NCBI GenBank assembly: GCA_023248395.1
Contig: JAHFEQ010000005.1
Span: 1 to 42,237, forward strand
DNA: 42,237 nt
Reading direction: 5' to 3'
Origin: Nitrospirota bacterium
Lineage (GTDB): Bacteria; Nitrospirota; 9FT-COMBO-42-15; HDB-SIOI813
Shown piece after piece: positions 1-42,237 of this stretch (position 1 is the first letter of the stretch; the number at the start of each line of letters is the position of its first letter). The translations under genes were made by a program, and so were the position numbers. The notes beneath the pieces are model-generated. The model did no database searches, was not told the DNA's origin, and worked only from the letters and a program-made list of their open reading frames with translations.

Positions 1-4
1 AAAG

Positions 5-126
<122 letters not shown>

Positions 127-128
127 AT

Positions 129-160
129 AAAAAAACCCCATTGTTATATGGGGTTTTTTT
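129..160 (+). terminator. Rho-independent terminator of the rRNA operon
   Basis: An A-run and CCCCAT pair with ATGGGG followed by a run of seven T. This gives a strong intrinsic terminator just after the 5S gene. The A-rich left arm makes it potentially bidirectional. Confidence 0.92.
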
Positions 161-231
161 ATTGCTTATTTCACAGACCAGTCCTGCTCTAAGCTTCTTA
201 AAGACTAATTAGCAAGTTACCGATATTCTGT

Positions 232-2421
232 ATGCTTTTAGGCAATGTCATAAGGTATTACTATCTTAAGATGCAGATAAAAAACTTATACAATTGTGCT
301 ACAAAGAGTATCCGACTCAAGTTCATATTCTTACTCTGCATTCTTTTCTTACTTATGGGTGTCTTAACATTCCTTTTTTACATCAATAAGACAAAAAAGC
401 AACTTCATGAGAAATTGGTTGAAAAGGGGGTTATCTTAGCAGAGAATTTGGCCTATAATGCCGCCTTTGGAGTATCATTAGAAGACTCTGAGATACTCGA
501 TATCCTGATACATGGGATCATAAATCGACAAGATATAGCCTATGTCATTATATATGACAGCAAGGGTCGGGAGTTGGCCTTCAAGGACCCTTTATATGTA
601 CGAAAGATTATAAAACCTGTCACCTTGCATACCGGATCTTTGAGGGAAACATTTATCTCAAAGAACACCCTCGGTAAAGGAAATTTCATTTATGATATTG
701 TTGTACCCATTGTCCGGGAAGCGATCACTCTACCGCAGCTGCAACAAAAGGGGCTGGGGTCTGGTACCGTTCAATCATCAGGGGATGAAATAATCGGGGA
801 GGCAAGGGTCGGGGTCTCTCTTCACTCACTGAATTTAGAGCTGAAAAATATGCTGATGCTCAGTATTTTGATTACTGGGATTATCACTCTATTATCTATA
901 CTTACTGCCTTAGTCTTGATAAGAATGATCGTTAAACCTGTATTAGACATGGCCACGGTTACTACTTCTATCGCAGAAGGAGATTTTACTCATACTGTAA
1001 GTGTGAATTCTAATGACGAGGTGGGCATTTTAGGAAAGGCATTCATGAAGATGACAGGCAATTTAAAGGAAATGATAAGGAGTATACAGGATGCATCGAA
1101 GAATGTTGTCTTAGCATCGCATAATATAAGCACGAGCTCAAATAATGTCAGTGATGGGGCACAACAACAATCCAAATCGATAGGGAGGATATCTTCCTCT
1201 ATTGAAGAGATAAACACATCAACTCGTGACGTGGCCAGCAGCATTGATGCATTATCAAATGCGGCCGTTGCAACATCTTCATCTATTCTTCAGATGGAAA
1301 CATCGATTAGTGAAGTGGCTAATCATATGGGAATATTAGAAACCTCTGTGGAGGAGACGTCTTCGGCAATAGTGGAGATGTCTGCCTCTATTAAGGAGGT
1401 TGCAGACCATGCGGATATACTGGCGGATGCCGCAGAGAATACAGTTCTAACTGCTCAGGAAATTACTATGTCTCTTGACAAGGTCGAGGAAAGTGCAAAG
1501 AAAGCTGCTGAATTATCGGAAAAGGTCAGTGAGGATGCAGCCAATATGGGTCTTCAGTCTGTACGAAAGACTATTGAGGGGATGACTAATATCAGAGAGA
1601 CGATGGATAAATTGGCAAAGGTAATTAGCGGATTGGGTATACGTTCAGCTCAAATTGGAGGTATTCTAACAATAATTGATGAGGTAACGGACCAGGCAGG
1701 ACTTCTGGCATTAAATGCAGCGATTCTGGCGGCCCAATCCGGTGAGCACGGTCGCGGGTTTGCTGTTGTTGCTGATGAGATCAAAGAATTGGCAGAGAAG
1801 ACTGATTCTTCTACAAAGGAGATTGCGCAACTTATTGTAGATGTCCGGGCAGAAGTATCCGACGCCGTAACTTTGACAAAAGAGGTGTTGAGGAGTGTTG
1901 AGGAGGGGAGTAGGCTCTCTGTAAATTCAGATACTGTTTTGCAGAAGATACTGGAGAGTGCCGAAGAGTCAAAAGAGATGGCAAAGACAATAGAGCATTC
2001 TACAGTTGAGCAGGTAAATGGCATAAAAGAAGTGACAGGATCTATTGGTAAGATTAACGATATGATAAAACAAATTGCCCATGCGACACAGGAACAAAAT
2101 ATGGGCACACAAAGAATCCTGGAAGCTACTGAAAGGGTACGTGATATAGCGAAAATGGTTAGAGGGGCTACAGCCGAACAGGCAAGTGGGAGTGGGCAGA
2201 TAGCAGAAGCCATGACAAATGTGAGCACAAAGATTCAGGAGATGGTTATCGCATCGAATGATCAGACAAAGGGGAGTCAGAAGATTCTGAACTCTATAGA
2301 AGATATACGCTTCATTACCCAACGTAATGTGGAGATAGCCTCAGAGATGTCAATAGCTGTAAACCTTCTTGCAAAACAGTCAGAGTTGCTTGAGACACAA
2401 GCCAGAAAATTCCGGATATAA
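232..2421 (+). CDS. Methyl-accepting chemotaxis protein (two-TM, HAMP)
   Basis: A membrane chemoreceptor of 729 aa that should signal to CheA/CheW. TM1 lies at about residues 29-51, a periplasmic sensor of about 155 residues follows, and TM2 is at about 208-232. A HAMP domain (about 230-283) leads into a long coiled-coil signalling domain. The hairpin tip is clear at about 484-525, with NAAILAAQSGEHGRGFAVVA and DEIKELAEKT. The sensor resembles a single Cache/PAS-like fold, but I cannot name a ligand. No strong ribosome binding site precedes the ATG at 232, and the ATG at 271 (MQIKNLYN) is an equally possible start. No che genes are in the window, so this is an orphan receptor just after the rRNA operon. 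Family confidence is high; the ligand is unknown. Confidence 0.95.
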   Translation: MLLGNVIRYYYLKMQIKNLYNCATKSIRLKFIFLLCILFLLMGVLTFLFYINKTKKQLHEKLVEKGVILAENLAYNAAFGVSLEDSEILDILIHGIINRQDIAYVIIYDSKGRELAFKDPLYVRKIIKPVTLHTGSLRETFISKNTLGKGNFIYDIVVPIVREAITLPQLQQKGLGSGTVQSSGDEIIGEARVGVSLHSLNLELKNMLMLSILITGIITLLSILTALVLIRMIVKPVLDMATVTTSIAEGDFTHTVSVNSNDEVGILGKAFMKMTGNLKEMIRSIQDASKNVVLASHNISTSSNNVSDGAQQQSKSIGRISSSIEEINTSTRDVASSIDALSNAAVATSSSILQMETSISEVANHMGILETSVEETSSAIVEMSASIKEVADHADILADAAENTVLTAQEITMSLDKVEESAKKAAELSEKVSEDAANMGLQSVRKTIEGMTNIRETMDKLAKVISGLGIRSAQIGGILTIIDEVTDQAGLLALNAAILAAQSGEHGRGFAVVADEIKELAEKTDSSTKEIAQLIVDVRAEVSDAVTLTKEVLRSVEEGSRLSVNSDTVLQKILESAEESKEMAKTIEHSTVEQVNGIKEVTGSIGKINDMIKQIAHATQEQNMGTQRILEATERVRDIAKMVRGATAEQASGSGQIAEAMTNVSTKIQEMVIASNDQTKGSQKILNSIEDIRFITQRNVEIASEMSIAVNLLAKQSELLETQARKFRI

Positions 2422-2513
2422 ACTCGTCCATCCTCACCTCAGGACAATTTTGAAGTACCCCGCGACTTTCCTTGTTTCACTTCCCGGTAACCTTATGCTA
2501 ATATAGCCATACA

Positions 2514-3188
2514 ATGATAGATAAGAGCGAAAAAGTTACTATATTGAGTAATATACCATTTACTATAGAAGAGAGAAAGGTGCTTAGAGCTCTTCGAATC
2601 TCTAAAATAAATTTACTAAAGGAAGTACAAGAAGACCACATTACCAAGGCCATAAAAGATGCTATGGAAAGGGCCTATTCTCTTATAAAGGGTAAAGCCG
2701 GCTATCGGACTTTTAAAATTAAGGAGGTTACTACGGATAGGGTCATTATAGAGAAGAGTGACCAATTATTTCTTGGGAACAATATGGCGAGACTCTTAAA
2801 GAACTGTGATTATGCTACATTGTTAGTATGTACCATAGGCGCTGATATAGCAGATCGGGTTGAGGAATTGGAAAAAACAAGTTTAACTGATGCATATTAT
2901 TTGGATAGAATAGGGGCCTGGATGGCTGATTATATGGCAGAAAAGGTTGGCAGGATTATAGAAACGGAGATCATGAAAAATGGTTATAAGCCGACCTTCC
3001 GTTATGCCGCAGGTTATGGAGACTGGGACCTGTCGGCACAAGCGGAAATTATGCGGCTGACTGAGGCCAAGAGGATAGGAGTATCTGTTACAGATACATT
3101 CATTATGGTGCCAAGATTTTCTGTCTCTGCTGTCATAGGATGGGAGAGAAAACAAAATGTAAATATCAAATATAAAAATGCAAAATGA
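2514..3188 (+). CDS. B12-dependent methionine synthase reactivation-domain protein
   Basis: A 224-aa stand-alone version of the AdoMet-binding activation domain found at the C-terminus of full-length MetH. The signature RYAAGYGDWDLSAQ (around residues 160-175) corresponds to the family's R-x-x-x-G-Y-G-D-W motif, and the later segment FIMVPRFSVSAVIGW is also typical. It lies directly upstream of a MetH that lacks this domain, so it presumably reductively remethylates cob(II)alamin in trans. No good ribosome binding site precedes the ATG. The last dozen residues (QNVNIKYKNAK) are encoded by an A/T-rich inverted repeat rather than by conserved sequence, so the native C-terminus may have been replaced or extended by the repeat. 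Confidence 0.88.
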   Translation: MIDKSEKVTILSNIPFTIEERKVLRALRISKINLLKEVQEDHITKAIKDAMERAYSLIKGKAGYRTFKIKEVTTDRVIIEKSDQLFLGNNMARLLKNCDYATLLVCTIGADIADRVEELEKTSLTDAYYLDRIGAWMADYMAEKVGRIIETEIMKNGYKPTFRYAAGYGDWDLSAQAEIMRLTEAKRIGVSVTDTFIMVPRFSVSAVIGWERKQNVNIKYKNAK

Positions 3189-3229
3189 CAAAGGAAAATT
3201 TAAAAATTTTGCATTTTAATTTGATTTTT
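3161..3229 (+). repeat. A/T-rich imperfect inverted repeat
   Basis: The left arm (about 3165-3186) is the reverse complement of the right arm (3206-3225) except for a 2-nt bulge; the core is ATGCAAAAT / ATTTTGCAT. Related TTTTGA/TTTTAATTT units continue to about 3250. The left arm is inside the 3' end of the upstream gene. This type of low-complexity palindrome looks like a dispersed intergenic repeat. Confidence 0.7.
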
Positions 3230-3266
3230 GACTTTTAATTTTTGATTTATTCCAGGAGAGAGGACA

Positions 3267-5723
3267 ATGATGCAAAAACTGTTTCACAGATTAAAAAGCG
3301 AGATTATGTTGCTCGATGGTTCTCTGGGTGCCATGCTGCAGTCGAGAGGACTTCCTTCTGGGTATGCCCCCGACTTGTGGAATTTAGAAAGGCCTGAAAT
3401 CATCGTAGAAGTGCATAGAGAATATGTTAATGCGGGTAGCAATATTATTCTGGCAAATACATTCGGATCTACTCGCCTTCGCCTGGCAGAGTATGGTGTT
3501 GAAGGGAGATTAAAAGAGATTAATCAGGAAGCGGTTAAAATAGCCCGTAAGGCTGCTGGAGACAAAGTATTTGTAGCCGGTGATGTTGGCCCATGTGGGG
3601 CAACAATCTTCCCGATCGGTGAGCTATCCTTTGAGGATGCTGTAGACATATTCTCTCAGCAGACAGAAGTATTAGTAAACTCGGGATGTGATTTGATTGT
3701 CATTGAGACGATGTTTGATCTGATTGAGATACGGGCTGCCATCATTGCTGTAAGAAGGGTTTCCAAGAGTATCCCCATTGCTGCACTGATGACATTTACA
3801 CAAGATGGTTTAACAGATACAGGGACTGATCCTGAAACAGCGGCAGTGGTATTAGAGGGATTAGGAGTTGATATCATTGGCGTCAATTGTTCTACTGGAC
3901 CTGCAGAGATGGTTGGAGTTCTGAAAAAGATGGTATTAGCAACGGATGCCTATATCTGTGCAGAACCGAATGCAGGGCTCCCACAAAATATAGGAGGCCG
4001 GACTGTATTCCCTATGTCTGCTGAAGAAATGACTTCCTATGCTGAACAGTTTATAGATGTCGGCGTAAATATATTAGGAGGTTGTTGTGGTACTACCCCT
4101 GAGTATATTCGATTGTTAGCACAAAAGATAAAAGGGAGAAAGCCGGCTCTAAGAAAAGGCTTGGGAGGGCTCAAAATAGCAAGCAGGTCGAAGACTGTCT
4201 ATGTGGGAAGTGGCTTTCCATTTCTTAAGATAGGAGAGAAGATTAATCCTACTGGACGGAAGGCATTAGCTGAGGCCATAAGAGAAGGGCGTATGGATAT
4301 GGTTATAACGGAGGCCAGAGGACAATATGAAGCAGGGGCGATGTCGCTTGATGTGAATGTCGGTGTTCCTATGACGGATGAACCAAGGAGTATGGGACGT
4401 GCAATAGAGTCTATTCAGACGGTTGTGGATATCCCTCTTGTCATAGATAGCTCTGTTATAGAGGCGATCGAAGGGGGGCTTAAGGTGTATGCCGGCAAGG
4501 CTCTTGTAAATAGCGTTAATGCAGAACCTGAACGCATGGAAAAACTATTTCCGATCATAAAAAAATATGGCGCTGCCGTAATAGCCCTTCTTGCCGGACA
4601 TGAAATTCCAGAAACGGCTACTGAGCGATTGAAGAAAGCAGAAAATATTCTTCAACAAGCCCTGTCCTATGGGATAAGAAGAGAGGATATCCTGTTTGAC
4701 TGTTTAGCCCTTACCGTATCAGTAGCCCAGGAGGCCTCGACCCAGACCCTTGAAACTATTCGGCTGATAAAGCAGGAACTTGGTTGTCCTTCAATACTGG
4801 GTGTAAGTAATGTTTCTTTTGGTCTTCCGAATAGGAAGACCATTCATAACACATTTTTAGGGATGGCAATAGGATATGGGTTGGATGCGGCCATTGTTAA
4901 TCCCTATGATCTGGATTTGCATCAGGTGGTATCTGCTGCAAGCCTGTTTGCAGGCAGAGATATTGGTTGTCGAAAATATATAGCCCTTCAAGAGACTTTC
5001 AAAGTAGGTGAGAAGAGAGAAGAGAATAAAGAAGGGGGGGTGACCAAGAAAGAGGTGAGCACAGGGGATAAGATATTTAATGCTGTAGTTGAAGGTGACA
5101 GAGATGGAATAGTGGCCTATGTTAAAAAGGGGCTTGAGGAAGGTATCGATCCGGGAGAGATCTTCCTTGATATTATGACTCCAGCTATAAGGCGTTTGGG
5201 TAATTTATTTGCTGAAAGAAAGAAGTTTATTCCGCATTTAGTGGCTTCTGCAGAGTCCATGAAGCGGGGAGTGGATGTGTTGATTCCTTTTCTGGAAAAA
5301 AAGGGGGTTATAGAGAAGAAGGGTACTATTATCATGGCTACGGTGAAAGGCGACATCCATGACCTTGGTAAGAATATATGCTGCATGATGTTGAGGAACT
5401 TTGGATTTGAGGTTGTAGATCTCGGGAAAAACGTACCTTATGAGGAGATATTAAATGCTGCAGAGAAATATCATGCTCATATTATAGGACTTTCAGCGCT
5501 CATGACCACAACAATGCTGCAGATGAAGACTGTCAGAGATGCTGTACATGAACGAGGACTTCCATATAAAATTATGATAGGGGGGGCAGTAACCACACAG
5601 AGATTTGCGGATGAAATTGGGGTGGACGGATATGCTAAAGATGTTGGCGAAGTGCCCTACGTTGCAGAGAGGTTGATACAAAGACATCCTTCTGTCCGGG
5701 CCAAATGTTCGCTTGACGGGTAG
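3267..5723 (+). CDS. metH: Cobalamin-dependent methionine synthase core (lacks reactivation domain)
   Basis: An 818-aa enzyme that transfers the methyl group from methyl-tetrahydrofolate via cobalamin to homocysteine. Domains in order are: homocysteine methyltransferase barrel (about 1-290) with zinc cysteines in GVNCSTG (near 208) and GGCCGTT (Cys273, Cys274); pterin-binding barrel (about 320-575); a Lys/Glu-rich linker; helical cap; and the B12-binding Rossmann domain. The cobalt-ligand motif DIHDLG is at 696-701 (His698), with GLSALMTT and GGAVTT downstream. Full MetH is about 1,200 aa. The C-terminal AdoMet domain is absent here and encoded by the gene at 2514. The ribosome binding site GGAGAGAGG precedes two tandem ATGs (3267 and 3270), either of which could be used. 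Confidence 0.95.
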   Translation: MMQKLFHRLKSEIMLLDGSLGAMLQSRGLPSGYAPDLWNLERPEIIVEVHREYVNAGSNIILANTFGSTRLRLAEYGVEGRLKEINQEAVKIARKAAGDKVFVAGDVGPCGATIFPIGELSFEDAVDIFSQQTEVLVNSGCDLIVIETMFDLIEIRAAIIAVRRVSKSIPIAALMTFTQDGLTDTGTDPETAAVVLEGLGVDIIGVNCSTGPAEMVGVLKKMVLATDAYICAEPNAGLPQNIGGRTVFPMSAEEMTSYAEQFIDVGVNILGGCCGTTPEYIRLLAQKIKGRKPALRKGLGGLKIASRSKTVYVGSGFPFLKIGEKINPTGRKALAEAIREGRMDMVITEARGQYEAGAMSLDVNVGVPMTDEPRSMGRAIESIQTVVDIPLVIDSSVIEAIEGGLKVYAGKALVNSVNAEPERMEKLFPIIKKYGAAVIALLAGHEIPETATERLKKAENILQQALSYGIRREDILFDCLALTVSVAQEASTQTLETIRLIKQELGCPSILGVSNVSFGLPNRKTIHNTFLGMAIGYGLDAAIVNPYDLDLHQVVSAASLFAGRDIGCRKYIALQETFKVGEKREENKEGGVTKKEVSTGDKIFNAVVEGDRDGIVAYVKKGLEEGIDPGEIFLDIMTPAIRRLGNLFAERKKFIPHLVASAESMKRGVDVLIPFLEKKGVIEKKGTIIMATVKGDIHDLGKNICCMMLRNFGFEVVDLGKNVPYEEILNAAEKYHAHIIGLSALMTTTMLQMKTVRDAVHERGLPYKIMIGGAVTTQRFADEIGVDGYAKDVGEVPYVAERLIQRHPSVRAKCSLDG

Positions 5724-5791
5724 GTTACCTGCATGCTATATTCCATGCATAATAGAAAGTATTTTTACTTATACTTAACTTATAGCAGTAA

Positions 5792-6364
5792 ATGAAATTA
5801 ACCTTCAACAGTACAGTCTCTTTGGCAATATTTACTATTGTTTTAAGTGTAGTCCTAAGTGTTGGCTTTTTTCTCCAGCATACTTTGGCTGAGAATAAAA
5901 GTTATGATTTAAACTTAGGAGTACAGGAATATTCCGGCCCCGCTGAGGCGATAGATTTTACACTAAAGGATATAGATAACAAGAAGGTTACTTTAAAAAA
6001 CTACAGGGGCAAGATAGTCATGCTTAATTTCTGGGCTACCTGGTGTACACCTTGCCGTATAGAAATGCCATCCATGGAGAAATTACATCGACAATTCAAG
6101 GATAGGGGACTTGTTGTTTTAGCGGTGGCCTCTGGTGAAAATGCAGAAAGTGTAAGTACATTTGTTAAAGAGCATAAAATAACATTTTCTGCTCTTTTGG
6201 ATTCTGATCAGGAGGTAACAGACGATTATAAAGTCTGGGCTCTCCCTACCACGTATTTTATCAACGCTGAAGGTAAGATAATAGGGAAGGTTAATGGGAG
6301 CAGAGACTGGAGTGCAAAAGAGGCAACTCAGTATATTTCATCCATTTTCCAGGCATCTCTGTAA
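5792..6364 (+). CDS. TlpA/ResA-family membrane-anchored thioredoxin
   Basis: A 190-aa thiol-disulfide oxidoreductase with an N-terminal anchor or signal segment (residues about 8-30) and a TlpA-type thioredoxin fold. The active site FWATWCTPC has Cys85 and Cys88, and the cis-proline loop LPTTYF follows. It probably acts on the periplasmic side, reducing apocytochrome c or other cysteines. It resembles the ResA at 26428 but lies far from that operon and beside a Met-rich Spy-like protein, so it may serve a different client or metal stress. The start is an ATG with only a weak upstream ribosome binding site. Confidence 0.9.
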   Translation: MKLTFNSTVSLAIFTIVLSVVLSVGFFLQHTLAENKSYDLNLGVQEYSGPAEAIDFTLKDIDNKKVTLKNYRGKIVMLNFWATWCTPCRIEMPSMEKLHRQFKDRGLVVLAVASGENAESVSTFVKEHKITFSALLDSDQEVTDDYKVWALPTTYFINAEGKIIGKVNGSRDWSAKEATQYISSIFQASL

Positions 6365-6430
6365 TAGCTGCGAACGTACCAGCGATTAGGCTGTCTACTT
6401 AATCATAATAATTTACAAAGGAGGCAGAAA

Positions 6431-7051
6431 ATGGGACGGAAAGGATATATGTTTTTAATTGTAGTGATTGTATCTATCTTTGGTAGTAGTAGAATGGCGA
6501 TAGGTCATATGGGTAATGCATATGAATCCCATAGGATGGGGAGCGAGATGAAGGAAGAGTCATGCATGAAAGGGTCTGATATGATGAAGCACAAGATGGG
6601 TGAACCTATGATGAAGGAAGGCATGGGGATGGGCATGCGTATGGGTACGGATATGCCTAAGATGTACCCTTGGGGATACCTGAAAGAGAGTCTCAAATTA
6701 ACAGAAGAACAGGACAAAAAACTTGGCAAGGTTTATTCTGATTATAGAAAAGAGATGTTGAAGAAAAAAGTTGACGTAGAGATTGCGGAGATGGAGCTCA
6801 CGGAATTGTTGAAAACGAAAGAAGCTGACGTGACTGCGATAGAGGAGAGTGCTAATAGGTTGGAGTCGTTAAGATCTGACCTTAATATGGCCAGGGTTAA
6901 GGCACTTTTGAAGACAAGGGAATTTTTATCAGATGAACAATATGAAGATCTATCAGGTTTTATCCTTGAATGGATGAGAGGATGGAGGAGACCTCATCAG
7001 ATGGGAGGGGCAGGCCATGAGTGTATGGATGAGATGATGGAATGCAGGTAA
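6431..7051 (+). CDS. Met-rich Spy/CpxP/ZraP-like periplasmic protein
   Basis: A 206-aa exported protein with an N-terminal signal segment (about 1-26). A segment very rich in Met, Gly and His follows (about 27-80, repeats such as MGMGMRMG), then a helical domain with LTxxQ-type motifs (LKLTEEQ and FLSDEQ), and a Met/Cys/His-rich tail. LTxxQ helices are the signature of the Spy/CpxP/ZraP family of periplasmic chaperones and metal sensors. The Met/His-rich ends suggest Cu(I), Ag(I) or Zn binding; this is inference. It has an excellent ribosome binding site (AAAGGAGG). It is followed 9 bp later by the UbiB-like gene and preceded by a TlpA thioredoxin. Confidence 0.8.
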   Translation: MGRKGYMFLIVVIVSIFGSSRMAIGHMGNAYESHRMGSEMKEESCMKGSDMMKHKMGEPMMKEGMGMGMRMGTDMPKMYPWGYLKESLKLTEEQDKKLGKVYSDYRKEMLKKKVDVEIAEMELTELLKTKEADVTAIEESANRLESLRSDLNMARVKALLKTREFLSDEQYEDLSGFILEWMRGWRRPHQMGGAGHECMDEMMECR

Positions 7052-7060
7052 AAGGACACA

Positions 7061-8737
7061 ATGCCATTTTACCATTTCAGGCAGACATATAGAGACTTAC
7101 AACGTGTTCGCCAAATCTTAAATACCCTCATAAAATATGGCTTTGGCTATGTGGTAGAGAGATTAGACCTGCAGGGATATATCCCTTTAGGTAAAAGACT
7201 ATTTAGAATTTCCAAAAGAGAGTCAGTTCCTAAGAATGCTGCTGAACAGTTCAAGCTTGTTCTTGAAGAGCTTGGTCCTACGTTTATAAAATTTGGACAG
7301 ATATTAAGTCTGCGGCGGGATATCTTATCTGAAGATTTCATCAAAGAATTAGAAAAACTGCAGGACGATGTCCCACCCTTTCCTGCAGAGCACTCCTTAC
7401 AAGAAATTTTATCGCAACTTGGAAAACCAATAGAGAAACTTTTTGCATCCTTTGATAAGAAACCCCTTGCTGCCGCATCTATTGGGCAGGTCCATAAGGC
7501 AAAATTATTCGATGGGAGAGATGTAGTAGTTAAAATACAAAGACCTGGGATTCGGGAGACTGTAGAGACAGACCTCAATATTCTAATGAATCTGGCAAGG
7601 CTGTTAGAGAAATATATGCCAGAGGCTAGACTATACGATCCTATTGGCATGGTAGAGGAATTTGCGAAATCTATACGCAGAGAATTAGACTTTAGGATTG
7701 AAGGTAGGAGTGCAGACAGGTTCAGGGAGATATTTAAGGGATCCAAGACCGTATACGTCCCGGAAGTTATATGGGAACTTAGTGGAATGCGTGTCATTAC
7801 GATCGAGTATGCCGTGGGGAAGAAGGTTACGGAGGTAGGCGGAGATATTCAATATCGGCACAATTTAGCAAAAAATTTTAATGAATCTTATTTAATTCAA
7901 ATATTTGAATATGGTTTTTTTCATGCGGATCCCCATCCAGGCAATATTTTTATTCTTGATGACGGGCGTATCTGTTTTCATGATTTTGGCATCATGGGGT
8001 ACCTCGATGATGAGATGGCAGATAATTTATCTGGCCTGTTTCTGGCCTTTATGGATAAGGATATTGGAAGGATGATGGATGTATATCTTGCGATAGGTAT
8101 ACTCACTGGTGATGTTAATACGAAGGCTCTTAAAAGAGACATTAGGGATTTTTTGGAGAGATATTACGGAATTCCTTTGAAGGAATTCTCTTTCGCTGAG
8201 TTTACGGAAGGTCTTATATCTATAGGGAGACGTTATCAGATAAAGGCCCCTACAGAATTACTCATGTTTGGCAAGACCTTTATGACGGTTGAGTCTATAG
8301 TAAGGATCCTGGACCCTGAGTTTAATCTTGTGGAGAATATCAGGCCATATACCCAGGTCTTGTTAAGGAAGAAGCTCTTTGACCCATCCAGAATTTACAG
8401 GGACTTAATGAAAATCGGTATGGAAATAAGCAGCATTCTTCGAACACTTCCTCATGACCTTCATAATATCGTGCGGCATCTTAAAGAAGGCCGTATAGAG
8501 ATAGATGTTAAGCATGATAAACTTGAAGATTTAGAGCGGCATATAGATAAGGCCAGCAACAGATTATCCTTTAGCCTCGTCATTGCTGCAATTATAGTAG
8601 GTTCTTCTATTATCATGCAGACTCAGATCAGCCCGCTTATGTTAGGGTTTCCTATAATAGGTGTTATTGGCTATCTTGTAGCCGGTTTCTTAGGGCTATG
8701 GCTTGTATGGGCTATACTTAGATCAGGCAGACTGTGA
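7061..8737 (+). CDS. AarF/UbiB-family atypical kinase
   Basis: A 558-aa member of the ABC1/UbiB family. Visible motifs are KFGQ at 77-80, the A-rich loop AAASIGQ at 137-143 that replaces the kinase P-loop, a likely Lys158, HADPHPGN at 288-295 and the metal-binding DFG at 308-310. Two transmembrane helices end the protein (about 500-555). UbiB proteins support quinone biosynthesis or lipid-soluble precursor handling through ATPase activity. In a probable menaquinone organism the exact role is unclear. The start ATG has an AAAAGGA site. The gene converges on purC; a short GGCA/TGCC hairpin lies between the two stops. Confidence 0.93.
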   Translation: MPFYHFRQTYRDLQRVRQILNTLIKYGFGYVVERLDLQGYIPLGKRLFRISKRESVPKNAAEQFKLVLEELGPTFIKFGQILSLRRDILSEDFIKELEKLQDDVPPFPAEHSLQEILSQLGKPIEKLFASFDKKPLAAASIGQVHKAKLFDGRDVVVKIQRPGIRETVETDLNILMNLARLLEKYMPEARLYDPIGMVEEFAKSIRRELDFRIEGRSADRFREIFKGSKTVYVPEVIWELSGMRVITIEYAVGKKVTEVGGDIQYRHNLAKNFNESYLIQIFEYGFFHADPHPGNIFILDDGRICFHDFGIMGYLDDEMADNLSGLFLAFMDKDIGRMMDVYLAIGILTGDVNTKALKRDIRDFLERYYGIPLKEFSFAEFTEGLISIGRRYQIKAPTELLMFGKTFMTVESIVRILDPEFNLVENIRPYTQVLLRKKLFDPSRIYRDLMKIGMEISSILRTLPHDLHNIVRHLKEGRIEIDVKHDKLEDLERHIDKASNRLSFSLVIAAIIVGSSIIMQTQISPLMLGFPIIGVIGYLVAGFLGLWLVWAILRSGRL

Positions 8738-8761
8738 GTTGGCACTGAAAAATGCCCATCT

Positions 8762-9658
8762 CTATTGTATCAATATATCCATGATCTCCTGGTAGCGTGT
8801 GGCTGCCTTTCTGACAATCTCATCAGGAAGTACCGGTCCGGGCGGGCGCTGATTCCACTTGAGGGTCAGCAGGTAGTCTCTAATAATCTGTTTATCATAG
8901 CTATCCTGACTCTTCCCAGGTTGATAAGTCTTTACAGACCAGAAACGGGAAGAGTCAGGGGTAAGAATTTCGTCTAGTAATATAAGCTGGTCATCAAGCA
9001 GACCAAACTCAAACTTTGTATCCGCAATAATAACTCCTTTCTTTTCGGCTATGGCCTGCGCCTTTTTATATACCTGGATGCTGACGTCTCTTAATCGAAT
9101 TGCTAATTCATTCCCCACTATTTTTTTTGCTTCGTCAAAGGTTATATTAATATCATGACCCTCTTTGGCCTTGGTACTTGGAGTAAATAGGGGTTCAGGA
9201 AGTTTTGCAGACTCAAGAAGGTTATCAGGCAGTTTTATCCCGCATACTGCCCCATTCTTTTTATATTCCTTCCAGCCAGAGCCGGAGATGTATCCCCTTA
9301 CAATGCATTCCACAGGGAGTGGTTTCGCCTTTTTTACAAGCATACTACGGTCTCTGAGTGTCTCTTTTACAGGCTGGCATACAGCAGGAAAGTCTTCTAC
9401 GTCTATGCTTATGAGATGGTTGGGTATTATCCCTTCCATTTCTTTGAACCAGTAGGCGGATATTTGAGTCAATATCCGCCCCTTTCCTGGTATGCCATTT
9501 GGGAGTACGACATCAAACGCAGAAACACGGTCTGTTGCAACGAGTAGCAGATGTTTATCGAGGTCAAAGATGTCCCGGACTTTACCGCTTCTAAGGACCT
9601 TGATGCCAGGGATTTCCACTTTTAAAACTGTCTTCTCTATGACAAGCCTCAGTATCAA
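8762..9658 (-). CDS. purC: Phosphoribosylaminoimidazole-succinocarboxamide (SAICAR) synthase
   Basis: A 298-aa enzyme of purine synthesis that ligates aspartate to CAIR using ATP. Recognisable motifs are SGKVRDIFDL near the N-terminus, the long-form family signature LPVECIVRGYISGSGWKEY in the middle, and GHDINITFDEA. The long form of about 300 aa is normal for this subfamily. The start is uncertain: the open frame begins with TTG at 9658 inside a C/G-rich palindromic repeat that supplies a GGGGGG ribosome-binding-like stretch. Homology should begin around EKTVLKVEIPG, where no ATG or GTG is available. It lies immediately downstream of sat on the same strand but is functionally unrelated. Confidence 0.94.
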   Translation of the reverse strand: MILRLVIEKTVLKVEIPGIKVLRSGKVRDIFDLDKHLLLVATDRVSAFDVVLPNGIPGKGRILTQISAYWFKEMEGIIPNHLISIDVEDFPAVCQPVKETLRDRSMLVKKAKPLPVECIVRGYISGSGWKEYKKNGAVCGIKLPDNLLESAKLPEPLFTPSTKAKEGHDINITFDEAKKIVGNELAIRLRDVSIQVYKKAQAIAEKKGVIIADTKFEFGLLDDQLILLDEILTPDSSRFWSVKTYQPGKSQDSYDKQIIRDYLLTLKWNQRPPGPVLPDEIVRKAATRYQEIMDILIQ

Positions 9659-9697
9659 ATCCCCCCTGACCTCCCTTTTCTAAAGGGGGGAAGGGGC
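9657..9697. repeat. C/G-rich palindromic intergenic repeat
   Basis: CCCCCC...CTCCC is followed by TTTTCTAAA and then GGGGGG..GGGG, forming a hairpin between sat and purC. The form (C-runs, short A/T loop, G-runs) resembles dispersed repeats common in several environmental phyla. It overlaps the first codon of purC. Confidence 0.6.
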
Positions 9698-9715
9698 GAT
9701 GACAAGTACAATCAA

Positions 9716-10879
9716 CTATTCCTTATTCACTGACATGGCCTCTATCAGTATCTTTGCCACCTCTGGACGTGAGAATTCAGGCGGAGGGGTAACACCATTT
9801 TTCAGCATCTCACGGACCTTTGTCCCTGAAAGGGTCACATGCTCACTTGAGTCATGGGGGCAGGTTTTGTATGATGCCATACTTGTGCAACGTTTGCAAT
9901 AGAAGGTGTGGTCAAAAAACATGGGGGTTATCCCAAGCTCTCCATCTTCGAACTCATCAAAGATATAGTGGGCGTCAAAAGTCCCATAATAGTTTCCTAC
10001 GCCGGCATGGTCTCTTCCCACGATAAAATGGGTACAACCATAGTTTTTCCTGCAAATTGCGTGGAAGATAGCCTCTCTTGGTCCTGCATATCTCATAGCG
10101 GCCGGAAAGACGGCCAGGAAAGTACGATCTTTTGGATAGTAGTTTTCAAACAGGGCCTCATAGCAACGCATTCTGATTTCAGCCGAAATATCATCACCCT
10201 TTGTAGCACCCACTAAAGGATGTACAAGGAGACCATCCACAATCTCAAGCGCAGATTTCTGTATATACTCATGGGCACGGTGAATCGGATTCCTTGTTTG
10301 AAATCCTACAACACGCTTCCACCCCTTTTCCTGGAAGATCTTCCTTGTATCAGCCGGGTCAAGACGATACTGAATAAAGTCTTTATGTCTTGGTCTGTGG
10401 AAGAGGCTTATCTTCCCACCGATAAGGATAGGCCCAGAGTCATAGAGTTGTTTTACTCCGGGATGTTCCGGGCTGTCAGTTTTATATACCTCTATTGCCT
10501 CCTTTTCCTTATCATGTGAGTAAATATCTTCTATTAACATCACGGCGAGAGAATTCCCTTCCCCGTCAACTAAGGCTACCTCTTCTTTCATAGATAGGTC
10601 GTTAGCCGTCTCCTCTTTTACAGAAAGGGTGATCGGGATAGACCATGGAAGACCGTTGGCCAGACGCATGGTGTCCACAACAGTATTATAATCATCCCGG
10701 CCCATGAATCCTTCCAATGGACTCATAGCGCCTGTGGCTATCATCTCGAGGTCTGAGATTTCCCTCTTATTTAATTGAAGCTTTTTTAATTCCTTTGCCT
10801 TTAACTCTGATAGTTCACGGTCTTTACCCCGCAGTATCCGGTTGATCAATTTGCCGCCATGTGGTATGGAATGTAGCAT
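9716..10879 (-). CDS. sat: ATP sulfurylase (sulfate adenylyltransferase, Sat type)
   Basis: A 387-aa homo-oligomeric Sat that interconverts sulfate plus ATP with APS plus PPi. The HxGH-type motif is [11 protein letters not shown] (Gln194, His200, His203), and the second nucleotide motif is GRDHAGVG (288-295). Cys328, Cys331, Cys340 and His342 match the zinc site of bacterial and archaeal dissimilatory Sat. There is no APS kinase domain. The ATG has a strong ribosome binding site (AAAAAGGAGGAT). It is the last gene of the Rrf2-aprA-aprB-reductase-sat run, 32 bp after the reductase. The preceding gap contains AATCATATAAAAA, shared with the leaders of aprB and of the gene at 34139. Confidence 0.96.
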
Positions 10880-10911
10880 CTAGGGTATCCTCCTTTTTAT
10901 ATGATTACATA

Positions 10912-13281
10912 TTATGCCTTTTCTATAACAATCCTGTAATGCTTATCTTCTACCTTCTCTTCCTCGAGTATCTTATGCCCTTCATTAAGGACACTCCGCG
11001 GGACGTTCTGGTAAGGTTCTCCATCATCAACGATAATTTGCAGTATCTGACCTGCATCCATCTCCTCTAATTTCAACTTTGTCTTTACAAAGTTATAGGG
11101 GCATGCCACGCCCTTTAAGTCTAAGTAGGCATCTATCTTTTTCTCCATGGGTCTTTCTACCTCCTCTTTTGATTCCTTCTCTTCTCTTTTCCTGAATTTA
11201 AAGTCTTTATCAAGCTGATTATAAGCCTCCTGAGATTCTCTTGCCAGAATCTCAGCGAGTATTATTCTCTCTTTAACTTTATCTTTTGATGCTGGCTTGC
11301 CATACTCAGTAAATAATGGTTCAACCCTCCCTGACACAATACACTTATCTATGATCTTATCCTGAAACTCCCGTATAAGTTCACGCTCCACCTCGGTGTC
11401 TATCCCAAAGGGGACCAGCATGCCTTTAGAGACAGATATTATTGCCCGCTCAACCCGCTTGAGCGATTCTTCGGTCTGACCGGCTTCAAAGAGCATGGCA
11501 GCCTCGGATACCTCACGGCTGCCAGTAAGGAGGCAGTCTTCAATTAAATCGACCACTCCGCCTGCACACTCCCCGGCCCCAAGTTTTACAACAAAATCTG
11601 TCTTAGAACCCCAATCATAATAGCTTTCAGAAGATTCTGTAAATGATGGAATGGTGGTATGTTTCTCCAAAAGCCCCTGGACATAATCTAATCCCACTCT
11701 TTCAATATACTGATAGAACAGCTCCCCCGGCAGTTGTTCCTGTTGATAGAGAGAGACAAGTTCTGATATGGCACCTGGTATATTCCTGGCCGGAAGCTTT
11801 ATATTTGAATCTCCAATGACGGCACGGCCTTTTCCAATGCCACCCCTGAGATGCAGTTGATAGTGCGGGACAAGCCGTCCTTCTATCTTCTTTGCCACAC
11901 CATGAAAACCAATATCAGCTATGTGATGGTGACCGCAGGAATTAGGGCATCCACTTACTTTTATCTTAACATTTTCAACCTCAGCATCCTCTCTTGTGCT
12001 AAGTTCTTTACCAATGGCAAATGCTAACTGTCTCGATGATGTTAGTCCCAGATTACAGGTCTCCGCACCAGGGCAGCTCTGAATATCAATCATCTTTCCG
12101 GCGCCAGCCAGGGCCATTTCCCCCTCTTTTAATGCCTTATACAGGTCGTGGATGTCTTTGTCCCGCACCCATCGCATAATAAAGTTTTGCTGTTGTGTTA
12201 CTGTGATGCTGCTATTCGCATATTTGGCTGTAATACCCGCCAGCCTCCTGATCTGATCTGTAGTAATATCTCCCATCACCAGACGGACACTCACTGCGTT
12301 ATATCCATCCTGTTTTTGTTTAAGGACATTTGTACGATGCCATCTGTTAAAATATGGATCGCCAGAACCACTTGACTCTGTTTGGTCAGATGCTATATTG
12401 CAGCCTTGTGGAGCTGTATCGCCTGTTGGTAGGGTAAGAGACCATGTTCTTGAGGTCTTAAGGATGTTAAATTCCTTCATAATTCTTTTCTTAAGTTCCT
12501 CAAAACCAATTTTTTCCAGCAAAAATTTCATCCTGGCCCTGCTCCTGTTTTTTCGCTCCCCAAATTGATCAAAGACTCTTAAAATAGCCTCAGATAGTGG
12601 TATAAGATCTTCTTGTGGTACGAACTCATACAGTAACTGCGCTATCCTAGGATGAGGTCCGAGGCCGCCTGCAACATAGACCCTAAAGCCAAGTTTCTCA
12701 GTTCCATTACCCCCCCCTTTTACGGCTATAGCGCCTATATCATTAATGGGTGCCATCGCACAGTCTTGAGAACATCCAGAGAAGGCTATTTTGAATTTCC
12801 GTGGAAGGCTCTGACACACTGGATTTCTCAAAAAATATGAGGTTGTAAGTTTTGCATAAGGGGACACATCGAATGCTTCATCAGGGCAAATACCTGCTAA
12901 ATAGCATCCTGTAACATTTCTGACAGTATTACCGCATGACTCTCTTGTTGTGAGTCCGACCTCTGCAAGGAGCCGCATAACAGTTGGTACATTTTCTAAC
13001 TTAACCCAGTGAAACTGTATATCTTGTCTGGAAGAGGTGTGGGCTATGCCAGTTGAGTATTTATCGCCGATATCTGCTAACCTTCTAAGATGTTCAGGGT
13101 TCAGTGTACCCTGCGGTATCTTGACCCGCACCATGAAATCTTCTTTCTGGCGCTGGCCGTAGATACCCTGTTGCAGCCTAAACCTTTTGAACTTATCCTC
13201 AGGGATTTCACCCTGTTGCAGCCGACCTATTTCTTTCTCAAAGGCCGCAATCTCTTCAAGTACAGAGGGGGGTATATTCAT
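10912..13281 (-). CDS. Siroheme sulfite/nitrite reductase with C-terminal helical region and TusA domain
   Basis: A 789-aa protein. Residues 1 to about 540 form a ferredoxin-type sulfite/nitrite reductase with two ferredoxin-like/haemoprotein halves. The second half has the complete siroheme-[4Fe-4S] site: Cys403 and Cys409 in SCPGAETC, Cys445 and Cys449 in SGCPNSC. The first half also retains cysteines (116, 126, 170, 174). Residues about 570-690 are helical, with a LFEAGQTEESLKRVERAI segment reminiscent of HEPN-like tails on some sulfite reductases. After a charged linker, about 714-789 is a TusA/SirA domain with the persulfide motif GVACPYN (Cys727). It presumably reduces sulfite to sulfide and may load sulfur onto its own TusA domain. 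ATG with AGGAG 10 nt upstream. The substrate (sulfite or nitrite) is not settled by sequence; the aprAB/sat context favours sulfite. Confidence 0.9.
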   Translation of the reverse strand: MNIPPSVLEEIAAFEKEIGRLQQGEIPEDKFKRFRLQQGIYGQRQKEDFMVRVKIPQGTLNPEHLRRLADIGDKYSTGIAHTSSRQDIQFHWVKLENVPTVMRLLAEVGLTTRESCGNTVRNVTGCYLAGICPDEAFDVSPYAKLTTSYFLRNPVCQSLPRKFKIAFSGCSQDCAMAPINDIGAIAVKGGGNGTEKLGFRVYVAGGLGPHPRIAQLLYEFVPQEDLIPLSEAILRVFDQFGERKNRSRARMKFLLEKIGFEELKKRIMKEFNILKTSRTWSLTLPTGDTAPQGCNIASDQTESSGSGDPYFNRWHRTNVLKQKQDGYNAVSVRLVMGDITTDQIRRLAGITAKYANSSITVTQQQNFIMRWVRDKDIHDLYKALKEGEMALAGAGKMIDIQSCPGAETCNLGLTSSRQLAFAIGKELSTREDAEVENVKIKVSGCPNSCGHHHIADIGFHGVAKKIEGRLVPHYQLHLRGGIGKGRAVIGDSNIKLPARNIPGAISELVSLYQQEQLPGELFYQYIERVGLDYVQGLLEKHTTIPSFTESSESYYDWGSKTDFVVKLGAGECAGGVVDLIEDCLLTGSREVSEAAMLFEAGQTEESLKRVERAIISVSKGMLVPFGIDTEVERELIREFQDKIIDKCIVSGRVEPLFTEYGKPASKDKVKERIILAEILARESQEAYNQLDKDFKFRKREEKESKEEVERPMEKKIDAYLDLKGVACPYNFVKTKLKLEEMDAGQILQIIVDDGEPYQNVPRSVLNEGHKILEEEKVEDKHYRIVIEKA

Positions 13282-13307
13282 AATGATTACTCCTGACTAA
13301 TTTATTT

Positions 13308-13691
13308 TTAGATAGAAAAGTCTACTGCTGCCACGCCTTCTATCTTTTCATCAAGCTCTACCGGAAGCACCTTTGTCCGTATAGTAAAATTGTCTATAGC
13401 GCCCTCGGTATCGATAAGCTCCCATGTTATAAAATCCCTTGTGTCGTGTATATGAGGAAGCAATCTTGCAGTATGAAATCCCAGTTGATAGGAGAGCCTG
13501 AATTCTATAGCCTCCTGCGGGCATACTTTTACACAGGGTAGACAATCCCAGCATTCTGCCGGATCTCTCATAAGGATCTTTCCCGTTTTTGGGTCTTTCA
13601 TTAGAAGGTCCCCCGGGCACATTCTCACGCACGGTGGGTTATGTGATCCATGACATGTATTGCATTTGTCTGCATGTACAACTACTGGCAT
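13308..13691 (-). CDS. aprB: Adenylylsulfate reductase beta subunit
   Basis: The iron-sulfur subunit that passes electrons to the flavin of AprA for APS reduction to sulfite and AMP (or the reverse). Two [4Fe-4S] motifs are visible: KCNTCHGSHNPPCVRMCP and CWDCLPCVKVCP. The Trp between clusters (CW) matches the conserved AprB tryptophan. The start is set at the ATG at 13691, which follows GGGAGGA; an upstream in-frame ATG at 13733 lies in the leader hairpin and is unlikely. At 127 aa the protein is shorter than typical AprB (about 145-165). The C-terminal tail that embraces AprA looks divergent. It lies between aprA and the reductase. Confidence 0.93.
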   Translation of the reverse strand: MPVVVHADKCNTCHGSHNPPCVRMCPGDLLMKDPKTGKILMRDPAECWDCLPCVKVCPQEAIEFRLSYQLGFHTARLLPHIHDTRDFITWELIDTEGAIDNFTIRTKVLPVELDEKIEGVAAVDFSI

Positions 13692-13714
13692 CTTTCTTCC
13701 TCCCTTTTTTATAT

Positions 13715-13740
13715 GATTCCAGAGATTAATCACTGGAATC
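13715..13740 (-). promoter_or_regulatory. Leader hairpin between aprA and aprB
   Basis: GATTCCAG and CTGGAATC form a perfect 8-bp stem with a 10-nt loop, ending about 23 nt before the aprB start and followed by ATATAAAAAAGGGAGG. The same stem and surroundings recur at 34066-34113 before another gene. It may set aprA/aprB stoichiometry, protect or cleave mRNA, or simply be a repeat; the sequence alone does not say which. Confidence 0.6.
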
Positions 13741-13769
13741 TTTTTTTACATCTCTATAATCAATCTTTA

Positions 13770-15488
13770 TTACCTTGGTTTATACCTGTCCCCAGGGACT
13801 ATCTGTTCATAAGGCCTTGTGAATACCTCAATATTTCCTGTGACAACATCCCTTCTTGAGTTTACAAATTTGAGCCACTGCTCGTCATCTCTCTCAGTAT
13901 AGTCTGTCCGGGTACAATATCCAGGCCATCTGGTTTCCTTTCGATACAACATGTGTTCCACAAGGGTCTGGGCAACATAGACCCTGTCTATTACCTCATG
14001 CGCCTTCATAAGTTCATGAAGCTCTTCTGCTATAAGGTGTTTAAATTGGTCTGGCAGTGTAGAGAGGCGTCTTTTAGCTACATGGAGTCTCTCCTCGCTG
14101 ACTTCATAAAAGGTTGCCGCTCCCCCTGCATATTCCTCCATGATCTTCTGGAGTCTGACCTCCATGTCGTAAGGCCTTATTCCATCCTTTTTGTTAGTAA
14201 AGCTAAGAAGTGGAGCAAAGACCCGATTCTGTTCCTCCTCGATAATATCTGCTGGTATTTCCATGAATTCATTCTTCTGGGCATACTCCCCAGCATTCAT
14301 TGCGGCGATGACCCCCTCTGCCCAGCAGCCACTTACAAACTTGTATGGCGCACCACCCGATACGTCGCCCGCTGCATATAGACCATCGAGGGTTGTCTTA
14401 CGGTTGACATCGATCCAATAACCAGACTGGGTGTGTCCCCCTACTATGTAAGGTTCGGTAGTCTGGACTTCAACAGGTTCTTTTGAGGGGTCTATTTCAT
14501 TCGCTGCCCAGTAGAGAACCATGGAAGGATACATGTCAAGGAATGCCGACTTAAGATCTCTTGCCTGTTGAGATGTTATATGACGCGTATCTAAATAGAC
14601 AGGACCGCGTCCCTCTTTTATCTCCTGGATTGGCCCATGTGACCGGTATGGGGTAGGGGCACCGTCTCCCCCGATATGGGCGTATTTCGTCGCCATAAAC
14701 TTCTCTCCCTTTGAATTGATTTGAGGGGCTCCCACACCAAGGGCTATAGTCCCCGTTGGGGCTATTGTATCTTTGACACGCAGACCGATATAGCGCATCT
14801 CAAAACTCGTCATCTCAGCACCGGCCCTTATGCCCATGGCAAATCCTGCGCCTGTGTTATAGGGGCAATACCATGTCTTATGTTGTGCATCGTGAGCATT
14901 GTTTGGTTTATAAATCCCGGCAGCACCGCCCGTTGCGATAATGGTTGCCTTTGCCTTCACTATAAATAGGTTTCCATTCCTTATGCTGACACCAACGGCA
15001 CCTCCGACTTTGCCATCTACGACTAAATAATTGGTAGCCACAACCCAATTTAAAACCTTTGTCCCGGCATTCTTTGCAGCCTTTGCAATAATAGGTTTTA
15101 AAGACTCACCATTGATCTTAATATTCCATCTGCCTCGCGGTATGTAGTTTCCTTTTTCATCACACAGAATAGGGAGGCCCCATTTCTCTACCTTCTTCAC
15201 GCAATACTCGAACAGCTTTGACATACTCAATACGAGATCTTCCCTGATTAAACCACAGGAATCAAATCTGACGTACTTTACAAAGCTCTCAGGGGTCTCT
15301 CCAGGGTTCAGATAGGCATTTATCGCATTCATGCCCCCTGCGAGACAGCCACTCCTGTCAATGTGTGCCTTTTCCATGATAGTGACGCTGAGATTTGGAA
15401 ATCGTTCCCTTACCTCAACTGCAGCTAAACACCCTGCTGTTCCACCTCCTATAATAAGAATGTCTGTCTCAATAATATTCTGCTCCAT
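13770..15488 (-). CDS. aprA: Adenylylsulfate reductase alpha subunit
   Basis: A 572-aa FAD protein of the fumarate-reductase/succinate-dehydrogenase flavoprotein fold that reduces APS to sulfite plus AMP. It has the N-terminal dinucleotide site DILIIGGGTAGCLAA. AprA-like segments follow: NTGAGFAMGIRAGAEMTSFE, GPVYLDTRH, GGHTQSGYWID (a catalytic-region His) and RPYDMEVRLQ in the C-terminal helical domain. Dissimilatory AprA is usually about 610-660 aa, so this is a compact version. The ATG has AAGGAGGGG upstream. It lies 40 bp downstream of the Rrf2 gene and 78 bp upstream of aprB. No qmoABC or aprM is present in the window, so its electron donor is unknown. Confidence 0.94.
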   Translation of the reverse strand: MEQNIIETDILIIGGGTAGCLAAVEVRERFPNLSVTIMEKAHIDRSGCLAGGMNAINAYLNPGETPESFVKYVRFDSCGLIREDLVLSMSKLFEYCVKKVEKWGLPILCDEKGNYIPRGRWNIKINGESLKPIIAKAAKNAGTKVLNWVVATNYLVVDGKVGGAVGVSIRNGNLFIVKAKATIIATGGAAGIYKPNNAHDAQHKTWYCPYNTGAGFAMGIRAGAEMTSFEMRYIGLRVKDTIAPTGTIALGVGAPQINSKGEKFMATKYAHIGGDGAPTPYRSHGPIQEIKEGRGPVYLDTRHITSQQARDLKSAFLDMYPSMVLYWAANEIDPSKEPVEVQTTEPYIVGGHTQSGYWIDVNRKTTLDGLYAAGDVSGGAPYKFVSGCWAEGVIAAMNAGEYAQKNEFMEIPADIIEEEQNRVFAPLLSFTNKKDGIRPYDMEVRLQKIMEEYAGGAATFYEVSEERLHVAKRRLSTLPDQFKHLIAEELHELMKAHEVIDRVYVAQTLVEHMLYRKETRWPGYCTRTDYTERDDEQWLKFVNSRRDVVTGNIEVFTRPYEQIVPGDRYKPR

Positions 15489-15528
15489 AGATATGACCCC
15501 TCCTTGATTTTAATAAACCAGTTTATAT

Positions 15529-15972
15529 TTATATATGATACATTACTGTTTTTTCTTGTTCTCTCTTTTTCTTGTACATATCTTCTATACTTACTTTACT
15601 TAACGCACCTGTAATAGCCCTACGAACATCCTCCCATACTTCCTTAACAACGCATCCATTTATCTGAGGGCACTTGTGCTCAAATGCACCATTAGTGCAG
15701 TCCATCGGGGTTATAGGCCCTTCAATTGCCTCAACTATTTGAGCCACACTAATTGTCCTGGGGTCTCTTGACAATACATAGCCACCTTGTGCTCCACGGA
15801 TGCTTTCTACAAGGCCGGCCTTTTTCAGGGATGCCATGACTTGCTCTAAGAATCTCATCGGAATGGCCTGTCGTCCGGCAATCGCCCTTACATGGACGGG
15901 GCCTTTATCGGCATTAAGGGCCATATCTAAGACTGCTGTGATTGCATAGTCACTTTTAACTGAAAACCGCAT
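15529..15972 (-). CDS. Rrf2-family transcriptional regulator
   Basis: A 147-aa winged-helix regulator with the Rrf2 N-terminus (MRFSVKSDYAITAVLDMA), the recognition region LEQVMASLKKAGLVESIRGA and GGY. The three cluster cysteines sit in CTNGAFEHKCPQINGC, with the C-x8-C-x5-C spacing of IscR/CysR-type [2Fe-2S] or sulfur-responsive members. The start is put at ATG 15972 because TAGGA lies 8 nt upstream; a TTG at 15978 is in frame. It is the first gene of the aprA-aprB-reductase-sat run, and its own promoter carries a palindrome. It therefore probably autoregulates and controls sulfate reduction in response to cysteine, sulfide or Fe-S status (inference). Confidence 0.92.
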   Translation of the reverse strand: MRFSVKSDYAITAVLDMALNADKGPVHVRAIAGRQAIPMRFLEQVMASLKKAGLVESIRGAQGGYVLSRDPRTISVAQIVEAIEGPITPMDCTNGAFEHKCPQINGCVVKEVWEDVRRAITGALSKVSIEDMYKKKREQEKTVMYHI

Positions 15973-15987
15973 TTTCAATATCCTACT

Positions 15988-16001
15988 ATTCCGATAGGAA
16001 T
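15988..16001 (-). promoter_or_regulatory. Candidate Rrf2 operator at the start site
   Basis: ATTCCTATCGGAAT (minus strand) is an inverted repeat ATTCC-N4-GGAAT placed at about +1 to +14 of the predicted start of the sulfur operon. The overlapping string TATCGGAATAGTA recurs as TATCCGAATAGTA at 16051-16063 on the other strand. A repressor bound here would block initiation. Assignment to the neighbouring Rrf2 protein is inference. Confidence 0.55.
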
Positions 16002-16008
16002 TATGAAA

Positions 16009-16036
16009 ATTATACCAATTATTTTTCCCCTGTCAA
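16009..16036 (-). promoter_or_regulatory. Sigma70-type promoter of the Rrf2-apr-sat operon
   Basis: On the minus strand TTGACA (16031-16036) and TATAAT (16009-16014) are separated by 16 bp, so both hexamers are consensus. They drive the Rrf2 gene and presumably the genes behind it. Confidence 0.75.
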
Positions 16037-16045
16037 GAGAAATTT

Positions 16046-16063
16046 TTGGATATCCGAATAGTA
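16046..16063 (+). promoter_or_regulatory. Second candidate regulator site upstream of the promoter
   Basis: TTGGATATCCGAA is near-palindromic. It overlaps TATCCGAATAGTA, which matches 12 of 13 bases of the operator-region string at 15984-15996 in opposite orientation. It lies just upstream of the -35 element of the sulfur operon and before the divergent c-di-GMP gene, so it could affect either. Confidence 0.4.
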
Positions 16064-16110
16064 TCTTTGTACTCAACATTATTAAAACCAGAAAAGGGAT
16101 ATATATTTAA

Positions 16111-18363
16111 GTGAATAACTCAGGATTGGGGAAAAAAAAGACGGTTTTATTATTAAGATGGTTAGTTATTATTATTACATCATTTCTCATGCTGTTTTCC
16201 CGGGGGCGTGTCTCCCTGCTGAGTTCCCAGACTTTTATAATTTGCACCCTCCTTTTATCCAATTTAGTCTTAACCTATATACCCGAACATGTTTTCTCAA
16301 AAAAATGGTTTGACTACGTATTCGTTATGATGGATACAGTCTTTGTGTCTTTGGGCATTTACATGACAGGTGACTCCTCATCAGAATTCTACTTAGTCTA
16401 CTTTCTGGTCATTATTGCCACAACCTTTAGTTCTGACCTTAGGACAATAATCCGTAATACCGCGATTGTGAGTGTTGTTTACACTATTATGCTGTTTCAC
16501 AATAGACAATTAGAAGCAGTAATACATGATGAAGGCATCATGTTGAGACCCCCTTTTCTATTTATTATGTCACTGTTTTATGGCTATTTGGCTGAACAGA
16601 CGAGGACTCATTATAGTAAGACTGTAGACCTTGAGGCAGAGAAGAGGAAGTTAGAGATCCTGCTGGAAATAACAAAGAGCGTTTCTTCAACCCTGGATAT
16701 AAAGGAGGTCTTGGGAATAATAGTCAATAAGGTGGCAGGGTATATTCATGTAGACAGATGTTCCATAATTCTTACCGATGGTCAACAAAAACATGGGTAT
16801 GTAGTAGCCTCACATGATGCCCCTGAGATCGACCGACTTGAGATAGACCTAGAAAAATATCCGGAGATATTCAAAGCATTAAAGAGCAATGAGGTTGTCG
16901 TTATTAATGATATAACTGCCGAGCCCCTCATGAGTAATGTACGAGAACTCCTTGACCAGATAAACATAAAATCGCTTTTGGTGATACCTATTGCCTATCA
17001 GGAAGAGGTCATAGGTACACTGTTCTTGAAAATAAGAAGAAAGACCCATGAGTTTTCGACAGAGGAAATAAAATTCTGCCAGGTTGTTGCCAACACATCG
17101 GCAAATGCCCTCAAGAATGCACAATTGTATGAGCAGATAAAACTGCAGGCAAAGACAGACGGACTTACAAAACTTCTTAACCACAGATCTTTTCTTGAAA
17201 GCTATCAGGAAGAGGTGCTTCGTTCAAAGAGAACCAATAACCCCTTTTCAATACTAATGATAGATGTTGATAACTTTAAGTCGATTAACGATTCCTATGG
17301 TCATCAGGAGGGGGACAGTATCCTGTATGAATTAGCCCAATGCTTAAAGGATAATACGAGGGCAATAGATATCGTTGCGCGCTATGGTGGAGATGAGTTT
17401 ATTTGCCTGCTGCCAGAGGCATCCTATGATCAGGGACTCCTGGTGGCAAATAGAATCATGAAAAAGATGAGGGAGCGATTTAAGGAGGGGAATAGAGGGG
17501 TAAGCATTAGTATAGGCATGGCCACCTATTTTTATCACACGGATGATTCTACTGTACTCCTGCAACTTTCAGATCAGGCCATGTATTTGGCAAAGTACAA
17601 AGGTGGGGATCAGATATTCGCATTTGACCCTGCCGATACCCAGAACCTAAGATCCTGGAATAAAAAGGTCTTTGAGACATTTTTTGTTATGAAGACCCTG
17701 AGCCGGTTTGATAATAGTCGGGAAATTACTATGGATTTAACAGAACAATTAAAGAAGATGTTGTCGATAGACTCTTCTCCCCAATCACTCTATGAGATTG
17801 TCACATCCTTAAGCAGTGCCTTAGATGCGCGAGATCACTATACGAATGGCCATTCAGAGCGAGTTATTGAGTATGCAAAAGGGATTGCGAATGAAGTGGG
17901 GATGTCCATGCAGCAGCAGGAGGAGCTTGTATATCTCTGTCTTCTTCATGACATAGGAAAGATAGGGATACCTGACCATATTCTCAATAAGCCGGGGAGG
18001 CTTACACCGGAGGAATTCGAGATTATGAAGCGACACGCAGAAATTGGGGAAAAGATTATATCCCCTCTTGAGGCCCTAAAAAATCTAAAGCCGTTAATAC
18101 GCCACCATCAGGAATATTATGATGGCAGAGGATATCCTGACGGTCTGAGTTGTGAGGCAATACCACTTTCCTGCCGCATCCTCTCCGTAGTGGATACGTT
18201 TGATGCGATGACCACAGACAGGCCTTACCGGAAGGCCCTCCCCATGGAGGCTGCAATCGGTGAACTCAGAAGATTTGCCGGGACGCAGTTTGATCCGAAT
18301 ATCGTAGAAATATTTATCAAAATCTTTGAGAAAGAGGAAGCTGCTGTCAAATCCTCTGCATAA
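16111..18363 (+). CDS. Membrane GAF-GGDEF-HD-GYP c-di-GMP turnover protein
   Basis: A 750-aa protein starting at GTG. It has several N-terminal membrane helices (about 12-165), a GAF domain (about 180-335), a GGDEF domain (about 345-510) and an HD-GYP domain (about 560-735). The cyclase active site GGDEF (426-430) is intact, and an RAID inhibitory site sits five residues before it. The phosphodiesterase motifs are present as HD (613-614, LLHDIGKIG), HHQEYYDG and GRGYP (about 674). It could therefore both make and degrade c-di-GMP, with direction set by the GAF or membrane input (inference). No strong ribosome binding site. Its last 17 bp overlap the end of the convergent GH57 gene. It is divergent from the Rrf2 gene. 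Confidence 0.94.
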   Translation: MNNSGLGKKKTVLLLRWLVIIITSFLMLFSRGRVSLLSSQTFIICTLLLSNLVLTYIPEHVFSKKWFDYVFVMMDTVFVSLGIYMTGDSSSEFYLVYFLVIIATTFSSDLRTIIRNTAIVSVVYTIMLFHNRQLEAVIHDEGIMLRPPFLFIMSLFYGYLAEQTRTHYSKTVDLEAEKRKLEILLEITKSVSSTLDIKEVLGIIVNKVAGYIHVDRCSIILTDGQQKHGYVVASHDAPEIDRLEIDLEKYPEIFKALKSNEVVVINDITAEPLMSNVRELLDQINIKSLLVIPIAYQEEVIGTLFLKIRRKTHEFSTEEIKFCQVVANTSANALKNAQLYEQIKLQAKTDGLTKLLNHRSFLESYQEEVLRSKRTNNPFSILMIDVDNFKSINDSYGHQEGDSILYELAQCLKDNTRAIDIVARYGGDEFICLLPEASYDQGLLVANRIMKKMRERFKEGNRGVSISIGMATYFYHTDDSTVLLQLSDQAMYLAKYKGGDQIFAFDPADTQNLRSWNKKVFETFFVMKTLSRFDNSREITMDLTEQLKKMLSIDSSPQSLYEIVTSLSSALDARDHYTNGHSERVIEYAKGIANEVGMSMQQQEELVYLCLLHDIGKIGIPDHILNKPGRLTPEEFEIMKRHAEIGEKIISPLEALKNLKPLIRHHQEYYDGRGYPDGLSCEAIPLSCRILSVVDTFDAMTTDRPYRKALPMEAAIGELRRFAGTQFDPNIVEIFIKIFEKEEAAVKSSA

Positions 18364-20533
18364 CGAGTCGTATCTTTACACTCCACTCCCCGCCCTCGGT
18401 TAAGATAAATTTCCAATGGGGGATAAGCACTGAGCTCTGATATTCCCTTTCAAACCCACTTTCTGATTGTGAGATAGTCTCTACCGGATACCTCCAGAGG
18501 GTACAGCTCTTAGAGAAAGACAGACTTATGTTTGTAGAGATGACCTGATTCTTAATGCCGATGGAGGATACATCTTTGCTCTCTCCTCTGCTTCTCTGAC
18601 AAGAGTCTTCAAGTGAGCCCCCTTCAAGGTAATATTTGCAGAAATCGGAATTTCCATCCAGCATCGCGAAATTAAACTCGGGCCCAAACCAGAGATCAAT
18701 TGTGTCGCCCACTACATTTTTTACATTATAATTAAATTCCATATCAGGGCTTCCACTCACTATCTTTATCTCCTTTGTAATACAGATCCTGTTACTATAA
18801 ACAAGACCTTCACCCTGTAAGATGATAGCCTTCCCATTCCTTAAATCCTTTATAACGGAGACGTAGGGTATGAAGGGAAATCTTCCAAGGTCTTCATATC
18901 TATTTTGTATGACAGAGTCTAATGTAGTACTGTTGCCAAATATATGATCTATTAGCATTCCCTTTCGATATGAATCGTAGTGCAGATAGAGATGCAAATC
19001 GGTCTCTTTGGATCGGGTGATGTCATGAATAGAGTGTGGGGCCTCGCCACTCTGGCCTCTATTATTGTTAGCAAGGACTCTCTTATGGTAGACCTCTGGC
19101 CTTCTGGCAAGGGTATTGAGAAGGTTGTAGGAAGAGGGTCTATAATCCAGTTCTGTTAGCATGCCCCCTTTATGGGTATCCACAACGAAAGATATCTCTG
19201 GCATGGTTACCACTAACTCCTCACTTCCATCACAATCAAAGTCAAAGGCCTCTACTTCAAGCCAGCCCTCTTTGCCAAGCGTTACCTCATCCGCTATCCG
19301 TTCTGCCTTTATAAGGTGCTTATAGACTGCTGCCCTGAGATGTCCCAAGTAGAGTCCCCCAAATATCCCATGCCAATAGGGACAGTTGACCTGCCCACGC
19401 CATAATTCTAAATGGGCTTCATAGATATTCGGGGCAAGACCCTCCCCCTTCCTCGCAACACTTCTTCCTATATGTGCCGGACTTAAGGCCTGGTTATTAC
19501 CCTCTGCAAGTTTTGATACCTTATTGCTTACACGAAGCATCTTCTTATGCATATGATTTGCCTCTGGATATTTTTCAAGGAAATTCCTCCAGAACCCGCC
19601 GCGCAAAAAGGGGACATAAAATCTCTCCTTACCACTTGCCTGTACTTCATTTAAAACCTCTTCAAAAAGATTGCCGCTTTCAGCAGGCAGAGACCATTCC
19701 ATCATCTCTCTATAAGAGGCAGTTGGTACATATACCCTCCCATGGGCACGAATATTTTTATAAATACCGCTTAGGGTAGTTATGTTGATCCAGGAAGATT
19801 CACGGATTAAGGTATCAAGGAATCTCTCAAGCCATCTCTGATTATAGACCCAATTATATGTTTCGGGCCAAAGACCAAACTTTTCTCCATCATCCCCATA
19901 AACCAACACACGATCCCCTTCCTCTGTAGCAAGACTTCGCAAACATTCTATCGTTTCATGAGGTTCTCTAAAGGGGATTGAGTATCGGAGTCTTTCGCTG
20001 GAAGGGAATAAATAGACCACCTTCCCTTCGTCTTCTGTAGAATAGTAACCGTAAAGTTGATGTTCCTGCAGGCCGGCATAACGGAGATGTGTGTCGTCAA
20101 CTATCAGATACCTAACCCCGGCGTCATTCAGGACACTCGGTAGCTGTGGTTCCCATATCCGTTCGGTAAGCCACATCCCTTCAGCCTCTGTATGAAATTT
20201 CTCCCTTATATATTCCGTCAACATACTGATCTGTCCTATACAATCCCTTCGGGGTATCACACATAAGATGGGTTCATAAAACCCTCCGGTCATCATCTCT
20301 ACCTGGCCTTTTGCTACCAGTTCGGCAATCCTTTTCAATAGATCTGGCTTGTTGGCCTCAATCCATTCAAGAAGGCTTCCGGAGTAGTGGAGGGATACCT
20401 TCATTTCCGGATATCTCTCCAGGACGTCTATAAACGGGCTATAGCTTTTCTCATAGGCCTCCTTAAATACATGATCAAAATTGTCCACCGGCTGATGAAA
20501 ATGTAAGGCCATGGCGAAGTTAATCTTTTTCAT
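18347..20533 (-). CDS. Glycoside hydrolase family 57 (amylase / 4-alpha-glucanotransferase type)
   Basis: A 728-aa cytoplasmic enzyme. GH57 motifs are HQP (13-15), GGFYEPIL, WLTERIWEP with probable nucleophile Glu124, and YGDDGEKFG with probable acid/base Asp214. These positions nearly match those known for the Thermococcus litoralis 4-alpha-glucanotransferase. The C-terminal half contains the beta-sandwich regions usual for this subgroup (about 430-725), and the length fits. There is no signal peptide. It is the last gene of a run with acylphosphatase, PPi-PFK and glycogen synthase, so a role in glycogen or maltodextrin remodelling is likely. Whether it is a hydrolase or a transferase is not decided. 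Confidence 0.92.
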   Translation of the reverse strand: MKKINFAMALHFHQPVDNFDHVFKEAYEKSYSPFIDVLERYPEMKVSLHYSGSLLEWIEANKPDLLKRIAELVAKGQVEMMTGGFYEPILCVIPRRDCIGQISMLTEYIREKFHTEAEGMWLTERIWEPQLPSVLNDAGVRYLIVDDTHLRYAGLQEHQLYGYYSTEDEGKVVYLFPSSERLRYSIPFREPHETIECLRSLATEEGDRVLVYGDDGEKFGLWPETYNWVYNQRWLERFLDTLIRESSWINITTLSGIYKNIRAHGRVYVPTASYREMMEWSLPAESGNLFEEVLNEVQASGKERFYVPFLRGGFWRNFLEKYPEANHMHKKMLRVSNKVSKLAEGNNQALSPAHIGRSVARKGEGLAPNIYEAHLELWRGQVNCPYWHGIFGGLYLGHLRAAVYKHLIKAERIADEVTLGKEGWLEVEAFDFDCDGSEELVVTMPEISFVVDTHKGGMLTELDYRPSSYNLLNTLARRPEVYHKRVLANNNRGQSGEAPHSIHDITRSKETDLHLYLHYDSYRKGMLIDHIFGNSTTLDSVIQNRYEDLGRFPFIPYVSVIKDLRNGKAIILQGEGLVYSNRICITKEIKIVSGSPDMEFNYNVKNVVGDTIDLWFGPEFNFAMLDGNSDFCKYYLEGGSLEDSCQRSRGESKDVSSIGIKNQVISTNISLSFSKSCTLWRYPVETISQSESGFEREYQSSVLIPHWKFILTEGGEWSVKIRLVMQRI

Positions 20534-20543
20534 GTCTATTCAC

Positions 20544-20819
20544 TTATCTCCTAACCTCAAATATCATAAATTCACCTTTATATGACTCAATATGTATTTC
20601 TACAGATTTAACGACTGCCCGTGGAGGACCTGCATGGCACCATTGGACCAGACTATCGATATCTTTCTTTTCACCTTCTGCAACCACCTCTACACGGCCA
20701 TCCGGAAGATTTGTAACATATCCAGTAAGCCCCCTGGCTTGCGCCACCTCTCTGGTTGAATCTCTGAAAAATACACCCTGAACTATGCCGCTTATGTGAA
20801 GATGAAGCCGTGTTTTCAT
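20544..20819 (-). CDS. acyP: Acylphosphatase
   Basis: A 91-aa small enzyme that hydrolyses acyl phosphates such as 1,3-bisphosphoglycerate or acetyl phosphate. The catalytic pair is visible: Arg19 in GVFFRDS and Asn37 in YVTNLPDG. The length is typical. Its ATG overlaps the TGA of the upstream phosphofructokinase gene (ATGA), indicating translational coupling. Its inclusion in a glycogen/glycolysis run is suggestive, but the physiological substrate is unknown. Confidence 0.95.
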   Translation of the reverse strand: MKTRLHLHISGIVQGVFFRDSTREVAQARGLTGYVTNLPDGRVEVVAEGEKKDIDSLVQWCHAGPPRAVVKSVEIHIESYKGEFMIFEVRR

Positions 20820-21844
20820 CCAAAGAAGGTCTCTGCTATCTCATAGATATCCATGTCTATTGTCTTTGACCGTTTTATTCCCTCCTCAAGGCTGACCGCC
20901 ACGATCTGATTTCCCCTGAGGGCAACCATCTTCCCAAAGTCCCTTTTCTGGATGAGGTCAACGGCTGCAATCCCATAACGGGTGGCGAGTATTCTGTCAA
21001 AAGCGGTAGGACTCCCTCCGCGTTGAAGATGTCCTAATACCACATCCCTGCACTCAAACCCCGTCTTCTTCTCTATCGTTTCACATAAGAATTTGCCGAT
21101 GCCCCCAAGCTGGACGTGTCCAAAGGCATCTGTCTTCGTATCCCTTGTGATCATCTTTTCCGCCTCTGCTAAGACAGCGCCTTCTGCCACAACGATGATA
21201 CTAAATGTCTTACCAACGCTATGCCTCCTCTTTATGCTATCGCAGACCTCCTCGATTGTGAAAGGTTTCTCCGGGATAAGGATATAGTCTGCACCACCTG
21301 CAAGGCCGCCATAGGTCGCAATCCATCCTGCATGTCTTCCCATAACCTCCACTACAAGGACTCTATGGTGTGATTCTGCCGTGCTGTGGAGGTTATCGAG
21401 GGCATTCATCACAATATTGACCGCAGAGTCAAAGCCAAATGTAAAATCGGTGGCTGAGAGGTCGTTATCTATTGTCTTGGGTATCCCTATGGTATTAACC
21501 CCCATACCGTATAATTTATAGGCGACACCGAGGGTGTCATCTCCCCCAATGGCTACCAGGACATCGATCTCCAGTTGTTTTATATTCTCTATAGCCTTCT
21601 GTGGTCCATCTGCTGTTGCAAAGGGGTTTGTCCTGGATGTGCCGAGTATCGTGCCGCCTAAGTGAAGTATTCCTGAGGCCTTCTCTGAATCCAGGGTTTC
21701 ATAATTGAGATTCAGTAGCCCCTTCCATCCATCCCGGATGCCTACGACCTGATACCCCAATTTTAGTGATCTTTTCACCACAGCCCTGATAGCAGGGTTA
21801 AGCCCGGGGCAATCACCACCACCTGTGAGTATGCCGATCTTCAC
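20816..21844 (-). CDS. 6-phosphofructokinase, PPi-dependent type by signature
   Basis: A 342-aa PFK (group A fold) that phosphorylates fructose 6-phosphate. Two residues that separate donors are diagnostic here: GGDDT at 100-104 (Asp where ATP enzymes have Gly) and PKTIDND at 122-128 (Lys where ATP enzymes have Gly). Both match PPi-dependent enzymes, which work reversibly. It starts with GTG, supported by AAAGGAGG. It lies between glgA and the acylphosphatase. With Sat and GlgA nearby, PPi recycling into sugar metabolism is a reasonable inference. Donor specificity is predicted from known family rules only. Confidence 0.92.
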   Translation of the reverse strand: MKIGILTGGGDCPGLNPAIRAVVKRSLKLGYQVVGIRDGWKGLLNLNYETLDSEKASGILHLGGTILGTSRTNPFATADGPQKAIENIKQLEIDVLVAIGGDDTLGVAYKLYGMGVNTIGIPKTIDNDLSATDFTFGFDSAVNIVMNALDNLHSTAESHHRVLVVEVMGRHAGWIATYGGLAGGADYILIPEKPFTIEEVCDSIKRRHSVGKTFSIIVVAEGAVLAEAEKMITRDTKTDAFGHVQLGGIGKFLCETIEKKTGFECRDVVLGHLQRGGSPTAFDRILATRYGIAAVDLIQKRDFGKMVALRGNQIVAVSLEEGIKRSKTIDMDIYEIAETFFG

Positions 21845-21868
21845 CGATATAATCCTCCTTTTGATTTT

Positions 21869-23365
21869 TTATCTTTGCTCTTTAATTTTCCCCCGTACCT
21901 TCTTATATAGCTTTACATATTCCCCTGCGGAACGCTTCCATGAGAAGTCGGATTTCATGCCACTCGTGATTAATCTCTTCCACCGGGCCTTGTCTCCATA
22001 AACAGAGAGCGCAAGGAGGATTGCCTTTAATAAATCCTCTGCGCTGTAATGGTTGAATAGAAAACCTGTAGTCCTGTCCATAGCTATATTGGAGGGGGTA
22101 TAATCTATTATTGTATCCGCAAGCCCCCCGGTCTTATGGGCTACAGGCACAGTGCCATATCTGAAGCTGTAGAGTTGGTTCAGACCACATGGCTCGTATT
22201 TAGAGGGGAGGAGGAAGATATCAGCCCCCGCCTCTATCTTGCGTGCCAGGGTATCATCAAAAAATAGATTAACAGATATCTTCGTTGGGTATTTTGTTGC
22301 AAACCTCTTTAAGATATCCTGGTATTTGGGCCTGCCTGTGCCCAGTATAACCATCTGAATCTCTAACTGCATGAGTTCATCCATGATCTTTATCAGGATG
22401 TCAAAACCTTTCTGGTCGTCTAATCTCGATACAATACCTATGATTGGGACATCTTTTATTGTTAATCCACAGTTTTTCTGGAGGTCTCTCTTGCATATCT
22501 TTTTCCGGGAGGTCGACTTGAGACTGTACCGTGCAGCAATATGTTTATCGATCGAAGGGTCCCACTCCTTATAATCAACCCCATTCAGGATACCGTAGAG
22601 GTCACCTCTCCTTGCCTGAAGCACCCCATGAAGTCCATGACCCAACTCTTCTGTCTGTATCTCTTGACTGTAGGTAGGACTGACTGTATTGACAATATCA
22701 GAGAAGAGGATACCCCCTTTGAGGAGGTTTATTTTTCCGTAGAATTCAAGCCCATTCATATTGAATACAGTCCATCTAAGGCCAGTAAGGGGGAATTTAT
22801 CTCCCATAAATAGCCCCTGATAACCTAAGTTGTGGATAGTAAAGAGGGTGCCACAACTTTTGTAAAAATCTATTAGATCTTTGTCCTCTTTTACCATCGC
22901 TTTTAAGTACACTGGAATAAGCGATGTCTGCCAATCATTACAGTGGATGATGTCAGGCTTCCAACCCAACTTTTTGATCGTGTAGAGTACAGCCATGGAA
23001 AAGAAGGTGAATCGTTCAAGATTGTCCGCATAATCATTTCCATCTTCCTGGTAGAGTCCTTTCCTGTTAAAATATTTATCATGGGATACGAAGTAGACAG
23101 GGACGCTGGTATTGGGTAACCGGCTTTCATAAAGCCCGCCTTCTTCACTCCGCTCCCCTATTCTTATTGGGAGTGATTCTACGATCTTTCCCAATTTGTC
23201 GGACGTATCTGACGGTCTCGCATATCCCGGTGTAATAACCCTGATGTCGCAACCGATTTCTTTGAGGGCCCTGGGCAGGCCGCTTGACACATCTCCTAAC
23301 CCTCCTGTCTTAGAAAAGGGGGTTACTTCAGACGAGCAGTATAGTATATTTAGCCTCTTAGTCAT
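21869..23365 (-). CDS. glgA: Glycogen synthase (GT5, ADP/UDP-glucose type)
   Basis: A 498-aa GT-B glycosyltransferase that extends alpha-1,4-glucan. The N-terminal substrate loop KTGGLGD (about 19-25) and the C-terminal motif PSKYEPCGLNQLYSFRYG, followed by a second KTGGL, are typical of bacterial GlgA. The length is normal. The ATG follows the stop of the M50 protease gene by 5 bp and lacks a clear ribosome binding site, so it may depend on coupling. With the GH57 enzyme it points to a glycogen store. Confidence 0.95.
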   Translation of the reverse strand: MTKRLNILYCSSEVTPFSKTGGLGDVSSGLPRALKEIGCDIRVITPGYARPSDTSDKLGKIVESLPIRIGERSEEGGLYESRLPNTSVPVYFVSHDKYFNRKGLYQEDGNDYADNLERFTFFSMAVLYTIKKLGWKPDIIHCNDWQTSLIPVYLKAMVKEDKDLIDFYKSCGTLFTIHNLGYQGLFMGDKFPLTGLRWTVFNMNGLEFYGKINLLKGGILFSDIVNTVSPTYSQEIQTEELGHGLHGVLQARRGDLYGILNGVDYKEWDPSIDKHIAARYSLKSTSRKKICKRDLQKNCGLTIKDVPIIGIVSRLDDQKGFDILIKIMDELMQLEIQMVILGTGRPKYQDILKRFATKYPTKISVNLFFDDTLARKIEAGADIFLLPSKYEPCGLNQLYSFRYGTVPVAHKTGGLADTIIDYTPSNIAMDRTTGFLFNHYSAEDLLKAILLALSVYGDKARWKRLITSGMKSDFSWKRSAGEYVKLYKKVRGKIKEQR

Positions 23366-23370
23366 CGTGT

Positions 23371-24498
23371 TTAAGCCCTGCCCAGATCCGTTTTTAACTT
23401 TAACATCTGCATGATATTACGCTGGCTGATGATACCCATAACCTTTTCATCCTTCATGACCACAAGGCGGCCATGCTGACTTTCTACCATCCTTTCTAAT
23501 GCCTCGAGTACGCCACTCTCAGGTGAAATAGCAAAAGCGGACAGGTCAGGACACATTATATCTTTAACCAATGTATAAGGCCACATCTCTTTTTTGACCT
23601 CCTTGATATCATGGATAGATATGATACCGACGAGGGTATTATGAGATACTACAGGGAAGCTATTAAACCGATAGTGGAAGAAAAAATCATTCACGATCCT
23701 GTCAAGGGTTATATCACCATCAACAACAATTGCAGGTGCTGTCATCACATCCCGGACCTTTACAGAGGATAAGGTGCGATGGAGCAGCGTCTGCCTGTAC
23801 CCCTCCTCTGCCGCCTGCTGCAGGAATATCCCTATAAAAATTAACCATAACCCATTGATAAAGGTCCCCTGGAAGATATCCCAGAATCCACTGATAATCA
23901 GAAATAAGGCGAATCCTTTGCCGATACGGCTCGTAATAAGTGTTGCCTTACTGAGATTCCCGGTCCTTTCCCAGATAATAGCCCGGAGTATTCTTCCGCC
24001 ATCCAGGGGGAAACCAGGAATGAGATTAAATAATGCCAGGAACAGGTTTGTAATGGTCAGGAAATATGAGATCGTCGGTACAGAGGAAGCGTTCATCCAC
24101 ATTTTGGAAAAGTAGTTGATACCCCAGAATGTTCCTGAAATGAGCAGACTTAATACAGGTCCTGCTGCAGCGATCTTCATCTCGCCTCTGGGGCTCCGGG
24201 ATTCGCCGATCATGTGTGCAATACCGCCGAATACGAAGAGGGTGATGCTCTTGATCCTGATCCCCTGACGCTGGGCAACATAGGAGTGTGCAAGCTCATG
24301 CATGAGTATTGAGGTGAAAAGGATAAACGCAGTGACAAAGGCCATAGTCCATTGGGTTAAAGGCCTGTAGTCTGGCCCCATCTGCGGGAAATAACCCATC
24401 GCAAGTGTCCAGACAACGAGGGAGAATACAATAAACCAGGTGTAGTTAATATAGATGGGTATCCCGAATACAGTGAGTAGTTTAAAACCGTTAGGCAT
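23371..24498 (-). CDS. Site-2-type M50 metalloprotease with two CBS domains
   Basis: A membrane protease with about six transmembrane segments. The zinc motif HELAH is at about 67-71 from the chosen start, the second motif LIPGFPLDGGR supplies the Asp ligand, and a C-terminal CBS pair (about 240-365) includes VRDVMTAP and VKDIMCP. Such SpoIVFB/S2P-like proteins cut membrane substrates, and the CBS pair usually senses adenine nucleotides. The start is put at the ATG at 24498. A TTG at 24525 is also open but would overlap the upstream flavoprotein gene by 20 bp. Its substrate is unknown; no sigma or anti-sigma gene is adjacent. Confidence 0.92.
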   Translation of the reverse strand: MPNGFKLLTVFGIPIYINYTWFIVFSLVVWTLAMGYFPQMGPDYRPLTQWTMAFVTAFILFTSILMHELAHSYVAQRQGIRIKSITLFVFGGIAHMIGESRSPRGEMKIAAAGPVLSLLISGTFWGINYFSKMWMNASSVPTISYFLTITNLFLALFNLIPGFPLDGGRILRAIIWERTGNLSKATLITSRIGKGFALFLIISGFWDIFQGTFINGLWLIFIGIFLQQAAEEGYRQTLLHRTLSSVKVRDVMTAPAIVVDGDITLDRIVNDFFFHYRFNSFPVVSHNTLVGIISIHDIKEVKKEMWPYTLVKDIMCPDLSAFAISPESGVLEALERMVESQHGRLVVMKDEKVMGIISQRNIMQMLKLKTDLGRA

Positions 24499-24505
24499 CT
24501 TAATG

Positions 24506-25675
24506 TTAGCTGAAGAGTTGCACAAGACTTCTTTTAATAGCCGTCTTCATTAAAGAGCCAGCATTCGCCTTAAGCTCTTTTAAAAAGAGTGTATACCTGC
24601 TATCACCCCTGAGGACATTGTAGTATTTTTCTGCGAGTTCCGGCCTCTCAAAGAGGAGATTATACCACATCATTGGAAAGGTGTATATCACGTAAGAGAT
24701 CTTTTGGGCGGCCTGAAATTCTGTATATAATTCAGTTCCAATGAGTGCATCATATCTGGACAGATCAGAACTCCCTTTGTTTATCGCCTCAGAGATTACG
24801 GTGGATGCGATCTGGGCACTCCTCATCGCATAGTAGATCCCTTCGCCAAAAAAGGGGTCTACAAGATTTCCTGCATCACCCACAAGCATAATGCCATCCT
24901 TTGTAAGATGTTGAGGATTTCTGAATAATGGGAGGGGGTACCCTTGATGCTTATATCCTTCAATTCTGCTGATCGTATCCTGTCTCTTTATAAACGTATC
25001 AAAGTACCCCTTGGGCTGTTTAACAATCCCTCGAAATCCTGCGATACCTGCAGATAGGCACCCTTTCTTGGGGAAGGCCCATGCGTATCCATAGGGGATG
25101 GCGCCAAAGTCGATATGGATGTAATGATTATGCCTGTCAGCTGCATGCGGGTCTACAGGTATCTCTGCCTCGATAGAGGCTGCTACAGCTCGCATTTTCT
25201 GCGGGTGTGTGAATCTTCTGATAACGCCATTAGCACCATCTGCCCCTATGACATATTTGCAGTTAAAGACCTTATCTTCCGTAAATACATCATAGCCCCC
25301 TTTAGCATGAGAAATACCCTTTACCCGGCTCCCATCCAAAAAAGTTGCCCCGGCCCCTGATGCCTCCGATGCCAGGAGAGAGTCAAATCTATCCCGCATA
25401 ACCATGTAGGCTATCGGTCTGTCAGAGAGGAGGCAGAGCCCCTCCTTCTGTTGATAGCTAAAGTATACCCCCCTAACAGTCGCCTCTATAACCTCTTTTA
25501 TACTAAACTTGAGGACCCGGTCTATTTTCAGGGAGAGACCGCCGCCGCATGGTTTATACCGGGGGAACTTCTCCTTTTCGAGGATAAGCGCATTTAGCCC
25601 TGCCTTTGCAAGTTCGTAAGCTGCTGTAGTACCCGCAGGACCAGCACCTACAACGATGACATCATAGGATGGCAA
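24506..25675 (-). CDS. Geranylgeranyl-reductase-family flavoprotein
   Basis: A 389-aa FAD-dependent oxidoreductase. The N-terminal Rossmann motif VGAGPAGTTAA is at about 10-20, the family motif KPCGGGLS at about 41-48, and GDAGNLVDPFFGEGI is the second FAD contact. The family saturates isoprenoid chains of quinones, chlorophyll or archaeal lipids. Here reduction of a menaquinone side chain or polyprenyl carrier is possible but unproven. The frame starts with TTG, supported by AGAGGAGAAA. It sits between the cytochrome c maturation genes and the protease gene in the same strand run. Confidence 0.9.
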   Translation of the reverse strand: MPSYDVIVVGAGPAGTTAAYELAKAGLNALILEKEKFPRYKPCGGGLSLKIDRVLKFSIKEVIEATVRGVYFSYQQKEGLCLLSDRPIAYMVMRDRFDSLLASEASGAGATFLDGSRVKGISHAKGGYDVFTEDKVFNCKYVIGADGANGVIRRFTHPQKMRAVAASIEAEIPVDPHAADRHNHYIHIDFGAIPYGYAWAFPKKGCLSAGIAGFRGIVKQPKGYFDTFIKRQDTISRIEGYKHQGYPLPLFRNPQHLTKDGIMLVGDAGNLVDPFFGEGIYYAMRSAQIASTVISEAINKGSSDLSRYDALIGTELYTEFQAAQKISYVIYTFPMMWYNLLFERPELAEKYYNVLRGDSRYTLFLKELKANAGSLMKTAIKRSLVQLFS

Positions 25676-25685
25676 GATTTCTCCT

Positions 25686-26426
25686 CTACAGTTCTATGCT
25701 CCAACCTATGCCATGCTGCTGAAACCATGCTGTGAGGAGGGTGAAAGAGTTGGTAAATATCATCACCCCGATGATGATAAGGAAGGAGCCACTGGTGATG
25801 GTGATCCACCTCATATACTTTGTAATAACCTTAAAGGTGGATATGAATGAATTAATGGCGAGGGAGGAGATAAAGAGGGGGAGACCGAGTCCAAGCGAAT
25901 ATACAGCCAGAAGTCCCATCCCCTTAGCCACGGACCCTGTCGTACTGGCATAGAGGAGTATTGAACCTAATATCGGTCCCACGCATGGCGTCCATCCGGC
26001 GGCAAATGCCATCCCGACGACAAAAGACCCGAAATAACCCGCAGGCTTATGTTCTATATGTATTTTCTTCTCCGAAGTTAAAAAGTCAAGTTTAAGTACC
26101 CCCATGATATAAAGACCAAACAGGACGATCAGGACTCCTCCCACCTTTTGGACAATATCCTGGTAGGTCAATAAGATCTTTCCTATGTAAGTTGCTGACC
26201 CGCCGAAGAGGACAAAGACGGTTGTAAATCCGGCAATAAAGGTGAGCGAATTGGTGATCGTGATGAACCGGACCCTCGCCCGGTCTTTGCTTGAGGTAAT
26301 ATCCTCGAAGGTCAGCCCCGTGATATAGGTCACAAACGAGGGAACTAGCGGGAGCACACAGGGTGAGACAAAGGATAGAAGTCCGGCAGAAAAGGCTACA
26401 AATACAGAAAGGTGACCCGCTTCCAT
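25686..26426 (-). CDS. ccdA: CcdA-type thiol-disulfide transmembrane electron carrier
   Basis: A 246-aa membrane protein with about six helices that moves reducing equivalents from cytoplasmic thioredoxin to periplasmic ResA. The two redox cysteines are Cys23 (SFVSPCVLPLVP) and Cys148 (AAGWTPCVGP), each in the conserved proline-flanked context. The length is typical of CcdA (short DsbD core). The ATG has AAAGGAGG and follows the resA stop by a single base. It works with the adjacent ResA, CcsA and ResB in system II cytochrome c maturation. Confidence 0.96.
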   Translation of the reverse strand: MEAGHLSVFVAFSAGLLSFVSPCVLPLVPSFVTYITGLTFEDITSSKDRARVRFITITNSLTFIAGFTTVFVLFGGSATYIGKILLTYQDIVQKVGGVLIVLFGLYIMGVLKLDFLTSEKKIHIEHKPAGYFGSFVVGMAFAAGWTPCVGPILGSILLYASTTGSVAKGMGLLAVYSLGLGLPLFISSLAINSFISTFKVITKYMRWITITSGSFLIIIGVMIFTNSFTLLTAWFQQHGIGWSIEL

Positions 26427-26427
26427 C

Positions 26428-27027
26428 CTAACCTCCTTTTGTTTCAGTCTCCGGTTTGATATTAAGCAGCTTAAAAATAGTCTGAACTGCTGCTATGGTT
26501 TCCCAATTTCTCGGTCCGATCACTTTCTCAGCGAGCTTTCCTTCCTGATCGATGATATAAGTCTCCGGAACGCCTGTCAGCTTATACTTACCATCCGTCT
26601 TACCCCAGGGGTCGAGAAGGATCGGAAACTTAAGACCCAGGCTGGAAACAAAAGGGCCTATCTCCTTTTGGGTGGTCACCCTGTCCATGCTTATAGCCAG
26701 CATTTCAAAGGGTACGTTCTTTTCTTTTAGATAGGTATAAAGGATCTGCATAGAGGGCATCTCATCTTTACAGCTCTTGCACCATGTGGCCCAGAAGTTT
26801 ATAAACACCACCTTGCCTTTCAGGGAAGAGAGGATATACTCCTTACCATTCATATCCTTGAGTGTAAAGTCAGGGACGTATGCGCCTGCGACTACCGGTT
26901 CATATTTGCTGCTCTTCATCCATACCATCCCAATGATTCCTGCCAGGATGACGACAGCAATAATAAGGGCACTGAATTTGCCGCTGCTCTTGGCCCTTTT
27001 CTCTTCGTCTATAACAAACTCAGCCAC
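26428..27027 (-). CDS. resA: ResA-type membrane-anchored thioredoxin
   Basis: A 199-aa protein with one N-terminal membrane anchor (about 18-38) and a TlpA/ResA thioredoxin domain with FWATWCKSC (Cys83, Cys86). It reduces the CXXCH cysteines of apocytochrome c before haem attachment. It starts with GTG at 27027, preceded by a G-rich stretch. The genes behind and in front are CcdA (its electron source) and CcsA/ResB (the haem ligation complex), so its role is better supported than that of the paralogue at 5792. Confidence 0.95.
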   Translation of the reverse strand: MAEFVIDEEKRAKSSGKFSALIIAVVILAGIIGMVWMKSSKYEPVVAGAYVPDFTLKDMNGKEYILSSLKGKVVFINFWATWCKSCKDEMPSMQILYTYLKEKNVPFEMLAISMDRVTTQKEIGPFVSSLGLKFPILLDPWGKTDGKYKLTGVPETYIIDQEGKLAEKVIGPRNWETIAAVQTIFKLLNIKPETETKGG

Positions 27028-27044
27028 CTCAAGACCTCATCCTG

Positions 27045-27878
27045 TTACGCATAGGCATGCAGTCCCGGGAGTACAAAGCTTACCCCCCAGTAGAGGAATA
27101 CAACTGCAATAAATCCAATGATAGAAAAATAGGCGGTCTTTCTGCCCCGCCATCCACGTACAAGCCTTCCATGGAAGTAGCCTGCATAGATAAACCATAC
27201 AATCAGTGACCATGTCTCCTTCGGATCCCAGCTCCAGTATCCTCCCCAGGCATAGTTGGCCCATATGGCACCGAGTATGATACCGAGGGTTACAAATGGA
27301 AATCCTATGGCAATAAACTTATAATTCAGGTCGTCAAGAAGTTCTGAGCTGGGAAACCTGTCAAAAAAAGAAGGTTTACCTCTCTGCTCTGAACGTTCTT
27401 TGAGTAGATACATGATGCCGATACCGAAGGCTATTGCAAAACCTGCATAGCCGACAAATGTTGTGATGACATGGAGGATTAGCCAGTTACTCTGTAAGGC
27501 CGGTATCAGTGGCTCTATAGCCTGATATCGGTATGGTAACATGGCTGCCGCTCCAATTGCAAGGAATGCGAGAGTGACAATAACAGCCCCCACAATCCTC
27601 AACCTGCTGGAATACTTCAGTTCTATGGCGATATAACCCATAATCACTAACCAGGAGAGGAGAACCATTGTCTCGTATAGATTTGCATAGGGGGCCCTTC
27701 CTGTTTCTATGGTTCTGACAACAAGTGCCGCTGTATTAACCAGCCAGCCCAGAACTGTCAGTGCAAATGCTAAATGACCTATCCAGTCTTTCTTCAGTGC
27801 CATGTAAACGATATAACAGCAGGATGCTATCAGGTAGACCCATAATAGGATATCAGAGAGAAAAAAAGAGTTGAACAT
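27045..27878 (-). CDS. ccsA: Cytochrome c haem-lyase subunit CcsA/ResC
   Basis: A 277-aa membrane protein of about eight helices. The WWD-type haem-handling motif WGGYWSWDPKE (211-221) is intact, and conserved flanking histidines are visible at about 136 (LILHVIT) and 236 (YFHGRL). With ResB it exports haem and attaches it to apocytochrome c. The ATG has AGGAGG. It lies 18 bp downstream of resB and 17 bp upstream of resA. Confidence 0.96.
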   Translation of the reverse strand: MFNSFFLSDILLWVYLIASCCYIVYMALKKDWIGHLAFALTVLGWLVNTAALVVRTIETGRAPYANLYETMVLLSWLVIMGYIAIELKYSSRLRIVGAVIVTLAFLAIGAAAMLPYRYQAIEPLIPALQSNWLILHVITTFVGYAGFAIAFGIGIMYLLKERSEQRGKPSFFDRFPSSELLDDLNYKFIAIGFPFVTLGIILGAIWANYAWGGYWSWDPKETWSLIVWFIYAGYFHGRLVRGWRGRKTAYFSIIGFIAVVFLYWGVSFVLPGLHAYA

Positions 27879-27896
27879 AAGTTGTTTCCTCCTGTC

Positions 27897-29306
27897 TTAA
27901 AAAGACTCTACGATACTCTTAAGTTCTTTTTCAAAGCCATAAGAGTCTTTATTCGTAAGGCCACCAAGATATATTAATGCACTCTTTTCAGAGGGTTCGA
28001 TCTTAATCCACAGCCTCCGGTGAAATATGAAAAAGGATATAAAAAGTCCCGCCATCAGTAGTCCGCTTCCGATCCAGACCAGATTAACTCCAGGGTCCTT
28101 TGCCATCTGAAGACCTGAGTATTGGGGAGATCTGTAATCGGCTAAGATAAAATCAAATTTTGATTTCTCTATAGGGAACATGTTGTGCAATTTTGGATCA
28201 TAGAATAGCCATGGTGTCGCTATGAGGTTTCCGTCCTCCACAATTTCAAGTTGAACCGCTGGATTCTCATGTTCAGGTGACTTAGCATATACCTGTTTTC
28301 TCTGGGCGTCATAGGCGAAGTGGGATACAAAATTGGTAACGTTCAACCGCAAGCCAGTTCCCTTTATCTCCTTCTCCTTCCTGAAGTCAAGGGCTTCTTC
28401 AACTACTATTTTCCCGCTCTTTTTATCTATGATACGGATAAGCGCCTTATCAACCCTGTCCCATGCCAGTCCATAGCTGCTTTGGTAAAACCAGAAGCCT
28501 TTATATTGCAGGGGATCATTGACCTGGATGGTCTTCGTCATCATCTTCTTACCATGATCTACTACAGATAACTTGCTAAAATAATCTTTTATACTGCCGT
28601 TCTCATTATAGTCTATCCAGAATTTATCCAGAGACACATAGAAGTCTCCCTGAGGGACATAGAGAGGTTGACCTTCATAGACAGGGTAGAAGCTCCTGAA
28701 CCCAATCGCACTACTGACCACAGTCCCCGTAAGGATGATAAATATACTGATATGCGTTATTGTAGAGCCCAGTCTCCCTATTCTTCCTTTAGCGGCAAAG
28801 ATTGAGATGTCTTCAGCACTATTTTCTGGGGGGTTATTTTCTACCCAGAGCTTATATTTGTGCCCCTTTAATAGAGATGCAATCTTATGTTTAGCCTCTT
28901 CAGCATTGCCCTGAAATTTGATTATGGTACAGTTTTTGAGATTCTGGACAAGGTTATGCGTAAAATCACAGTCGACTACATAATAGGCCCTCCATATAGA
29001 GGGCAGCCTCTTTGAGAGACAGACTGCGAGGTTTGTGGCCAGAAGGGCCAGTAAGAGGGTAAACCACCAGCTATGATATAGATTGGTAAGGTTGAAGAGA
29101 TTGATCCAGTAGTACCACTTCTCCCCATACCGTTCTATATATTCCTGCGGGTCAAGCCCCTGTTCTATTACGGTTCCCAGGATGGAGCCGGTTGCCAAAA
29201 GGAAGAAGACTACGACTGCTAACTTGACCGAACTGAAGAAGTCATAGACTTTTAAATAGACCCCCCTCTGCCTGGATCCTACTTCTGTCTGTGCTGCTGT
29301 CTCCAC
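27897..29306 (-). CDS. resB: Cytochrome c maturation protein ResB
   Basis: A 469-aa membrane protein with three N-terminal helices (about 25-45, 75-95, 185-205), a large periplasmic domain (about 210-390) and a final helix (about 400-425). ResB features include FSSVKLAVVVFFLLATGSIL and the FWFYQSSYG region. It partners CcsA in system II haem ligation. It starts with GTG at 29306 with only a weak ribosome binding site. It is the first gene of the 11-kb minus-strand run, and a promoter lies 60-90 bp upstream. Confidence 0.95.
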   Translation of the reverse strand: METAAQTEVGSRQRGVYLKVYDFFSSVKLAVVVFFLLATGSILGTVIEQGLDPQEYIERYGEKWYYWINLFNLTNLYHSWWFTLLLALLATNLAVCLSKRLPSIWRAYYVVDCDFTHNLVQNLKNCTIIKFQGNAEEAKHKIASLLKGHKYKLWVENNPPENSAEDISIFAAKGRIGRLGSTITHISIFIILTGTVVSSAIGFRSFYPVYEGQPLYVPQGDFYVSLDKFWIDYNENGSIKDYFSKLSVVDHGKKMMTKTIQVNDPLQYKGFWFYQSSYGLAWDRVDKALIRIIDKKSGKIVVEEALDFRKEKEIKGTGLRLNVTNFVSHFAYDAQRKQVYAKSPEHENPAVQLEIVEDGNLIATPWLFYDPKLHNMFPIEKSKFDFILADYRSPQYSGLQMAKDPGVNLVWIGSGLLMAGLFISFFIFHRRLWIKIEPSEKSALIYLGGLTNKDSYGFEKELKSIVESF

Positions 29307-29366
29307 CTATGTGGTTACCTTACACCTTATCTTTCGTCTCATCGTATTCTCTATTAGAGTAGGTTT

Positions 29367-29395
29367 AGGATAAACTATGCCGGGTATATTGTCAA
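29367..29395 (-). promoter_or_regulatory. Candidate promoter of the resB-led run
   Basis: On the minus strand TTGACA (29390-29395) and TATCCT (29367-29372) are spaced 17 bp. This places the start about 50 nt before the resB GTG. The -10 matches four of six consensus bases. Confidence 0.55.
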
Positions 29396-29406
29396 GAAAA
29401 CGAATA

Positions 29407-29621
29407 TCTGTTACTGTAATCCCTCACGGACGGGTGGGGCCGTTGCCCCTTCGCTCCTGGCCTTCGCAGTTGACCTATCTTAAGTCTCGCAGGCGGGGAA
29501 GCCTTCCAGCCTCTAAAGGGCTGGCTTTCCTCCGCCTGCTCGCCTTGATAGGTACCCAACTGCTCCCGGCAAGTCGCTCAGAGGCAACGGCCCCACCCGT
29601 CCGTGAGGGATTACTCTGTTA
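29407..29621. mobile_element. 199-bp cruciform MITE-like element with 7-bp direct repeats
   Basis: The region 29416-29614 is an imperfect palindrome over its whole length. The outer 32 bp are perfect inverted repeats starting GTAATCCCTCACGG, and the inner arms still match with small gaps to a central loop near 29515. TCTGTTA occurs immediately outside on both sides (29407-29413 and 29615-29621), as expected of a target-site duplication. It fills most of the 347-bp gene-free stretch between resB and the permease gene. No transposase is encoded within it. Confidence 0.75.
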
Positions 29622-29653
29622 TGCTACAAAAAAAGATCATGAGGGCTTGAGTT

Positions 29654-30661
29654 GTGAAGATAGACCGTAATCGTATTATGACCGTTTTTCTACTTGCTAT
29701 CTCGGTCCTTAGCCTGTATGGTATTCATCTCATATTCCGGCCTTTCTATAAGTCCATACTCTGGGCTGTCATCATAGGGGTTACATTCTGGCCCATCTAT
29801 GCTTGGATGCGCGGTCTCCTTAGGGGGCGCTCATCGCTCAGTTCCTTAATTGCTGTTGGAAGTATTATACTCTTTTTCCTTATTCCGGCCATTCTGGTGG
29901 TGAGGTCTCTGGTTGACCAGATCGCTTATGCCTATAATGCGGTGCTACCTCTCATACCAGAGCTCATGGATAGGGTATCACACCTTATCCCTCTCAGAGA
30001 TGAGACACTCAAAGAAACGATAATCAGCAACCTTCAAGATTTTGGAAAGGTGATAATCACCTATCTAAGTTCGGCCACAGGAAATATCCTGTCGATTATA
30101 TTCCAGTTTGCGGTTGCTGTTCTGCTGCTCTTTTTTATCTTTAGAGATGGGGAGGGCCTGCTTGAGAAGATAAAGGGGGCTGCCCTGATACCGCATCGGG
30201 ACATAGATGTCTTTATAAGGGAGACAGGTGTGGTCATCAGGGCTGTAATCTATGGAGTGATTATTACGGCAATGGTTCAGGGGGTATTAGGCGGGATCGG
30301 ATTCTGGATACTCGGCCTTCCGGCACCCGTGCTCTTTGGAACCATCATGTTTATCCTGGCGCTCATCCCCTTTGGCGGTACTCCTATGGTGTGGTTACCT
30401 GCTGCCTTATGGCTTCTCTATAACGGTATGATCGGAAAGGGGGTATTCCTTATCTTATGGGGTGTGCTTGTGATTAGTATGATAGATAATTTTCTGAGGC
30501 CGTACTTTATCGGCAAGAAGTTGGGATTTCATGGGGTATTGACATTCATCGGGATAGTTGGTGGTATGATGGCCTTTGGATTTCTCGGGGTTTTCTTAGG
30601 TCCTTTCCTCTTAGCCATCTCTATACGGTTATTTGAAATGTACCTGAAGGTGGAAGCGTAA
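29654..30661 (+). CDS. AI-2E/PerM-family membrane permease
   Basis: A 335-aa membrane protein with about eight helices in the pattern of the AI-2E transporter family (PerM/YdiK/TqsA): helix pairs near 10-50, 68-90, 145-165, 195-320. Conserved stretches include LPAPVLFGTIMFILALIPFG and the IDNFLRPYFIGKKLG loop. The family name refers to one member; most export unknown solutes, so no quorum-sensing role is implied. It starts with GTG, with GAGGG upstream. Its stop abuts the ATG of the next gene, indicating coupling. The cruciform element lies directly upstream. Confidence 0.92.
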   Translation: MKIDRNRIMTVFLLAISVLSLYGIHLIFRPFYKSILWAVIIGVTFWPIYAWMRGLLRGRSSLSSLIAVGSIILFFLIPAILVVRSLVDQIAYAYNAVLPLIPELMDRVSHLIPLRDETLKETIISNLQDFGKVIITYLSSATGNILSIIFQFAVAVLLLFFIFRDGEGLLEKIKGAALIPHRDIDVFIRETGVVIRAVIYGVIITAMVQGVLGGIGFWILGLPAPVLFGTIMFILALIPFGGTPMVWLPAALWLLYNGMIGKGVFLILWGVLVISMIDNFLRPYFIGKKLGFHGVLTFIGIVGGMMAFGFLGVFLGPFLLAISIRLFEMYLKVEA

Positions 30662-32716
30662 ATGGAATATAAATATACCAACCGGTTAACCCATGAGACA
30701 AGCCCCTATCTCCTTCAACACGCCCACAATCCGGTAGACTGGTATCCCTGGTGTGAAGAGGCCTTCCGAAAGGCGCGTGAGGAGGACAAGCCTATCTTCC
30801 TCAGCATCGGGTATTCTGCCTGTCACTGGTGTCATGTCATGGAAGAGGAATCTTTTGAGAATGTAGAGATTGCAACCCTGATGAATAAAAACTTTATCAA
30901 TATAAAGGTTGACAGGGAGGAGAGACCCGATATTGACGATGTCTATCAGTATGCCTTACAGCTCTTCGGCGGAAGTGGCGGCTGGCCCCTGACGATCTTC
31001 CTGACCCCTGAAGGCAAGCCCTTTTTTGGCGGAACTTACTTTCCCCCTCGTGAAAGGCAAGGCCTTAAAGGTCTTCCGGAGATCCTTCTTGCGGTGGCAG
31101 AGGCCTATCGTAACAGGAAGAAGGGGATAGAGGCAACAGCGTCAGAGGTTAAGAGTGTTCTGGTCAGGATTACAGACAAGGTCCCATCGGGTGGAGAGAT
31201 AAACCTTGCAGATATAGACAATGCCTCATCACGACTCCTCAGATATTATGACCCATCTCACGGTGGTTTCAGTACAGCGCCAAAGTTCCCAAGTCCTACT
31301 CAGCTATCACTCCTTCTCATCTACTATAAAAGAACCGGTGATCCACTGGCCATAGAGGCTATAGCAAATACCCTGCGCAATATGGCAGAAGGAGGGATAT
31401 GCGATCAGTTAGGCGGCGGATTTCATCGCTACACGGTGGACGAGCGATGGATGATACCCCACTTTGAAAAGATGCTCTATGATAATGCCCTCTTATCTAA
31501 GGTCTATCTCGATGCCTACAGGGTGACCAGAGACACCCTTTTTAAAAATGTTGCAGAGGAGACCTTAAACTATCTCCTGCGCGAGATGCATCACCCTGAC
31601 GGAGGATTTTATTCCTCCCAGGATGCGGACAGTGAAGGAGTAGAGGGGAAGTTTTTTGTATGGTCCAGGGAAGAGATAGAATCTATCCTCGGAAAAGACG
31701 CGAAAATGGTTTGTCGCTTCTATGGTGTTACTGATGAAGGGAACTTTGAGGGGAGGAATGTGTTACATGTAGACCGTGGGCTGAAGGCCCTCTCCCATGA
31801 GTTTGGGCTTTCAGAGGAGGAGATCCGGAATACCGTCGGGAGGGGAAGGGAGAGGTTATTCGCCTGCAGGGAGCAGAGGGTTCGGCCCTTCCGGGATACG
31901 AAGATTATAGCGGGATGGAATGGGCTTGTGATATCTGCACTGATCGCTGCATTCCAGGCAAGCGGGAGGGACTCCTATCTCGATGCGGCAAAGAGCTCAA
32001 TCGGGTTTATAAAGTCCAGCTTGTATAGAGATAGCGTCCTTCTCCATGTGTGGAAGGATGGGGTGGCTAAGGTGCGTGGGGACCTCAGCGACTACGCATT
32101 TGTGACTGCCGCAGCGATTGATATGTTTGAGACTACCTTTGATGAGGGATACCTGTTATGGGCAGAGAGTCTTACGAAATCCTTGATAGACCTTTTCCGG
32201 GACAGGGAGCGGGGTGGTTTTTATGACACGGCAGGAGGCGATGATATACTTTTTCACAGGTTAAAAACAGGAAATGATCATCCGCTTCCATCCGGTAATG
32301 CTGTGGTGACAACAAACCTGCTCAAGCTTTCCTACTATAGAGATAATAGAGAATATCGTACCATGGCTGAACAAGTGATTCGGTTGTTTTATGATGACGC
32401 GATAGAAACACCATTCAATTACTCAGCCCTCCTCTCATCTGTTTATCTCTATATTGAAGGGGGCAAGGAGATCACAGTCGTTGGAGGCAGGGATAGTGAG
32501 GAGATCAGAACGTTCTTACAGAGACTTGGTGAGAGGTATCTCCCCAACAAGGTGATCTATCTGACAGATATCCATAAGGTTGCAGAGGACCGATCTATAC
32601 CCGCATTTGCCAGAGGGAAGTTATCGAAGGAGGGAAGGGTTACTGTCTATATATGCCAGAAATTCACATGCTCACAGCCGCTTACAGAATGGGAGGACAT
32701 AGAAAGATTCCTTTAG
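30662..32716 (+). CDS. DUF255 thioredoxin-domain protein (YyaL/spermatogenesis-associated-20 type)
   Basis: A 684-aa protein. The N-terminal thioredoxin-like domain has [10 protein letters not shown] with Cys54 and Cys57, preceded by the family hallmark [18 protein letters not shown] long alpha/alpha six-hairpin-like region follows (about 200-600) with [20 protein letters not shown] and SSQDADSEG. The length is typical (about 680-700). The family is widespread and its reaction is not established. There is no signal peptide, so it is cytoplasmic. It is coupled to the upstream permease gene. Confidence 0.95.
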
Positions 32717-32903
32717 CCAGGCGCTTGGCCATGTTATTGACTTTCTCTGGGTTTTTCGCAAAAACATGAATTTTTTGTTGGAAAAAATATTTTATGTATG
32801 TTATAAGGTTTTCCGATGCCGTTGTCCGCCATCCAGTCATTGCATTTGAGAAAAAGTTCCTTAAAAAATCTTTTTATTAAAACATTAAGGAGGAAGGGTA
32901 ATT

Positions 32904-34016
32904 ATGAAGAAGGGTATGGATATGTTAATTTTGCTGTGTGCCATCTTGTTGTTAAGCATCCCCTGCCCCCGTAGCTATGCTTTTGAGCTTAAAGGGTTTG
33001 GCAGCGTTACATTCACCAAGAGCACAGATGGCGCTGAAGAGTTTCGCCATGGCGACTTTGCCGTTGGTGCAGTTGACCTCTTCCTTGCCGAATCGCTGGA
33101 GGATATAGAAGTCCTGTCGGAAATTGCTTTGGAAAATGGAGTTATTGACGTAGAAAGGTTTACTATCGGATACACCTTCAGTGATGCCCTGAGAGTTCGG
33201 GCAGGGCGTTTTCATACCCCGCTGGGTCTCTGGAATATCACCTATCATCATGGGGCACAGATTCAACCGACAATCGATAGACCGGAGTTCCTGAAGTTTG
33301 AAGATGATGGCGGCATACTGCCTACCCATGTTGTTGGGGTCTATCTTTCCGGACGGGCCAGTACCGGAGTGGGAACAGTGGAATATGGAGCCGCGTTGGG
33401 CAATGGCCCCAAAATCACGTCAGAAAAGGGCGTTAATATACTCAGCCCCAACAATATTGAAGACAATAACATAGGCAAGGGATTAGCCTTTAATGCGGCC
33501 CTGTCACCAGAACTGGTACATGGGCTTAAGGTAAGTATGTCAGGACATATCGCAGAGATAAAGGACGATGGTTCAGTGATCGATGCTGATAATGCAGACG
33601 GGGATAATAAGCCGGCAACTGGTGCAGATACAGTACAAGTGGACCAGACCATACTGAATATGTCCCTGATGTATTCAATAGCCGATATAGACTTCACAGG
33701 GGAGTATTTTTCCATAAAGGATAAAGATGCGGCTGCAACGAATCTCGGGTCCTTTACAAATAAAGCCTATTATGGACTGATCAGATATACCTGGAAAGAT
33801 AAATGGGTCCCCTATTTTTTATTGGAGCATCAGTCGGTTAAGGAGAATGATCCTTACCTGATTTCACTCGGAAAGAATTTTGATTCTACTGAATCTATCC
33901 TGGGGCTCAGGTATAACATAAATTACAGGAGTTGTGTTAAAGGGGAAGCCAGATCTGTTAAACAGGGCAGTGATAACTGGATGGAATATGCCGTTCAATG
34001 GGCGCTTGCATTCTAA
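32904..34016 (+). CDS. Outer-membrane beta-barrel porin-like protein
   Basis: A 370-aa exported protein with a signal peptide ending near SYA (about residue 26). Alternating-residue beta strands follow, and the C-terminus ends in an aromatic residue (QWALAF), as required for barrel assembly. The segment RVRAGRFHTPLGLWN resembles phosphate-selective (O/P-type) or related porins, in which a strand pair surrounds a GRF..PLG turn. It implies a diderm cell. A strong AAGGAGG precedes the ATG after a 187-bp A/T-rich gap. It is followed by a small PstS-like periplasmic protein, which together suggests anion uptake (inference). Confidence 0.85.
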   Translation: MKKGMDMLILLCAILLLSIPCPRSYAFELKGFGSVTFTKSTDGAEEFRHGDFAVGAVDLFLAESLEDIEVLSEIALENGVIDVERFTIGYTFSDALRVRAGRFHTPLGLWNITYHHGAQIQPTIDRPEFLKFEDDGGILPTHVVGVYLSGRASTGVGTVEYGAALGNGPKITSEKGVNILSPNNIEDNNIGKGLAFNAALSPELVHGLKVSMSGHIAEIKDDGSVIDADNADGDNKPATGADTVQVDQTILNMSLMYSIADIDFTGEYFSIKDKDAAATNLGSFTNKAYYGLIRYTWKDKWVPYFLLEHQSVKENDPYLISLGKNFDSTESILGLRYNINYRSCVKGEARSVKQGSDNWMEYAVQWALAF

Positions 34017-34021
34017 TATGC

Positions 34022-34138
34022 CTGGGGACAGATTAATAAAGGTTGATTACAGAGATGTAGTAAAAGATTCCAGTGATTAATTTCTGCAATCTTCTTAAAA
34101 AATCTCTGGAATCATATAAAAAAATGGGAGGTAGGATT
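34022..34138 (+). repeat. Diverged copy of the aprA-aprB junction/leader
   Basis: CCTGGGGACAG, GGTTGATTACAGAGATGTA, AAAGATTCCAGTGATTAAT and CTCTGGAATCATATAAAAAA occur in the same order as in the minus-strand aprA 3' end and aprB leader (13796 down to 13692). About 21 nt are inserted between the two stem halves here. It directly precedes the ribosome binding site of the gene at 34139. Confidence 0.7.
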
Positions 34139-34588
34139 ATGAACAATATGGTGAAATGGGGGTTAGGGATAGGGATCCTGGTGTTGCTGTTGTGGGGGAA
34201 TGCCTATGCTACGGCGAGAGAAATTGCGATCATCTCTAGTAAAGACTATCCATCAAATACCATTACAGCGGATAAGGTCAAGGAGGTCTATCTTGGGGAG
34301 AAGATGTCTGAGGGGAGCGTCAAGATAAAACCTATGGAGCATAACGATGAGGCGATCAAAAAGAAGTTTATAGAGAATGTCCTGGGCACCTCAATTGATC
34401 GTTATAAGGCATACTGGATCAAGAAGTTTTTCCAGGAAGGGATTACGCCCCCTACGAACAAGGTATCGTCTTCAGAGTTAATCCATGCGGTCAGTCAGAC
34501 GAGCGGAGGGATAGGTTATGTGTGGGCGGATGAGGTTAAAGGTGATACAGGGTTCAAGGTGCTGCTTAGGGTTGAGGTTGGCGATTAA
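34139..34588 (+). CDS. Small PstS-like periplasmic substrate-binding protein
   Basis: A 149-aa exported protein with a signal peptide (MNNMVKWGLGIGILVLLLWG, ending ATA). The domain matches the short PBP-like/phosphate-binding family, with REIAIISSKDYPSNTITADK, VYLGEK, YWIKKFFQEG and SGGIGYVW. It is much shorter than classical PstS (about 300 aa), covering one lobe. The start is set at ATG 34139 because GGGAGGTAGG precedes it; an open frame upstream to 34073 lies in the repeated leader. The partner is probably the porin directly upstream. No ABC permease is nearby, so transport is not shown; these short forms may have other roles. Confidence 0.85.
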   Translation: MNNMVKWGLGIGILVLLLWGNAYATAREIAIISSKDYPSNTITADKVKEVYLGEKMSEGSVKIKPMEHNDEAIKKKFIENVLGTSIDRYKAYWIKKFFQEGITPPTNKVSSSELIHAVSQTSGGIGYVWADEVKGDTGFKVLLRVEVGD

Positions 34589-34615
34589 GGATATTATCAG
34601 GCAAAGGACAAGACC

Positions 34616-35479
34616 TCAACCATAGATTTCCGTAGGTATATCTGTGATCTCCTCTACTTTTTTGGCTATAAGGGTTAGTTCCTTTTCAGCGAGTGGGGTA
34701 ACATAGGACTCAGCGGGTGGCCTTGCAACTGTATAAATTTGGACAAGGCGTATCTTCCCTCCACTCTCTGATATCTCTTTAAGTAAAAGAGAGTAGCGCT
34801 CTATCTCATCCGGAGGTGGAGTAATCCCATCGATGTTATTAAAACAACTCTGAATAATAATAGGATGTCTTTGTGCGGTGAGTATTAAATTACGGACTAT
34901 GTCCTGCAACGGTACGTTGGTGCGAGAAACTTCTCTATAGTAGGCATCACTCCCTGCATCGAGTTTTGCCCAGACCTCGCCATTATGCTGATACATCAGG
35001 TCAATAGCATGCTGGACCTTTGGACGGTTGAGGCCAGAGGCATTGGTTATCAGTACAATGGGGAAGTTTCCCTTAATCCTTAGGACCTCTTCGACCACCT
35101 CATAGAAATAGGGGGATGTAGTCGGTTCGCCATCTCCGGATATGGCGATATCCGATAGATGCCTTAGTTCAGCAGGTATCCTGTCAAAAGGGGAGAGAGA
35201 GGATATCCGGCCTGTCTTGACTAAATCTAAGGTCTCTTTTAATTCATGGCATATATGCTGCAGAAAAGGGGACAGATTTATTTTCGGCTCAGCCGAAAAT
35301 AAATCTGTCCCCTTTTCTGCAGGGCCGCTTCTATCTACCTGGCAATAGATACAATTAAAGTTACATACCATATCCGGATTCAGGTTTATACCTATAGAGA
35401 TACCCCTTGACCTCCTCGAAAGGACAGGATATACATATTGATTTTCTTTAAATGAGCGGCTGTGACTTGTATAAGGCAT
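34616..35479 (-). CDS. Radical SAM protein with in-frame palindrome insertion
   Basis: An elongator-like B12-independent radical SAM protein of about 287 aa. The cluster motif is CNFNCIYCQVDR (C-x3-C-x2-C), preceded by YPVLSRRSRGISIGINLNP. SAM-binding segments SGDGEPTTSP and ITNASGL follow. The reaction is not known. Between the cluster and the first helix, about 22 residues (around PAEKGTDLFSAEPKINLSPF) are encoded by a perfect 65-bp palindrome. The start is uncertain: ATG 35479 gives the family's usual N-terminus, while a TTG at 35515 is also open but may be part of a -35 element. It is convergent with the PstS-like gene and downstream of nrdJ. Confidence 0.88.
   Translation of the reverse strand: MPYTSHSRSFKENQYVYPVLSRRSRGISIGINLNPDMVCNFNCIYCQVDRSGPAEKGTDLFSAEPKINLSPFLQHICHELKETLDLVKTGRISSLSPFDRIPAELRHLSDIAISGDGEPTTSPYFYEVVEEVLRIKGNFPIVLITNASGLNRPKVQHAIDLMYQHNGEVWAKLDAGSDAYYREVSRTNVPLQDIVRNLILTAQRHPIIIQSCFNNIDGITPPPDEIERYSLLLKEISESGGKIRLVQIYTVARPPAESYVTPLAEKELTLIAKKVEEITDIPTEIYG
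35258..35322. repeat. Perfect 65-bp palindrome inside the radical SAM gene
   Basis: Two 32-nt arms are exact reverse complements around a single central C at 35290. Each arm begins or ends with CTGCAG and contains GGGGACAGATTTATTTT, a string I associate with REP-like elements tied to Y1 transposases (from memory, unverified). The host frame reads straight through. Confidence 0.9.
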
Positions 35480-35485
35480 GACATC

Positions 35486-35515
35486 AGGATAGCCTGGGGA
35501 GACTGGAGATGTCAA
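35486..35515 (-). promoter_or_regulatory. Possible promoter of the radical SAM gene
   Basis: On the minus strand TTGACA (35510-35515) and TATCCT (35486-35491) are 18 bp apart. The predicted start would fall at or next to the ATG at 35479, implying a leaderless or near-leaderless transcript. Evidence is limited to the hexamers. Confidence 0.35.
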
Positions 35516-35530
35516 GGTTCTATGACCTAA

Positions 35531-35655
35531 TACGAACGCAATAAATGTCTTTATACTGCGTTGGACTCCTCGGAAAATCCTCGACGTACCTCAAAAAGTA
35601 CGCCTGCAGTTTTCCTCGTCGTCCGCCTTGTCTAAAGCCATTTCTTACGTTCGTA
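35531..35655. repeat. About 125-bp imperfect palindromic repeat element
   Basis: The outer ends TACGAACG (35531-35538) and CGTTCGTA (35648-35655) are exact inverted repeats. Inner pairs include AATGTCTTTA/TAAAGCCATT and CGACGTAC/GTACGCCTG, with CTCGGAAAA near the middle. It fills most of the gap between nrdJ and the radical SAM gene and looks like a dispersed non-coding element. Confidence 0.7.
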
Positions 35656-35683
35656 TGATGTCACTTTAGTTAATGCGTTTGTA

Positions 35684-37999
35684 TTAGTAACACTTGGAAT
35701 GTCCGCAGAAACTACACTTCTCGCAGCCTTCAGAGAATTCCATCTCGCAGCCGCAGTCAGGGCATGCGGCCCCTATCCTCCGGTCATGCTCCACATTTAT
35801 ATTCTCAGTGCCATCCTCTGATTTCCTCATCAGATACTCCATGAGGGAGTTTGCAATGGCATCTGCGCAGGAGTGTATGATATTTTTCCCAAGGCCGTAG
35901 GGTTTGTTGCATCGAATCCCGATGAGTTGCCTGATAACCGATTGTGGCGCTACGCCACTTCTAAAGGCAAGGGATATCAGCCTCCCGATAGCCTCGTTTT
36001 GTGAACCTTCGCATCCGCCTGCCTTCCCCATATTACAGAATACCTCGAAAGCCCCCCCCCTCTCGTCCTCATTGATAGTTACATACAGGTCACCGCAGGA
36101 GGTTTTCATCCGGTTTGTAACCCCGGTTGTAGTTTTTGGCCTTGGCCTTGGATGGATGATCTGGGGCGCCGGCTGTCCATTGGACAGACTCTCTTCTGAC
36201 TTCTGACTTTTGGCTTCCGGGTTAGGACGCGGGCTAAAGCCTGCGGCTACTTCTGTCTTCTGAGTCGTTCCTACATTCATCACCTGTTCTGCACGACTCC
36301 CGTCCCGATAAACTGTAATACCCTTACACCCCAGTTTATAGGCAAGCATGTACGCCTTTTTAACATCCTCTGCTGTTGAATTGTGCGGGAGGTTAATCGT
36401 CTTGGATACAGCGCTATCGGTATGTTCCTGAAATGCAGCCTGCATACGGACATGCCATTCAGGTGATACGTCATGGGCTGTCGCAAACACCGACTGCCAC
36501 CTTGCCGGTACTTCGGATAAGCCCCTTATAGAGCCATGATTGCCGATGATCTTCTCAATCAGATCATTGCTCAGGAAGCCTTCAGACCTTGCCACTTCGA
36601 GGAAGGCCTCCAGCATATAGGGGAGATGTTCACCCCCCATCACATTCTTATACCAGATGAGGCTGAACTCGGGTTCACAGCCCCCGGAGGTATCAGCGAT
36701 CATGCTCAAGGTCCCTGTTGGTGCAACCGTAGTGATATAGGCGTTTCTGAGATTTTTCCCCTCTTTCTGACAGACAGAACCTTCCCAGTTAGGGAACACC
36801 CCACGCTGCTGGGCCAGTCTCTCAGACTCACTATGCCCAATATCGCGTATAAATTTCATAACACTCCGGGCAGTTTCTATTCCTTCTTCAGAGTCATAAG
36901 GTATCCCCAGCTTAAAGAGCATCCGTGCGAATCCCATCACGCCAAGACCGATCTTCCTGTTCCCCTTGGTGACCTCTTCTATTTGCCGGATAGGATAATG
37001 ATTCATGTCGATCACATTATCAAGAAAGTGGATCGAGGTGCGCACGGTACGCTCAAGCCTGTTCCAGTCAATAATCCCCTTTCCGTCATTATAGGTCACA
37101 TGGACATCAAGGTTTATGCTGCCCAGGTTGCACGACTCATAAGGGATGAGCGGCTGCTCGCCACAGGGGTTTGTCGCCTCTATAAAGCCGACATGGGGAG
37201 TAGGATTGGCCCTGTTGGTCGTATCGATAAAGAACAGACCTGGCTCGCCATTCTTCCATGCATTAGCGGCGATCTTATTAAAGACATCTGTTGCGGAAAT
37301 TTTTGATATGACCTGGCCTGTCCTCGGATTCAGCAGCTCATAAGGCTCACCCCTTTCTACAGCCTCCATAAACCGGTCCGTAACAGCGACACTGATGTTG
37401 AAATTTGTTATCTCGCTCTCATTTGATTTACAATCTATAAACTCTAATATATCCGGATGATCAACACGGAGGATGCCCATATTGGCCCCACGTCTTGTCC
37501 CACCCTGTTTTACAGCCTCTGTAGCATGATTAAAGACCTTCATAAAGGATATAGGACCTGAGGCGACTCCCCCTGTAGTGCGCACAACATCATTTTTGGG
37601 CCTGAGCCTTGTGAAGGAAAACCCTGTTCCCCCGCCGGATTTATGGATGATGGCTGCCTGCTTTACGGATTCAAATATGCCGTCCATGGAGTCCTCAACC
37701 GGTAAGACAAAACATGCTGAAAGCTGCTGAAGCTCTCTTCCTGCATTCATCAGGGTAGGGGAGTTGGGGAGGAACTCTTTCTTTACCATGAAGCGGTAGA
37801 ATTCTTCCTCACTGCTTGTGATATCCGCATCAGGATGATAGAGGAGGTCTGCCTCTGCAATATTACGGGCGACCCTCCTGAACATCTCCTTCGGGTCCTC
37901 CACGACGTGCCCCTTATCATTCTTGGCAAGATAACGTTTCTCTAAAACCTTAATGGCATTTTGAGAAAGTAGCGGCTCAATAATCTCTTTTGTGGCCAT
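35684..37999 (-). CDS. nrdJ: Adenosylcobalamin-dependent (class II) ribonucleotide reductase
   Basis: A 771-aa enzyme that makes dNTPs from rNTP/rNDP using coenzyme B12. The radical active site NPCGEQPL has Asn277, Cys279 and Glu281. The redox cysteine Cys96 is in QLSACFVLP, with [14 protein letters not shown] and RRGANMG nearby. The C-terminal third carries a TSCPD-type region (from [12 protein letters not shown]) and a Cys-rich end with CPDCGCE and [10 protein letters not shown] for re-reduction or zinc. A Pro-rich linker at about 584-602 is encoded by short repeats. The ATG has GAAGGAGGAAT. Upstream are a promoter and two NrdR-like boxes. No class I or III subunits are in the window. Confidence 0.96.
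36194..36250. repeat. Short repeats forming the NrdJ linker
   Basis: TTCTGAC/TTCTGACTTTTGGCTTCC is followed by a hairpin CGCGGGCT-AA-AGCCTGCG (36228-36245). Both resemble dispersed intergenic repeats but are read in frame as the NrdJ linker, residues about 584-602. Confidence 0.55.
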
Positions 38000-38092
38000 A
38001 GAATTCCTCCTTCTCTCTATATATAAATATGATTACGGTGATTTTTAAGTAAAAGATTTCAGAGATTGTTAATATCCAAAAGAAGCAGCGAG

Positions 38093-38121
38093 AGTGTACA
38101 CCAGACAAACTGCCTTGTCAA
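38093..38121 (-). promoter_or_regulatory. nrdJ promoter
   Basis: On the minus strand TTGACA (38116-38121) and TACACT (38093-38098) are spaced 17 bp. The predicted start leaves a leader of about 85 nt. The leader includes AATCTCTGAAATC and GTAATCATAT, resembling the aprB leader. Confidence 0.6.
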
Positions 38122-38127
38122 GAATTT

Positions 38128-38143
38128 TTTCTATATATTGTGA
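38128..38143 (-). promoter_or_regulatory. NrdR-like box 2 (promoter-proximal)
   Basis: TCACAATATATAGAAA matches 12 of 16 positions of the known NrdR consensus ACACWATATATWGTGT. It ends 6 bp upstream of the nrdJ -35 element. Confidence 0.65.
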
Positions 38144-38159
38144 TTTTTTTATAGACCAT

Positions 38160-38175
38160 ACCCACTATTTTGTGG
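38160..38175 (-). promoter_or_regulatory. NrdR-like box 1 (distal)
   Basis: CCACAAAATAGTGGGT matches 12 of 16 consensus positions. It begins 32 bp from box 2, that is 16 bp between boxes or three helical turns, the usual arrangement of NrdR box pairs. Confidence 0.62.
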
Positions 38176-38244
38176 ATTAACTGAGGAAAGGCTGGGGAAA
38201 AGGTGTGGAGAAGTTAGAAGTATTGCCCCCGCATCCAATGCAAA

Positions 38245-38994
38245 TTATCTCCAAGTCACTTCGTCCCAATAAAGATGAAGAAATACCTCATAGGGTGGAA
38301 GGTTCTTGCTGTTAAGCTCTTTCGAGCGGATCCAAAGATCGACCTCCATCCCAGCCGGGTCGGTCTCTCCTCCCGGGAGCGTCTTCTTCTCAGGATAGTG
38401 TACCTGATGTGTTTTTGGGTCACGGGACCGTTCCATTACCATGAAGTGTGCCGAATAGTCCTTGTAGAGGATCTCACCGTTCTTGAACAGATCAGCCTTG
38501 CCCCAACCTGCCAAATAAAGCCAGGTCTTAGGATAAAGAGGGTCTCCATTGCCAGAGTCCCCATGCTCATAGACCCGGGTAGCAATACCTCCATCCTGAA
38601 AGGGGGCCGTCTCCGCGAACCGGTCGAAGACGATCCGGTAGCGATCTGTCCCTTCGTTAAATTCTGCGATAACCAGACCGGTGTTAGTCTGTTCATTCAC
38701 ATGAATATCGATAATCCCGGAGACGGGGATCAGGCGCTTTCCGGCGTAATCCATGTGATCCCAGGGAGACTGATCCTGCACGCTCCCGACCAAGGTAGCC
38801 TGTGCTCCTTTGATAGAAAACTGTCCACTATAATGAGGATGCTCAGTTGCTTTGAAGATTCGTGTGCCTTCTTCATCCTTTGGGATCCCAAATTGGATTG
38901 CTTCTGTCGCTCCAGGGATCGATATCCCCATGACTGCCCAGAAGCTCACTACGAAGATCCATCCTGAAAAAAACCGTTTTGTTTTTTTCTTCAT
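38245..38994 (-). CDS. Secreted protein of unknown function
   Basis: A 249-aa protein I do not recognise. It has a clear signal peptide (KKKTKRFFSGW, then a hydrophobic run ending ATEA). The mature part is rich in aromatic and charged residues, with an extended segment HVNEQTNTGLVIAEFNEG, an aromatic stretch LYPKTWLYLAGWGKADLF, and a possible metal-binding HFMVMERSRDP. It looks like an all-beta periplasmic domain. The start is set at ATG 38994 because GGAGGAAAAA precedes it; the frame extends to 39039 without support. No partner is evident: nrdJ is downstream and an MFS remnant upstream. Confidence 0.75.
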   Translation of the reverse strand: MKKKTKRFFSGWIFVVSFWAVMGISIPGATEAIQFGIPKDEEGTRIFKATEHPHYSGQFSIKGAQATLVGSVQDQSPWDHMDYAGKRLIPVSGIIDIHVNEQTNTGLVIAEFNEGTDRYRIVFDRFAETAPFQDGGIATRVYEHGDSGNGDPLYPKTWLYLAGWGKADLFKNGEILYKDYSAHFMVMERSRDPKTHQVHYPEKKTLPGGETDPAGMEVDLWIRSKELNSKNLPPYEVFLHLYWDEVTWR

Positions 38995-39045
38995 TTTTTC
39001 CTCCTCATTTAAACAATTTAATTCATCTATCTGTTTCATCCTGTT

Positions 39046-39222
39046 TCATCGCATGTCACCTTCTTTTTTCACCCGGGTCCCACATGCATATGCAAGGAAA
39101 CCCGCCATCCCTATCACAAAGGCTATATAAAAGGGCCATTGAGGTCCAATCGTCCAGAGCCATCCTCCTACCAGAGAAGCTGGAAAAACCACCAGACCAT
39201 GGAACAAGCTTAAATATTCTCT
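39046..39222 (-). pseudogene. C-terminal remnant of a second MFS transporter
   Basis: Between the intact MFS gene and the secreted-protein gene, 58 in-frame codons read through to a stop. They resemble the last two helices of an MFS carrier: LFHGLVVFPASLVGGWLW, then GPQWPFYIAFVIGMAGFLAY and a charged tail ending KKEGDMR. The PAS-x-x-x-G-x-LW...GP...F pattern is typical of that region. The frame is closed upstream by a stop at 39223-39225 and differs from the frame of the neighbouring MFS gene. It has no usable start of its own. It looks like the leftover end of a deleted transporter. Confidence 0.65.
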
Positions 39223-39229
39223 TCATGAA

Positions 39230-40429
39230 TCACCTCTCCTCTTTATTAAGACAAGACTTTAATTTTATTCCCCGCCTCATCCAGAAGACAAAGGCGGCCA
39301 CTGCAAGAACTAAAGATGCCCCTTTGAACGCCATGCCAAAACCTGAATATGCAGCCACAAATCCTGAAACTAAAGGCCCTGTAGTGTGTCCCATGTCCAT
39401 GATGGAGCCAAGCAGGCCCATTGCGGAACCCCGTGCCTCCCTGCTGCTCAGGTCCGCAACATAGGCGGATGAGGCCGACGTAACTATCGAGAGGCTAAAG
39501 CCAAAGGCTATGCTCAGGGCAAGTAAAGGTATGAATGACCTGAAAAGCGAAAAAATGCCTATGCAGGCTGCCGCGATTAATGCGCCTGTAAATATTTGGG
39601 GCCTTCTTCCGTGTCTGTCGGAGAATCTCCCCATAATAGGCTTTGAGAGGGCAAGCGTGATAACCTGTGCAGAGAGGAGTATCCCAACCGCATAGGGGCT
39701 GAGGCCGTTTCTGACCGAATAAAGGGGGAGGAATGTTTCGAATGTACCGTATGCGAAGAGGATGGCCGCTTCCACGGCACATGTGATAAGTATTGCTTTA
39801 TTGGAGAAGACTGTCCTGAAGGTTTCAACGGTATCTCCCCACGCCTGATTCTCATGTTGCGGCGTCTCAGATTGTGGAATGATTATGGTGAGGAGAAAGG
39901 TGACAGTGCCTGCAAGGCCGCACACGATATAGACAGTTTTGTAAGCCAGTCCCGGATTGAAGGCCAGGGCTCCAATAATGCTGCCTCCAATAATAGGCGC
40001 CATGAACCTGCCGAAAAGGGTCGCTGTGGAAAACCATCCCATCTTTTCACCCCGCTCCTCGTGGAAGAGTTCAGAGACAAGGGCCATAGCGACAGGTATG
40101 AATATCGCCGTGGCAAAGCCGTGAAAAAACCGGACAACCGCAAGCTGCCAGATTTGGGTCACCGCAAGGTAGAGGAATGGGACTGTGGAGAAGACACATG
40201 ACGACAATATAAGCATCTTACGTTTGTCGAATCTGTCAGAAAGGATTCCCGCAGGGATACTGAATACAACCCCTGTAAATGCAGAAACAGCAGCGACGAA
40301 CCCGACACCTGAAGGGTCTGCCCCCAGGTGGGCCGCAAACAGGGGAAGCACAGGGCTTTTTGATATAGTCGAACTGAATATGGCAAAAAGCCCTGTTATG
40401 CAGAGCAGCAGGAATGGACTGAGTCTCAT
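39230..40429 (-). CDS. Major facilitator superfamily transporter
   Basis: A 399-aa protein with twelve predicted helices. Motif A in the loop between helices 2 and 3 reads GILSDRFDKRK and its repeat in the second half reads GRFSDRHGRRP. It belongs to the drug/sugar-efflux-like MFS group. The substrate is unknown. Linkage with a ChrB homologue, and the remnant of another MFS just downstream, suggest a toxic-anion or metabolite efflux role (inference). Its ATG overlaps the stop of the HD gene by 4 bp (ATGA). Confidence 0.93.
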   Translation of the reverse strand: MRLSPFLLLCITGLFAIFSSTISKSPVLPLFAAHLGADPSGVGFVAAVSAFTGVVFSIPAGILSDRFDKRKMLILSSCVFSTVPFLYLAVTQIWQLAVVRFFHGFATAIFIPVAMALVSELFHEERGEKMGWFSTATLFGRFMAPIIGGSIIGALAFNPGLAYKTVYIVCGLAGTVTFLLTIIIPQSETPQHENQAWGDTVETFRTVFSNKAILITCAVEAAILFAYGTFETFLPLYSVRNGLSPYAVGILLSAQVITLALSKPIMGRFSDRHGRRPQIFTGALIAAACIGIFSLFRSFIPLLALSIAFGFSLSIVTSASSAYVADLSSREARGSAMGLLGSIMDMGHTTGPLVSGFVAAYSGFGMAFKGASLVLAVAAFVFWMRRGIKLKSCLNKEER

Positions 40430-40977
40430 TTACTCATCAGTCCTTGTATTTCCCTGTGATAGCCGAGATACCGGTTCAGGGTCTTTTCATTTTTTCCGTA
40501 TTTCGGGTATTCCCTCAGTATCTCTTCAAACCTCCGCTCAGCCTCCAACTCATTACCTCCAATATCCACAATCCCATCCATGATAATATCCACAAGTCTG
40601 TCAGCATATATAATTATCTTCTCCTCAAGAGTTTTAAGAGAATAATCTTTGACAGGCAATCCCAGTTCTTTAGCCTCTTCCTCTGTAAGCCCACCCCTGA
40701 TATGCTTTTCCATGATATCTGTAACCTTTTCTGGTAAGCCTAATTCTCTTCCGATATCAGCGCCAATCTTCCCATGCTCAATTTCATGGGTCTTTGCCTT
40801 CCCAAGGTCATGAAATAAAGCCCCCCGTCCAATAAGTTCCATATCAAGGCTGGCGCCCGTCCGCCCTGCAATCTCCAACGCCTTTTCAGAGACCTTTACG
40901 CAATGTCTTATATCTACCCATGAGACCCCAGCCTCTCTGAGTAAACCGATATCTGATTCCTGGATCCTGTAATTCAT
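40426..40977 (-). CDS. HD-domain hydrolase (HDIG type)
   Basis: A 183-aa metal-dependent phosphohydrolase. Motif residues are visible: His in DIRHCVKVS, HD in GALFHDLGKAKTHEIEHG, and a second His in MEKHIRGG, with Asp in YADRLVDI. The size and order match the small HDIG proteins related to TIGR00295. Substrates of this group are often nucleotides, but none can be assigned. The ATG has GGAGGAC upstream. It overlaps the following MFS gene, so the two are co-translated. Confidence 0.92.
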   Translation of the reverse strand: MNYRIQESDIGLLREAGVSWVDIRHCVKVSEKALEIAGRTGASLDMELIGRGALFHDLGKAKTHEIEHGKIGADIGRELGLPEKVTDIMEKHIRGGLTEEEAKELGLPVKDYSLKTLEEKIIIYADRLVDIIMDGIVDIGGNELEAERRFEEILREYPKYGKNEKTLNRYLGYHREIQGLMSK

Positions 40978-40992
40978 ATTAGTCCTCCGTTG

Positions 40993-41064
40993 CTACTTAA
41001 CCCCGAAATACGCCAACGTATCTGTTATTGTCTTTTCGAAGTCTTGTTTAATATGGTCAAACAT
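40993..41064 (-). CDS. Tiny ORF overlapping the previous one (23 codons)
   Basis: It starts at an ATG that overlaps the stop of the 22-codon ORF (ATGTTTGA) and encodes MFDHIKQDFEKTITDTLAYF plus three residues. It could be a coupled micro-ORF or the frameshifted rest of a decayed gene. No ribosome binding site of its own is seen. Confidence 0.3.
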   Translation of the reverse strand: MFDHIKQDFEKTITDTLAYFGVK

Positions 41065-41125
41065 GCCTGAAATCCTTTCCTGTCCTTACAAGGCTCATAT
41101 TTAAATGTTTGTCAATGGATGGCAT
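41057..41125 (-). CDS. Tiny ORF with strong ribosome binding site (22 codons)
   Basis: An AAAAGGAGGTAATT site precedes ATG and a peptide beginning MPSIDKHLNMSLVRTGKDFR. This resembles the N-terminus of a small HD/DUF-type protein family starting with a SIxxH..RTGxxFxxVH pattern (from memory). The frame ends after 22 codons, so it is probably a truncated gene whose start is kept, though a real peptide is possible. Confidence 0.4.
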   Translation of the reverse strand: MPSIDKHLNMSLVRTGKDFRHV

Positions 41126-41143
41126 AATTACCTCCTTTTAAGC

Positions 41144-42145
41144 TCAGGTTTTAGACGCATAGAGCATCTCGAAAACTTCTATCCCTTTTTCAAGGGCTTT
41201 ACTGTCATCCTTTACTGTCTTTCTTATCCCCTGCAGGATTTCCTCTACACCCTTTGACTCTGGACTTTCATATTGACCATCCTTTATATCCAGTTCGTGA
41301 ACAATCTCTGCTATTTTTTTAAGCGTTCTGTCTCTGAAAGCAAATGACTTGAGAATTACCTCAAAGGTGCACCGATCGCCTATATGAGTAAATTCACCGC
41401 CTCTGATATCAAAGAGGATATTCTTTTTATCGATATTTTCCATCTCCTTTTCTTCTATGAACTTAAATAGAGCCTTCTTATCAATAAATCTTTTCACCAG
41501 CCATGCAGAGGCCATCCTGTCAACAAAAGGTTTTTTTCGGGTCACCCATGTCCTTCCCTGATAGTCTTCAATTCGTCTGGCAACGATCGTCCTTTCTTTC
41601 TCCTTCGTAGCGGCACCGGATATCCTTTTTAAATCCTTTTCTATATCCATTATCTTCTTTTTAAAATCCCTTCCAGCCTTTGACGAAAAGAAATCAATTC
41701 TCGTTACTTCTTCAAATTCTTTCAGGTGTTTATTGAATTGTTCTAATAATTTTTTTGTGTTTTGTATTCCAGCGCCTTTCCTGATGCTGCTTACCTTCCT
41801 TTCCAGTTCCTCCAGCCTCTTCTCAATATCGCGGTAGTCTTTCTCTCTCTGCTGGTTGAAGAGATCAATTATTTCAGCATGTTTCAATGTCTCAATTTTT
41901 TCAACCATAACAAAAGCTGCGTCACCTTTCATGGATATAATTTCCGACACCAGCCACTGGAAAAGTTCGTAATGCTCCTCGTTGCAGGGCAGGACATAAA
42001 CAGCACCCTTAAGTTGTATTGCCCCTACTTTTGCAAGTCTTCTCCATACCTTCATCCTGTTACTTACAGGTTTTGAAGGTACACTATAAAAAAATAGAAG
42101 CCATTTTATCTCTTCTGAAATGCCTCTGTGTAATACCCGTCTCAT
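41144..42145 (-). CDS. chrB: ChrB-type chromate-resistance protein homologue
   Basis: A 333-aa protein with the ChrB N-terminal domain (about 10-110, with KVWRRLAKVGAIQLKGAVYV), a long charged coiled-coil middle (about 100-195) and the ChrB C-terminal domain. The last begins RTWVTRKKPFVDRMASAWLV and includes FDIRGGEFTHIGDRCTFE. ChrB proteins sense chromate or help its detoxification, usually beside the ChrA carrier. Here there is no ChrA; the following transporter is MFS. The ATG has GAAAGG. The promoter overlaps two copies of a 12-bp palindrome, so expression is probably repressor-controlled. Confidence 0.9.
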   Translation of the reverse strand: MRRVLHRGISEEIKWLLFFYSVPSKPVSNRMKVWRRLAKVGAIQLKGAVYVLPCNEEHYELFQWLVSEIISMKGDAAFVMVEKIETLKHAEIIDLFNQQREKDYRDIEKRLEELERKVSSIRKGAGIQNTKKLLEQFNKHLKEFEEVTRIDFFSSKAGRDFKKKIMDIEKDLKRISGAATKEKERTIVARRIEDYQGRTWVTRKKPFVDRMASAWLVKRFIDKKALFKFIEEKEMENIDKKNILFDIRGGEFTHIGDRCTFEVILKSFAFRDRTLKKIAEIVHELDIKDGQYESPESKGVEEILQGIRKTVKDDSKALEKGIEVFEMLYASKT

Positions 42146-42167
42146 GATTGACCTTTCTGTATTTATG

Positions 42168-42197
42168 TAACATATGTTACTAACATAACATATGTTA
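42168..42197. promoter_or_regulatory. Tandem operator palindromes upstream of chrB
   Basis: TAACATATGTTA occurs at 42168-42179 and 42186-42197, an 18-bp period. The first copy extends to the 14-bp palindrome GTAACATATGTTAC. The second copy lies mostly in the spacer and overlaps the -10; the first lies just downstream of the -10. Confidence 0.7.
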
Positions 42198-42210
42198 CAA
42201 GATGATTCAA
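42182..42210 (-). promoter_or_regulatory. chrB promoter
   Basis: On the minus strand TTGAAT (42205-42210) and TATGTT (42182-42187) are spaced 17 bp. Both are partial matches to consensus, and the operator palindromes cover the spacer and the start site. Confidence 0.5.
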
Positions 42211-42237
42211 GAATATTTTTGCAACTGTGGGCTTATT

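Follow-up and report, generated by a model that had tools for sequence, protein, structure and literature searches.

The Rrf2-aprA-aprB-sir/tusA-sat operon of a Nitrospirota bacterium very probably encodes a complete pathway of assimilatory sulfate reduction in which a short AprAB acts as the APS reductase. As the preliminary description had it, all five genes are present, and they are codirectional. The operon lies on the minus strand at positions 9716 to 15972 of the window (the whole stretch of DNA that was analyzed, 42,237 nucleotides), with intergenic gaps of ~26 to 78 nt, and with Sat, AprAB, and Sir in one operon, every sulfate-to-sulfide step is encoded together. The features are as follows.

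16009..16036, minus strand: sigma-70-type promoter, read directly from the sequence (TTGACA at 16036-16031, 16-nt spacer, TATAAT at 16014-16009)
15981..15999, minus strand: putative operator for Rrf2, TCCTATCGGAATAGTAGGA, located after the -10 box and before the start codon, conserved in relatives
15529..15972, minus strand: Rrf2-family transcription regulator resembling IscR/CymR, which opens the operon (ATG at 15972; Pfam Rrf2, 140 bits)
13770..15488, minus strand: AprA, the FAD-containing alpha subunit of APS reductase in a short form, 572 aa (NF005331, above cutoff; tree)
13308..13691, minus strand: AprB, 127-aa beta subunit, 8 Cys for two [4Fe-4S] clusters (matches 3gyx_B, 1jnr_B, and 8a8o_C)
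10912..13281, minus strand: ferredoxin-type siroheme sulfite reductase with a C-terminal TusA domain, 789 aa (Pfam NIR_SIR, NIR_SIR_ferr, and TusA)
9716..10879, minus strand: Sat, an ATP sulfurylase of the homo-oligomeric type, encoded last among the pathway genes (NF003166, 586 bits; TIGR00339, 464 bits; both above cutoff)
8762..9658, minus strand: PurC, a conserved downstream neighbor in the GTDB family (after Sat in six relatives), outside the pathway

In the route that we infer, Sat would make APS from sulfate, and the short, cytoplasmic AprAB would convert APS to sulfite and AMP via FAD and two [4Fe-4S] clusters, replacing CysH. The single-chain siroheme enzyme would then reduce sulfite to sulfide (or to bound sulfane sulfur), the conserved Cys727 of the fused TusA domain may accept the sulfur after reduction, and the sulfur would pass to cysteine synthase, for which the genome has two genes (TIGR01136, both above cutoff). 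A low-potential ferredoxin is the likely default electron donor for both reductases. The Rrf2 protein would bind an operator that directly follows the promoter of its own gene and would switch the operon with sulfur or Fe-S status; it scores above the cutoff of TIGR00738 and below those of the IscR and CymR equivalog models.

The same gene order was found in seven other genomes of the GTDB family, with AprA identities of 87 to 93%, which excludes a chance origin of the five-gene arrangement. The putative operator is matched without mismatch in six family genomes from five genera, and a TTGACA/TATA-like pair also precedes Rrf2 in relatives. When up to 3 mismatches were allowed, there was one operator per genome, apart from one extra 3-mismatch match in genome G003; because of this, the regulator looks local to its own operon, and a wider Rrf2 regulon was set aside. 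Other Nitrospirota families, including those with CysH-type operons, keep a 15-nt core of the operator ahead of Rrf2. In families f29 and f2 (L096, L098, and L101), the match was weak (5 to 6 mismatches) and no better than that of shuffled sequences, and we make no claim for them.

Comparison with more distant relatives suggests what AprAB and Sat are doing in this operon. In Nitrospira-like families, the orthologous operon reads Rrf2-sir/tusA-cysH-trpD2-cysD-cysN; it shares orthologous Rrf2 and sir/tusA genes and the operator position with the present operon but has CysH and CysDN where the present operon has AprAB and Sat. Another family (f24) has the order aprA-aprB-sir-trpD2-sat, and Mrp lies downstream of Sat in AprAB operons and of CysN in CysH operons alike. 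Together, the orthologous operons, the f24 order, and the shared Mrp show that AprAB/Sat and CysH/CysDN are exchanged in place: AprAB takes the position of CysH and Sat that of CysDN, while the regulator stays the same and the operator is related. Neighboring genes in other phyla also form a sulfur assimilation context and were counted in support of an assimilatory role: a clostridial metagenome-assembled genome (MAG) has an NMT1/SsuA-like ABC transporter, and an actinobacterial MAG has a pyridoxal phosphate (PLP) enzyme, a ThiS-like carrier, a sulfite reductase, and TusA.

Partner genes were sought across the genome with protein family profiles; the source is a 2.0-Mb draft that is 95% complete, and absences are therefore not absolute. 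The preliminary description had proposed sulfate-to-sulfide assimilation with AprAB replacing CysH, and this proposal was supported: no dsrAB, qmoC, or cysH was found in the genome, AprA falls outside the dissimilatory clade (see below), and relatives carry CysH and CysDN in the orthologous operon. For DsrAB, PF01077 gave no match beyond the present Sir and a NirB-like protein encoded on contig C75. With respect to AprM, the operon includes no gene for a membrane protein. For QmoC, the only match to NF038018 in the source genome scored 21.5 bits against a cutoff of 300 (a dissimilatory relative, G012, scores 413 bits), and nothing exceeded the cutoff in the seven family genomes searched. For CysH, the only PF01507 match was CysD. 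The preliminary description needs one correction with regard to cysDN: contig C104 (4.9 kb) carries, at its edge, CysD and the first ~44 codons of CysN. The near-complete relatives G002, G005, and G006 have neither, so contamination or a strain-specific trait may account for these genes. As for sulfate uptake, no full permease turned up in this draft, which has only a fragment of SulP; full SulP is present in G002 and G006.

AprA and AprB had been described as shorter than usual, and they are: 572 and 127 aa, compared to ~630 to 665 and ~140 to 147 aa in dissimilatory Nitrospirota. AprA scores 777 bits against the NCBIfam model NF005331, “adenylyl-sulfate reductase subunit alpha” (cutoff, 557), and 474 against the dissimilatory model TIGR02061, under the cutoff of 642; AprB likewise scores under the TIGR02060 cutoff. 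In the tree, 42 short-clade AprA rows split from 14 dissimilatory rows with support of 100/100, which places the present AprA outside the dissimilatory clade. Some sulfate reducers seemed to carry both short and long AprA, and this observation was dropped, as the second copy is an Hdr-linked type with the motif Arg-Phe-Asp. AprB does not have Lys14 and Asp/Glu17, the loop proposed as the Qmo docking site (PMC2211403), and has His14 and His17 instead, with a short C-terminal tail; the CK..[DE] loop is found in 14/14 dissimilatory Nitrospirota AprB proteins. The Sat-AprAB-QmoABC system of sulfate reducers, including Thermodesulfovibrio-type Nitrospirota, thus shares the two reactions and the cofactors with the present operon but differs in AprA clade, in having Gln145 where Asn is found here, in the AprB loop and tail, and in its QmoC and Dsr partners.

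These data bear on two dissimilatory readings, both of which were rejected as the main role on the missing DsrAB, QmoC, and proposed Qmo docking residues. A role for the siroheme enzyme as the terminal reductase of sulfate respiration is extremely improbable: the sulfate-to-sulfide enzymes are all present, but the reductase is a single ferredoxin-type protein, and Nitrospira-like genomes carry the orthologous operon with CysH. Members of the genus Nitrospira are aerobic nitrite or ammonia oxidizers, which also counts against respiration. Alternatively, AprAB and Sat could run in reverse in a dissimilatory or detoxifying role, oxidizing sulfite to sulfate, making ATP, and passing electrons to some acceptor. 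AprAB-Sat is reversible in sulfur oxidizers, a TauE/SafE-type exporter gene separates Rrf2 from AprA in “Ca. Manganitrophus,” and aprAB/sat genes of another family in the same Nitrospirota class were interpreted as sulfite oxidizing (PMC11033732). However, in addition to the missing QmoC and AprB residues, the operon's own sulfite reductase would be a competitor for sulfite, and the single Rrf2 operator and the CysH/CysDN genes in the same place in Nitrospira relatives also argue against this direction. Moreover, Leptospirillum-like relatives have AprAB-Sat without an APS kinase or a strong CysH/CysD match, and reverse use would leave them no other known route of sulfate reduction. We consider reverse use very unlikely and the reductive, assimilatory direction the better account.

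The substrate has to be argued separately, because the nearest characterized enzyme, the AprAB-type reductase MtPAPSR of Methanothermococcus thermolithotrophicus, uses PAPS rather than APS in sulfate assimilation (PMC10322725). Its structure, 8a8o, is the nearest to AprA in the PDB both by sequence (E value, 1.3e-192) and by fold, followed by 1jnr. The two systems are alike in recruiting the AprAB fold for assimilation, in their short subunits, in the absence of CysH, and in many clade-specific residues common to the short clade. MtPAPSR, in contrast, works with an APS kinase, a PAP phosphatase, and the F420-dependent Fsr and binds the 3'-phosphate in a Lys120-Arg121-Ser122 pocket; the present operon has no kinase, has a ferredoxin-type reductase fused to TusA and Rrf2 control, and encodes Arg120-Trp121-Asn122 at this site, where dissimilatory AprA has x-Trp-Gln. 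In Archaeoglobus fulgidus numbering, the APS-contacting Gln145 is present in 16/16 dissimilatory AprA sequences, whereas the present AprA and 34 sequences collected independently of the motif have Asn at position 145; position 143 is Arg. Trp144, Leu278, Phe448, and Ser450 of APS reductases are kept by the short clade and differ in MtPAPSR.

PAPS reduction by the AprAB-like enzyme was therefore considered as a serious rival: an APS kinase encoded elsewhere in the genome would supply PAPS, a PAP phosphatase would clear PAP, and the role of the operon would remain assimilatory. Space for the 3'-phosphate could come from Arg120 and the shorter Asn122, and APS-kinase-like genes occur in 10 of the 18 genomes examined. 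The remaining 8, including G026 (one contig, 99% complete) and G182, have the same AprA motif and no detectable APS kinase, which makes PAPS very unlikely as the substrate there, and 68 contig stretches of up to 8 kb likewise yielded no APS kinase. True APS kinases of relatives whose contexts were read lie in polysaccharide-type clusters, one of them beside a CysQ-like phosphatase. The source genome's own APS-kinase-like gene, on contig C84, is of a divergent kind; its neighbors, a SAM synthetase and a phosphotransferase-like protein, shared with G003, ruled it out as part of the pathway. Given the 8 kinase-free genomes and the retention of most APS pocket residues, APS is favored as the probable substrate, and use of PAPS is quite unlikely. 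Counting against the main reading of the operon are Asn145 and Arg143, which may give a pocket that tolerates PAPS, as well as a PAPS reductase as nearest structure, the kinase-like gene on C84, the CysD with the CysN stub on C104, and the fragmentary SulP.

The siroheme enzyme comprises a reductase (residues 1 to ~560), a helical linker (~575 to 690), and a TusA domain (~717 to 789), with 1zj8 as the best fold match for the siroheme part and a fold match to TusA 3lvj for the C-terminal part. The structure 1zj8 is that of Mycobacterium tuberculosis NirA, a ferredoxin-type sulfite reductase, which differs in having no fused TusA domain. Lys164 and the cluster cysteines Cys403, Cys409, Cys445, and Cys449 are invariant across 16 Sir sequences, and in the K162-x-K164 motif, invariant in the 16 orthologs, Lys occupies the Asn226 site of nitrite reductase. 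With Lys164 in place of the nitrite reductase Asn, the enzyme is predicted to be of the sulfite type, and nitrite reduction was ruled out. In the TusA domain, Cys727-Pro728 is invariant and the motif is CPxN rather than CPxP. Sulfur trafficking, which the preliminary description had also raised, may be an extra role, kept open by this domain.

Assimilatory AprAB is already known as a proposal, and a PAPS-using relative has been published. Sat/AprA-like genes in Dsr-less organisms such as Ferroglobus placidus, which likewise pair AprAB with Sat outside the Dsr pathway, were proposed to serve assimilation (PMC10504309); that case is a proposal only, whereas the present operon is backed by operon exchange and a conserved operator. 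What is new here is the APS-type clade, its Rrf2 operon, for which each genome has one operator, the fusion of sulfite reductase with TusA, and the in-place exchange with CysH/CysDN. A more far-reaching reading, which we regard as unlikely, is that the short Arg-Trp-Asn clade, which spans Nitrospirota, Bacillota, archaea, and other phyla, represents an ancient assimilatory APS reductase whose ancestor gave rise to both dissimilatory AprAB and the PAPS variant and that the fused TusA takes sulfane sulfur straight from the siroheme enzyme, bypassing free sulfide.

AprA and AprAB serve as metagenome markers for sulfate respiration or sulfur oxidation. Close relatives have ordinary CysH and CysDN in this operon, and AprAB that comes without its partner genes is therefore poorly suited to mark sulfate respiration. 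The assimilatory-looking clade, whose hosts include groundwater Nitrospirota and Leptospirillum-like and Manganitrophus-like genomes, can be told by the AprB loop and by the motif GRWNIKI[NH]GES, which replaces G-x-WQIMI[NH]GES. The operon also amounts to a natural experiment in which the unrelated enzymes AprAB and CysH interchange under one regulator, and it bears on a question left open previously (PMC10504309), namely, which of the two, assimilation or respiration, was the first function of AprAB with Sat.

The operon had been described as a compact Rrf2-aprA-aprB-siroheme reductase/TusA-sat unit, and all five genes were found in that order, in series on the minus strand and separated by intergenic gaps of ~26 to 78 nt:

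15529-15972, minus strand, Rrf2
13770-15488, minus strand, AprA
13308-13691, minus strand, AprB
10912-13281, minus strand, siroheme reductase carrying a TusA domain at its C terminus (Sir; 789 aa)
9716-10879, minus strand, Sat

The window spans all of contig C97. The source genome is a 2.01-Mb draft in 119 contigs (95% complete, <1% contaminated), and the genomes nearest to it form one Nitrospirota family (f1). A groundwater MAG, nzgw273, has been assigned to family HDB-SIOI813, class 9FT-COMBO-42-15, for which little evidence of sulfur oxidation was reported (PMC11033732). The nzgw273 contig L192 has AprA at the contig coordinates seen in f1 member G008 (290-2005, minus strand), and the window probably belongs to that family. 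Judged from translations only, the window also carries an apparent cytochrome c maturation set with CcdA-like, ResA-like thioredoxin, and ResB-/ResC-like genes (25686-29306, minus strand); another ResA-like gene lies at 5792-6364.

The preliminary description noted that dsr and qmo were missing around the operon, and this held for the whole window genome, in which no QmoC was found and the only siroheme protein besides Sir was a NirB-like protein. CysH was likewise not found in this genome; the single PAPS-reductase-domain match was CysD. That CysD and the start of a CysN lie at one end of a contig of 4.9 kb (C104, 1-982; L035); the remainder of CysN was not found in the genome, and both proteins are missing from relatives of 98 to 100% completeness. 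The pair may be contamination of the draft or strain-specific. A divergent APS-kinase-like protein is encoded on contig C84 (L121, 7265-7792) with SAM synthetase on one side and a phosphotransferase-like gene on the other; other Nitrospirota have related proteins, and in relative G003 the neighbors are the same.

Maximum-likelihood analysis of AprA split the short clade, MtPAPSR (the AprAB-like PAPS reductase of Methanothermococcus thermolithotrophicus; PDB 8a8o), and an Hdr-linked type from the dissimilatory sequences with 100/100 support, so the window AprA does not lie inside the dissimilatory group, consistent with the assimilatory reading. At positions 143 to 145 (Archaeoglobus fulgidus numbering), 34 short-clade sequences found by protein similarity have Arg-Trp-Asn and 16 dissimilatory AprA sequences have x-Trp-Gln; a further 33 Arg-Trp-Asn sequences came from a scan requiring Trp-Asn and do not count for that part of the motif. 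MtPAPSR, which prefers PAPS, has Lys-Arg-Ser there, and Gln145 was proposed to clash with the 3'-phosphate (PMC10322725). The window enzyme is intermediate between the two. No APS kinase was found in 8 of the 18 genomes with Arg-Trp-Asn AprA, including single-contig G026, and at Trp144, Leu278, Phe448, and Ser450 the short clade has the residues of APS reductases, whereas MtPAPSR differs. Because of these kinase-less genomes and pocket residues, APS rather than PAPS is favored as the probable substrate of the window AprAB. The best structural match to the AlphaFold model of AprA (pLDDT 79) was 8a8o, followed by 1jnr and 2fja. AprB keeps eight cysteines and the Cys13-Cys21 loop and is without Lys14 and Asp/Glu17, the proposed Qmo docking residues (PMC2211403), both of which were present in 14/14 dissimilatory Nitrospirota AprB proteins examined.

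The siroheme part of Sir has a fold like those of Mycobacterium NirA and plant nitrite/sulfite reductases, with Lys164 at the site of the nitrite reductase Asn and four cluster cysteines invariant in 16 orthologues. Its TusA domain matches Escherichia coli TusA (TM 0.87 on target) and keeps Cys727 in a CPxN motif. Assimilatory sulfite reductases have been reported to release zero-valent sulfur (PMC13188885), which would give a tethered TusA the obvious task of handling it. The fusion is not indispensable, since in relative G001 (L043, 7855-9991) Sir ends ahead of the TusA domain and Sat begins immediately after.

Scanning 84,980 species genomes for the short-clade AprA motif returned 68 stretches, 4 of which had no AprA match and represent chance. 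Most were from Nitrospirota (Leptospirillum, Manganitrophus, and Troglogloeales), and the remainder were from Bacillota (Halanaerobiales and Clostridia), Euryarchaeota, Schekmanbacteria, Desantisbacteria, Planctomycetota, and Actinomycetota. In one locus (L208), an NMT1/SsuA-like binding protein and ABC-transporter-like genes adjoin aprAB-sat; in another (L175), a PLP enzyme, a ThiS-like carrier, a sulfite reductase, and a TusA-like stretch lie upstream of aprA; and in archaeal L156 and L162, aprAB-sat is accompanied by a small sulfite reductase and an F420-dehydrogenase-like subunit. These neighbors point the same way, toward a probable assimilatory role. In "Candidatus Manganitrophus" sp. 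GAC4 (CP114561.1, listed as complete; L165, 4556-6267), a frame change breaks aprA, reflecting either a real pseudogene or a sequencing error.

A third AprAB-like type, with an AprA of ~585 to 610 aa, Arg-Phe-Asp, and 47 to 51% identity to the window AprA, occurs in L107 to L111, L148, and L149. HdrA-like/FlpD and HdrC-/HdrB-like genes follow it, usually with complex I nearby (context read in L107 to L111), and G227, G335, G297, and G391 additionally encode dissimilatory AprA. This type probably acts on a different substrate.

The Rrf2-aprA-aprB-sir-sat order is kept in seven further f1 genomes (AprA, 87 to 93% identity; Sir, 70 to 82%), with purC next in most. Sir/TusA also has orthologues of ~45% identity in Nitrospira-like families, where the order is Rrf2-sir/tusA-cysH-trpD2-cysD-cysN (L044, L046, and L053). 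The two operons have Rrf2 and sir/tusA in common, whereas CysH and CysDN stand there in the places of AprAB and Sat, in agreement with the earlier proposal that AprAB substitutes for CysH. The order in family f24 is aprA-aprB-sir-trpD2-sat, and an Mrp gene follows Sat in f29 and f31 and CysN in Nitrospira. Together, these orders indicate replacement of CysH by AprAB and of CysDN by Sat around a common core. Several families have the TrpD2-like phosphoribosyltransferase-family gene inside their sulfate assimilation operon (L093, 12820-13827; L095; L189; and the Nitrospira-like loci).

Regulators of the Rrf2 family, IscR and CymR among them, sense Fe-S or cysteine status. Upstream of the window Rrf2 gene is a near-consensus promoter (TTGACA, 16 nt, TATAAT), followed before Rrf2 by a 19-mer, TCCTATCGGAATAGTAGGA, a putative operator that is identical in six f1 genomes and present once per genome, bar one 3-mismatch match. 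The 15-nt core of this 19-mer was recovered upstream of Rrf2 with 0 to 4 mismatches in f28, f31, f25, f18, Nitrospira-like f9, and one of two f2 genomes (mean for shuffled sequences, ~6); in f29 and the second f2 genome it was no better than shuffles. Since both operon types have the core, AprAB-type and CysH-type operons appear to use one putative Rrf2-operator pair.

AprAB has already been proposed to serve assimilation, and its first function has been called unclear (PMC10504309); a PAPS-using form has been characterized (PMC10322725). In the open literature we found no description of an APS-type clade with a diagnostic motif, of an Rrf2 operon for that clade carrying one conserved putative operator, or of the in-place exchange of AprAB/Sat with CysH/CysDN; earlier mentions of each may exist elsewhere. 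That exchange, as read from gene order, is the strongest single argument that the operon would have an assimilatory role.

Follow-up and report, generated by a model that had tools for sequence, protein, structure and literature searches.

The window analysed here, a 42,237-nt stretch of a Nitrospirota contig, carries a set of sulfur genes on its reverse strand in the order Rrf2-aprA-aprB-fusion-sat. An Rrf2-family regulator (15529..15978), which lies upstream of the fusion at many loci, is followed by the APS reductase alpha gene aprA (13770..15488; over the cut-off of NCBIfam PRK06854), the beta gene aprB (13308..13733; 68.7 bits to TIGR02060, under the cut-off, plus Fer4 domains), the fusion gene (10912..13281) and the sulfate adenylyltransferase gene sat (9716..10879). 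The fusion gene, defined from its translation, Pfam and its Nitrospirota orthologues, is a single, unbroken open reading frame of 789 codons (789 aa) with an ATG start and an AGGAG ribosome-binding sequence 8 bases ahead of it.

Two NIR_SIR_ferr and two NIR_SIR matches were found in the encoded protein by Pfam, together with a TusA match at residues 719-788 (E=1.2e-20), confirming the initial annotation of a siroheme reductase that ends in a TusA domain with its cysteine, Cys727. After the two-repeat siroheme reductase (residues ~1-545) come a tail with the motif GxGECAGG, a helical HEPN-like region (~576-695), a linker and TusA (718-789). On the DNA, reductase half 1 (12457..13161, residues 41-275) was delimited by Pfam and by hhalign comparison with half 2 (11647..12357, residues 309-545); the tail with C572 (11557..11646, residues 546-575), the helical domain (11197..11556, residues 576-695), a flexible, divergent linker (11131..11196, residues 696-717) and the TusA domain with its persulfide-type Cys727 in a CPYN motif (10915..11130) follow on the same strand.

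The three-part fusion is genuine. An assembly artefact, against which the initial annotation had wanted it checked, is ruled out by matches at E<=1e-100 in 174 of the 396 Nitrospirota genomes sampled, nearly all of those listed spanning residue ~3 to 788. Among genomes of the same family with an intact locus, all but one carry the fusion, and that one lacks TusA. The source assembly is 2.0 Mb and 95% complete; the named genomes closest to it are Nitrospirae MAGs, mostly from groundwater. Nitrospirota made up the main sampling, with other phyla sampled through plasmid records only, and a single-sequence scan of genome contigs retrieved close relatives only. Conservation counts refer to an alignment of 52 homologues, with the TusA motif scored in the 50 that have the domain; a chance origin of the cysteine motif is excluded because it is conserved in the 52 homologues. 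Searches of the openly readable literature found no account of a Sir fused to TusA or to HEPN.

The same Rrf2-aprA-aprB-fusion-sat block is shared by other family members and by two further families (L068, L072). In the f9 and f18 genomes, cysH, cysD and cysNC come after the fusion, and at L074 both sat and cysH lie near it, so the position beside aprAB that the initial annotation proposed to survey holds in some lineages and is replaced by cysH/cysD/cysNC neighbours elsewhere. Because of these sat-aprAB or cysH/cysD/cysNC neighbours, the context is assimilatory and not one of energy metabolism. At six of another 17 loci studied, no sulfate-activation genes adjoin the fusion, and three of those six have a DHO_dh-like neighbour. 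In several families a DHO_dh-family oxidoreductase is conserved beside the fusion (L067:5988-7082, L069:5937-7016 and L071:9666-10790), a possible electron-transfer partner. Searches of the window genome found one further siroheme reductase, NirB-like, and no DsrC. Judged from sequence, the fusion would be a variant assimilatory sulfite reductase to which a sulfur carrier is tethered, and reductase activity is predicted.

Cysteine motifs of the two reductase halves

The closest relatives in NCBIfam and the PDB are ferredoxin-dependent assimilatory nitrite/sulfite reductases of the NirA type, such as Mycobacterium tuberculosis NirA (1zj8) and plant Nii, with the NirA family scoring 282 bits, under its cut-off of 523. 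As in the NirA type, the fusion has a two-repeat fold (two NIR_SIR_ferr/NIR_SIR repeats), a CX5C...CX3C motif in half 2, C116 and a sulfite-type K-x-K pocket. The half-2 ligands C403, C409, C445 and C449 are present in 52/52 homologues and fit the CX5CXnCX3C motif of PMC10229431, and the catalytic-type residues R85, R121, K162 and K164 of half 1, likewise 52/52, form the pocket that serves the half-2 site. Unlike the NirA type, which is described as having one cluster motif only, the fusion also carries four cluster cysteines in half 1, the GECAG tail, the HEPN-like domain and TusA.

When half 1 was aligned on half 2 (hhalign, 99.5%), C126, C132, C170 and C174 matched C403, C409, C445 and C449 one to one, so that half 1 repeats the canonical CX5CXnCX3C motif in full (C126-X5-C132...C170-X3-C174), each cysteine being conserved in 50-52 of the 52 homologues. 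The initial annotation had drawn attention to cysteine pairs 116/126 and 170/174; the positions were right, and the pairing 116/126 was not, as Cys132 had been overlooked and the motif is 126/132 plus 170/174. C116 was rejected as a cluster ligand, being outside the CX5C/CX3C register, separate from the motif and common to NirA. The accompanying claim that classical enzymes lack these first-half cysteines agrees with M. tuberculosis NirA for 126, 170 and 174, the four cluster cysteines being replaced there by S, S, L and A, and falls for C116, which that enzyme shares.

The complete, near-invariant motif makes a second [4Fe-4S] site in half 1, perhaps with siroheme, likely, as the initial annotation had thought possible. 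Since the mirror-image pocket that such a site would use is incomplete, with Q, I, N and K at the counterpart positions, the half-1 site is probably structural or electron-relaying, as in DsrA, and the chain would have a single catalytic site. The four cysteines could alternatively be a decaying relic that has lost cluster binding, a rival to this part of the interpretation only. Stepwise loss among relatives fits decay: three of the four are retained in other Nitrospirota Sir/NirA proteins (the NirA-like L117, L118 and L119, and L113, L114 and L120, in which Asp replaces the fourth), two in Thermus oshimai and none in Bacteroidota and Pseudomonadota relatives, and the L072 homologue has S132 and H174. 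We nevertheless think decay rather unlikely, because the four cysteines are near-invariant (50-52/52) across homologues so diverged that identity in half 2 is down to ~40%.

The fusion also recalls the dissimilatory sulfite reductase DsrAB-DsrC, which likewise has a pair of cluster motifs in each functional unit, one of them probably structural, and a cysteine carrier able to receive sulfur. The fusion differs from that system in being a single chain with the assimilatory Arg, TusA in place of DsrC, no inserted ferredoxin and an assimilatory operon. Membership of DsrAB was rejected on dsrA/dsrB profile scores far below cut-off, no Fer4 in the chain and no DsrC in the genome.

The tail, the HEPN-like domain and the TusA carrier

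The tail cysteine C572 in GxGECAGG is invariant (52/52), and a GECA(G) cysteine also occurs in TusA-less Bacteroidota enzymes (Aureibacter, Persicobacter). These Bacteroidota reductases resemble the fusion in this tail and in a helical domain, with a weak HEPN match in Aureibacter (17.8 bits); they and the Thermus oshimai Sir differ from it in having no TusA and 0/4 or 2/4 of the first-half cysteines. The T. oshimai Sir (L039 plasmid, 5980-7704) ends in LGRGECAV, two residues past the GEC cysteine, which is thus third from the chain end and resembles the terminal cysteine of DsrC. We conjecture that C572 is an intermediate sulfur acceptor.

The helical region appears HEPN-like, without the RNase motif, and the initial guess of a HEPN-like fold gains support by way of homologues. 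The window protein alone had no match to HEPN (PF05168), but in 5 of 10 orthologues tested this family scored above its curated threshold in the same region (26-32 bits), as it did in L068. Comparison with 28 true HEPN proteins by hhalign gave a probability of 90% for a profile of pooled homologues and 6% for the window's own family alone. A model of the domain (155 aa) reached pLDDT 62, with helices 1-2 at 81-91, and in a Foldseek search with it the HEPN structure 2hsb ranked third and 3c18, 4nqf and 1wol came among the first eight, every one at E>0.01. Only L622, G626 and F639 are invariant in the region, and the 52-homologue alignment has no conserved R...H there of the catalytic R-x4-6-H type. 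Beyond it, the linker varies from 20 to 47 residues among homologues and is unconserved (21% Ala, 14% Pro), unlike the TusA domain, which is conserved as strongly as the reductase.

The usual TusA motif is CPxP; in the fusion family, all 50 homologues that have the domain show CPxN. Divergence of the Sir and TusA parts is correlated (r=0.95). Natural variants nonetheless show that covalent linkage of the two is not essential: TusA is cleanly absent ahead of sat in a close relative, 72% identical (L011:1501-3633/L034), and is split off as the next open reading frame at L071:7227-9662. L068:3556-6243, on the reverse strand, has two tandem TusA domains in the fusion, and such loss, splitting or doubling is as expected of a separable carrier. 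Elsewhere in the window genome, a standalone CPVP TusA adjoins a DsrE-family gene (L122:8187-9177, contig C108), a separate sulfur-trafficking locus.

Proposed sulfur hand-over and competing explanations

A second pairing of sulfite reductase with TusA was found in AsrC-like single-repeat enzymes (~385 aa) with an inserted 2x[4Fe-4S] ferredoxin. In five genomes (L128, L129:2970-4124 on the reverse strand, L130, L131 and L132) these carry a fused C-terminal CPxN TusA, and in six more TusA is directly adjacent, so all 11 genomes of the close class have the linkage; no TusA lies within 1.5 kb of more distant AsrC-like proteins. A PALP-family cysteine synthase sits beside three of the fusions (L128-L130), with a JAB protease also beside L129, and L133 and L134 have the order Rrf2-Sir-TusA-CysH. 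Like the window fusion, these are siroheme reductases with a C-terminal CPxN TusA; having one repeat, a ferredoxin insert and no HEPN-like domain, they represent a separate fusion. This recurrent linkage, with its cysteine synthase neighbours, is the strongest of the comparative evidence and points to hand-over of the reductase product to TusA.

A candidate destination lies on another contig of the window genome (C26, L173:2112-6666), where a ThiS-CysK-ThiF/ThiS-NIL-ThiF-JAB cluster looks like parts of carrier-protein-dependent cysteine synthesis and one ThiS-like carrier ends in GGCV. The ThiF proteins of this genome match the ThiF domain only, and because no rhodanese domain was found in them they would need an outside sulfur donor.

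Hydrosulfide and a thiol give no persulfide without an oxidant, so transfer would have to take place at the zero-valent level or onto a disulfide (e.g. C572-C727); DsrC takes sulfur from DsrAB at the zero-valent level. Of the initial proposal that the sulfide product passes directly to TusA, the hand-over itself is thus backed by the comparative evidence and sulfide as the transferred species is not, as it would require an oxidant. Direct production of zero-valent sulfur by four assimilatory Sirs, a claim made in one recent paper, and a preference of cysteine synthases for persulfide have been reported (PMC13188885, 2026); according to the same source there is so far no evidence for DsrC in assimilation.

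Our preferred reading, which we hold to be somewhat the more probable account, is an assimilatory sulfite reductase with a built-in sulfur acceptor. Sat and AprAB would make sulfite for the fused reductase, which would reduce it at the one catalytic siroheme between the half-2 ligands and the half-1 pocket (R85/R121/K162/K164), while the second [4Fe-4S] of half 1, perhaps with siroheme, would be a retained structural or relay site comparable to the structural one in DsrA. Borne by the HEPN-like module on its flexible arm, TusA would dock at the siroheme channel, where Cys727 would take zero-valent sulfur as persulfide, perhaps through C572, and pass it to cysteine synthesis through the ThiS/ThiF/CysK/JAB cluster. 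The roles of acceptor, relay and persulfide transfer are deduced here from motifs and gene neighbourhoods, and a full-length AlphaFold2 model from six sequences was of low confidence (pLDDT 42, pTM 0.28). Taken together, the arrangement suggests that sulfur is handed over directly rather than released as toxic sulfide. In its strongest form the enzyme would be a single-chain assimilatory counterpart of DsrAB plus DsrC, with two siroheme-[4Fe-4S] sites (one structural) and a relay from C572 on the core to Cys727 on the mobile TusA arm that would take sulfur off as zero-valent persulfide or trisulfide, free sulfide never being an intermediate between sulfate and cysteine; this version we offer tentatively and regard as doubtful.

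The chain might instead be an ordinary sulfide-releasing assimilatory reductase whose TusA does not take the product and is tethered for sulfur delivery in Fe-S or siroheme upkeep or for persulfide buffering. Its complete aSir-type active site (R121, K162, K164), the TusA-less L011 and split L071 forms, the standalone CPxN TusA near tetrapyrrole genes in families f9 and f18, and the ordinary CysK genes also present in the window genome, which could use free sulfide, are all compatible with this explanation. The separate recurrence of Sir-TusA linkage beside cysteine synthases speaks against it, as do the fusion loci looked at, near which no isc/suf genes were noticed in an unsystematic look, and we judge it unlikely. 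The pathway could also run in reverse, with a TusA-persulfide oxidised by the reductase to sulfite, from which AprAB and Sat would make ATP. In sulfur oxidisers TusA supplies the DsrE/DsrC route and the reverse Dsr pathway, and the window order Sir-AprAB-Sat could serve an oxidative chain, but the genes beside orthologues, CysH and CysD/CysNC, are those of reductive assimilation, the Arg at the DsrA Thr position marks the assimilatory type, and the genome has no DsrC, all of which makes oxidation improbable.

It has recently become a matter of dispute whether assimilatory Sirs let sulfide go free or pass zero-valent sulfur on (PMC13188885). An assimilatory reductase with a built-in acceptor, as preferred here, bears on this question, since the fusion family, found in nearly half of the Nitrospirota genomes sampled, offers a naturally occurring reductase to which a persulfide-type carrier is already tethered, and its TusA-less, split and double-TusA variants make the question testable in one protein. 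In fused assimilatory Sirs one site has been kept and the motif of the other lost, according to PMC10229431, and in the evolutionary model of that study the half-1 motif of the fusion would be the stage expected as a two-site ancestral duplicate gave way to the one-site enzyme of today. With its TusA domain, the family also fits the gap left by the lack, so far, of evidence for DsrC in assimilation (PMC13188885).
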